NCBI GenBank assembly: GCA_947377865.1
Contig: CANCHK010000018.1
Location: 1-37,680, forward strand
Length of the DNA: 37,680 nt
DNA from: Opitutia bacterium
GTDB lineage: Bacteria > Verrucomicrobiota > Verrucomicrobiia > Opitutales > UBA953
Direction of reading: 5' to 3'
Shown here: positions 1-37,680 of the stretch, piece by piece
Numbering within the stretch: position 1 is the stretch's first letter
Layout: the number at the start of each line of letters is the position of its first letter
Notes under the pieces: model-generated
What the model was told of the DNA's origin: nothing
What the model saw: only the letters and a program-made list of their open reading frames with translations
The model's database searches: none
Made by a program: the position numbers and the translations under genes

Positions 1-21
1 CTGGCAAGCGGAGGTTTGGGG

Positions 22-56
22 TTGCGAGGGCGGGCGGGCGGTCTTGGCTTAAACCC
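22..56 (+). promoter_or_regulatory. Putative promoter of the cyclophilin gene
   Basis: A TTGCGA box at 22-27 lies 35 nt before the ATG at 57, with a TGGCTTAAA stretch in the -10 area. No Shine-Dalgarno sequence is present close to the ATG. The spacing would put the transcription start at or next to the start codon, as for several other unit-initial genes in this window. This is prediction from pattern only. Confidence 0.4.
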
Positions 57-656
57 ATGAAGAACCTGCGCCTGTGCCTGCTCTCCGTCTTGGCCGTCGT
101 GGCCGCCCTCACCCTTTCCTCCTGCAATAACAAAGAACAAATGAAAGAATCCCCCGCCGCCGGCACCCCTCGTGCCATCATCCACACCAACTACGGCGAC
201 ATGACCGTCGAGTTCTGGCCCGACGTCGCCCCGCGCACCGTGGACAACTTCCTCAAGCTCTCCCGCGAGAAATTCTATAACGGAACCGCGTTCCACCGCA
301 TCATCAAGGGCTTCATGATTCAGGGTGGCTGCCCTAACTCCAAGATTGGTGCCCGTGGCGCCCCTGGCACCGGAGGCCCTGGCTATATGGTGAAGGCCGA
401 GTTTAATAACCGTGCGCACGTGAAGGGGGTGCTCTCCATGGCCCGTTCGAGCGACCCGGACAGCGCCGGGAGCCAGTTCTTCGTCTGCCATGGCGACGCC
501 TCCTTCCTTAATAACAAATACACGGCTTTCGGTAAGCTCGTCTCCGGAGAGGAAGTCCTGAACAAGATCGCCGACGTCCGCTGCGTCGGACAGGAAGGCT
601 CAACCCCCACCGAACGGGTGGAAATCACTAGCATTGAGCTGGTTGAGGCTAAGTAA
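57..656 (+). CDS. Cyclophilin-type peptidylprolyl isomerase, lipoprotein
   Basis: This is a 199-residue cyclophilin that should catalyse cis-trans isomerisation of prolyl bonds in exported proteins. Residues 1-22 form a lipoprotein signal peptide ending in the lipobox LSSC, so Cys23 is the probable lipidated residue and the enzyme acts at the periplasmic face of a membrane. After a short linker the cyclophilin domain runs from about residue 38 to 197. It contains the typical NFLKL segment, the active-site stretch FHRIIKGFMIQGG, and AGSQFFV. The ATG at 57 is chosen because it opens directly on the signal peptide. The gene stands upstream of a small outer-membrane protein gene with 49 nt between them, compatible with a shared role in envelope protein folding, but that link is only inferred. 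The family call is secure; the natural substrate is unknown. Confidence 0.93.
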   Translation: MKNLRLCLLSVLAVVAALTLSSCNNKEQMKESPAAGTPRAIIHTNYGDMTVEFWPDVAPRTVDNFLKLSREKFYNGTAFHRIIKGFMIQGGCPNSKIGARGAPGTGGPGYMVKAEFNNRAHVKGVLSMARSSDPDSAGSQFFVCHGDASFLNNKYTAFGKLVSGEEVLNKIADVRCVGQEGSTPTERVEITSIELVEAK

Positions 657-705
657 TCGTTCCGCCTTTACAGACCCCTCCCTCCAACTAGCCTAGCGTC
701 TCCCC

Positions 706-1230
706 ATGAAAACCCTCAGCACTATCGCAGCCCTCTCCCTCGCCGCCGCCGCCCAGGCGTATACCCTGGATGTCCAAGTCGGCACCAGCAAGCCCAGCAC
801 CCCGCTCTCCGGCGGAGCCAGCGCCGACAACTCCTCGGTCATCGGTATCGGCTTCGGTACTTACCTCACCGAAAACAGCCACCTCGGCCTGAACCTCAGC
901 ACGCGCAACATCGTGACCACCGACCCGGTCGACGCCACCGCCCGCACCGCGATCATCGAGTACACGTACGAGCTCAACTCCGCTGGCGGCATCAAGCCCT
1001 TCATCGGCGCCGGCATCGGTTACGGCTGGCTCAAGAACACCTATAAGGCGACCGCCCTCGCCTCCGACGTCTTCGCTGGCCTCCGCTTCGCCGTCACTGA
1101 CAGCGTCGACGTGACCCTGACCGCCCGCGCCCACCAGCTCTACAACGTGGACTTCAGCCAGGTCGTCGGCGAAAACAACCGCCAGGTGAATAGCTTCGAA
1201 GCGCTCGCTGGTCTCCGCTTCAAGTTCTAA
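706..1230 (+). CDS. Small outer-membrane beta-barrel protein
   Basis: The product has 174 residues with a Sec signal peptide (about residues 1-18, cleavage after AQA). The mature part alternates polar and hydrophobic residues in strand-length stretches: GIGFGTYLTENSHLGLNLS, then GGIKPFIGAGIGYGW, then DVFAGLRFAVTDSVDVTLTA. It ends in AGLRFKF with the C-terminal aromatic residue typical of proteins inserted by the BAM machinery. Length and pattern fit an 8-stranded barrel of the OmpA/OmpW-like class. No peptidoglycan-binding domain follows, so it is not full-length OmpA. A TTTACA box lies 40 nt upstream of the ATG, and a strong terminator follows the stop. The role (porin, adhesin or structural) cannot be read from the sequence. 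Confidence 0.8.
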   Translation: MKTLSTIAALSLAAAAQAYTLDVQVGTSKPSTPLSGGASADNSSVIGIGFGTYLTENSHLGLNLSTRNIVTTDPVDATARTAIIEYTYELNSAGGIKPFIGAGIGYGWLKNTYKATALASDVFAGLRFAVTDSVDVTLTARAHQLYNVDFSQVVGENNRQVNSFEALAGLRFKF

Positions 1231-1242
1231 TCTCAGCTTGAA

Positions 1243-1282
1243 CCAATAAAAAAGCCGCCCATCTGGGCGGCTTTTTTATTGG
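1243..1282. terminator. Bidirectional intrinsic terminator
   Basis: A perfect 18-bp inverted repeat (1243-1260 and 1265-1282) encloses a 4-nt loop ATCT. The GC core GCCGCCC/GGGCGGC is flanked by A6 on the left and T7 on the right, so it works in both directions. It separates the plus-strand barrel gene (stop at 1230) from the minus-strand esterase gene (stop at 1300), where two transcription units converge. Confidence 0.95.
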
Positions 1283-1299
1283 CCGGATTACGGGCGAAC

Positions 1300-2151
1300 T
1301 CAGGGGGCGAGCAGTCCGCGGTCCTTCATCCAGGCGCCGAGCAGGTCCGTCCACTTCTTGGCGGCTTCGCAGCGTTCGGACGCGCCCCAACCGTGGCCGC
1401 CCTTGGCCCACACATGGACTTCGGTAGAGCCGCCCATCGACTTGAGCGTCTTGGCGAGAGCCATCGAACCTTCGGCCGGATAACCGTCGTCGGCGCTGTG
1501 TGCAAAGAAGGCCGGCACCGGCTTCGCGCCCTTGGGCGGAATCACGCCATCCGGGCCGTCGCGCAAGGTGCTATCCGGCTTATCTTTTTCAAAGAGGTAG
1601 GCCGGGTAGACCATCACGGCGAAATCAGGGCGGGCGGCGTCGGCTTCGGCTGGCGAATAAGCCACGCGAGCGGCGAGATTGCCGCCGGCGGAGAAACCGA
1701 GAATACCGACCTTGGCCGGATCCGCGTTCCACTCCTTGGCATGCTCGCGGACAATCAGAATCGTGCGACGCGCATCCATGACGGGGACGATCCACGGCTT
1801 GTCGTTATCTCGGCGCGGAACGCGGTAACGCAGTACCACGGCGGCGCACCCAAAAGCGTTGAGGCGGCGGGCCACTTCGGCGCCTTCATGTTCTTCGGCG
1901 AGGATACCGTAACCGCCGCCAGGACAAACGATGACGATCGGAGCGCCGGGCTTGGCGGCGGGATACGCCACATACTCGGGAATCATCACGTCGGTACGAT
2001 GCCCGTTCTTATTGATGATGCCCTTGGGGTCCTGGCCTGGCTTGGGGGCCAAGGTCTCAGCGGGAGGCGTACCTTCCCAGACCGGAGCGGGCGGAAGCGA
2101 AGCGGCGCCGAGGTGCATGGACAATAGGCAAGCGATGAGCGGGGTCTTCAT
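1300..2151 (-). CDS. Secreted alpha/beta-hydrolase (BD-FAE/Aes-like esterase), copy 2
   Basis: This 283-residue protein has a signal peptide (MKTPLIACLLSMHLGAA) and an alpha/beta-hydrolase domain of the Aes/BD-FAE acetylesterase class, which commonly de-esterifies carbohydrates in PVC bacteria. The oxyanion segment is CPGGGY (about residues 76-81), the nucleophile elbow is GFSAGG with Ser154, the acid is probably in SADD (Asp221/222), and the catalytic His is in GGHGW (His253). The ATG at 2151 is chosen over an upstream in-frame start because it opens the signal peptide and leaves 8 nt to the preceding gene. It is the last gene of the export operon and a close tandem copy of its neighbour at 2160-3011; both are exactly 283 residues. 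Substrate is not readable. Confidence 0.85.
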   Translation of the reverse strand: MKTPLIACLLSMHLGAASLPPAPVWEGTPPAETLAPKPGQDPKGIINKNGHRTDVMIPEYVAYPAAKPGAPIVIVCPGGGYGILAEEHEGAEVARRLNAFGCAAVVLRYRVPRRDNDKPWIVPVMDARRTILIVREHAKEWNADPAKVGILGFSAGGNLAARVAYSPAEADAARPDFAVMVYPAYLFEKDKPDSTLRDGPDGVIPPKGAKPVPAFFAHSADDGYPAEGSMALAKTLKSMGGSTEVHVWAKGGHGWGASERCEAAKKWTDLLGAWMKDRGLLAP

Positions 2152-2159
2152 AGGAATGT

Positions 2160-3011
2160 TCAGAGAGGGGCGAGTAGCTTCTGGTCGACGAGCCACGCAC
2201 GCAGCGTCTCGGTCCAGACCTTCGCGGCTTCGCAACGATCGGTGGCGCCCCAACCGTGGCCGCCCTTGGCCCAGACGTGGACTTCGGCAGAGCCACCGAG
2301 GGACTTGAGTTTGGCGGCGAGCGCCATCGATCCCTCGGCCGGGATACGGTCGTCAGCGCTGTGCGCGAAGAAAGCCGGCACGGGCTTAGTGCCCTTCGGC
2401 GGAACCACACCGTCTGGTCCATCACGAAGGACGCTATCGGGCTGATCTTTTTCGAAGAGATAAGCCGGGTAGATCATCATCGCGAAGTCTGGGCGAGGGA
2501 CGGTGCCATCGGCAGGAGAATAAGCGGCGCGGGCGGCGAGGTTACCTCCGGCAGAGAAACCTAGAATCCCGACCTTGGTCGGGTCGGCGTTCCATTCCTT
2601 GGCGTGGGCCCGGACGATCTCCAGCGACGCACGTGCATCGATGAGCGGCACGACCCAAGGGCGCAGTGGGTCGCGACGCGGGACGCGGTAGCGCAGGATG
2701 ACGGCGCCGCAACCATAGGCGTTGAGGCGCTTCGCGACTTCGTCGCCTTCATGTCCGTCAGCAAGGCCGCTATAGCCGCCGCCGGGGCAGATCAGGATGA
2801 TGGGCGAACCTGGGCGCGCGGCGGGCCAAGGCGTGAGCTCGGGCGCGAAGACGTTGCCGCGATGGCCCGGCGTGCGCGTACCGTGCGGGTCCTGCCCTTC
2901 CTTCATCGTCAACGTCTCGCCGGGCGGCTTACCCGGAAAGACGTCGAAAGTGGGCAGAGGGTCAGCCGCGAGCGTGAGGGCGGCGAGGAACGCGGGCAGC
3001 AGGGATCTCAT
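2160..3011 (-). CDS. Secreted alpha/beta-hydrolase (BD-FAE/Aes-like esterase), copy 1
   Basis: The 283-residue product starts with the signal peptide MRSLLPAFLAALTLAADP and then carries the same alpha/beta-hydrolase domain as the following gene. Visible motifs are CPGGGY (about 75-80), the nucleophile elbow GFSAGG with Ser153, SADD near 219-221 for the acid, and GGHGW with His252. Its ATG overlaps the stop of the permease gene by ATGA (3008-3011), so it is translationally coupled to the export system. This coupling suggests the esterases act on the same class of molecule that the pump handles, or are just co-regulated. Enzyme class is well supported; the actual ester is unknown. Confidence 0.85.
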   Translation of the reverse strand: MRSLLPAFLAALTLAADPLPTFDVFPGKPPGETLTMKEGQDPHGTRTPGHRGNVFAPELTPWPAARPGSPIILICPGGGYSGLADGHEGDEVAKRLNAYGCGAVILRYRVPRRDPLRPWVVPLIDARASLEIVRAHAKEWNADPTKVGILGFSAGGNLAARAAYSPADGTVPRPDFAMMIYPAYLFEKDQPDSVLRDGPDGVVPPKGTKPVPAFFAHSADDRIPAEGSMALAAKLKSLGGSAEVHVWAKGGHGWGATDRCEAAKVWTETLRAWLVDQKLLAPL

Positions 3012-4294
3012 TCGTGTCGGAGGGCTTCGATCGGGTCGAGGTTGGCGGCGCGCAGCGCCGGGTAGACGCCGGCCACGAGGCCGACGACGACAGAGAAAGC
3101 GAGACCCTGGGACATGATTACCCAATCGAGCGTAGCGACGGCCCCCGTGGGCAAAGCCTGCATCAGGATATAGTTCATCAGCGCCACAATCCCCATCGAG
3201 ACCACCAAGCCAATGATGCCTCCGACGACGGAAATCACCGCGGCCTCGGCGAGGAACTGCAGAAAGAGATCGGAGCCGCGCGCCCCGACCGCCTTACGGA
3301 CGCCGATTTCGCGGATGCGTTCGTTGATGGAGGCCAGCATCACGTTCATGATGCCGATACCACCGACAAAAAGGGAGATGCCAGCTACGCCACCAAGCGA
3401 GAGCTTGAACGCGGCCTCGGTCTTGCGGAAATCCTCGAGGGTCTGCTCATTGGTCGAGATCGCGAAATCGCGGAGGCCCTTGTGGCCGGCCAGCATCGTA
3501 CGCTCGGTCTGGTCGACCGCATCATGCAGGCGCTCGGCGTCGCCGATACGAAGGCCGAGGCCGCTCAGTCGGTCATTGCCGATGAACTTCGCCTGCGCCG
3601 TCGAGACGGGAATGAAGGCGCCGCTATTGCGCCAGCGCCAAGCGCCCCCCGAACTACGCGAATTTGCGGAACGAATCTGCATGCCGCTACCCTCGATATT
3701 GTTCAAGACGCCGATGACCGTGAAGCGGCGGCCGCGGATCTTGATCACCTTGCCCACGGGGTCGACGTTGGCACCGAAAAGTTCCGGCACGACGGCGGAA
3801 CCTAGAACGATGACATCGTTCATGTTAAGCACATCGAGGTCGCTAACAAACCGACCGAAGCCGGGGTCGATCCAGCGCTTAGCGACTGGCAGGTAGTCGG
3901 CCGTGACACCGGTGACGTAACTGCTCGTCTCACGGCCATCGATAATCAGGCGTTCGTAGCCGACGCGAGCCTCGGGCGAGATGTTCTCCACCAGCGGCAC
4001 CGTCTTGCGGATACGGTCGACGTCCCGCATCGTGACACCTTCCGAAAGCTCGGAGAGGTGTTCCTGTTCCTTTGGCAATTGCTCGCGCGTGACGGTGATT
4101 TTTTCGATACCTCCCATGGCATCAACGAACTGTCGGAAGTTGCCGACCATCCCCTGGACGACGGTGACCATCGCGACGAGCGAGGCCACGCCGAGGATGA
4201 TGCCCGACATCGAGAGAAGCGAACGGACCTTATTGGCCTGGAGCTCGCGAAGGCCGTTGACGACGGCGGGGCGTAGACGGTCAAAGAGCTTCAT
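3008..4294 (-). CDS. MacB-type ABC transporter permease (FtsX-like)
   Basis: The 428-residue protein has the MacB/FtsX architecture. A first membrane helix lies at about residues 24-48 (SLLSMSGIILGVASLVAMV) in the conserved context NKVRSLLS. A large periplasmic MacB core domain covers about 50-300. Three membrane helices follow in the last 130 residues, with the coupling segment NVMLASINERIREIGVRKA. It ends PIEALRHE, a common ending for this family. With the ATPase it would form a mechanotransmission-type pump that works on periplasmic substrates. A GGAGG sequence lies 9 nt before the ATG, so this operon-internal gene has a good ribosome binding site. Its start overlaps the ATPase stop by 4 nt. 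The family is macrolide/lipoprotein/peptide efflux; the real substrate is unknown. Confidence 0.93.
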   Translation of the reverse strand: MKLFDRLRPAVVNGLRELQANKVRSLLSMSGIILGVASLVAMVTVVQGMVGNFRQFVDAMGGIEKITVTREQLPKEQEHLSELSEGVTMRDVDRIRKTVPLVENISPEARVGYERLIIDGRETSSYVTGVTADYLPVAKRWIDPGFGRFVSDLDVLNMNDVIVLGSAVVPELFGANVDPVGKVIKIRGRRFTVIGVLNNIEGSGMQIRSANSRSSGGAWRWRNSGAFIPVSTAQAKFIGNDRLSGLGLRIGDAERLHDAVDQTERTMLAGHKGLRDFAISTNEQTLEDFRKTEAAFKLSLGGVAGISLFVGGIGIMNVMLASINERIREIGVRKAVGARGSDLFLQFLAEAAVISVVGGIIGLVVSMGIVALMNYILMQALPTGAVATLDWVIMSQGLAFSVVVGLVAGVYPALRAANLDPIEALRHE

Positions 4295-4977
4295 CGGGTG
4301 CGGTCCTCCTGGACGAGCCCGGCGCGCATCGAGATGACGCGATGGGACCGCTCGGCGACGGAAAGATCGTGCGTGACGAGCACCACCGTGATGCCCTCCT
4401 TGATGAGCGAGCCCAGAAGGTCGAGGATACGGTCGACGTTCTTCACGTCGAGGTTACCCGTCGGCTCGTCGGCGAAGATGATGGAGGGCGAGCCCACGAT
4501 GGCGCGGGCGATGGCGACGCGCTGGCGTTCGCCGCCGGAGAGCTGGCTCGGGCGGTGGTCCAAGCGGTGCGACATCCCGACGCGCTCGAGCGCGACCTTG
4601 GCGGCCGCCGCGTTGGCGACCGGGTCGGAGTTCTCGCGATAGAGCAACGGCAAGGCCACGTTCTCAAGAACCGTAAGGCGAGGCAGCAGATTGAACGACT
4701 GGAAGACGAAGCCGACGCGGTTGGAACGATACCAAGCTCGGAGGTCAGGGTCGAGCTTGGCGACTTCTTGGCCGTCGAAGACGATGCTGCCTTCGGTCGG
4801 CGTATCCATGAATCCAAGGATATGCATCAGCGTCGACTTCCCTGAGCCGGACGGCCCGAGGATCGCGACGAACTCGCCCTTCTGGAAATCGAGGTCGACG
4901 CCTGCGAGCGCATGGACGGTCTCGTCACCCATGACGTAGGCCTTGCGCAGACCGCGGATGGCGATGAGCGCGGGCAT
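4291..4977 (-). CDS. MacB-type ABC transporter ATP-binding protein
   Basis: A 228-residue ABC ATPase of the LolD/MacB class. Visible are Walker A GPSGSGKST, the Q-loop in FVFQSFNLLP, the signature LSGGERQRVAIARA, Walker B IIFADEPTGNLD, and the switch histidine in VTHD. The start MPALIAIRGL is chosen because upstream in-frame residues are only the antisense of the adaptor gene's end; the adaptor stop and this ATG are 1 nt apart. It energises the permease encoded next to it. Being a separate polypeptide, it matches the split MacB organisation and not the fused E. coli MacB. Confidence 0.94.
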   Translation of the reverse strand: MPALIAIRGLRKAYVMGDETVHALAGVDLDFQKGEFVAILGPSGSGKSTLMHILGFMDTPTEGSIVFDGQEVAKLDPDLRAWYRSNRVGFVFQSFNLLPRLTVLENVALPLLYRENSDPVANAAAAKVALERVGMSHRLDHRPSQLSGGERQRVAIARAIVGSPSIIFADEPTGNLDVKNVDRILDLLGSLIKEGITVVLVTHDLSVAERSHRVISMRAGLVQEDRTR

Positions 4978-4978
4978 C

Positions 4979-6055
4979 TCAGCGGACGGTCGCGGGACGG
5001 ACGAGGCTGACGACGTCGCCCATGGCGACACCCTCCTTTATCTGGGACCAGCCGGCATCGCTAAGGCCCAACTTGACCTTGTGGGCATCCCATTCGCCGT
5101 CGACGGTACGGACGTAGACGAGGCGATCGGCGCCGTCGACAAAGACAGCCGAGACCGGCACGGCGACGCAGCCTTTGACGCTGTCGACGGTCACGGTGAC
5201 ATTGGCGCTGATGCCGGGACGGACGCCGTCACCGGCGGAAAAAGAGACCTGCGTCGGGAAGACGCGTAAGTCAGGCACCTTAAGGTCGGCCGTACCGAAC
5301 GGGGTCATGAAGGTGATCTTGCCTGTTTTGCGCAGACTGGGAATGGAATCGAAGGTCACCATTGCGTCCTTGCCGATCTCGACGCGCGTGGCGGCGAACT
5401 CGTTGAGATTGACGTCGACGCGCAGGATGGAGGTATCGGAGATCGTCATGATTAGCGTGCCGCTGTTAATCGACTGCGCGCCAATGACAATCTGGCCCTC
5501 GAGGATAGTGCAGTCGGAGACCTGGCCGTCGTGCGGGGCGCGGATGACCGTCTTGCGAACGTTCTCGGAGGCCTTTTCAAGGCGGTTCTGGGCAATCTCG
5601 CTCTGCAACTTCGCAACCTCGTAGGCCGTCTTGGCGTCGAGCATCTCACGCTCCGAGACGAAGCCCTTGGCGCGCAGCGCCTCGGAGCGACGCAGGTCGC
5701 GGGCGACCTTCTCGAGCGTAAACTTCTGCAGCTGTAGGGTACGGCCGGCCTCATCCTCATCGGCTTTGGCAAGGACGGGGTCGAGCTCGACGAGGATCTG
5801 GTCCTTCTTCACCATATCGCCGGTCTGGACATAGAGCTTCTGCAGCTTGCCGCTGACTTCTGCTCGGATGCTGCTGTAGGTCACGGCGCGGACGAAGCCC
5901 GCGGCCTCGATGGTCTCGCGGATGTCGCGCTTCTCGACCTTGGCCTCGAAGGCGGGGGACAGCGATGGATGACTGCCACCCTTCTTCTTGGGCCAGAAGG
6001 CGAAGGTGAGCCCGCCGATGACGGCAAGGATGGCGAGGGGCTTGAGAAATTTCAT
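4979..6055 (-). CDS. HlyD/MacA-family periplasmic adaptor
   Basis: The 358-residue product is a membrane-fusion protein linking inner-membrane pump and outer-membrane channel. It has a short cytoplasmic start and one signal-anchor helix (residues about 5-22, ending FAFWPKKK). A biotinyl-lipoyl-like segment is split around a helical hairpin: YVQTGDMVKKDQILVELDP leads into the coiled-coil helices of about 90-170, and IRAPHDGQVSDC returns. A beta-barrel domain (IGKDAMVTFDSIPS) and a membrane-proximal domain (VAVPVSAVFVDG) follow. ATG at 6055 was selected because it precedes the anchor helix and overlaps the TolC-like gene's stop by ATGA. It lies 1 nt before the ATPase gene, so the operon is tightly coupled. 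Confidence 0.92.
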   Translation of the reverse strand: MKFLKPLAILAVIGGLTFAFWPKKKGGSHPSLSPAFEAKVEKRDIRETIEAAGFVRAVTYSSIRAEVSGKLQKLYVQTGDMVKKDQILVELDPVLAKADEDEAGRTLQLQKFTLEKVARDLRRSEALRAKGFVSEREMLDAKTAYEVAKLQSEIAQNRLEKASENVRKTVIRAPHDGQVSDCTILEGQIVIGAQSINSGTLIMTISDTSILRVDVNLNEFAATRVEIGKDAMVTFDSIPSLRKTGKITFMTPFGTADLKVPDLRVFPTQVSFSAGDGVRPGISANVTVTVDSVKGCVAVPVSAVFVDGADRLVYVRTVDGEWDAHKVKLGLSDAGWSQIKEGVAMGDVVSLVRPATVR

Positions 6056-7626
6056 GGGGTGACGGTCAGAGGGGGAAGCGGATCTTCGGAGCCGAGGCCG
6101 GCGCCAATCTTCTGCTCGACGGCATCCATCGTGAAGCCGTGGCGGGAGAGGATGGAGCCGTCGAGACGGGCGACCTTCGCGGAGGCCGCGCGGGCGTCGA
6201 GATGGGACTGCACCCAATTGAGCTGGGCGGAGTCGAGGGCAGCCTGCGCCTGGAGCACGCGCAGGACGTCGGACTGGCCGGCGTCATAGCGGGCACGCTC
6301 ACCCTCGTAAGACTTACGCTGCAACTCGAGAGAGGACGTCGCGGCGTCGACCCGCGCGCGCGCCGCTTCGAGATCACGCCATGACGCACGGGCGGTGAAG
6401 ACGAGGCTCTGGCGGACGTCGGCGAGGCGGAGTTCGGCCTGTCGTCTGGCACGGTAGGCGGAACGCAGGTTGGCCTCAGACTCACGGAAGCCGAGCGGGA
6501 AGCTCAGTTTTAGTTCGGCGTAGTTACTCCAGCCAGATAGCTGACGGTAGGAATCGAATCCTCCAGAGACGCCAGTGCCTGCGGCACCGGCGGAACCGTA
6601 GCGCGAGCTGCCCACGGAAAGATTGAGGCTCGGGTGATCGTTTTGCTCCGCTTGGGCCACACCGGCTTCTGCCTGCGTGATGTTGGAAAGTTGGATGGCG
6701 GTGCCGAAGTCGAAATCGGCGACCGTGTGAATCCAAGAAGAGAAAGCCTGCGGGGCCGACACGGAGGACGTCGGCATCTCCTCCACCCGTATGGGTTGCT
6801 CGACATCGACGGCATCGCCTTGGCCGAGGAGACGACGCAGGCCCATCTCCGCGCTATCGAGAGACTGGCGAGCGTTGAGCACGGAGACACGCTGACTGGA
6901 GACGTCGGCCTCGGCCTGTAGCTCTTCGAGCACCGTCGCGTCGCCGAGGGAGCGCTTGGCGCGAATCTGCGCGAGGAGCGAATCCGCCGAACGCAGACTC
7001 GTCTCGCGCAAGGAGACCAGCGTGCGGGCACCGGCAAGGGACCAATAGGCGACTTCGGCGTCCCGGATGAGGTCAAGTGAAGCCGCCCGCAAGGTGAGGC
7101 GGTTTCGATAGGCCGTCTGTCGGGCAGAGATGAGCGCCGTAAGATTTACCGCGCGCCAGCCGCCAGCGAGGAGCGGCTGCGTATAGGCAACGTTCGTGCC
7201 AAGATCGAAGGCCGAAGCAGAGCCAAGACTTCCGGAATCGGCCCAGGTGCGGGTCAGGCCGGTGCCGACCGAGAGCGTGCCGCCCCAGGAAAACTTCTGG
7301 GTCAAGGCGACGTCGGAGTCATGCCAGCGCGTGGCAGGAAGTCCGCCCGTAATATCGGTAGAGGCGCGGAGCCCGCTCAAGCGGTTTGTCCAGGCGAAGG
7401 TCGGGTCGAAGACCGCTTCCGAGACGTCGACCGCATCCAAGGAGCGGAGGGCGTCGAGGCGGGTGACCGTCAGGCCCAGGTTGTGCAGCAAGGTCCGGTC
7501 GATGGCCTTCTCCAAGGAAAGGAGCCCGCCCGGAGCAGGGGTGGAGGCCGTCGACGCAGGTACGCCCAGCTCGACGCCGCGAAGGGACGCCGCCGCCAGA
7601 AATGCCATGGTGAGGACAAGACGCAT
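6052..7626 (-). CDS. TolC-like outer membrane efflux protein
   Basis: A 524-residue outer-membrane channel of the OEP/TolC family. It begins with a signal peptide (MRLVLTMAFLAAASLRG). The mature part holds two homologous halves rich in long amphipathic helices, e.g. SLDLIRDAEVAYWSLAGART and later ARASWRDLEAARARVDAATS, with the familiar YDAGQSDVLRVLQAQAAL near the C-terminal end. The start at 7626 is preferred over one 7 codons upstream (7647): a TTTACA/17 nt/TCTATG promoter would place its -10 box over the upstream ATG, and 7626 gives the cleaner signal peptide. It is the first gene of the export operon. The tail GSEDPLPPLTVTP is encoded up to the overlap with the adaptor gene. Confidence 0.9.
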   Translation of the reverse strand: MRLVLTMAFLAAASLRGVELGVPASTASTPAPGGLLSLEKAIDRTLLHNLGLTVTRLDALRSLDAVDVSEAVFDPTFAWTNRLSGLRASTDITGGLPATRWHDSDVALTQKFSWGGTLSVGTGLTRTWADSGSLGSASAFDLGTNVAYTQPLLAGGWRAVNLTALISARQTAYRNRLTLRAASLDLIRDAEVAYWSLAGARTLVSLRETSLRSADSLLAQIRAKRSLGDATVLEELQAEADVSSQRVSVLNARQSLDSAEMGLRRLLGQGDAVDVEQPIRVEEMPTSSVSAPQAFSSWIHTVADFDFGTAIQLSNITQAEAGVAQAEQNDHPSLNLSVGSSRYGSAGAAGTGVSGGFDSYRQLSGWSNYAELKLSFPLGFRESEANLRSAYRARRQAELRLADVRQSLVFTARASWRDLEAARARVDAATSSLELQRKSYEGERARYDAGQSDVLRVLQAQAALDSAQLNWVQSHLDARAASAKVARLDGSILSRHGFTMDAVEQKIGAGLGSEDPLPPLTVTP

Positions 7627-7643
7627 GAATGAGGGGTAGTACC

Positions 7644-7673
7644 TCATAGAGGGGGGTTTGTTCCCAGTGTAAA
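7644..7673 (-). promoter_or_regulatory. Putative promoter of the export operon
   Basis: Read on the minus strand, a TTTACA box is followed after 17 nt by TCTATG, ending about 18 nt before the ATG at 7626. It lies just past the terminator of the preceding minus-strand unit, where a promoter for the TolC-adaptor-MacB operon is expected. This is pattern-based only. Confidence 0.35.
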
Positions 7674-7702
7674 GCAAAGCGGCGCACCTTTCGATGCGCC
7701 GC
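7673..7702 (-). terminator. Intrinsic terminator after the carB-FKBP unit
   Basis: An 8-bp inverted repeat GCGGCGCA/TGCGCCGC (7679-7686 and 7695-7702) with an 8-nt loop is followed on the minus strand by TTTGCTTT. It sits 24 nt past the FKBP stop codon at 7726, and separates that unit from the export operon downstream on the same strand. Confidence 0.7.
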
Positions 7703-7725
7703 AAGGTAAGGATTGAAAACCGTCC

Positions 7726-8475
7726 TTACTTAGCCTTCGAAATCTCGACGAGCTCGACCTCGAATTCGAGGACGGACTTGGCGGGGATCGGGCCCTGACC
7801 CTGCTCGCCGTAAGCGATGGCGGCCGGGCAATAGAGGACGATCTTACCACCGACGCCGATGAGCTGGACGCCTTCAGTCCAAGCCGGAATCACGCCGCTG
7901 AGGGGGAATTCGGTCGGCTCGTTGTTACGAGTCTTGGTGGAGTCGAAGACCTTGCCGTCGACGAGCTTGCCTTCGTAGCGGCACTTCACGGTGGAAGCGG
8001 CGGTCGGCTTCACATCAGAGCCGGCGGCGAGAATCTTGTAGCGGAGGCCCGAAGCGGTCTTCGTCACCGACTTATCGGCGTCGACCTTGGCGAGGAATTC
8101 GTCGTTCTGCTTGCCCCACTTGCCGGCCTTGGCGTTGACGCGCTCCTGGAACATCGCGTCGGCACCTTCGCCGAGTTCGGCGGGGTTGAACTTCGGCTTG
8201 TCGCCGCGCATCGCCTGGCGCACGCCGGCGAGGAAGAGTTCGATCTCCTCGTCGTTGAGCTCGAGCTGCGAGTTCACTTGGGGCATGGGGGACTGGCTGG
8301 CGATGGAGAAGCCAAGCATGGTCCAGGCCTGTTTGACCTGATCAGGGGTGAGCGGTTTCACGATTTTTGCGGGGGGAGGAGTGGGAACCGCGGCGGCAGC
8401 GGCGGGCTTCGCCTCATCGGCGGCATGGAGAGACGCGACGGCGACAGCCAGCGCGGCGAGGACGGGGTATTTCAT
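7726..8475 (-). CDS. FKBP-type peptidylprolyl isomerase, secreted
   Basis: This 249-residue protein has a signal peptide (MKYPVLAALAVAVASLHAAD). A helical N-terminal region of about residues 45-130 resembles the dimerisation domain of FkpA/Mip-type isomerases. The FKBP domain at about 150-247 shows YEGKLVDGKVFDST, FPLSGVIPAWTEGVQLIGVG and IAYGEQGQGPIPAKSVLEFEVEL. It should act as a folding chaperone/isomerase in the periplasm. The ATG at 8475 opens the signal peptide and lies 22 nt after the carB stop, so it is probably read from the carB transcript. A terminator follows. This is the second secreted isomerase in the window, after the cyclophilin lipoprotein. Confidence 0.92.
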   Translation of the reverse strand: MKYPVLAALAVAVASLHAADEAKPAAAAAVPTPPPAKIVKPLTPDQVKQAWTMLGFSIASQSPMPQVNSQLELNDEEIELFLAGVRQAMRGDKPKFNPAELGEGADAMFQERVNAKAGKWGKQNDEFLAKVDADKSVTKTASGLRYKILAAGSDVKPTAASTVKCRYEGKLVDGKVFDSTKTRNNEPTEFPLSGVIPAWTEGVQLIGVGGKIVLYCPAAIAYGEQGQGPIPAKSVLEFEVELVEISKAK

Positions 8476-8497
8476 GGGAATGGGGTTCGTAGCCGAT

Positions 8498-11400
8498 TCA
8501 GGCCTTCGGGGGAAGCACCTTTGCGTGCTCCTGCAAAGAACTGACCGTGAGGGGGTGTTCGCGCAGGGAGCGGATGCCAAGGACGGCCGCACGGGCCGCG
8601 TTCATCGTGGAGGCCATGTACACGCCACGCAGCACGGCTTCGGAGCGCATGGCGTTCTCATCCTTGCGCGGGAGCATGCCGGCGGCGGTGTTCACGATCA
8701 TCTGCAGCTGGCCGTTCTTAAGGAGGTCGAGCGCGTTGGGGCGGGCACCTTCGGAGATCTTGCCGAGCTTGATGACCTTGACGCCGGCGGACTCGATGGC
8801 CGCAGCGGTTCCGCTAGTGGAATAGATATTAAAGCCGAGCGAGGCCAGGTCGCGGGCGACGGCGACGGCGCCGTCCTTGTCGCGATCCTTGACGGAGAGG
8901 AAGGCGTTGCCGGCGACTGGGAGCGCAGGCTGCGCAGCCATCTGCGCCTTCGCGTAGGCCATGCCGAGGTCGTCGTCGCAACCCATGACTTCGCCGGTGG
9001 AACGCATCTCGGGCGAGAGAGCGACGGGGGCCCCGGGGAAACGGCTGAACGGGAAGACCGATTCCTTGACGGACCAGTAAGGCGGACGGATTTCGCGAGT
9101 GAAGCCGAGATCCTTGAGCTTGGCTCCGAGCATGCAAAGCGAAGCGAGCTTCGCGAGCGGCACACCGATGGCCTTCGACACAAACGGAATGGTGCGCGAG
9201 GCGCGCGGATTGACCTCGAGCATGAAGACGATGCCGTCCTTGATCGCGAACTGGATATTCATCAGGCCGATCACCTTAAGGCGCTTCGCGAGGGAATGGG
9301 TGATACGACGGACTTCGTCGACGAGGGCCGGCGAGAGTGTATGCGGAGGTAGCACCATGCCGGCGTCACCAGAGTGGACGCCCGCGTGTTCGACGTGTTC
9401 GAGCATGCCGCCGATGACGGTGGTCTCGCCGTCGGAGATCGCGTCGACGTCGAGTTCGATGGCATCTTCGAGGAACTTATCGAGCAACACCGGCTTACCG
9501 GGGGCGACGTCGAAGGCTTCGCGGACGACGGACTTCAGCTCGTCCATACCGTAGACGATGAACATGCCGCGACCACCGAGGACGAAGGAGGGACGGAGGA
9601 GCACCGGGAAGCCGATTTCTTCAGCGGCCTGGTAGGCCTCTTCGGCCGAGAGGGCGGTCTTATTGACCGGCTGGCGAATGCCGAGCTCGATGAGGATGTC
9701 CTTAAACTGCTGGCGGTCCTCGGCGAGCGCGATGCTCGCGGGCGTGGTACCGACGACCGTGACGCCATTGGCTTCGAGGTCCGCGGCCAGATTGAGCGGG
9801 GTCTGGCCGCCAAACTGGACGATCGCGCCGATGCACTGCTCGGTACGATAGATCTCAAGGATATCCTCGAGGGTGAGCGGCTCGAAGTAGAGGCGATCGG
9901 AAGTATCGTAGTCGGTCGAGACCGTCTCCGGGTTGGAGTTGACCATCACCGTCTCGTAGCCGGCGGCGCGAAGCGCGTAGGAGGCGTGGACGCAGCAGTA
10001 GTCGAACTCGATGCCCTGACCGATGCGGTTCGGGCCACCGCCGAGGATCATCACCTTCTTCTTTGGAGAAGGGCGGACCTCCGACTCGTCGCCGTAGGTA
10101 GAGTAAAAGTACGGCGTGAAGGATTCAAACTCTGCGGCGCAGGTGTCGACGAGGCGGAAGACCGTCTTGATGCCGGCGGCGTTACGCGTCGAGTAGACGG
10201 CGGCCGGGGCGATACCGGTTGCGTGGGCGATCTGGCGGTCGGCGAAGCCGGCTTCCTTGGCCTGACGGAGCAGGTCGGTGCCGAGGGATTTGCCGGCGGC
10301 CTTGAGCGCGAGCTCGATGTCGACGATGCCGCGCAGCTGGCGTAGGAACCACGGGTCGATCTTGGAGAGGTCGAAGATTTCCTTCTCGGTCAGGCCCGCG
10401 AGCATCGCGTAGCGGACGAAGAACGGACGTTCCGGATTCGGGCGAGCGAGGCGCGCGCGGATCTCGGTGAGGTCGGTGAAGGCCGCGTCGCCGAACTTGC
10501 CGCCGCAGCCGAAGCCCCAGGCGCCGATTTCAAGGGAGCGGAGCGCCTTCTGAAAGGATTCCTTGAACGTGCGTCCGATGGCCATCGCCTCGCCGACGGA
10601 CTTCATCGCTGAGGTGAGGGTGGTGTCGGCACCGACGAACTTCTCGAACGTGAAGCGCGGGATCTTCGTGACGACGTAGTCGATGGTTGGCTCGAAGCAG
10701 GCCGGCGTGGACTTCGTGATGTCGTTCTGCAGCTCGTCGAGCGAGTAGCCCACGGCGAGCTTGGCGGCGATCTTCGCAATCGGGAAGCCGGTAGCCTTGG
10801 AGGCGAGGGCGGACGAACGCGAAACGCGCGGGTTCATCTCGATGACGATCATGCGGCCATTGGCCGGGTTGACGGAGAACTGGATGTTCGAACCGCCCGT
10901 CTCAACGCCGACGGCGCGGATGACGGCGAACGAAGCGTCGCGCATCAACTGGTATTCCTTGTCGGTCAGCGTGAGTGCGGGGGCGACGGTGATGGAGTCG
11001 CCCGTGTGGACGCCCATCGGGTCAAAGTTCTCAATCGAGCAGATGATGACACACTGGTCCTTATGGTCACGCATCACTTCCATCTCATATTCCTTCCAGC
11101 CCAGGAGACATTCCTCGATGAGGACTTCATGGACGGGCGAGGCGTCGAGGCCAGCCTGGGCCATGCGCTCGAATTCTTCCTTGTTGTAGGCGATGCCGCC
11201 GCCGGTTCCGCCGAGCGTGTAGGAAGGGCGAATGATGACCGGGAACTCGCCGCCGATCAGGGCGATCGTCTCACGCGCGGCGTCGAGGGACTTCACGACG
11301 CGGGAGCGCGGGACGTCGAGGCCGATCTCGAGCATCAGCTTCTTGAAGATCTCGCGGTCTTCGCCGCGCTCGATCGCGTCTTCCTTTGCGCCGATGAGCT

Positions 11401-11740
11401 CGACGCCGTACTTCTTCAGCACGCCAGTACGCGCGAGCTTGAGCGAAAGATTAAGCGCCGTCTGGCCGCCGAGGGTCGGGAGAAGCGCATCGGGCTTCTC
11501 CTTGGCGATGATGCGTTCCACGGATTCGACCGTGAGGGGTTCCACGTAGGTGACGTCCGCCGTCTCCGGGTCCGTCATGATCGTGGCCGGATTGGAATTC
11601 ACCAGGATGACGCGGTAACCTTCTTCGCGCAGCGCCTTACAGGCCTGGGTGCCGGAATAATCGAACTCGCAAGCTTGGCCGATGATGATCGGTCCCGAGC
11701 CGATGATGAGGATTGAGCGGATATCGGTCCTCTTAGGCAT
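8498..11740 (-). CDS. carB: Carbamoyl-phosphate synthase large subunit
   Basis: The 1080-residue protein is full length for CarB. It makes carbamoyl phosphate from ATP, bicarbonate and ammonia supplied by CarA, feeding arginine and pyrimidine synthesis. The two homologous halves are plain: the first begins [20 protein letters not shown] and the second repeats it as [20 protein letters not shown] near residue 560. ATP-grasp motifs [14 protein letters not shown] and [19 protein letters not shown] are present, as are the metal-binding [18 protein letters not shown] and [18 protein letters not shown]. The MGS-like regulatory domain is C-terminal ([17 protein letters not shown]). The ATG at 11740 gives the canonical [11 protein letters not shown] start. 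carA is not in this window. The gene is divergent from folB. Confidence 0.98.
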
Positions 11741-11782
11741 AGTGTTCCGCGGACTGTCAGCGACCGCTGGAAGGGTGGTCAA
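11741..11782 (-). promoter_or_regulatory. Putative carB promoter
   Basis: On the minus strand a TTGACC box (11782-11777) lies 42 nt before the carB ATG, with TGACAG 17 nt further. No Shine-Dalgarno sequence precedes the ATG. The divergent folB promoter box starts 43 bp away, so the intergenic region carries two back-to-back promoters. Confidence 0.4.
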
Positions 11783-11824
11783 GTGGGGACTTCTAACAAT
11801 TGCGGGCGCGCCGCGGGAAGGCGC

Positions 11825-11859
11825 TTGCAGGGTCGTCCCGGGCGGGCATTCATCGGGGC
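11825..11859 (+). promoter_or_regulatory. Putative folB promoter
   Basis: TTGCAG (11825-11830), a 17-nt spacer and ATTCAT (11848-11853) make a plausible sigma-70-type promoter. The first T of TTGCAG is 35 nt before the GTG at 11860, which would make the folB mRNA leaderless or nearly so. Confidence 0.4.
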
Positions 11860-12222
11860 GTGGACACCATCAGGATAGCCGGCATCAAGTCCTTCGGACA
11901 CCATGGCGCCCTGCCCGAGGAGAAGCGTCTTGGTCAGCGGTTCACCGTCTCCGTGGACCTCGAGGTGGACACCCGTCCGGCCGCCGCCGCCGACGACCTG
12001 AAGCTGACCGTCGATTATGCGAAGGTCATCCGTACCGTGGAAGCCCAGTTGACCGGTGCGCCGGTCTACCTGATCGAGACCCTCGCCCAGCAGATCGCCG
12101 CGCGTATTCTGGGCACTTTCGAGGTGGTCAAGGCCGTCACGGTCGAGGTCAATAAACCCTTCGCCCCGGTGGCCGCTGAGTTCGACGCCATTTCAGTGAA
12201 GATTCGTCGCGAGCGGGCGTGA
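11860..12222 (+). CDS. folB: Dihydroneopterin aldolase
   Basis: The 120-residue product belongs to the small FolB family, which cleaves 7,8-dihydroneopterin to 6-hydroxymethyl-dihydropterin and glycolaldehyde in folate synthesis. Visible hallmarks are [17 protein letters not shown] near the N-terminus, the LTVDYAKV segment, [10 protein letters not shown] with the pterin-binding glutamate, and [10 protein letters not shown] holding the active-site lysine. The GTG at 11860 is preferred to an in-frame start at 11800 because the family starts just before the IRIAGI strand and because the probable promoter lies between the two. Its stop overlaps the folK GTG start by GTGA, matching the next pathway step. 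Confidence 0.92.
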
Positions 12223-12755
12223 AGGGGTCCCCACATCGCTTCATCCTCGGCCTTGGCAGCAACCTCGGCGACCGGGCCGATATCCTCGGCCAAGCCATCG
12301 GGCTCCTGGGCAAACTCCCCGAAATCCGCATTTTAGCCATATCCGAGGCTGTCGACTCGGATCCAGTGGGTTATGCCGACCAGCCTAATTTTTTAAACCT
12401 TTGTCTGGTAATGACTTGTGATTTAAATCCCGACGATCTCTTGGCCAAGACCCTCGAAATCGAGCGACAGCTCGGACGGGAACGGACCGCCAACCGTAAC
12501 GGCCCACGGACTTTGGATATCGACCTGCTCTTCTATGAAGGGGGCGAGTGGCACAGTCCGACGGTCACCCTCCCCCACCCTAGGTGGTCTTCCCGTGGAT
12601 TTGTCGTAATCCCCCTAAGGAATCTCCTTCAGGACCCCGCCCTCGCCAAAGGGGACGCCTGGGGTTCGCTCGCCGCGGAGGTCCGGTCTCTGCCCGTCGG
12701 AGGCCAAGGCCTCCGCGCATGGCAAGGCCCGACTCCCTGGAGCAAGACTCCCTGA
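12219..12755 (+). CDS. folK: 2-amino-4-hydroxy-6-hydroxymethyldihydropteridine pyrophosphokinase
   Basis: A 178-residue HPPK, which transfers pyrophosphate from ATP to the FolB product. Motifs seen are FILGLGSNLGDR at the start, PNFLNLCLVM, ERQLGRERTANRNGPRTLDID with the metal-binding DID, and LPHPRWSSRGFVVIPL. The start is GTG inside the folB stop (GTGA overlap), giving translational coupling. The last 37 nt overlap the start of the ComEC-like gene in another frame. Slightly longer than a typical 160-residue HPPK because of a C-terminal tail of low conservation. Confidence 0.95.
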   Translation: MKGSPHRFILGLGSNLGDRADILGQAIGLLGKLPEIRILAISEAVDSDPVGYADQPNFLNLCLVMTCDLNPDDLLAKTLEIERQLGRERTANRNGPRTLDIDLLFYEGGEWHSPTVTLPHPRWSSRGFVVIPLRNLLQDPALAKGDAWGSLAAEVRSLPVGGQGLRAWQGPTPWSKTP

Positions 12756-14353
12756 CCCCCGACCGCTTCGGACACTGTCCGGCGCTCTGGCTCGCCCTCC
12801 CCCTCCTGCTCGGTTGCTCGCTCGATGCGGCCTCGGGAATTTCGCCTGGCCCCTGGTTACTCGTTGGAACGTTAGCTGCCGCGGTCGGTTGGTCCTCCCG
12901 CCGCCATGCGACCATCGCAGGAATCGCGATCGTAATCGCCGGTTCGACCATCGGCGCTTCCTGGCATCAGTTACGAATGCCACCGCAGACGCTGGCCATC
13001 GTCCGCCACCCGTTCGTTGAGCTGCCGATTCTCATCGAGCGCGCGACGTCGCGCAAAGAGGGAGACGGGTGGACGGGGCTCGGCTGGATCACGGACCGTG
13101 ACGGCGGATACTTCCGACGACGCATCGCGCTATCGGCGCACGGAGCTTGTCCGGCAGAGGGCACCGAACTCATGATCTCGGGCGGACTGACGCCGATCGC
13201 CGCCGACGCGTCCGGCTACGACGCCTGGCTACGCGCGCAGGGCGCGACGCTCAAGCTGCGAGGCGGGCGCGTACTCGGCGAACTCGCCCCACCCTCGCGC
13301 TTCGCGCTCTGGCGACAGGCGCAGCAGTCGCGACTAGAAACATGGTTACGCGCGCTGCCGTGGGAAGATTCGGACGGCGGCGCAATGCTGGCCGCGACGA
13401 TGCTAGGCCGGACGGCGCTATTGCCGGTAGACGCGAAGGAAGCGTTCATGACGACCGGTACGCTGCATCTTTTTGCCATCAGCGGGCTGCACATTGCCGG
13501 CATGGCGGCGGCCTTACTTTGGCTCGCCAAGCGGGTGCGCCTCCCGGAACTCCCGTCAGGCATGGTGATCCTCGCGCTGCTCTGGCTGTATGTGCAGGTG
13601 ACCGGCGCTTCGCCGTCGTCGGTCCGCGCCTGGATCATGGCGGCCTTCCTTTGGGGCGGGCGCGCGAGCGAGCGCGACACGCCAGCCCTGCAATCACTTG
13701 CACTCGCCTGCGCCGTCACGCTCATCCTCACGCCCGAAGCCTGCACCGATGCCGGCTTCCAGCTGAGCTATGCGGCCGTACTCGGGATCATCGCGGCCGG
13801 CGGGCCGGCCGCAAACCTCTGCGCGCAGCCAACGGAAGAAGAACGCCTGACTCCGGCCGAAGCGCAGACCCCGTCGCAGAAACTCCGCTGGCGGGCGCGG
13901 AAATTCCTGCTCGGCGGCCTGTGCGTCTCGGTTGCAGCCACGCTCGCGGGCACGCCGCTCACGCTCGGGCTCTTCGGCTCGGCCAGCTGGGGCGGCGTCT
14001 TCGTGAATCTCGTACTCGTGCCGCTCTCGGAGATCCCGCTGATGCTCGGGATGGCCTCCGTTGCGTGCAGCGTCAGCGATTGGTTGGCCGGGCCAGCGGC
14101 GTGGATCAACGGCCTCGCGGCAGCACTGCTCCACCTCATGACCTGGATCGCACAGGCGTGTGCGGTCGTGCCGACGATGAACCTCCAGCTCACGTTACCG
14201 CATCAGTGGCTCGGACCGCTCGGTGGCGCACTCCTCGCGCTCGCCTTCCTCACTCAGGCCCAATCCAAAAGCCTAGTGCGCCTGCTCGGCGTACCGGCGG
14301 TAGCCCTAGCGGCCTGGTTGCTGCTGGTGTTTTTCCTTCATGGCTTATCCTGA
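12719..14353 (+). CDS. ComEC/Rec2-like DNA channel protein lacking the metallo-beta-lactamase domain
   Basis: The 544-residue protein has the first two of the three usual ComEC parts. A pair of N-terminal helices (about 20-70) is followed by an OB-like DUF4131 region (about 85-190). The multi-helix Competence domain (about 210-540) carries the signature GTLHLFAISGLHIAGMAAA. It would form the inner-membrane channel for single-stranded DNA during natural transformation. The C-terminal metallo-beta-lactamase-like nuclease domain is absent: the chain ends with a last helix and FFLHGLS. The ATG at 12719 overlaps folK by 37 nt; it gives MARPDSLEQ before the first helix. Upstream in-frame codons are Arg/Pro-rich antisense-like sequence. 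Other competence genes are not in the window. Confidence 0.85.
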   Translation: MARPDSLEQDSLTPDRFGHCPALWLALPLLLGCSLDAASGISPGPWLLVGTLAAAVGWSSRRHATIAGIAIVIAGSTIGASWHQLRMPPQTLAIVRHPFVELPILIERATSRKEGDGWTGLGWITDRDGGYFRRRIALSAHGACPAEGTELMISGGLTPIAADASGYDAWLRAQGATLKLRGGRVLGELAPPSRFALWRQAQQSRLETWLRALPWEDSDGGAMLAATMLGRTALLPVDAKEAFMTTGTLHLFAISGLHIAGMAAALLWLAKRVRLPELPSGMVILALLWLYVQVTGASPSSVRAWIMAAFLWGGRASERDTPALQSLALACAVTLILTPEACTDAGFQLSYAAVLGIIAAGGPAANLCAQPTEEERLTPAEAQTPSQKLRWRARKFLLGGLCVSVAATLAGTPLTLGLFGSASWGGVFVNLVLVPLSEIPLMLGMASVACSVSDWLAGPAAWINGLAAALLHLMTWIAQACAVVPTMNLQLTLPHQWLGPLGGALLALAFLTQAQSKSLVRLLGVPAVALAAWLLLVFFLHGLS

Positions 14354-14355
14354 CC

Positions 14356-14389
14356 TTGCCAGCCCTCATCCAAAGGGAAAAGTCTGGGC
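14356..14389 (+). promoter_or_regulatory. Putative promoter of the duplicated secreted-protein gene
   Basis: TTGCCA at 14356-14361, a 17-nt spacer and AAAGTC at 14379-14384 precede the ATG at 14390. The TTG is 34 nt from the ATG, the same distance as in several other genes here. An AAGGGAA stretch lies about 15 nt upstream of the ATG, too far for a normal ribosome binding site. Confidence 0.35.
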
Positions 14390-16858
14390 ATGCGCCTGTC
14401 TCCTTTCCGATCGTTAGCCGTACTTGCGCTGTCCGCACTCTCTGCTTCTGCCGCGCCGCAGGAATGGTCCGGTATCTACCCCGAGCTCGCCTATTTCAAT
14501 AACGAAGGCGAATGCGGCACTGGCGCCGTTGTCCCTTGGGCCGACCGCCTCTGGGTGATCACCTACGGTCCGCACAAACCGTATGGCTCGAGCGACAAGC
14601 TCTACGAGATCACGCCTGACCTGCAACAGATTGTCCGGCCTGAAAGCGTCGGAGGCACGCCGGCCAACCGCATGATCCACAAGGAGTCGAACCAGCTGAT
14701 CATCGGCCCTTACTTCATCGGCGCCGATCGAGAGGTGCGCGTCATTCCTCCGAAGCTCATGCCGGGACGCCTCACCGGCAACGCCCGCCACCTGACCGAT
14801 CCGGCGAACAAGGTCTACTTCGCGACGATGGAAGACGGACTCTACGAGGTCGACGTCCATACACTCGCCGTGAAGGGACTCATTAAGGAGATCATGAACA
14901 AGCCGAAGCCTGGCCAGACGGCGGAAGTCAGCCCGGCCACAATCACCTCCACTTTATCCGGCTATCACGGGAAGGGACTCTATTCCGGCCAAGGCCTGGT
15001 CATCCTTGCCAACAACGGTGAACGCAGCCCCCAGGCGCTGGTCGACCCGACGATCGTCAGCGGAGGCCTCGGCTCGTTCAACGGCGAAGGCAATTGGACG
15101 CTCGTGCGCCGCAACCAGTTCACCGAGGTCACCGGCCCAGGCGGCCTCACCGGCAACTCCGATCCGGCGGCGGACCCGCTCTGGACCATCGGCTGGGACT
15201 TCCGCTCGCTGATTCTCATGGTGATGGAAGACGGCAAGTGGACGAGCTACCGCCTGCCCAAGGGCAGCCACTCGTACGACGGCGCGCACGGGTGGAATAC
15301 CGAGTGGCCCCGCATCCGCGACATCGGCGAAGAAGGTTCGCGCCTAATGACCATGCACGGCCTCTTCTGGAAATTCCCCGCCGGCTTCTCGTCAAGACAC
15401 TCGGCCGGCATCGCGCCCCGCTCCGCCTACCTCAAGGTCATCGGCGACTTCACACGCTGGCAGGGCCGTCTCGTCTTCGGCTGCGACGACACCGCGAATT
15501 CGGAATTCCTCAACAAGCGTCCGGCCAAAGGCTCGCTCGCTGGGCCGGGCCAGTCGCAATCGAACCTTTGGTTCACCGCACTCGACAAGCCGGACCACCT
15601 CGGGCCGTCGCTCGGCCGTGGCAGCGTCTGGGTCGACGAACCCGTCAAGGCCGGCGCACCCTCCGATCCGTTCCTCCTAGAAGGATTTGCCAAGCGCGCG
15701 CTCTTGCTCCGCCACGACGGCGCCGCGCCGACGACCTTCAGCCTGGAGATCGACGAACACGGCGACGGCCAGTGGAAGACGTGGGCAGATGTGGCGCTGA
15801 AGGCCGACGAAGCCACGCGCTGGATCGAGATCCCCGCGACCGTCGCCGGCGCCTGGATCCGCACGAAGGCGGACCGCGATATCACCAAGGCTTCGGCCAC
15901 TTTCCAATATGCCGCGGTCGACGACCGCGTCGCCGAGCGAGGCAGCGTCTTCAAGGGACTCAGCAAGGCTGGAGATACGACCTCACAAGGCGCCTTCCTG
16001 CTCACGCGCGGCGCCAACCTGCGCACGCTCTCGGTGCTCAGCGCAAACGTCACGCCGGAAAAGACCACGCTCGGCGATGCCTATGAACTCTCCGCCGACT
16101 TCAAGCTTACCAAGCAGAAGGACCCCGCGGTCGCGGCCTACGTCGAAAAGAATACCCTGATCCCGACCGGCATCGTCACCGCCGACGCCGCCTCCGTGAT
16201 CTTCGAAGAAAGCGGTGTGCGCTGGCGCCTGCCGCGCTCGGCTTCGCCGGCGCAGGATGGCCTCCTCGCCCGCAGCGCCCTACGCAAGGCTCGCGAAGTC
16301 TGCACCGAACGCGATATGCTCCAGGCGCACGGCACTTTCTACGAACTGCCAGCGTTGAACGCGAAGGGCGCGATCCGCATGCGCCCGATCGCGACGAGCG
16401 ACGCCGCTATCCATGATTATTGCTCCTACCGCGGACTGCTCGTGCTCAGCGGCATCGATCCGGCCGCGAAGGACGACCAGCATATCATCCGCTCCGACGA
16501 CGGTAAGGCCGCCGTGTGGGTCGGCGCCGCCGACGATCTCTGGCAGCTCGGCAAGCCACGCGGTCATGGCGGCCCCTGGCTGAACAGCGACGTCGCCGCC
16601 GGCAAGCCTTCGGACCCGTATCTCATGACCGGCTACGACCAGAAAACGTTGGTGCTTGAGAACAACGGTGAGGCCGAGACGACAATCACCGTCGAGCTCG
16701 ACGTTGCCGGCGACGGTCGCTTCGCCGCGTACCGAAGCTTCAAGCTGGCTCCGGGAGCGAAGGAATCCCACGTGTTCCCGGCTTGGATCAACGCCTACTG
16801 GGTCCGCGCGGTCTCGTCGGCCAAGACCAAGGCCTCCGCCCAGCTGACCTACGAATAA
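14390..16858 (+). CDS. Large secreted protein with an internal duplication, function unknown
   Basis: This 822-residue protein has a signal peptide (MRLSPFRSLAVLALSALSASAA) and no membrane helix in the mature part. I do not recognise a named family. The N-terminal half (WADRLWVITYGPH, KLYEITPDL, VYFATMEDGLYEVDV) reads like beta-propeller blades. Two homologous modules are visible, about residues 310-507 and 640-821. Each contains a MxxHGxFxxxPA element, then W/YRGRLVxSGxD-like text, then a conserved 93-residue end: AGAPSDPFLLEGF at about 422 against AGKPSDPYLMTGY at about 738, and ITKASATFQYA against TKASAQLTYE. Proteins of this style are frequent in Verrucomicrobia and Planctomycetes and often sit among carbohydrate-use genes. 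A structural or sugar-binding role is possible but not shown. Confidence 0.75.
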   Translation: MRLSPFRSLAVLALSALSASAAPQEWSGIYPELAYFNNEGECGTGAVVPWADRLWVITYGPHKPYGSSDKLYEITPDLQQIVRPESVGGTPANRMIHKESNQLIIGPYFIGADREVRVIPPKLMPGRLTGNARHLTDPANKVYFATMEDGLYEVDVHTLAVKGLIKEIMNKPKPGQTAEVSPATITSTLSGYHGKGLYSGQGLVILANNGERSPQALVDPTIVSGGLGSFNGEGNWTLVRRNQFTEVTGPGGLTGNSDPAADPLWTIGWDFRSLILMVMEDGKWTSYRLPKGSHSYDGAHGWNTEWPRIRDIGEEGSRLMTMHGLFWKFPAGFSSRHSAGIAPRSAYLKVIGDFTRWQGRLVFGCDDTANSEFLNKRPAKGSLAGPGQSQSNLWFTALDKPDHLGPSLGRGSVWVDEPVKAGAPSDPFLLEGFAKRALLLRHDGAAPTTFSLEIDEHGDGQWKTWADVALKADEATRWIEIPATVAGAWIRTKADRDITKASATFQYAAVDDRVAERGSVFKGLSKAGDTTSQGAFLLTRGANLRTLSVLSANVTPEKTTLGDAYELSADFKLTKQKDPAVAAYVEKNTLIPTGIVTADAASVIFEESGVRWRLPRSASPAQDGLLARSALRKAREVCTERDMLQAHGTFYELPALNAKGAIRMRPIATSDAAIHDYCSYRGLLVLSGIDPAAKDDQHIIRSDDGKAAVWVGAADDLWQLGKPRGHGGPWLNSDVAAGKPSDPYLMTGYDQKTLVLENNGEAETTITVELDVAGDGRFAAYRSFKLAPGAKESHVFPAWINAYWVRAVSSAKTKASAQLTYE

Positions 16859-16908
16859 TTCGCAACCATCTGCGGTTTCCGCTGTTCTAACCTCACACCC
16901 CCACCCTC

Positions 16909-17661
16909 ATGTCGCTCCGCCTCCTCGCCCTCCTCGCCTTCGTCGCTCCGCTCTGTGCGGCCGACGCCCCCGCCACCTTGCTCGCCCAGCCGGACAAGGA
17001 GATCCTGAGCGACGCGCTCACCGTCTCGGCCAAGGCCGCCGATTGGAAAATCGCCAAAGGCAAATGGGAACGCACCGCCGAAGGCGTCCGCGTGGAAGAG
17101 CTCCCCTCCGACAAGCATGGCGCCGCCGGTCGCGTGACCATGAAGCTCCAGGATTTCGTTGCCGCCTTCGAATTCCGCCTCGATGGCGCGAAGACGGTCT
17201 CGATCAGCATCAACGACGCCAAGGAACACGTCGCCCGGGTCATGATCACGCCCACCTCCCTGCGCGTCCAGCGCGATGACCATGACCACGACGGCCCCGA
17301 CAAGGGCATCGTCTTCCTGAACCAGGCGCAGGCGTTCGAAGCCGGCACCTGGCACAGCGTCGTGCTGGAGATGGTCGGCGACACCATGGTCGCGACGATC
17401 GACGGCAAGATCAGCGGCTTCGGAAGCGACGAGCTCTTCAAGGCCGAGAAGGCCAACCCCGGCTTCACCTGCGCCGGCCAGTCCGCCACCTTCCGCAACT
17501 TCGTGATCTGGAGCGCCAAGGCCGAGCCCAAGGCCACCTGGAAGGAAGCCAGCGTCAAGATCGCCGAAGTCATGAAGGCCGCCCCGGCTCCGGCAGCGCC
17601 TGGCGCCGCCAAGGGCAAGGCCGCCGCCAAGGGCAAAGGCAAGGCCGCCGCCGCGAAATAA
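16909..17661 (+). CDS. Secreted DUF1080/LamG-like protein with Lys/Ala-rich tail
   Basis: A 250-residue secreted protein: signal peptide MSLRLLALLAFVAPLCAADA, then a jelly-roll-like domain of about residues 30-205. Features such as WKIAKGKWERTAEGVRVEE, FVAAFEFRLDGAK, GTWHSVVLEMVGDTMVATIDG and ATFRNFVIWSAKAEP are typical of DUF1080/concanavalin-like folds, many copies of which occur in PVC bacteria. The last 35 residues are low-complexity Ala/Pro/Gly/Lys with alternating KGK and AAA units, resembling the basic tails of DNA- or polyanion-binding proteins. The internal segment DDHDHDGPDKG may bind metal. Whether it hydrolyses 3-keto-glycosides or only binds sugar cannot be told; key residues are not identifiable by eye. 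Confidence 0.7.
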   Translation: MSLRLLALLAFVAPLCAADAPATLLAQPDKEILSDALTVSAKAADWKIAKGKWERTAEGVRVEELPSDKHGAAGRVTMKLQDFVAAFEFRLDGAKTVSISINDAKEHVARVMITPTSLRVQRDDHDHDGPDKGIVFLNQAQAFEAGTWHSVVLEMVGDTMVATIDGKISGFGSDELFKAEKANPGFTCAGQSATFRNFVIWSAKAEPKATWKEASVKIAEVMKAAPAPAAPGAAKGKAAAKGKGKAAAAK

Positions 17662-17684
17662 CGGGTTAGCGGGCTTTTTTGAAG

Positions 17685-17704
17685 GCGGGGTGAAATCTCC
17701 CCGC
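17685..17704 (+). other. Hairpin upstream of ribBX
   Basis: GCGGGG (17685-17690) and CCCCGC (17699-17704) can pair around an 8-nt loop TGAAATCT. It is not followed by a T-run, although a T6 run precedes it at 17675-17680. It lies between the secreted DUF1080-like gene and the riboflavin gene. Confidence 0.4.
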
Positions 17705-17748
17705 TTGCACCGAGGGAGGTTACGACCAAGTTCGAACCTCCCTCTTTC
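17705..17748 (+). promoter_or_regulatory. Putative ribBX control region with a 10-bp perfect inverted repeat
   Basis: A TTGCAC box (17705-17710) is followed by a perfect inverted repeat, GAGGGAGGTT at 17712-17721 and AACCTCCCTC at 17735-17744, with a 13-nt centre. The repeat ends 4 nt before the ribBX ATG. If TTGCAC is the -35 box, the repeat covers spacer and -10 and would be an operator; if transcription starts upstream, the mRNA hairpin would hide the only GGAGG sequence, which is in its 5' arm. It could also act as a weak terminator for the upstream gene. Confidence 0.4.
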
Positions 17749-18825
17749 ATGAACGAGCCCTTCGACACCATCGAGGAAGCCCTTGCGGACATCGCCGCCG
17801 GGAAACTCGTGATTGTGACCGACGACGAGAACCGCGAAAACGAGGGCGACCTCGTGATGGCGGCCTCGAAGGCCACGCCGGAGACGGTCAACATGATGAT
17901 CCGCCACGCGCGCGGCCTCATCTGCGTGCCGACCGTCGAGCATCAGCTCCGCCGCCTGGGCATTTCCCAGATGGTGCCCGAGAACCGTGAGTCGCAGCGC
18001 ACCGCCTTCGCGGTGGCCGTCGACGCCGCCGAAGGGATCTCCACCGGGATCTCCGCCTACGACCGGGCGAAGACCATCTCGATCCTCGCCGACCCGCAGG
18101 CCAAGCCCGAGGCGCTCGTGCAGCCCGGCCACATCTTCCCGCTCCTCGCCCGACCCGGCGGCGTGCTCCAGCGCGCCGGCCACACCGAAGCCGCGGTCGA
18201 CCTCGCGTCGCTCGCCGGCCTCCATCCGAGCGGCGTCATCTGCGAAATCCTGAACGAAGACGGCTCGATGGCGCGCCTGCCCGAACTCGTCGAACTCAAG
18301 AAAAAGTTTGGCCTGCACATGATCTCCATCGCGCAGCTCATCGAGTTCCGCCATCGCCGCGAACGCCTCGTCGAGCTCGTCGCCGAAAGCCCCTTCCAGT
18401 CGGCATGGGGCGAATTCGAGCTGAGCGTCTACCGCTCGCTCCCTGACGGCCGCCAGCACCTCGTCTTCACCCTCGGCCAGCCGGACGAATCACCTACGCT
18501 CGTGCGCGTACAGCGCGAGAACATGCTCGGCGACCTCTTCCGCGGCAGCGCGTTCGGCGCCGGCACCTCGCTCGCCGCCAGCTTCGAAGCCGTGGCCAAG
18601 GCCGGCCGCGGAGTGATTGTCCATGTCACCCAGCCTTTCGGCGGCGTGCAGGCCGACCAATCCGGTATCCGCCTCGGCGCCATGGACGCGCGCGACTACG
18701 GTATCGGCGCCCAGATCCTTTCGCATCTCGGACTCCGTCGCATCCGGCTCATCACGAACAACCCGCGTAAGGTCGTGGGTCTAGGCGGGTACGGGTTGGA
18801 AATCGTCGAGCAGGTTCCGTTCTAA
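17749..18825 (+). CDS. ribB: 3,4-dihydroxy-2-butanone-4-phosphate synthase with a degenerate GTP cyclohydrolase II domain (RibBX-like)
   Basis: The 358-residue protein has two domains. Residues 1-200 are an apparently intact RibB, with DDENRENEGDLVMAA at 25-39, the RAGHTEAAVDLASLAG stretch at 142-157 and GVICEILNEDGSMAR. This makes the four-carbon unit of riboflavin from ribulose 5-phosphate. Residues 205-358 align with GTP cyclohydrolase II (RibA) in its ends: VRVQRENMLGDLF and later DYGIGAQILSHLG, ITNNPRKVVGLGGYGL. The zinc site is lost: the SEC and RCDC cysteines are replaced by REN and SAFG, the catalytic QEGRGIGL is VTQPFGG, and about 20-25 residues after it are missing. RibA activity is therefore unlikely; another ribA must exist elsewhere. 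Heads the rib-nusB cluster. Confidence 0.9.
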   Translation: MNEPFDTIEEALADIAAGKLVIVTDDENRENEGDLVMAASKATPETVNMMIRHARGLICVPTVEHQLRRLGISQMVPENRESQRTAFAVAVDAAEGISTGISAYDRAKTISILADPQAKPEALVQPGHIFPLLARPGGVLQRAGHTEAAVDLASLAGLHPSGVICEILNEDGSMARLPELVELKKKFGLHMISIAQLIEFRHRRERLVELVAESPFQSAWGEFELSVYRSLPDGRQHLVFTLGQPDESPTLVRVQRENMLGDLFRGSAFGAGTSLAASFEAVAKAGRGVIVHVTQPFGGVQADQSGIRLGAMDARDYGIGAQILSHLGLRRIRLITNNPRKVVGLGGYGLEIVEQVPF

Positions 18826-18845
18826 GGGTTTTCGGCCGTTTCCGC

Positions 18846-18893
18846 TTGCAGAGGGGTTCGGAACCGACTCCATCGGCCATCCGTTCTTCTGCC
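18846..18893 (+). promoter_or_regulatory. Possible internal promoter of ribH
   Basis: TTGCAG (18846-18851), 17 nt, then TCCATC (18869-18874) stand in the 68-nt gap between ribBX and ribH. The preceding context CCGCTTGCA is shared with the ribBX control region. No clear Shine-Dalgarno sequence precedes the ribH ATG. Evidence is pattern only. Confidence 0.3.
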
Positions 18894-19430
18894 ATGAGCC
18901 TAGACAAGCCCACCCCTGACGCCATCGATGGTGCCGAACTCCGCTTCGCCATCGTGTCGGCAGGCTACAATGCGGAACTCGTTCAGGCCCTGAAGAACAA
19001 CGCTATCAAAGGCCTCCGCTCGGCCGGCGTGCCTGCTGGCTCCATCGCCGAACTGGCCGTCCCGGGCTCCGGCGAAATTCCCTTCGCGGCCTATATGTCG
19101 GCCATGACCGGCGACTACGACTGCATCATCGCCCTCGGTGTCGTCATCGCCGGCGACACCCCGCACCACGAGATTATCGCCCACTCGACCGCCCAGGCCC
19201 TGCAGGATGCCGCCATCCGCTCCGAAGTCCCGGTGATCAACGGTATCGTCGTCACCAACAATCGCGAGCAGGCCGTCGCCCGCTGCCAAGGCACGCTCGA
19301 TCGCGGCACCGAGTTCGCACACGCCGCCCTCACCATGGCCCGTCACCGCATCACGCTTGGCGAGCGACTCGACCAGGTCGAAGAAGAGGAACGCAAACGC
19401 GGCGGCCAGGAACCTTTCGCCCAGAACTGA
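18894..19430 (+). CDS. ribH: 6,7-dimethyl-8-ribityllumazine synthase
   Basis: The 178-residue protein condenses the RibB product with the pyrimidine precursor to give lumazine, the penultimate riboflavin step; family members form 5-mers or 60-mer capsids. Seen are the N-terminal strand FAIVSAGYNAELV, the substrate-binding VPGSGEIPFAA, the phosphate-binding and catalytic stretch ALGVVIAGDTPHHEII with the catalytic His, and NGIVVTNNREQAVAR. The ATG at 18894 replaces an upstream start at 18846 because family members begin shortly before the FAIV strand and because of the promoter-like sequence between. It carries a charged C-terminal tail (QVEEEERKRGGQEPFAQN) longer than usual. The next gene starts 3 nt after its stop. 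Confidence 0.95.
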   Translation: MSLDKPTPDAIDGAELRFAIVSAGYNAELVQALKNNAIKGLRSAGVPAGSIAELAVPGSGEIPFAAYMSAMTGDYDCIIALGVVIAGDTPHHEIIAHSTAQALQDAAIRSEVPVINGIVVTNNREQAVARCQGTLDRGTEFAHAALTMARHRITLGERLDQVEEEERKRGGQEPFAQN

Positions 19431-19433
19431 CCG

Positions 19434-20216
19434 ATGGAAAACGACTCGCCCATTTCCGCCTCCGCGCGCGCCAAAATCCGCATCCGGATTAAAGGCATCG
19501 ACTACCGCATGGCGGACCAGACTGCCGCGGATATCATCGCCAGCATCTCCGGCACCGGCGCCCGCATCTCTGGCCCCTTCCCGCTCCCTTCGCAGATTGA
19601 GGAGCCGCGTACGGCACTCCGTGAGGAGATTCGTAGCCATCGCCGCATGGTCGAGATCATCGGCTCCAGCCCTAAGACCGTGGACGCATTCCGTCGCCAT
19701 AACATCCCCGCCGGCATCGAGATCGCTATCGTCGCCCCCGACGAGCCTATCGTGCCGGATCCCGCCGCGCCGCCCGCCAAGCGTAACCGCCGCCATGACA
19801 GCCGCGTGGCCGCCATGCAGTTCCTCTGTTCATGGGAAGTCCAGCGCCACGCCGACATGGTCACGGGACTCTTTGATTTCTTTTCCGAACGCCCGCAACC
19901 GCGCGAATATTACGCCTTCGCCGAGGAACTCATTCAGGGCGTCATCCGCGACCTTGCGCTGATTGATGAGGTCATCGGAAAATACGCCAAGAACTGGGCC
20001 TTTGGCCGCATCGCACGCGTCGACCTCGCCATCCTGCGCATCGCCATTTTCGAGCTGATGCGACGCACCGACATCCCGCCGGTCGTCAGCATCAACGAGG
20101 CCGTCGACATCGCCAAGGAATTCTCGACCGAGGAATCCAAGCGCTTCGTGAACGGAATCCTCGACAGCTATAAGGAAGAACTGGGTCGCGACCCGCGTAA
20201 AGCCGAAGGCGGCTGA
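19434..20216 (+). CDS. nusB: S10 (NusE)-NusB fusion protein
   Basis: One uninterrupted 260-residue frame joins two antitermination factors. Residues 13-101 are an S10/NusE fold: KIRIRIKGIDYRMADQTA, GARISGPFPLP and SPKTVDAFRRHNIPAGIEI match ribosomal S10 nearly column by column. Residues 102-120 are a Pro-rich, then basic linker (PIVPDPAAPPAKRNRR). Residues 121-250 are a full NusB: RVAAMQFLCSWEV, AEELIQGV, LAILRIAIFELM, PPVVSINEAVDIAKEFS and FVNGILD. In the S10 part, the stretch corresponding to the 22-residue ribosome-binding loop of E. coli S10 (46-67) is only about 12 residues (55-66), and the usual SPHVNKDARDQ sequence is gone. NusE and NusB form a heterodimer on boxA RNA, so this is a tethered pair. 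The start at 19434 is 3 nt after ribH and 5' to the whole S10 domain. ftsY begins 4 nt downstream. Confidence 0.93.
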   Translation: MENDSPISASARAKIRIRIKGIDYRMADQTAADIIASISGTGARISGPFPLPSQIEEPRTALREEIRSHRRMVEIIGSSPKTVDAFRRHNIPAGIEIAIVAPDEPIVPDPAAPPAKRNRRHDSRVAAMQFLCSWEVQRHADMVTGLFDFFSERPQPREYYAFAEELIQGVIRDLALIDEVIGKYAKNWAFGRIARVDLAILRIAIFELMRRTDIPPVVSINEAVDIAKEFSTEESKRFVNGILDSYKEELGRDPRKAEGG

Positions 20217-20220
20217 ACCG

Positions 20221-21123
20221 ATGGCGGGATTCTTCGAGCGTCTGAAGTCCGGCCTAAGCCGCACGGCCGAGGCCGTTGCTAATCTGCTAGCACGGCCGAT
20301 GGACGCCGAGTCGGCCGAGCAGCTACGTGAGCGCCTGATCGCCGCCGACTTCGGTCCCGCCACCGCCGACGAAGTTGTCGAAGCCGCACGCTCGGCTTGG
20401 AAGTCCGAAGCCGCGCTGCGCAAGAGCTCGCCTGCCGAAGCCGCTGCCGAGAGCATCGTGCGTGCGCTCGGCGGAGAGACCGTTGCCGCGCCCGCTTTAT
20501 CCAAGCCGCATGTGATTATGCTCCTCGGCGTCAACGGCGCCGGTAAGACGACCACCGCCGCGAAGCTCGCCTGGCGCTGGCGGCAAGAGGGCAAGACCTG
20601 CCTGCTCGGCGCGTGCGACACGTTCCGCGCCGCGGCTGGCGAACAACTTTCCGCCTGGGCTGACCGGCTGGGCGTCGAAGTCGTCGGCGGAGCCGCCGGT
20701 GCCGATCCCGCCGCCGTGGCCTTCGATGCCGCCAAGGCGGGTGTCGCGCGTGGCGCCGACATCGTCATCCTCGACACCGCGGGCCGCCTCCACACCAAGA
20801 CGCACCTACTCGAAGAACTTCGCAAAGTGGTCCGCGTGACGGCCAAGGCCCACGCCGGTGCACCGCACGAGAAGTGGCTCGTCATCGACGGTTCGCTCGG
20901 CGCGAACTCGATCGAACAGGCCCGCATCTTCCATGAGGCCGTCGGGCTCACGGGCCTGATCGTGACCAAGCTCGACGGTACCGCCCGCGGCGGCGCGCTC
21001 GTCGCGGTGGTCCGCGAGCTCGGCGTCCCAGTCCGCTTCATCGGCGTCGGCGAACAGCCAGCCGACCTCCAACCCTTCGATGCGCGGGCCTACGCCCGCT
21101 CGATCGTCGGCCTGGCCGAGTGA
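20221..21123 (+). CDS. ftsY: Signal recognition particle receptor FtsY
   Basis: A 300-residue SRP GTPase without the long acidic A domain, as in many compact FtsY proteins. The N domain (1-90) leads to the G domain with G1 GVNGAGKTTT at about 103-112, DTFRAAAGEQL, DTAGRLHTKTHLLEEL, TKLDGTARGG and the GVGEQPADLQPF closing motif. The GQN-type segment reads GSLGANSIEQA and not the usual TGQN, a modest deviation. FtsY docks ribosome-SRP complexes to SecYEG at the inner membrane. The N-terminal MAGFFERLKSGL helix is the usual lipid-binding amphipathic helix, supporting the ATG at 20221. It is 4 nt after the S10-NusB gene, so co-transcribed. Confidence 0.96.
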   Translation: MAGFFERLKSGLSRTAEAVANLLARPMDAESAEQLRERLIAADFGPATADEVVEAARSAWKSEAALRKSSPAEAAAESIVRALGGETVAAPALSKPHVIMLLGVNGAGKTTTAAKLAWRWRQEGKTCLLGACDTFRAAAGEQLSAWADRLGVEVVGGAAGADPAAVAFDAAKAGVARGADIVILDTAGRLHTKTHLLEELRKVVRVTAKAHAGAPHEKWLVIDGSLGANSIEQARIFHEAVGLTGLIVTKLDGTARGGALVAVVRELGVPVRFIGVGEQPADLQPFDARAYARSIVGLAE

Positions 21124-21130
21124 GGTTGTC

Positions 21131-21165
21131 TTGCCAGCGAGGGCGCCCCACCCCAGCGTGAACCC
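21131..21165 (+). promoter_or_regulatory. Putative aroB promoter
   Basis: TTGCCA at 21131-21136 starts 35 nt before the aroB ATG at 21166. The -10 region is GC-rich (CAGCGT at 17-nt spacing), so strength is doubtful. No ribosome binding site is visible near the ATG. Confidence 0.3.
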
Positions 21166-22263
21166 ATGTCGGCCGAGACCGTCACCGTCCAATTAGGCCA
21201 GCGCTCCTACCCCGTCCGCATCGGGGCCGGGATGTGCCAGGAAGCCTTGGCCGCGGCGGAACGTCGCGTGGCCTCCGGCCAGAAGTGCGTGGCAATCACC
21301 TCTCCCGGCGTCGCAGCGGCCCAGTCCGGTTTCGCTGCGCAGCTCGCCCGTCTCATGCCAGTGCTCGCGACCGCTTCGGACGGCGAGACCGCCAAGTCGG
21401 CCGCCGAACTCGCCCGCGTCTGGGATTTCCTCGCCGCTAACGGCGTGGCCCGCGATGGCGCGGTCTTCGCGCTCGGCGGCGGCGTCGTCGGCGACCTCGC
21501 CGGCTTCGCGGCCGCCTCCTACCAGCGCGGCGTCGATTTCTACCAAATCCCGACGACCTTGCTCGCGATGGTCGACAGCTCCGTCGGCGGCAAGACCGGC
21601 ATCAACCTCGCGGCGGGCAAGAACCTCGTCGGCAACTTCCACCAGCCCACGGCCGTCTTCGCCGACACCGACCTGCTAGCGACCCTGCCTCCGCGTGAGT
21701 TCGCGGCGGGCATGGCTGAGGTCATCAAGCATGGCATTATCGCCGACGCTGATCTCTTCGGCCTACTCGAACAGAATTCGCCGCTGAACTGGAATCATGC
21801 TTTACTGCCGCGCGTCATCCGCCGCTGTGTCGAGATCAAGGCCACCGTCGTCGCCGGCGACGAGCGCGAGACCAGCGCCCAGGGCGGCCGCGCCCTCCTC
21901 AATCTCGGCCACACCTTTGGGCACGCCATCGAGGCCACCGCCGGATACGGCACCTATCTGCACGGCGAAGCCGTCGCGATCGGCCTCGTGATGGCCGCCC
22001 GCCTTTCCGCCGAGCTGAAGCATTGCACCGCCGCCCAGGCCGAACAGGTCGAGGCCGCACTAAAGTCGCACGCGTTGCCCACCGCGCTAAGTGCGCCGCT
22101 CCCCCTCGAACCCATGCTCGCCGCGATGCGTCGCGACAAAAAGGTCCGCGGGGGCAAGCTGCGCTTCGTCCTTCAGGATGGCATCGGCGCGGCGAGCACC
22201 TCGGATTCCGTACCCGAAGAGGCCGCGATTCGTGCCCTGCTCGCCGGCGGCGCCGCCCGCTAA
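21166..22263 (+). CDS. aroB: 3-dehydroquinate synthase
   Basis: The 365-residue cytoplasmic enzyme converts DAHP to 3-dehydroquinate using NAD and a divalent metal, the second shikimate step. The NAD/substrate region FALGGGVVGDLAGFAAASYQ and the signature IPTTLLAMVDSSVGGKTGIN are intact. AEVIKHGIIAD and NLGHTFGHAIE supply metal ligands, followed by LHGEAVAIGL. MRRDKKVRGGKLRFVL near the end is also typical. ATG at 21166 yields an N-terminus (MSAETVTVQLGQRSYPVRIG) of family length. It lies 42 nt after ftsY; a TTGCCA box in that gap may give it its own promoter. Confidence 0.97.
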   Translation: MSAETVTVQLGQRSYPVRIGAGMCQEALAAAERRVASGQKCVAITSPGVAAAQSGFAAQLARLMPVLATASDGETAKSAAELARVWDFLAANGVARDGAVFALGGGVVGDLAGFAAASYQRGVDFYQIPTTLLAMVDSSVGGKTGINLAAGKNLVGNFHQPTAVFADTDLLATLPPREFAAGMAEVIKHGIIADADLFGLLEQNSPLNWNHALLPRVIRRCVEIKATVVAGDERETSAQGGRALLNLGHTFGHAIEATAGYGTYLHGEAVAIGLVMAARLSAELKHCTAAQAEQVEAALKSHALPTALSAPLPLEPMLAAMRRDKKVRGGKLRFVLQDGIGAASTSDSVPEEAAIRALLAGGAAR

Positions 22264-22273
22264 GCCCGTCCGC

Positions 22274-22307
22274 TTGACTCTCCGGGTCGGTTGGCTTTGG
22301 ATACGGC
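22274..22307 (+). promoter_or_regulatory. Putative promoter of the secreted amidohydrolase-like gene
   Basis: TTGACT (22274-22279), a 17-nt spacer and TTGGAT (22297-22302) precede the ATG at 22308. The TTG is 34 nt from the ATG; if used, the mRNA would start at about the start codon. Confidence 0.4.
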
Positions 22308-23210
22308 ATGCCCCGCCTCCTCTGCGTCTGCCTACTGGCAACCTCTGTCCTCCTGCATGCCGCCGAGACGACCGAACCCGGCAAGTCTACCTTCGGTCGC
22401 AACAGGTATGTGGAGTACATCGCTGGCAGCCTGCCGTTTGTGCTCTCCGCACCGCACGGCGGCCGTGACAAGCCCGACGAACTTCCTGACCGCGAGAAAG
22501 GTACGTTCGCTTTCGATACCAATACCCAGGAGCTCGCACGTGCTATCGACGACGAATTCGTCGCGCGTACCGGCCAGCATCCGCACGTGGTCATCTGTCG
22601 CGTCAATCGCCGCAAGATCGACTGCAACCGTGAGATCGTCGAAGGCGCCGCGGGAAATCCGCTGACCGAACAGTCTTGGAAGGATTTCCAGGGCTTCATT
22701 GAGACCGCACAGAAGGCGGTCGTCGCGAAGCATGGCAAAGGTTTCTACATCGACCTTCATGGACACGGGCACGCCGATGCACGACTCGAGCTGGGCTATG
22801 CGCACGACCGCCAAGAGTTCGGGCTATCGGACGCCGAATTGGCCAAGCCGGATTTCATCAAGAAGGGCACGCTGCAGTTCTTCGCATTGAAGAATCCCTC
22901 GGCCTACCCGGCCCTCCTCCATGGCCCGCAGAGCTTCGGTGCGCTGATGGAGAAGGCTGGCTTCCCGTCCACGCCGAGCCTCGGCAAGCCCGTCCCCGGC
23001 GAACCCTATTTCAACGGCGGCTACAACGTCCGCACCCACACGGCGCCTGGCACCGGCTTCGCGGGGCTGCAGATTGAGAGCAACTCCAAGGGGGTGCGGG
23101 ACAATGACGCCAGCCGACGCAAGTTCGCGGCGGCCTTGGTCGAGCAGCTCGCCACCTACCTCGACGCCCAAATGGGCATCAAGCTGCCGCTGAAGCCGAA
23201 GGCCAAGTAG
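22308..23210 (+). CDS. Secreted N-formylglutamate amidohydrolase-like protein
   Basis: The 300-residue product has a signal peptide (about 1-19, MPRLLCVCLLATSVLLHAAE) and a domain resembling the N-formylglutamate amidohydrolase superfamily, zinc hydrolases related to M14 peptidases. Supporting motifs are LSAPHGG (about 47-53), RKIDCNRE, the metal-binding DLHGHGHAD, and QIESNSKGVRDN near residue 250. Cytoplasmic family members work in histidine degradation, but a secreted form must do something else, such as amide or peptide cleavage in the cell wall or in food polymers. The stop lies only 3 nt from the stop of the converging lipoprotein gene, with no terminator between. The exact reaction is not determinable. 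Confidence 0.72.
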   Translation: MPRLLCVCLLATSVLLHAAETTEPGKSTFGRNRYVEYIAGSLPFVLSAPHGGRDKPDELPDREKGTFAFDTNTQELARAIDDEFVARTGQHPHVVICRVNRRKIDCNREIVEGAAGNPLTEQSWKDFQGFIETAQKAVVAKHGKGFYIDLHGHGHADARLELGYAHDRQEFGLSDAELAKPDFIKKGTLQFFALKNPSAYPALLHGPQSFGALMEKAGFPSTPSLGKPVPGEPYFNGGYNVRTHTAPGTGFAGLQIESNSKGVRDNDASRRKFAAALVEQLATYLDAQMGIKLPLKPKAK

Positions 23211-23213
23211 GCC

Positions 23214-23444
23214 TTACTGTTGAGGACCAACGGCCGGCTTCGCCGCACGCCAGTCGCCCTTCAGAAGGCGCTGGTCGTTCTTCTCATTGGCCGCGCGGAC
23301 ACGATCCTCGAGCGAGCCCTGATCGGCGGACTGGCCTGAGAGGGCCGCGGCCACAGGGGTCTTTTCCGCGACAAACGAACGATCGCCAACGGGACTGGCA
23401 CAACCAGCGAGGAGGATAAGAGGAAGCAGGGACAGGTTCTTCAT
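23214..23444 (-). CDS. Small lipoprotein of unknown function
   Basis: A 76-residue product: the signal peptide MKNLSLLPLILLAGCAS has the lipobox LAGC, so Cys15 is likely lipidated. The remaining 60 residues are hydrophilic and charged (SLEDRVRAANEKNDQRLLKG, WRAAKPAVGPQQ) with no recognised domain. The ATG at 23444 is chosen because it starts the signal peptide and is 7 nt past the stop of the phosphohexomutase gene, indicating co-transcription. Such small lipoproteins are common at outer membranes; nothing in the sequence indicates a partner. Confidence 0.7.
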   Translation of the reverse strand: MKNLSLLPLILLAGCASPVGDRSFVAEKTPVAAALSGQSADQGSLEDRVRAANEKNDQRLLKGDWRAAKPAVGPQQ

Positions 23445-23451
23445 GATAAGG

Positions 23452-25380
23452 TCATTTGGCGCGGCGCTTGGCGTCGGTCTCAAGCCACGCACGCAGGGCG
23501 AGGGCAGACTTACGCGCACGTTCACGAGCGGCGGAAAGATCATCGGCATCGGCGACCTCGGCCTTCGTGAACGAATAGAACTTCACCTTGGGCTCGGTAC
23601 CCGAGGCGCGAACAGCGATGCGACGTCCGTCAGCCAGCTCGGCGAGGATAAACTCCTCAGGCGGCACGCGCTCGCCTTCGGAGTCGAGTACCTTGTCGCG
23701 TTCGTAATCGGTCACACGGACCACCTTCGAGCCGTCGATGACTGAAGGCGGGGTCGCGCGCCAGGAGGCCACAATACGTCGGATGCAGGCGGCGCCCTCG
23801 GCACCCTCGAATGAAAGGTTCAACAAGTCTTCATGGTGAGCGCCGTAACTCAGATGCAGCACGTCAAGCGCATCGAGGAGCGTGCGCCCGCGGGAGCGGA
23901 GGAGCGCGGCGAACTCGCAGAGCATGACCACCGTCGCATTGGCGTCCTTGTCGCGGACAGCGTCGTCGGCGAGGTAGCCGTAACTTTCTTCAGCGCCGAG
24001 CAGAAAGAGAGTGGAGTGACGCAGCGCCAGCGGGGCGCGGCGGAGGAGCGGGAGCACGGCGGCTTCGGCACCAGCGGCTTCGGCCAGGCGACGGCTCCAT
24101 TTCTCGAGCTTGCGGGCAATCCACTTGAAGCCGACCAACGTCTCGACGCAACGGATGCCATGGCGGGCGCAGATTGCGGCGACGAGCGGAGTCGTGACAA
24201 GGGACTTCACCACGGCCGCATTCGGCGAGCCCGCCTCGGGTAGGATTCCGGCGTCCTTCAGGGAAGAGATACGGAATTCGGTCAGCAGCGCGGCCACCTC
24301 ATTGCCATTGAGCAGGCGATGGCCGCCAGTGGGTAGCGGGCAGGCCACGCCAACGCGGTCAGAATCAGGGTCGGTGGCGAGAATGAGGTCGGCGCCAATC
24401 TCATCGGCGAGCTTCAAGGCAAGGGCGAACGTGCTGGCGTTTTCCGGGTTAGGGGAAGCGACAGTGGGGAAACCTCCATCGTGCTCGCGCTGTTCTTCGA
24501 CGACATGCGGATCGATGCCCACGCGGCGCAGTGCCGGCACCACCATGACATCACCGGTGCCATGGACGTTCGTGTAAACGACCTTGGGGGTGTGACGCGA
24601 GATTACCTCAGGATCGAGGACGACACCGGCGAGGCGAGCGAGATAGGCGTCTTCAGCGGAAGCAGGGACGGTGAGCACGCGGCTAATGTCGGTCTTAAGA
24701 TAAGGAGCGACGTCGGCGGGGCCGAGCTTGCCAACTTCGGAGACAATCGCGGCGTCATGCGGAGGGAGTACCTGACCGCCGTCACCGAGGCAGCACTTGA
24801 AACCATTGTCGTGCGAAGGATTATGGCTCGCGGTGATGACCACGCCAGCGTGGGCGCCGAGATGGCGCACCGTGAAGCTCAGCTGCGGGGTCGACCGAGC
24901 ACCAACGAAGAGATAGGCTTCGCCGCCGAGCTCGCTCCATGCACCGGCGATAAGTTCGGCGAAGTGGCGGGAGAAATGGCGGACGTCATGGGCGACGACG
25001 AGGCGTGCGCCGGCCTGGGTCGCGGAGACATGCCTCCAGAGGCCGATGACCGCGCGGAGGACGTTGATGTCGTTGAGGCAGGCCGAGCCGATGGCGGCAC
25101 GGACTGGCAGGCCCTGCAGGTCGAGCTCGTTGGAGGCCGAGACCCGGCCGACGGTGCGACCACGCATGCCGCCCGTGCCGAAGGCGATACCTTTGTAGAA
25201 GCGGTCCTCAATCTCCGCCCAGGCCCCGCGGTCACAGAGATCCTTCAGGGAGTCGATAGCGGCGGCCGGCAGGGCACCAGAGCGGAGCCAATCCCCGGCG
25301 TTGGCGAGGCTGGACGAGGAAATCTGGCCTTTGCCCTGGGCGGCTTGAAGGAGCGAAAGGACGGCGGCGGAAGCGCTCAT
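23452..25380 (-). CDS. Alpha-D-phosphohexomutase (phosphoglucomutase/phosphomannomutase)
   Basis: The 642-residue enzyme interconverts hexose 1- and 6-phosphates. It has all four active-site loops: TASHNPSHDNGFK with the phosphoserine Ser185, the metal loop DPDSDRVG, the sugar-specificity loop GAEESYGY, and the phosphate-binding RASGTEPKVKFYS near the C-terminus. FGTGGMRG near residue 68 is the usual N-terminal motif. The length fits the PgcA/PGM2-like branch, longer than ManB or GlmM (about 450). The GAEES loop with Tyr, not Gly, at the next position prevents a confident glucose/mannose choice. ATG at 25380 is preferred to an in-frame ATG 4 codons upstream because a TTGTCC box then lies 38 nt away. 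It is followed by the small lipoprotein. Confidence 0.92.
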   Translation of the reverse strand: MSASAAVLSLLQAAQGKGQISSSSLANAGDWLRSGALPAAAIDSLKDLCDRGAWAEIEDRFYKGIAFGTGGMRGRTVGRVSASNELDLQGLPVRAAIGSACLNDINVLRAVIGLWRHVSATQAGARLVVAHDVRHFSRHFAELIAGAWSELGGEAYLFVGARSTPQLSFTVRHLGAHAGVVITASHNPSHDNGFKCCLGDGGQVLPPHDAAIVSEVGKLGPADVAPYLKTDISRVLTVPASAEDAYLARLAGVVLDPEVISRHTPKVVYTNVHGTGDVMVVPALRRVGIDPHVVEEQREHDGGFPTVASPNPENASTFALALKLADEIGADLILATDPDSDRVGVACPLPTGGHRLLNGNEVAALLTEFRISSLKDAGILPEAGSPNAAVVKSLVTTPLVAAICARHGIRCVETLVGFKWIARKLEKWSRRLAEAAGAEAAVLPLLRRAPLALRHSTLFLLGAEESYGYLADDAVRDKDANATVVMLCEFAALLRSRGRTLLDALDVLHLSYGAHHEDLLNLSFEGAEGAACIRRIVASWRATPPSVIDGSKVVRVTDYERDKVLDSEGERVPPEEFILAELADGRRIAVRASGTEPKVKFYSFTKAEVADADDLSAARERARKSALALRAWLETDAKRRAK

Positions 25381-25442
25381 GAGTCCACCCATACTTACCC
25401 TCCCGGGGGCGGGGACAAGCCCGTAGGCGGGGGAGGCGGGGG

Positions 25443-25479
25443 TTGACACAAACCGTCCTTTGCCAAGGGTTGACCCCCC
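25443..25479 (+). promoter_or_regulatory. Putative promoter of the TPR-like membrane protein gene
   Basis: TTGACA (25443-25448) is a consensus -35 box and lies 37 nt before the ATG at 25480, with AGGGTT at 17-nt spacing. It is divergent from the phosphohexomutase promoter box on the other strand (25413-25418). No Shine-Dalgarno sequence precedes the ATG (CCCCCC). Confidence 0.4.
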
Positions 25480-26202
25480 ATGCCTGAAGACCGTTCCAAC
25501 AAGCAGCCCCCGGCCGGCGACGACCGTAATCTTGTCGTCGTCGATGAGGATTTCGTGAATGCGGACACCGAGGACCGCCTCTGGCTCTTCTGGGAGCGCA
25601 ACAAAGACGTCATCGTTAAGGGCATCGTCGGCATCGTCGTCGGTATCCTCGCCTTCCTCGCCTTCTTCTTCTGGAACGAAAGCCGCCGCGAAGCCCTAGG
25701 CGAAGAATTCACCGCCTGCCAGGACGAGGCCGCCCGCCGCGCCTTCGCTGGTCGCCACCCCGGCGAACCCCTCGCCGCCGTCGCCCTGACCGATGTCGCC
25801 GACGACCTCAAGAAGGCCGGTAAGTTCGCCGACGCCGCCAAGGCCTACGACGAAGCCAATCGCCTCACCGCTCTCGCTGGCAAGGCGCCCGCCATCGCCG
25901 CCCTCGGCACCCGTGCCCGTCTCTACTCCGCCCTGTGCCGCCTCGAAGCGGGCGAAGCCGGCGCTGATAAGGCGATTGCCGCCGTCGCCGACGATGTAAA
26001 CTCCCCTGAGACCCTCCGCGGGTTCGCCATGCTGACCCTCGCCAATCTCGCCGTTGCCAAGGGAGATACCGCCGAGGCCACCAAGTGGCTCAACGCGATG
26101 GACAAGAAGTTGCGCGCCGGTCACGTCTGGAAGTCTGACAAGGAAGCCCTCGTGCAGTCTGAGCCTTCGCTCATCGCGCCCTCCGCTCCGGCCGCCAAGT
26201 AA
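25480..26202 (+). CDS. Membrane-anchored tetratricopeptide-like protein (YfgM-like)
   Basis: A 240-residue protein with a polar, acidic cytoplasmic N-terminus (1-45, containing NADTEDRLWLFWERNKD), one membrane helix at about 46-65 (VKGIVGIVVGILAFLAFFFW), and a helical periplasmic domain. The domain shows TPR-like helix pairs, e.g. LTDVADDLKKAGKFADAAKAYDEANRL and FAMLTLANLAVAKGDTAEATKWL. The layout resembles YfgM, a SecYEG-associated protein of gamma-proteobacteria, but without neighbours such as bamB or der this is only a structural likeness. It ends with an Ala/Pro tail. A strong terminator follows 20 nt after the stop. Confidence 0.75.
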   Translation: MPEDRSNKQPPAGDDRNLVVVDEDFVNADTEDRLWLFWERNKDVIVKGIVGIVVGILAFLAFFFWNESRREALGEEFTACQDEAARRAFAGRHPGEPLAAVALTDVADDLKKAGKFADAAKAYDEANRLTALAGKAPAIAALGTRARLYSALCRLEAGEAGADKAIAAVADDVNSPETLRGFAMLTLANLAVAKGDTAEATKWLNAMDKKLRAGHVWKSDKEALVQSEPSLIAPSAPAAK

Positions 26203-26221
26203 TCCGGCGAGCTAGGCAAAG

Positions 26222-26250
26222 AAAAGCCCCGGCCTATGCCGGGGCTTTTT
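26222..26250. terminator. Bidirectional intrinsic terminator
   Basis: AAAAGCCCCGGC (26222-26233) pairs perfectly with GCCGGGGCTTTT (26238-26249) around the loop CTAT, with T5 at the right end and A4 at the left. It separates the TPR-like gene (stop at 26202) from the converging phosphoesterase gene (stop at 26269). Confidence 0.95.
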
Positions 26251-26268
26251 CATACCCTGAGGCGTGGA

Positions 26269-28782
26269 TTACTTCTCCAGAGGCTGCGTGAAGATCGCGC
26301 GATGGATCGGGGTCGGGTACGGTTCGCCCGGGCGAGCGACGGCCCAAAGGATGCGATTAAGCTCATCCTCCGGGGCGCGGTCGTATTCGGCGAAGTTCAT
26401 CCTCTCGGAGCGCTCCCAGAAGGCGCTCTTCTTGGTGTTCTTCGCCTGTAGGTCTACCTTCGGCATCAGCGGGGAATAGGGCGTCATCACGGCCTCCTTG
26501 CTGAAGAGGCTAAACATCGGAGTCGCACCCGCGTCATACTGCGTGAGCGGAGGCAAACCGAGGATCAGCTCGATCGTGCGGATCATGCTCGCTTGGGTAT
26601 AGAGCGTGCTGTCGACGACGCCGCGTTTGCACCAAGGGCTGATGACATAGCCAATCGTGCGATGCGCGTCAACGTGGTCGGGGCCGTTCTGGGTGTCGTC
26701 TTCGATAACGAAGATGGCCATCTCATTCCAAAACTTGCTGCGGCTGGCGGCCTCGATGAGGCGGCCTAGGCCGAGGTCGTTACTCCCCACGCAGGCTTCC
26801 GGGGTGAAAGCGCCGGGGGATGTGCCGCTCGTATGATCCTCGCCGAGCGACATGATCGTGAATCGAGGCAGCTCGCCGGTCTTCTCGGCCGCATGCAGGT
26901 CGTCGATCCAGTTTTGCACAAGTTCCATGTCACGAGCGCCCTTTAGGATACCCTTCCACCTACCACGATTCTCGGAAGGCACGCGCTGGGCTCCTTCGCC
27001 GTAGTTACGATAGCTCAGGCCATGGCGCTTGCAGAGGTCCCAGAGGTAGCCGTTGGCCGGCGTCTCCATCTCGTCGTTGCCGAAGAGCTTGCCGTGGCCG
27101 GAGTAAGACATGATCCAGGAGCGCTGGTTGAAGTCGGTGGCCATCGCGGCGTCGGTCCAGCTATGACCGTCGACGCTCACCTCGCTATTGCAGTAGAGGT
27201 TGTCGAGGAGAGCATATTCGCGGGCGAGCTGGTGATGATTCGGGGTGACCTTCTCGCCGTACATCGTGAGTTTCGGGTCGCCGTTGCCGATGGGCTTGCC
27301 GGAAGCGTCCTTCATGTCGCCGAGGACCTGATCGTAGGTACGGTTCTCCTTGATGATGTAGAGCACGTGCTTGATCGGGCAAGGTTCGCCAACCTTGGAC
27401 GGGATGGCCGAATCGCTGGGGAGTGTGGCCGCGCGCAGTTGTGACGGATTGTAAGGGGAGTTCAGGCGGACCTGCCTCGTGTAGGCCACCATCTGCTTCG
27501 CGTCGGGCTTGGCGACGAATGAGATCGAGCCTTCGAACGTCTTGCCGGGATGGTCGAAGGTTAGGCCATTGTGCAACTTGTTCGGCTTGGGGCTCTGGGC
27601 CGGAAAACTCGCACGCGACGTCAATCCCTTGCCGTTGGCGACAAGCAGGAATTTATTGTCCGGCGTGACGGCGACCGCTGTCGGGTACCAGCCCGTCGGG
27701 ATAAAGCCGTTGACGAGGGCAATCTTCTCGCCGCGATCCTGCGCATCTTCCATCAGGTCGCCGGAGATGTCGGCGACCATCACCGCGTTATTATCGGCAT
27801 TGGCAACGAAGAGCGTCTTGCCGTCGGGCGAGATCGCGAGACCGCAGGGCGTGCTGCCTTCGGGCGACTGAGGGTAGAGCGAGGTCGCGATGACCTCACG
27901 AGCCCCTTCCCAGAGTCGGCGAGTCGGGCCGGCGGCTTCGCCGGCTTTCTCCAGCTTGCCCGTCTGGATGACGTGCACCGAATTATCGCCGGAGCACGCG
28001 ACGAAAAGGCGTCCATCCGGGGCGAGCGCGATGTCATTGGGGCGGATACCGACGGCGATGTCGCGGACTCGCTGATGCTTGGCGATATCTACGACGCTCA
28101 CGCTGCGGCTACCCCAATTCGATACGTAGAGATGCTTGCCGTCGCCCCCGACGGCAACCGAGTGAGGGTGCTGCCCGACCGCGACGGATTTCTCGAGCAG
28201 GAGGGTGTCCGGAGAGAGTTTCCAGAGCTCATGGCCGCCTTCATTGCAGACGTAGACGGCGCCCGACGGCGGATGCACGGCAATGCCGGCGAGGAAGACC
28301 GAATGGCCTTCGGGATTCGGCTTCACTTCGCGCACGTAGGTCGCCTTGCCGTCCTTATAGTCGAAGACGTGGATTACACCTGTGTCGCCGCCGCTCACAT
28401 AGAAGCGGGAGCCGTCCGGGCTGAAAGCCAGGCCATTGAAAGATTCCTTCAGCGATAGGAATTGCGTGGTGCGCGGCTCGTCGAGCGTGACGACCGTCAC
28501 TCCCTGCTTGTTATAACCTGCACTCACCGCCAGCACGGCTTTCTTGTCCGGCGCGATCACCATACGCAAAGCCATGTCGCCGCTGGGCACATGCGTTCCG
28601 GCCGGGGTCACGCCCCAGCCGTTGAAGAGCAGCGAGGCGCTCGGTGCGAGTCCCGGTCTCGTGCGTACCGCCGCGGCGTCGACGTCTTCACCCGGCAGGC
28701 GGACAGATGCACCTGACTGCGGGTCCGCCAGCAGGACGGAAGCGAAAGCCAGGAGGGACAATGGGGCGAAACGGAGGCTCAT
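26269..28782 (-). CDS. Bifunctional YncE-type beta-propeller/phosphoesterase
   Basis: The secreted 837-residue protein starts with a signal peptide (MSLRFAPLSLLAFASVLLADP). Residues about 50-400 hold repeated propeller blades of the YncE/YVTN type: FSPDGSRFYVSGGDTG, GGDGKHLYVSNWGSRSVSVVDI, LAPDGRLFVACSGDNSVHVI and ISPDGKTLFVANADNNAVMV. From about 460 to 790 there is a phosphoesterase-family (alkaline phosphatase/phospholipase C superfamily) domain with IKHVLYIIKENRTYDQVLGD, TIMSLGEDHTSG and FVIEDDTQNGPDHVDAHR. This combination is common in Verrucomicrobia, Planctomycetes and Acidobacteria; its substrate is unsettled. ATG at 28782 gives the cleanest signal peptide; one at 28797 is an alternative. 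The gene is alone on this strand and divergent from the Gld-type operon. Confidence 0.9.
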   Translation of the reverse strand: MSLRFAPLSLLAFASVLLADPQSGASVRLPGEDVDAAAVRTRPGLAPSASLLFNGWGVTPAGTHVPSGDMALRMVIAPDKKAVLAVSAGYNKQGVTVVTLDEPRTTQFLSLKESFNGLAFSPDGSRFYVSGGDTGVIHVFDYKDGKATYVREVKPNPEGHSVFLAGIAVHPPSGAVYVCNEGGHELWKLSPDTLLLEKSVAVGQHPHSVAVGGDGKHLYVSNWGSRSVSVVDIAKHQRVRDIAVGIRPNDIALAPDGRLFVACSGDNSVHVIQTGKLEKAGEAAGPTRRLWEGAREVIATSLYPQSPEGSTPCGLAISPDGKTLFVANADNNAVMVADISGDLMEDAQDRGEKIALVNGFIPTGWYPTAVAVTPDNKFLLVANGKGLTSRASFPAQSPKPNKLHNGLTFDHPGKTFEGSISFVAKPDAKQMVAYTRQVRLNSPYNPSQLRAATLPSDSAIPSKVGEPCPIKHVLYIIKENRTYDQVLGDMKDASGKPIGNGDPKLTMYGEKVTPNHHQLAREYALLDNLYCNSEVSVDGHSWTDAAMATDFNQRSWIMSYSGHGKLFGNDEMETPANGYLWDLCKRHGLSYRNYGEGAQRVPSENRGRWKGILKGARDMELVQNWIDDLHAAEKTGELPRFTIMSLGEDHTSGTSPGAFTPEACVGSNDLGLGRLIEAASRSKFWNEMAIFVIEDDTQNGPDHVDAHRTIGYVISPWCKRGVVDSTLYTQASMIRTIELILGLPPLTQYDAGATPMFSLFSKEAVMTPYSPLMPKVDLQAKNTKKSAFWERSERMNFAEYDRAPEDELNRILWAVARPGEPYPTPIHRAIFTQPLEK

Positions 28783-28858
28783 GTCGGGGGGTGACATGAT
28801 TACCGCCTGACCGATGACAAATCGCAAGCGGGACCTCGCCCGCGGACCTCTATTCTCC

Positions 28859-28946
28859 TTGCCAATAAAGGTCGTTCGGCGTGTCTTTCATTGACCCGTT
28901 CGCATGGTGCCGACGAGTCGTCACCCATCCTTCCGGAGCCCGACAC
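28859..28946 (+). promoter_or_regulatory. Putative promoter and leader of the Gld-type operon
   Basis: TTGCCA (28859-28864) with TGTCTT at 17-nt spacing, or TTGACC at 28891-28896, could drive the operon. Unlike most unit-initial genes here, a Shine-Dalgarno-like CCGGAG lies about 8 nt before the ATG at 28947, so a normal leader is expected. On the opposite strand a TTGCGA box serves the phosphoesterase gene. Confidence 0.3.
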
Positions 28947-29933
28947 ATGAACGAAGCAGCGCCCTTCCCGGAAGCCGCCGTCGTGGCGGAAAAGCTGACC
29001 AAGCGCTACGGCTCCCTGACCGCGGTGGAAGACCTCAGTTTCTCGGTAGCCCCCGGGGAGATTGTCGGATTCTTGGGACCGAACGGTGCCGGCAAGTCGA
29101 CCACGATGCGCATCCTTTCCGGCACGATGTCCGGCACGTCGGGCCGCGCCTCAATCTGGGGCGTCTCCGTCGCGCTCGACCCCGCTGGAGCCAAGCGTCA
29201 TCTGGCCTACATGCCGGAGAATAATCCTCTACCAGAAGACCTCCGCGTCGAGGAGTACCTTACGCTCCGCGCCCGACTCAAGGACGTCGATCCTTCGCGG
29301 GTCGGCGAACGCGTGCGCAAGGTCATGGATGACTGCGACCTCACCCGTCGGGCCTCCGGCCGGCTCATCGGCCAGCTCTCGAAAGGCTTCCGCCAGCGCG
29401 TCGGCATAGCGGACGCACTCCTCGCCGAACCGCGGGTCGTGATCCTCGACGAACCGACCATCGGGCTGGACCCTCACCAAATTCTCGGTATCCGCGAACT
29501 TATCCGTTCGTTGCGAGGTAAGATGGCCGTTCTGATCTCGAGCCACATCCTCCATGAAGTCGAGCAGGTGTGCGATAAGGTCGTCATCATCAACCGTGGC
29601 CGACTCGTTGCGCAGGGCCGTACGGAAGACCTGCGGCGCGAACTTCTCCCAGAGGCTAGTTTCACCGTCGTGACGCGGGCGGACGCAGCATCGCTGGCGG
29701 CCGCCTGCCTTTCAGCCGAACCAGCCGCGACCGTTACAGCCCTATCTTCAGGCGAAGGCTGGAATAGTTTCCGCATCCGCCTGCCCATAGGTTCGCCAGC
29801 GCGTGAGACCCTGGCCGCGACGCTCATCGCCGCAGGCCTCAGCCTGCGGGAGATCGCGGAAGATCGCTTTGGACTCGAGGATATCTTCCTCGCCGCAACT
29901 CGCCGCAACCCGGGAGAGGCCCGCCGCTCCTGA
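28947..29933 (+). CDS. ABC-2 type transporter ATP-binding protein (GldA-like)
   Basis: A 328-residue ABC ATPase with Walker A GPNGAGKSTT, Q-loop region MPENNPLPEDLRV, signature LSKGFRQRVGIADAL, Walker B VVILDEPTIGLDP and switch His in SSHILHE. The C-terminal 90 residues form the extra domain usual in GldA/NatA-like ATPases. The ATG at 28947 was preferred to a GTG at 28881 because of the GGAG sequence before it and because family members begin shortly before the AEKLTKRYG strand. The stop overlaps the permease ATG (TGATG). It powers the permease next door, with the GldG-like and DUF4340 proteins as extracytoplasmic accessories. Confidence 0.92.
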   Translation: MNEAAPFPEAAVVAEKLTKRYGSLTAVEDLSFSVAPGEIVGFLGPNGAGKSTTMRILSGTMSGTSGRASIWGVSVALDPAGAKRHLAYMPENNPLPEDLRVEEYLTLRARLKDVDPSRVGERVRKVMDDCDLTRRASGRLIGQLSKGFRQRVGIADALLAEPRVVILDEPTIGLDPHQILGIRELIRSLRGKMAVLISSHILHEVEQVCDKVVIINRGRLVAQGRTEDLRRELLPEASFTVVTRADAASLAAACLSAEPAATVTALSSGEGWNSFRIRLPIGSPARETLAATLIAAGLSLREIAEDRFGLEDIFLAATRRNPGEARRS

Positions 29934-30694
29934 TGCGCCACTTCCGCACACTGCTCGCGCACGAACTGCGTTCCGCCGTGCTCTCATGGAATACCTGGGC
30001 AGCCGCAGGCCTTTTCCTAGCGCTCATGGGAGGCATCCATTTCTTTGCGCTACTCGAAGCCAGCCGGACCTCGAGCGACCGCACGCCGGTCGAAGCCACG
30101 CTCTGGTTCTTCTGGCTGCCGCTCCTGTGCGTACTGCCCCTGCTCACCATGAGAACCTTCGCTGAAGAGCGGCGCTCTGGGACCTTGGCCGCACTTCTCA
30201 CCACGCCGGCCAGTGCGACGGCGGTGGTCTGGGCGAAGTTCCTATCGACCTGGATTGTCTGGGTCATCTTCTGGCTGTTGTTCACGCTTTTCCCTTTCCT
30301 TTCCGTCCAAAGGCTCGGCACTCCGAGCGATACGCGGCTCGGCGACCCTTCGATTCTGTGGGGCGGCCTCTGCTTTATCGCCGTCAGCGGACTGCTGCAC
30401 GTCTCCATCGGCATCCTGTGTAGCTGCGTCACGCGCTCGTCCGCACTCGCCGCCTTGCTCGCATTCATCAGCCTGCTCGCCATGACCGCCGCCGGAGGCG
30501 CGATGGAATCGCTGCCCATCGAAAGCTGGGAATGGCTCGGATGGCTACGCGAGCCGGCCGCCCACCTGCGAACGTTCGGCCACCTACAGGACTTCGCCGC
30601 GGGCATCTTGGATTCCCGTCCGATTGTGCTATACGGCACCGGCACCCTGCTCTGTCTGGGCTTGGCAGTATTGTCTGTGGAGGGGCAGGAGTGA
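29933..30694 (+). CDS. ABC-2 type transporter permease (GldF-like)
   Basis: The 253-residue protein has about six membrane helices. The helix 2/3 junction contains MRTFAEERRSGTLAALLTTP, a signature of the ABC-2/GldF permease family. Other helices are FLSTWIVWVIFWLLFTLFPF, LWGGLCFIAVSGLLHVSIGI and SSALAALLAFISLLAMTAAG. It forms the membrane channel with the ATPase encoded upstream. Overlap of 1 nt with that gene and 1 nt of spacing to the GldG-like gene indicate strict co-expression. GldA-GldF-GldG was named in gliding Bacteroidetes, but the set is widespread in non-gliding PVC bacteria and spirochaetes; gliding should not be assumed. Confidence 0.88.
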   Translation: MRHFRTLLAHELRSAVLSWNTWAAAGLFLALMGGIHFFALLEASRTSSDRTPVEATLWFFWLPLLCVLPLLTMRTFAEERRSGTLAALLTTPASATAVVWAKFLSTWIVWVIFWLLFTLFPFLSVQRLGTPSDTRLGDPSILWGGLCFIAVSGLLHVSIGILCSCVTRSSALAALLAFISLLAMTAAGGAMESLPIESWEWLGWLREPAAHLRTFGHLQDFAAGILDSRPIVLYGTGTLLCLGLAVLSVEGQE

Positions 30695-30695
30695 T

Positions 30696-32204
30696 ATGGC
30701 TCCCATCCGTGATGACTTCGGCTCCGTCCGACCTGTCCGCCGGCTCAATCGCCTCTCACAGGCCCTCCTGGCCGTCGCGCTGGCGGTGGTCATCAACTTC
30801 CTGGCGTCGCTGCCGGAGTTCCGCCTGCGGCATGACATTACCTCCGACCGGCGGCATTCGCTCGCGCCCGAGTCAGCTGAGACCGTCCGGGCGGCTGGGC
30901 GGCGCAGCCCGATCGGCATCGGGCGCAACCAAGGCTGGGTGAAGGCCGTGATGATCACGAATGATTCCTCCGAGCCGGCTCAGATCGTGCGCTCGCGCCT
31001 ACTCAAGCTGCTCGACTCCTATGTGGTGGAATCGGGCCGCGACGGGCCAGCTTGGTTTTCCATTGAGCTGGCTGGCGGCGGACGCAATGCCCCACTATTC
31101 TCTGAACTCGCCGCCCGTCACGGCGCGCCTGACGCCTCGATTGCGCTTATCCTGACCTGCGGCTCCCGGGCGAAGTACGTCAGCTATCGCGAACTCGTCA
31201 CCCAGGAAGGCGGCTTCCGCGGAGAAGAGGCTGTCACCTCGGCACTCATTGAGGTCACCGAAGACAAGGCGGCCGTCTGCTACGTCACAACGGGGCACGG
31301 CGAACTCGGCATCGAGGACGCGCTGCCAGAACGCGGCATGTCCCTGCTCTCCCGCCAGCTGCGCAACCGCAACTTCGAAGTCCGTCAGCTCAACCTCGCC
31401 ATCGTCGCCGAAGTACCGAGAGACGCCGCAATGGTGCTAATCGCGGGCCCGGCGACGCCCTTCTCCGCCTCGGAGAACGCCCGGCTGAAGAACTATCTCT
31501 ACGAACGGAACGGTCGCGTCCTCGCGCTGCTCGACCCCGGACGCGACCATGGGCTTGAGCCGACGATGGCGGACTGGGGAATTTTTTCTCCTGACGCCGA
31601 ACTACAGGAGCCCGACCCAGCCCGCCGCACGACGGATGGTGACATCGCGCTAATTCGCCTCGAGGAAAAGGAGCACCCGCTCACCAAAGTGCTCAAGGAA
31701 CAGAACCTACCCCTCATCGCCTCGCGGATTCGTCCGGCTCGCTTTGACGAAGGTAGCGCCCCGGACAGCACCCTGGGAGTCTGGCAGCTCGTCTTCTCGT
31801 CCGACGCCGCTTGGGGTGAGACGGACCTCGTCCGACGCCCAGTGAAATTCGACCCAGACCGAGACCAAGCCGGCCCCGTCTGCCTGGCCGCGGCATCGGA
31901 ACGCGCCACGGGCATACGCAAGGGAGTCGGCGGCGCGGGCGGTCGACTCGTCGTCATAGGCACCTCCGAAATCGCCGCCAACCTACGCCTAAACCGCGGA
32001 GGAAACCGTGCATTCGTCACGCAGTGCGCGGCTTGGCTTACCGACCGCGACCGTGCGGTCTCGCTCCCTGCCCGCACGGAAGGCGAATACCAGCTCAACG
32101 CCACGGCAGCGGATTTCTGGGCCTTGGCTCTCCGCTTCTCGCTGATTCCGCTCGCCATCCTCGCAGTCGGGCTTGCGGTTTCCGTGTGGCGTCGCAGAAG
32201 TTGA
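30696..32204 (+). CDS. GldG-like ABC transporter auxiliary protein
   Basis: The 502-residue protein has a helix near the N-terminus (ALLAVALAVVINFLASLPEF, about 22-41), a large extracytoplasmic region and a C-terminal helix (FSLIPLAILAVGLAVSVWRRRS). This is the layout of GldG/ABC-type auxiliary proteins (PF09822-like). The motif VCYVTTGHGELGIEDALPE and the later IAGPATPFSASENARLKNYL, RVLALLDPG are characteristic. The ATG at 30696 follows an AGGAG Shine-Dalgarno sequence; the longer in-frame upstream start overlaps the permease's coding sequence. The conserved HGE motif hints at a degenerate glutamine-amidotransferase-like fold, but no catalysis is known. Neighbours show it belongs to the transporter. 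Confidence 0.87.
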   Translation: MAPIRDDFGSVRPVRRLNRLSQALLAVALAVVINFLASLPEFRLRHDITSDRRHSLAPESAETVRAAGRRSPIGIGRNQGWVKAVMITNDSSEPAQIVRSRLLKLLDSYVVESGRDGPAWFSIELAGGGRNAPLFSELAARHGAPDASIALILTCGSRAKYVSYRELVTQEGGFRGEEAVTSALIEVTEDKAAVCYVTTGHGELGIEDALPERGMSLLSRQLRNRNFEVRQLNLAIVAEVPRDAAMVLIAGPATPFSASENARLKNYLYERNGRVLALLDPGRDHGLEPTMADWGIFSPDAELQEPDPARRTTDGDIALIRLEEKEHPLTKVLKEQNLPLIASRIRPARFDEGSAPDSTLGVWQLVFSSDAAWGETDLVRRPVKFDPDRDQAGPVCLAAASERATGIRKGVGGAGGRLVVIGTSEIAANLRLNRGGNRAFVTQCAAWLTDRDRAVSLPARTEGEYQLNATAADFWALALRFSLIPLAILAVGLAVSVWRRRS

Positions 32205-32211
32205 CGTGCTC

Positions 32212-34047
32212 ATGCGGATCTCCCGCACCACCGTCATCCTGCTAGTGGCTAACCTGATCGCCTTCGGTCTCGTCTGGAAGGCCACATCCGGTCACCAGCC
32301 GACCGCGTTCAACCAGGCGCAACTCTTTCCCTCCCTGCCTGCGAAGCTAATCCTAAGCGAAGGACCCGAACGTATTGTACTGGAAAAACGCAATTCCGTC
32401 TGGCGACTCGTCGAACCTTTCGACTGGACCGCGAACATATGGTCCGTGCAGCGGATACTCGACGAGCTCCGCTTCATCAGCGCCGAAGGTGGCTTCGATG
32501 CGGCCGAAGCCAAGGCCAACGGATCCGGCCTAAAGGATTACGGCCTAGAGCCGCCACGGTGGACTCTGAAGGTTACGTCGGAAGCAGGAGCGGTGGTTGA
32601 AGCGAAGATTGGCGTCCAGCCCTCCACCCGCCGCCACTTCCTCCTCACCGACGACGGCAAGCGTATCATCCCCCTGCCCGAAGCCATGGCAGCGGCCTTG
32701 GCCGCGAAACCGGAAAGTTACCGCCTCGACCGAATCTTTGACATTGCTGATTTCGAAGCCCGGGCAGTCGCCGTACGCCATCGCACCAAGGATGGCGAAG
32801 AAGTCACCGCTTTGACCTCCGAAGCCCGTCCGCGCGTCGGACGACGAGTGCAACTACCTGAATGGCGCTTCGAGACTCCATACGACGCGCTCGCCGATGC
32901 GGACGCAACCGCGCGCGCAGTCGCCGACCTCACGAACCTGCGAGCGAGTAAATTCGTCGTCCTCGCCGAAGATGTCACCGGCCTGACCGCACCGGTGCTT
33001 CGCCTATCGCTCGAAGGCAATTCGCGGAGACAGGTCCTCTTGGTCGGGAAAGCTGCCCCCGGACAACCCACGCTACTCTGCGCGAAACTCGAAGAAAATC
33101 CCTCCATCTTCCTCATTGAAGCCCGCCTCCTCGGTGATTGGTTCGCGGCGCGTGCAACCCTGGCAGCCTCTCGTCCGTCGGACTTCGATTCAGCGCTCGT
33201 GACAGGCTTCACAGTCGCCGCCGGCGGACGCACGATCACGCTGCACCGCCTAGAAGGAGCCGCCGCCGAGGCCCGCTGGGAAATTCCCGTGGCCCCCGGA
33301 TCCACCGCCACCAAACGGCGTGAAGCCGACCCGAAAATTGTCGGCCGCTTCCTTGAAGCCGTCTCGCAGCTCCGCGCGATCCGTCACAAATCCGCCAGCG
33401 GCGGCAGCGTGCCGGCCGTAATGGCGCTCTCCAATCCAGGGACGACGTCAGTCCAAACCCTCGAGCTCGAATTTGGGACTGACCGAATGCTACTCACCTT
33501 TACGGACGATCCAGAAAAAGGAGTAGGCACGCGCGTCGTCCACGCTAAGGGCTCACCGCTGGCGGCCGTCTGCGATATCTCGCTGCTCGACGGCGGCCAC
33601 CAAAACGTCGAGCCGCAGGCCTGGCGCAAACGCGTTGTGGCGGAACTCTCCCAAGGCGCCCGCGTGAGCGGCTTACGCCTCACCACCCGCGGCGACGGCA
33701 AGGTCCTCGGCGAAGCGCGCCTCGGACCCGACGGCAACTGGGCAGGCTCGGGCAGGCTCGACCCTGCGAACTCACGCCGCCTCGCCGCCGGCCTAGCCGA
33801 AGTGCGTGCCACGGAATTCCCAGCGCGCGACGTTGGATCAGGCGGCTGGAAATTTGAGATTCGTGTGACGGATCAGGCCGCCACGGGAGGGGCCGCCGCT
33901 AGCGAGACGTTCCGCACCTACCTCTGCTCTGCCCCTTTCAATACGCGTACGGTGTTGATGAAGGATGAGGCGGACGACGACGACTTCATCCTTGAGGCTG
34001 GCCTCGCCGAAATCCTGATCCCGTTGCTGGCCGAGACCGGCAGATGA
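32212..34047 (+). CDS. DUF4340 domain protein
   Basis: The 611-residue protein starts with a membrane anchor (TTVILLVANLIAFGLVW, about 5-22) and has a long extracytoplasmic part with the DUF4340 pattern: IVLEKRNSVWRLVEPFDWTA, LDELRFISAEGGF, GLKDYGLEPPRWTLKV and FLLTDDGKRIIPLPEAM. A second related stretch follows (WRFETPYDALADADATARAV, LRASKFVV). DUF4340 proteins regularly follow GldG-like genes. The ATG at 32212 is 7 nt after the GldG-like stop; a GTG two codons upstream is possible. The stop overlaps the AsmA-like start (ATGA). Function is unknown; it may pair with the GldG-like protein to form the outer part of the transporter. Confidence 0.85.
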   Translation: MRISRTTVILLVANLIAFGLVWKATSGHQPTAFNQAQLFPSLPAKLILSEGPERIVLEKRNSVWRLVEPFDWTANIWSVQRILDELRFISAEGGFDAAEAKANGSGLKDYGLEPPRWTLKVTSEAGAVVEAKIGVQPSTRRHFLLTDDGKRIIPLPEAMAAALAAKPESYRLDRIFDIADFEARAVAVRHRTKDGEEVTALTSEARPRVGRRVQLPEWRFETPYDALADADATARAVADLTNLRASKFVVLAEDVTGLTAPVLRLSLEGNSRRQVLLVGKAAPGQPTLLCAKLEENPSIFLIEARLLGDWFAARATLAASRPSDFDSALVTGFTVAAGGRTITLHRLEGAAAEARWEIPVAPGSTATKRREADPKIVGRFLEAVSQLRAIRHKSASGGSVPAVMALSNPGTTSVQTLELEFGTDRMLLTFTDDPEKGVGTRVVHAKGSPLAAVCDISLLDGGHQNVEPQAWRKRVVAELSQGARVSGLRLTTRGDGKVLGEARLGPDGNWAGSGRLDPANSRRLAAGLAEVRATEFPARDVGSGGWKFEIRVTDQAATGGAAASETFRTYLCSAPFNTRTVLMKDEADDDDFILEAGLAEILIPLLAETGR

Positions 34048-36764
34048 AACCAAAGCTGGCCAGTTCCCCGTTCCGCAAGTTCCTGCGCGGGCTGACGAAC
34101 ACCTGCCTACTCTTGTTGCTTCCCGTCCAGCTGACGCTCTGCTGGATTGCCAACCTCGAGCGGCCGACGAAGTTGCCTGACTTCCTGACGGAGCGGCTCG
34201 CCTCGCAACTAGCCGACCATGGGCTTCGCATGAGGGCCCGGCATTTCTGGATGTTACCCGATCTCACGCTGGCCGCGGACGACCTAGAGCTCGGCGTCGA
34301 CGGCATTACCGATGAGGTCTTCACCGCCTCCCGGATTGAACTGGCACTCAACCCCGCCCTGCTCATCGCCGGCCAGATTGAACCGACGCAGCTAAGGATA
34401 TCCGGCGCCCGTCTCTGGTGCCCGGCCTCGGTCGCCCGTGGCGGAGTCAGACGTCTGCTGCTCTCCGAACTTACCGTCGACGTCACCAAGGAAGGGCGCT
34501 GGATCAACCTTCGCTCCGTCCAGGCCCGCGGCGGCAAGATTACTTGCCACCTCTCCGGAGAGGTGCCGGCCGGCCTTCTGCACGGCGAAAAAGAGCCGGC
34601 CGAAAAGCCCCCCCTTTCCCGCCGGCTGTCTGAAGCATTCGCCTCTATCGAGACGGCGGTCGATGTGGCCGAGCGTTCCGGCGGAGCCTCCGTTTCCCTC
34701 CGCTGCCAAGGCAGCAGCGACGGCAGCGCCGAACTCGCCGTGCTGGCCGTGCTGGGCAATGATTGGTCTGATGGCGGCCTGGGACTCATCCAGGCCCGCG
34801 GCCTCAACCTTCGCGGCAGCCTCAAGGTCACACGCGACGGACACCTCAATGACTGGCACCTCGACGGCGGCGCCCAACAGATCGCCTGGGACGCCATCTC
34901 AGCCGAGCGGCTCGACATCCATGCACACGGGCAAGGCCAACGTGAAGACATCGTCGCCGAACTCACGCTCGCACAGGCTAGGATTTACGGGGTAGCGCTG
35001 AGTAGGGCGACGCTTCAGGCCCAGCCCACCGCAGACAGAGGCAGTCGGATAGCCTTCCGTGTCCTTTCCTCCACATCGACGGCAGTCGGTTCAGCCATCA
35101 TTGGCCGGAACGGTGAAATTCTGGCCAGACTCGACCATGCGAATATTTCCGGCGAAGAGATCGCCGCCCAGCCCCAGGCCGGCATCATACTACAGTCAGC
35201 AGGCGTCGACCTGCGCGGCGAAATCCTTCTGTGTGATGTCGTGGCGACATTCTCCACTAAAGGGGGAGTGAGCAAGACCACCGGCGAGATCGCGGTGTCG
35301 GGTTTCCGTGGCCTCGGGATTTCCGCGGAGGCCATCTCGCCGGACATGAGGCTGCCCTTGCGTACGCGTTTCGATTTCGACGCCTCCCGTGACGGAGCCC
35401 CCCTGCGACTGCGCGACCTCCGCCTCGCCTCGGTCACGGGCTCGGCCGACTGTGAACTAAAGGCGGGCGGCGCTTTCCTGCTCCATCTCAACGGCGTGAT
35501 TGCGCCGCCGAGCCTCGACCGCGTACTCGGCGAGTGGTGGGTTAACCTATGGAAACTTTTCCACTTACGGGAGAACCCCTACGCGTTCATCGACGTGGAA
35601 AGCCATTGGGGTGCGATGACCAGCGTGACCAAAGGCCGAATCGTGTTGAACCGCTTCGACTTCATGGGCGCGCCTTTTCGCCATGTCGAAGTCTCCGTCG
35701 ACGCCGACCCAAAGCATAGTGCCATCGGGCTGTATCATCTCAGCGGCGGCGATTCCGAGGCTGATGGCAGCGTCGATGGCTCCGCCAACTGGGATTGGAC
35801 CAAGCCCGCCCGGCTAGCTGGACCGGTCGTGCACGTCGAAGGCAATCTCCAGCCCTGGATCGCAGCCCGATGCGCAGGCAAGGAGCTGGGCGAAGCGCTT
35901 CGCGGGCTCGTGCTGCCAGCCGATCGTCGCTTCAACCTGCTGATTTCGCCGACGGAAAAATCCCCCGACGTGAAGGCCTCGATCGAATGCGCAGGTACCT
36001 TCTCCGCATGGGGTATCTCCGGGAAATCGCTGCAGGCCAATACCGAGACAACGGACGGCGGCCTGCGCGTCACCGCCAAGCTCGGGCTGGCTGACGGCGA
36101 AGCCTCGCTCGTCCTTAACGGCGATCCATTACATCAGACCAAACTGTCCCTCGGTCTCAAAGGCTGCGACCCCACGCAGATCGGCCAACTGCTGAGCGGA
36201 GTGGGCACGCCCAAGTCTAAGGATGACCCTAAGCCTGCCGCCAAGACGGCCCCCTCCGGCAAGCTCGACCTGGATTTCTCTGGGCGCCTCGACCTTGAGC
36301 ACCCCCGGCAGATTAAGGGCGTTGGCCATTATTCACTCATAGACCCGGAACTAAAGAAGGTCCGGGTCCTGGGTGGCATCTCCCATGTCCTGGAAGCAGT
36401 CGGCATAGGTGCCACGACCTACGAGCTTAACCAAGCCAGGGGTACCTTTGCCTGCCTGGATGGCCGGGCGTACTTCCCGGACCTGGCCATCACCGGCCCC
36501 CAGTCCCGCTTAGACCTTGCCGGGGAGATCGACCTTCAAGCCTCCACCTTAGACTTCGAAGGGGACTTCTCCCTACCCCGTAAAGCCGGCTTCAACCCAT
36601 TGGATCTTCTCAACCTCAATCGTGCCCTCATCGGCTTAACAAAAATTAAGCTGAAAGGGCCTATTTCGAAGCCGGAAACCAGCGCAATTCCGACCCTTAA
36701 AGATATCATTAAACCCCAGAGGGACAGTAAGTTAGGTAAGATTCCAGACGGAATTCAGGAATGA
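34044..36764 (+). CDS. AsmA-like membrane-anchored protein
   Basis: A 906-residue protein with an N-terminal membrane helix (LTNTCLLLLLPVQLTLCWIAN, about 17-37) and a long beta-rich periplasmic region with no other helix. The start (LTERLASQLADHGLRMRARHF, ITDEVFTASRIELALNPALL) and the end (SRLDLAGEIDLQASTLDFEG, NLNRALIGLTKIKLKGPISKP) have the look of AsmA/TamB-like proteins, which form long hydrophobic-groove bridges for lipids between membranes. ATGA overlap with the DUF4340 gene puts it in the Gld-type operon, an unusual setting worth noting. The last 60 bp are visibly less GC-rich than the rest. Family membership is by pattern only and no exact subfamily is claimed. Confidence 0.75.
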   Translation: MKPKLASSPFRKFLRGLTNTCLLLLLPVQLTLCWIANLERPTKLPDFLTERLASQLADHGLRMRARHFWMLPDLTLAADDLELGVDGITDEVFTASRIELALNPALLIAGQIEPTQLRISGARLWCPASVARGGVRRLLLSELTVDVTKEGRWINLRSVQARGGKITCHLSGEVPAGLLHGEKEPAEKPPLSRRLSEAFASIETAVDVAERSGGASVSLRCQGSSDGSAELAVLAVLGNDWSDGGLGLIQARGLNLRGSLKVTRDGHLNDWHLDGGAQQIAWDAISAERLDIHAHGQGQREDIVAELTLAQARIYGVALSRATLQAQPTADRGSRIAFRVLSSTSTAVGSAIIGRNGEILARLDHANISGEEIAAQPQAGIILQSAGVDLRGEILLCDVVATFSTKGGVSKTTGEIAVSGFRGLGISAEAISPDMRLPLRTRFDFDASRDGAPLRLRDLRLASVTGSADCELKAGGAFLLHLNGVIAPPSLDRVLGEWWVNLWKLFHLRENPYAFIDVESHWGAMTSVTKGRIVLNRFDFMGAPFRHVEVSVDADPKHSAIGLYHLSGGDSEADGSVDGSANWDWTKPARLAGPVVHVEGNLQPWIAARCAGKELGEALRGLVLPADRRFNLLISPTEKSPDVKASIECAGTFSAWGISGKSLQANTETTDGGLRVTAKLGLADGEASLVLNGDPLHQTKLSLGLKGCDPTQIGQLLSGVGTPKSKDDPKPAAKTAPSGKLDLDFSGRLDLEHPRQIKGVGHYSLIDPELKKVRVLGGISHVLEAVGIGATTYELNQARGTFACLDGRAYFPDLAITGPQSRLDLAGEIDLQASTLDFEGDFSLPRKAGFNPLDLLNLNRALIGLTKIKLKGPISKPETSAIPTLKDIIKPQRDSKLGKIPDGIQE

Positions 36765-36768
36765 GGGG

Positions 36769-36829
36769 TTGATTTACCCCCCTGACACCCTGTATCAGAG
36801 AGGGACACCCCCTCACGGAGGACATTACC
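36769..36829 (+). promoter_or_regulatory. Putative accBC promoter and ribosome binding site
   Basis: TTGATT (36769-36774), a 16-nt spacer and TGTATC (36791-36796) form a plausible promoter. A strong GGAGG (36818-36822) stands 7 nt before the TTG start codon at 36830. The leader would be about 25 nt. This contrasts with most other unit-initial genes here, which lack a Shine-Dalgarno sequence. Confidence 0.5.
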
Positions 36830-37303
36830 TTGGACCTAATTAAGATTAAACAAGTCGTGGATTTAATGAAGAAGTCGGACCTTTCCGAGTTCGAGATCCA
36901 GGACCAGGACTTCAAGCTGCGCATCAAGCGCGACCTCCCCGGTCGTGCCCCGGTCGCGGCCCAGGCCGCCCCTGTGGCGGCCGCCCCCGCCCCCGTGGCT
37001 GCGGCGTCGGCCCCTGTGGCCGCTGCCCCTGCCCCGGCCGCCCCCGCCGCCGCGGACCCCAGCATCAAGCTGGTTACCTCCCCGATGGTCGGCACCTACT
37101 ACTGCACCCCTTCCCCTGAGAACCCGCCCTTCGTCACCGTAGGCTCCCCGATCAAAGCCGACACCGTCGTCTGCATCATCGAAGCCATGAAGGTCATGAA
37201 CGAGATCCAGGCGGAAATCTCCGGTACGGTGGTCGAGTGCCTGGTCGCCAACGGCACCTCGGTCGAATTCGGCCAGCCTCTCTTCCGCGTGAAGGTCAGC
37301 TGA
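36830..37303 (+). CDS. accB: Biotin carboxyl carrier protein of acetyl-CoA carboxylase
   Basis: The 157-residue protein carries the biotin that AccC carboxylates for malonyl-CoA synthesis, the first committed step of fatty-acid synthesis. Residues 1-35 match the AccB start ([20 protein letters not shown]). Residues 40-76 are an Ala/Pro hinge of repeated PVAA units. The biotinyl domain (80-157) has the thumb-containing [18 protein letters not shown] and the biotinylation motif EAMKVMNEI with Lys121. The start is the rare TTG at 36830, chosen because a GGAGG lies 7 nt upstream and because this gives the normal N-terminus. accC begins 16 nt after the stop. Confidence 0.97.
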
Positions 37304-37319
37304 GCGCGAACACCCGAGC

Positions 37320-37680
37320 ATGAATAAGATCCTCATCGCCAATCGCGGCGAAATCGCCCTTCGCGTCATCCGCGCCTGTCGGGAACTAGGAATCAAGACC
37401 GTCGCGGTCTACTCCCAGGCCGACGAACAGTCGCTGCACGTGCAGCTCGCCGACGAAGCCGTCTGCATCGGTCCCGGCCCGAGCAAGGATTCGTACCTCC
37501 GCGAGGATCGCATCATCTCGGCCGCCGAGATAACCAACGTCGACGCCATCCACCCTGGCTACGGCTTCCTCTCCGAGCGCAAAGGCTTCGCCGAGAAGTG
37601 CGCCGCCGCCAACATCAAGTTTATCGGTCCCCGCCCTGAGACTATCGCCATGATGGGCGACAAGGCGATGGCCCGTCAGA
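37320..37680 (+). CDS. accC: Biotin carboxylase, 5' part (cut by the window end)
   Basis: The first 120 codons are present and open to the window end. The translation begins [20 protein letters not shown] and continues with the biotin carboxylase N-terminal domain, including [30 protein letters not shown] and the [15 protein letters not shown] segment leading to the ATP-grasp domain. It carboxylates biotin on AccB using ATP and bicarbonate. The ATG at 37320 is the canonical start for this family, 16 nt after accB. No defect is visible in the part present. Confidence 0.97.

Follow-up and report, generated by a model that had tools for sequence, protein, structure and literature searches.

The window, the whole stretch of 37,680 nucleotides analysed here, carries an open reading frame in which an N-terminal S10/NusE domain is joined to a C-terminal NusB, flanked by ribBA and ribH on one side and an ftsY-like gene and aroB on the other:

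17749..18825, + strand: ribBA (DHBP synthase / GTP cyclohydrolase II), syntenic neighbour
18895..19430, + strand: ribH (lumazine synthase), syntenic neighbour directly upstream of the fusion
19434..20216, + strand: S10(NusE)-NusB fusion gene, 260 aa, ATG start; architecture common to 38 genomes of the genus
19479..19730, + strand: S10/NusE domain, residues 16-99 (Pfam PF00338); model about 1.4 A from full S10 structures over 88 residues
19593..19631, + strand: shortened ribosome-binding loop QIEEPRTALREEI, residues 54-66; 13 residues against 23 in canonical S10
19732..19778, + strand: Pro/Ala-rich inter-domain linker, about residues 100-115; least constrained stretch in 3 of 4 clades (dN/dS 0.09-0.57), low model confidence
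19779..20183, + strand: NusB domain with the basic N-terminus KRNRRHD (TIGR01951); the E. coli Tyr18 position is Cys here
20221..21123, + strand: ftsY-like SRP receptor GTPase, syntenic neighbour directly downstream of the fusion
21166..22263, + strand: aroB (3-dehydroquinate synthase), syntenic neighbour

The fusion occupies the usual place of nusB, giving the order ribBA-ribH-[fusion]-ftsY-aroB where relatives have a plain nusB between ribH and ftsY, and its ribH-nusB neighbourhood is that of the relatives. The partners joined at this native nusB locus are exactly the two proteins of the NusB:NusE heterodimer. The C-terminal half is identified as NusB by NCBIfam TIGR01951 (130.6 bits, cut-off 88.35), with a Pfam match over residues 122-246. 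The N-terminal half belongs to the S10 superfamily (PF00338, 44.4 bits against a gathering cut-off of 21.2) but falls below both NCBIfam equivalog cut-offs for canonical rpsJ (TIGR01049, 55.4 vs 72.75; NF001861, 62.7 vs 85), and is about 51% identical to the genus's own S10 outside the loop. Two further ORFs of the window, at 14390-16858 and 34044-36764 (both + strand; 822 and 906 aa), are without a Pfam match at 1e-5.

The fusion was found in 38 of the 55 genomes of one genus of freshwater Verrucomicrobiota, and the named records comprise freshwater Opitutae MAGs, UBA953 and UBA957 among them, as well as Opitutae bacterium BS10; the architecture is seen on long contigs, for example BGOM01000024.1 (184 kb). 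Each of the family's four other genera has a single S10 and lacks the fusion, and searches of the sampled order (273 genomes), phages and plasmids returned none elsewhere. None was present among the strong matches listed for a phylum sample of 388 genomes, and the literature searched yielded no natural fusion of NusB with NusE. Most of the sequences are metagenome-assembled, which could point to an assembly or binning artefact, but in 38 genomes, drawn from many projects, the two domains are joined in frame at this one locus, which refutes the explanation; its probability is negligible. Three genomes (G005, G020 and G035; 84-91% complete) have a canonical S10 and no NusB of any kind, either by loss or through an assembly gap.

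A canonical, full-loop rpsJ accompanies the fusion in 31 of the 38 genomes, among them every one of the 16 with a completeness of 90% or more; the seven fusion-bearing genomes without one are 61-85% complete. The window's own genome (76% complete) is one in which rpsJ is absent, yet ribosomal L3 is absent as well, so its S10 operon has simply not been assembled. A reading in which the fusion replaces S10 was rejected on the same grounds, and because near-complete relatives have both genes.

As the sequence-only reading had counted, the interval between the PLPS and RSHRR segments of the fusion is 13 residues long, and that of E. coli S10 is 23. Each of the 37 canonical S10s compared, taken from the genus and the order Opitutales, has exactly 23 residues there. 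Among 17 fused copies it measures 13 residues in 12 sequences, 14 in four and 7-8 in one (genome G019). The alignment gap corresponds to E. coli positions 50-59, the tip of the loop, which is gone in all fused copies; canonical copies show little or no variation at the tip residues V51, N52, R53, S54, H56, V57 and K59. Compared with ribosomal uS10 (rpsJ), the fused domain has a homologous fold but lacks the full 23-residue loop with its conserved tip, scores below the rpsJ equivalog cut-offs and is encoded outside the S10 operon.

It had been proposed that only the ribosome-contacting element was lost. Within the loop, 12 of 13 positions invariant in canonical copies are changed in most fused copies and one is retained; outside it, 15 of 38 such positions are also changed and 23 retained (Fisher p = 0.001, with positions treated as independent). 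By this alignment, loss is concentrated in the loop yet not confined there, and the word "only" has to be given up. The changed non-loop invariants include K30, R31, T69, P79, E86 and K89, and L87 is likewise changed. Net charge of S10 as a marker of lost rRNA binding was dropped, the core outside the loop being no different.

At E. coli position 86, canonical Opitutales S10s have Glu where E. coli has Ala, and the fused domain has Ala or Val, nearer to E. coli than the canonical Opitutales copies are. We take position 86 to be the site of the nusE71 allele (A86D); a literature search for that allele gave no match.

Across four clades, dN/dS was 0.04-0.18 for the S10 core, 0.04-0.16 for the loop remnant and 0.03-0.07 for NusB, values that indicate purifying selection on all three, with the linker looser in most clades. 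The hairpin ends [V/I]46-E47 and E66-[I/L]67 are retained in nearly all 17 fused sequences. Since these ends align with the canonical loop and the remnant is itself under purifying selection, the residues that remain form the base of the loop hairpin and not an unrelated replacement, contrary to the earlier statement that they do not resemble the rRNA-contacting loop.

An AlphaFold2 model of the fusion reached a mean pLDDT of 85 and a pTM of 0.84, and a second fusion, 70% identical, gave 84 and 0.83. The S10 half of the model superposes on full S10 structures with an rmsd of 1.3-1.5 A over about 88 residues (VIA-align Z about 14-15), and the NusB half on the NusB of the NusB-S10 delta-loop complex at 1.9 A. 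The S10 fold is thus kept in the modelled domain, and the proposal of a duplicate S10 fused to NusB with its fold core preserved holds, both by Pfam/NCBIfam and by the fit of about 1.4 A. Such a pTM is high for a flexible two-domain chain whose linker is modelled at low confidence; it suggests that the domain orientation is fixed, and docking in cis may then be as in 3D3B.

Retention of the S10 fold and of many core residues could be taken to mean that the fused domain still enters ribosomes, producing specialised 30S subunits that carry NusB. However, no fused copy retains the invariant loop tip V51-K59, every near-complete genome has a canonical rpsJ, and we consider ribosome entry highly improbable. 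That the NusE domain has been freed from ribosomal duty, as first proposed, is instead the best reading of a missing loop tip beside a canonical rpsJ that is still present.

We then compared the fused copies with the published contacts of the complex, in which NusE H15, R16, D19 and V26 meet NusB Y18, L22, E75 and E81 (PMC8341153). The NusE helix alpha1 contacts are found in the fused domain, though V26 is variable: R16 and D19 are retained in 18 of 18 fused copies, position 15 is aromatic (Y/H/F), and V26, invariant in 37 canonical copies, is V, A, I or T. On the NusB side, the acidic residue at position 81 is preserved as Asp. Position 18 is Tyr in unfused relatives (6/6 in the genus, 8/8 in the family and 26/27 in the order, with one Phe). 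In 16 of 24 fused copies, from four of the six fused groups, the residue is Cys or Val, a replacement confined to fusion-bearing lineages among the sequences examined; these changes have few independent origins, as sequences within a clade share them and so are not independent. The fusion thus resembles the canonical NusB:NusE heterodimer in its two partners, in NusE R16 and D19 and in the acidic residue at the NusB E81 position, and differs from it in being a covalent, fixed 1:1 unit with a dedicated non-ribosomal S10 copy, in which NusB Tyr18 and S10 V26 have drifted. Drift of the interface only where the partner sits in cis is what one would anticipate for a NusB half whose partner is the S10 tethered to it, no longer ribosomal S10, although it is a pattern and not a test. 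The face that contacts RNA polymerase and NusG in E. coli (alpha1, alpha2, beta1 and beta4) carries the changed invariants K30, R31, E86, L87 and K89, and this contact of the fused domain may differ from that of E. coli.

Trees were built from S10 and from the syntenic proteins. The domain is S10-derived, which the sequence-only reading had left as a point on which it could fail. In the S10 tree the fused domains form one clade (support 100/99) that falls among the S10s of the genus and its relative g23, and we consider it likely, if not proven, that the domain descends from the lineage's own rpsJ. In such a tree, which had been suggested as a way to place the duplication, an own-rpsJ origin is the favoured topology, but neither a fused clade lying outside the S10s of the genus nor one outside all Opitutales S10s is rejected by AU tests on the 76 columns. 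Dating by the S10 tree was dropped, 76 columns being too few.

In the tree of syntenic proteins (RibBA, RibH, the NusB half, FtsY and AroB), the fused G019 is basal in the genus and unfused members lie in two separate nested places. AU tests reject both the unfused members as one clade (p = 0.0004) and the fused members as one clade (p = 0.0005). The simplest reading is one gain on the genus stem followed by at least two later losses of the S10 domain, which the sequence-only reading had not foreseen; these include a small-genome lineage (1.3-1.5 Mb) and G057 (2.3 Mb). Members L112, L113, L114, L116, L117, L149-L153 and L155, mostly with small genomes, encode NusB alone, its conserved KRNRRHD motif preceded by a short N-terminal tail, and appear to have lost the S10 domain again. 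In G019 (L111), the deepest branch, the S10 half has diverged strongly (branch length 3.35) and its loop is just 7-8 residues long. Because the domain has been lost at least twice and is strongly divergent in G019, it is not essential.

The order of duplication, fusion and then loop loss had also been claimed. Neither a full-loop fusion, which had been named as a possible refutation, nor a free short-loop S10 was found among the sampled relatives; with no such intermediate surviving, the claimed order is not supported, and loop loss is placed no more closely than on the genus stem, before, with or after the fusion.

These losses, the small genomes mostly without the fused domain, and the very divergent G019 copy with its even shorter loop are what might be seen if the S10 domain were a mere passenger, one that has no role and is decaying after a chance fusion. 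We regard this as improbable, given the low dN/dS of S10 core and loop remnant alike in four clades and the retention of R16 and D19 in every fused copy examined.

We propose that the fusion is probably a covalently linked, one-purpose NusB:NusE module, in which a dedicated NusE is tethered to NusB and unable to enter ribosomes. The proposal draws on the architecture, the short loop, coexistence with canonical S10, constraint, fold, altered NusB contacts, the single fused clade and repeated loss; from these we infer docking in cis as in 3D3B, exclusion from ribosomes and antitermination activity. Work on E. coli makes a dedicated NusB-NusE unit the best explanation: when the loop for ribosome binding is removed from NusE, its complex with NusB binds RNA polymerase beta as well as NusG-CTD, and competes with the latter (PMC4642336, PMC4650657); S10-delta-loop is described as still active in antitermination in a passage citing Luo 2008 (PMC10578931); and S10 on NusB is barred from the ribosome (PMC10931766). 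NusA is present in all nine genomes checked. A search for the 16S gene, whose leader could hold boxA, found none in nine genomes, an uninformative absence as the same search missed 5 of 14 control genomes.

In the proposed sequence of events, an rpsJ copy would have been placed in frame upstream of nusB on the genus stem, and the loop tip (E. coli 50-59) lost. The S10 domain would fold as S10 and dock on its own NusB domain via the alpha1 face (R16, D19); docking would keep it out of the 30S head, and loss of the tip would remove its anchor to 16S rRNA, with ribosomal S10 made from the separate canonical rpsJ. The fusion would then supply a fixed 1:1 NusB-NusE unit, independent of the amount of free S10, that by analogy with E. 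coli may bind boxA on nascent rRNA and contact NusG or RNA polymerase for antitermination.

The domain might alternatively serve solely as a built-in chaperone or stabiliser of NusB, docking in cis but no longer reaching NusG or RNA polymerase, with canonical S10 doing the NusE work when needed. Consistent with this, several of the 15 changed non-loop invariants lie on helices of the NusG/RNA polymerase face and the domain is dispensable in two lineages. However, a cis-docked domain would block canonical S10 from NusB, so that NusE work would need another route; constraint is strong over the whole domain; and the loop-less E. coli NusE with NusB does bind RNA polymerase and NusG-CTD. A purely stabilising role is therefore unlikely, though less so than a passenger.

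A tethered, dedicated NusE has a close counterpart in the engineered E. coli NusB:S10-delta-loop complex (NusE-delta; PDB 3D3B, 3IMQ; Luo et al. 2008), whose S10-delta-loop is reported, in the sources as cited, to be antitermination-active. As described there, the engineered complex has two chains and the whole loop replaced by one Ser, whereas the fusion is natural and a single chain that has lost a 10-residue tip and kept the hairpin base. The fusion is apparently a natural version of the complex that biochemists engineered for E. coli. The NusG paralogue RfaH is likewise a specialised copy of a general transcription factor, an analogy only, as the protein family and mechanism differ.

S10 is a textbook moonlighting ribosomal protein, and here its two jobs would be split between two genes, with evolution's cut falling where structural biologists made theirs. 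The natural loss of the loop tip would lend independent support to the idea that the loop's task lies in the ribosome and not in antitermination. Slightly short of an even chance, in our estimate, is the further idea that rRNA antitermination has been cut loose from the free ribosomal S10 pool: the tethered, ribosome-incompetent NusE would replace the shared protein and end any feedback that S10 carries from ribosome assembly to rRNA transcription, and the interface would then have drifted as tethering no longer demanded tight binding. With fusion-bearing and fusion-free lineages in one genus, it can be asked whether the sharing of S10 between the ribosome and the antitermination complex matters for growth control.
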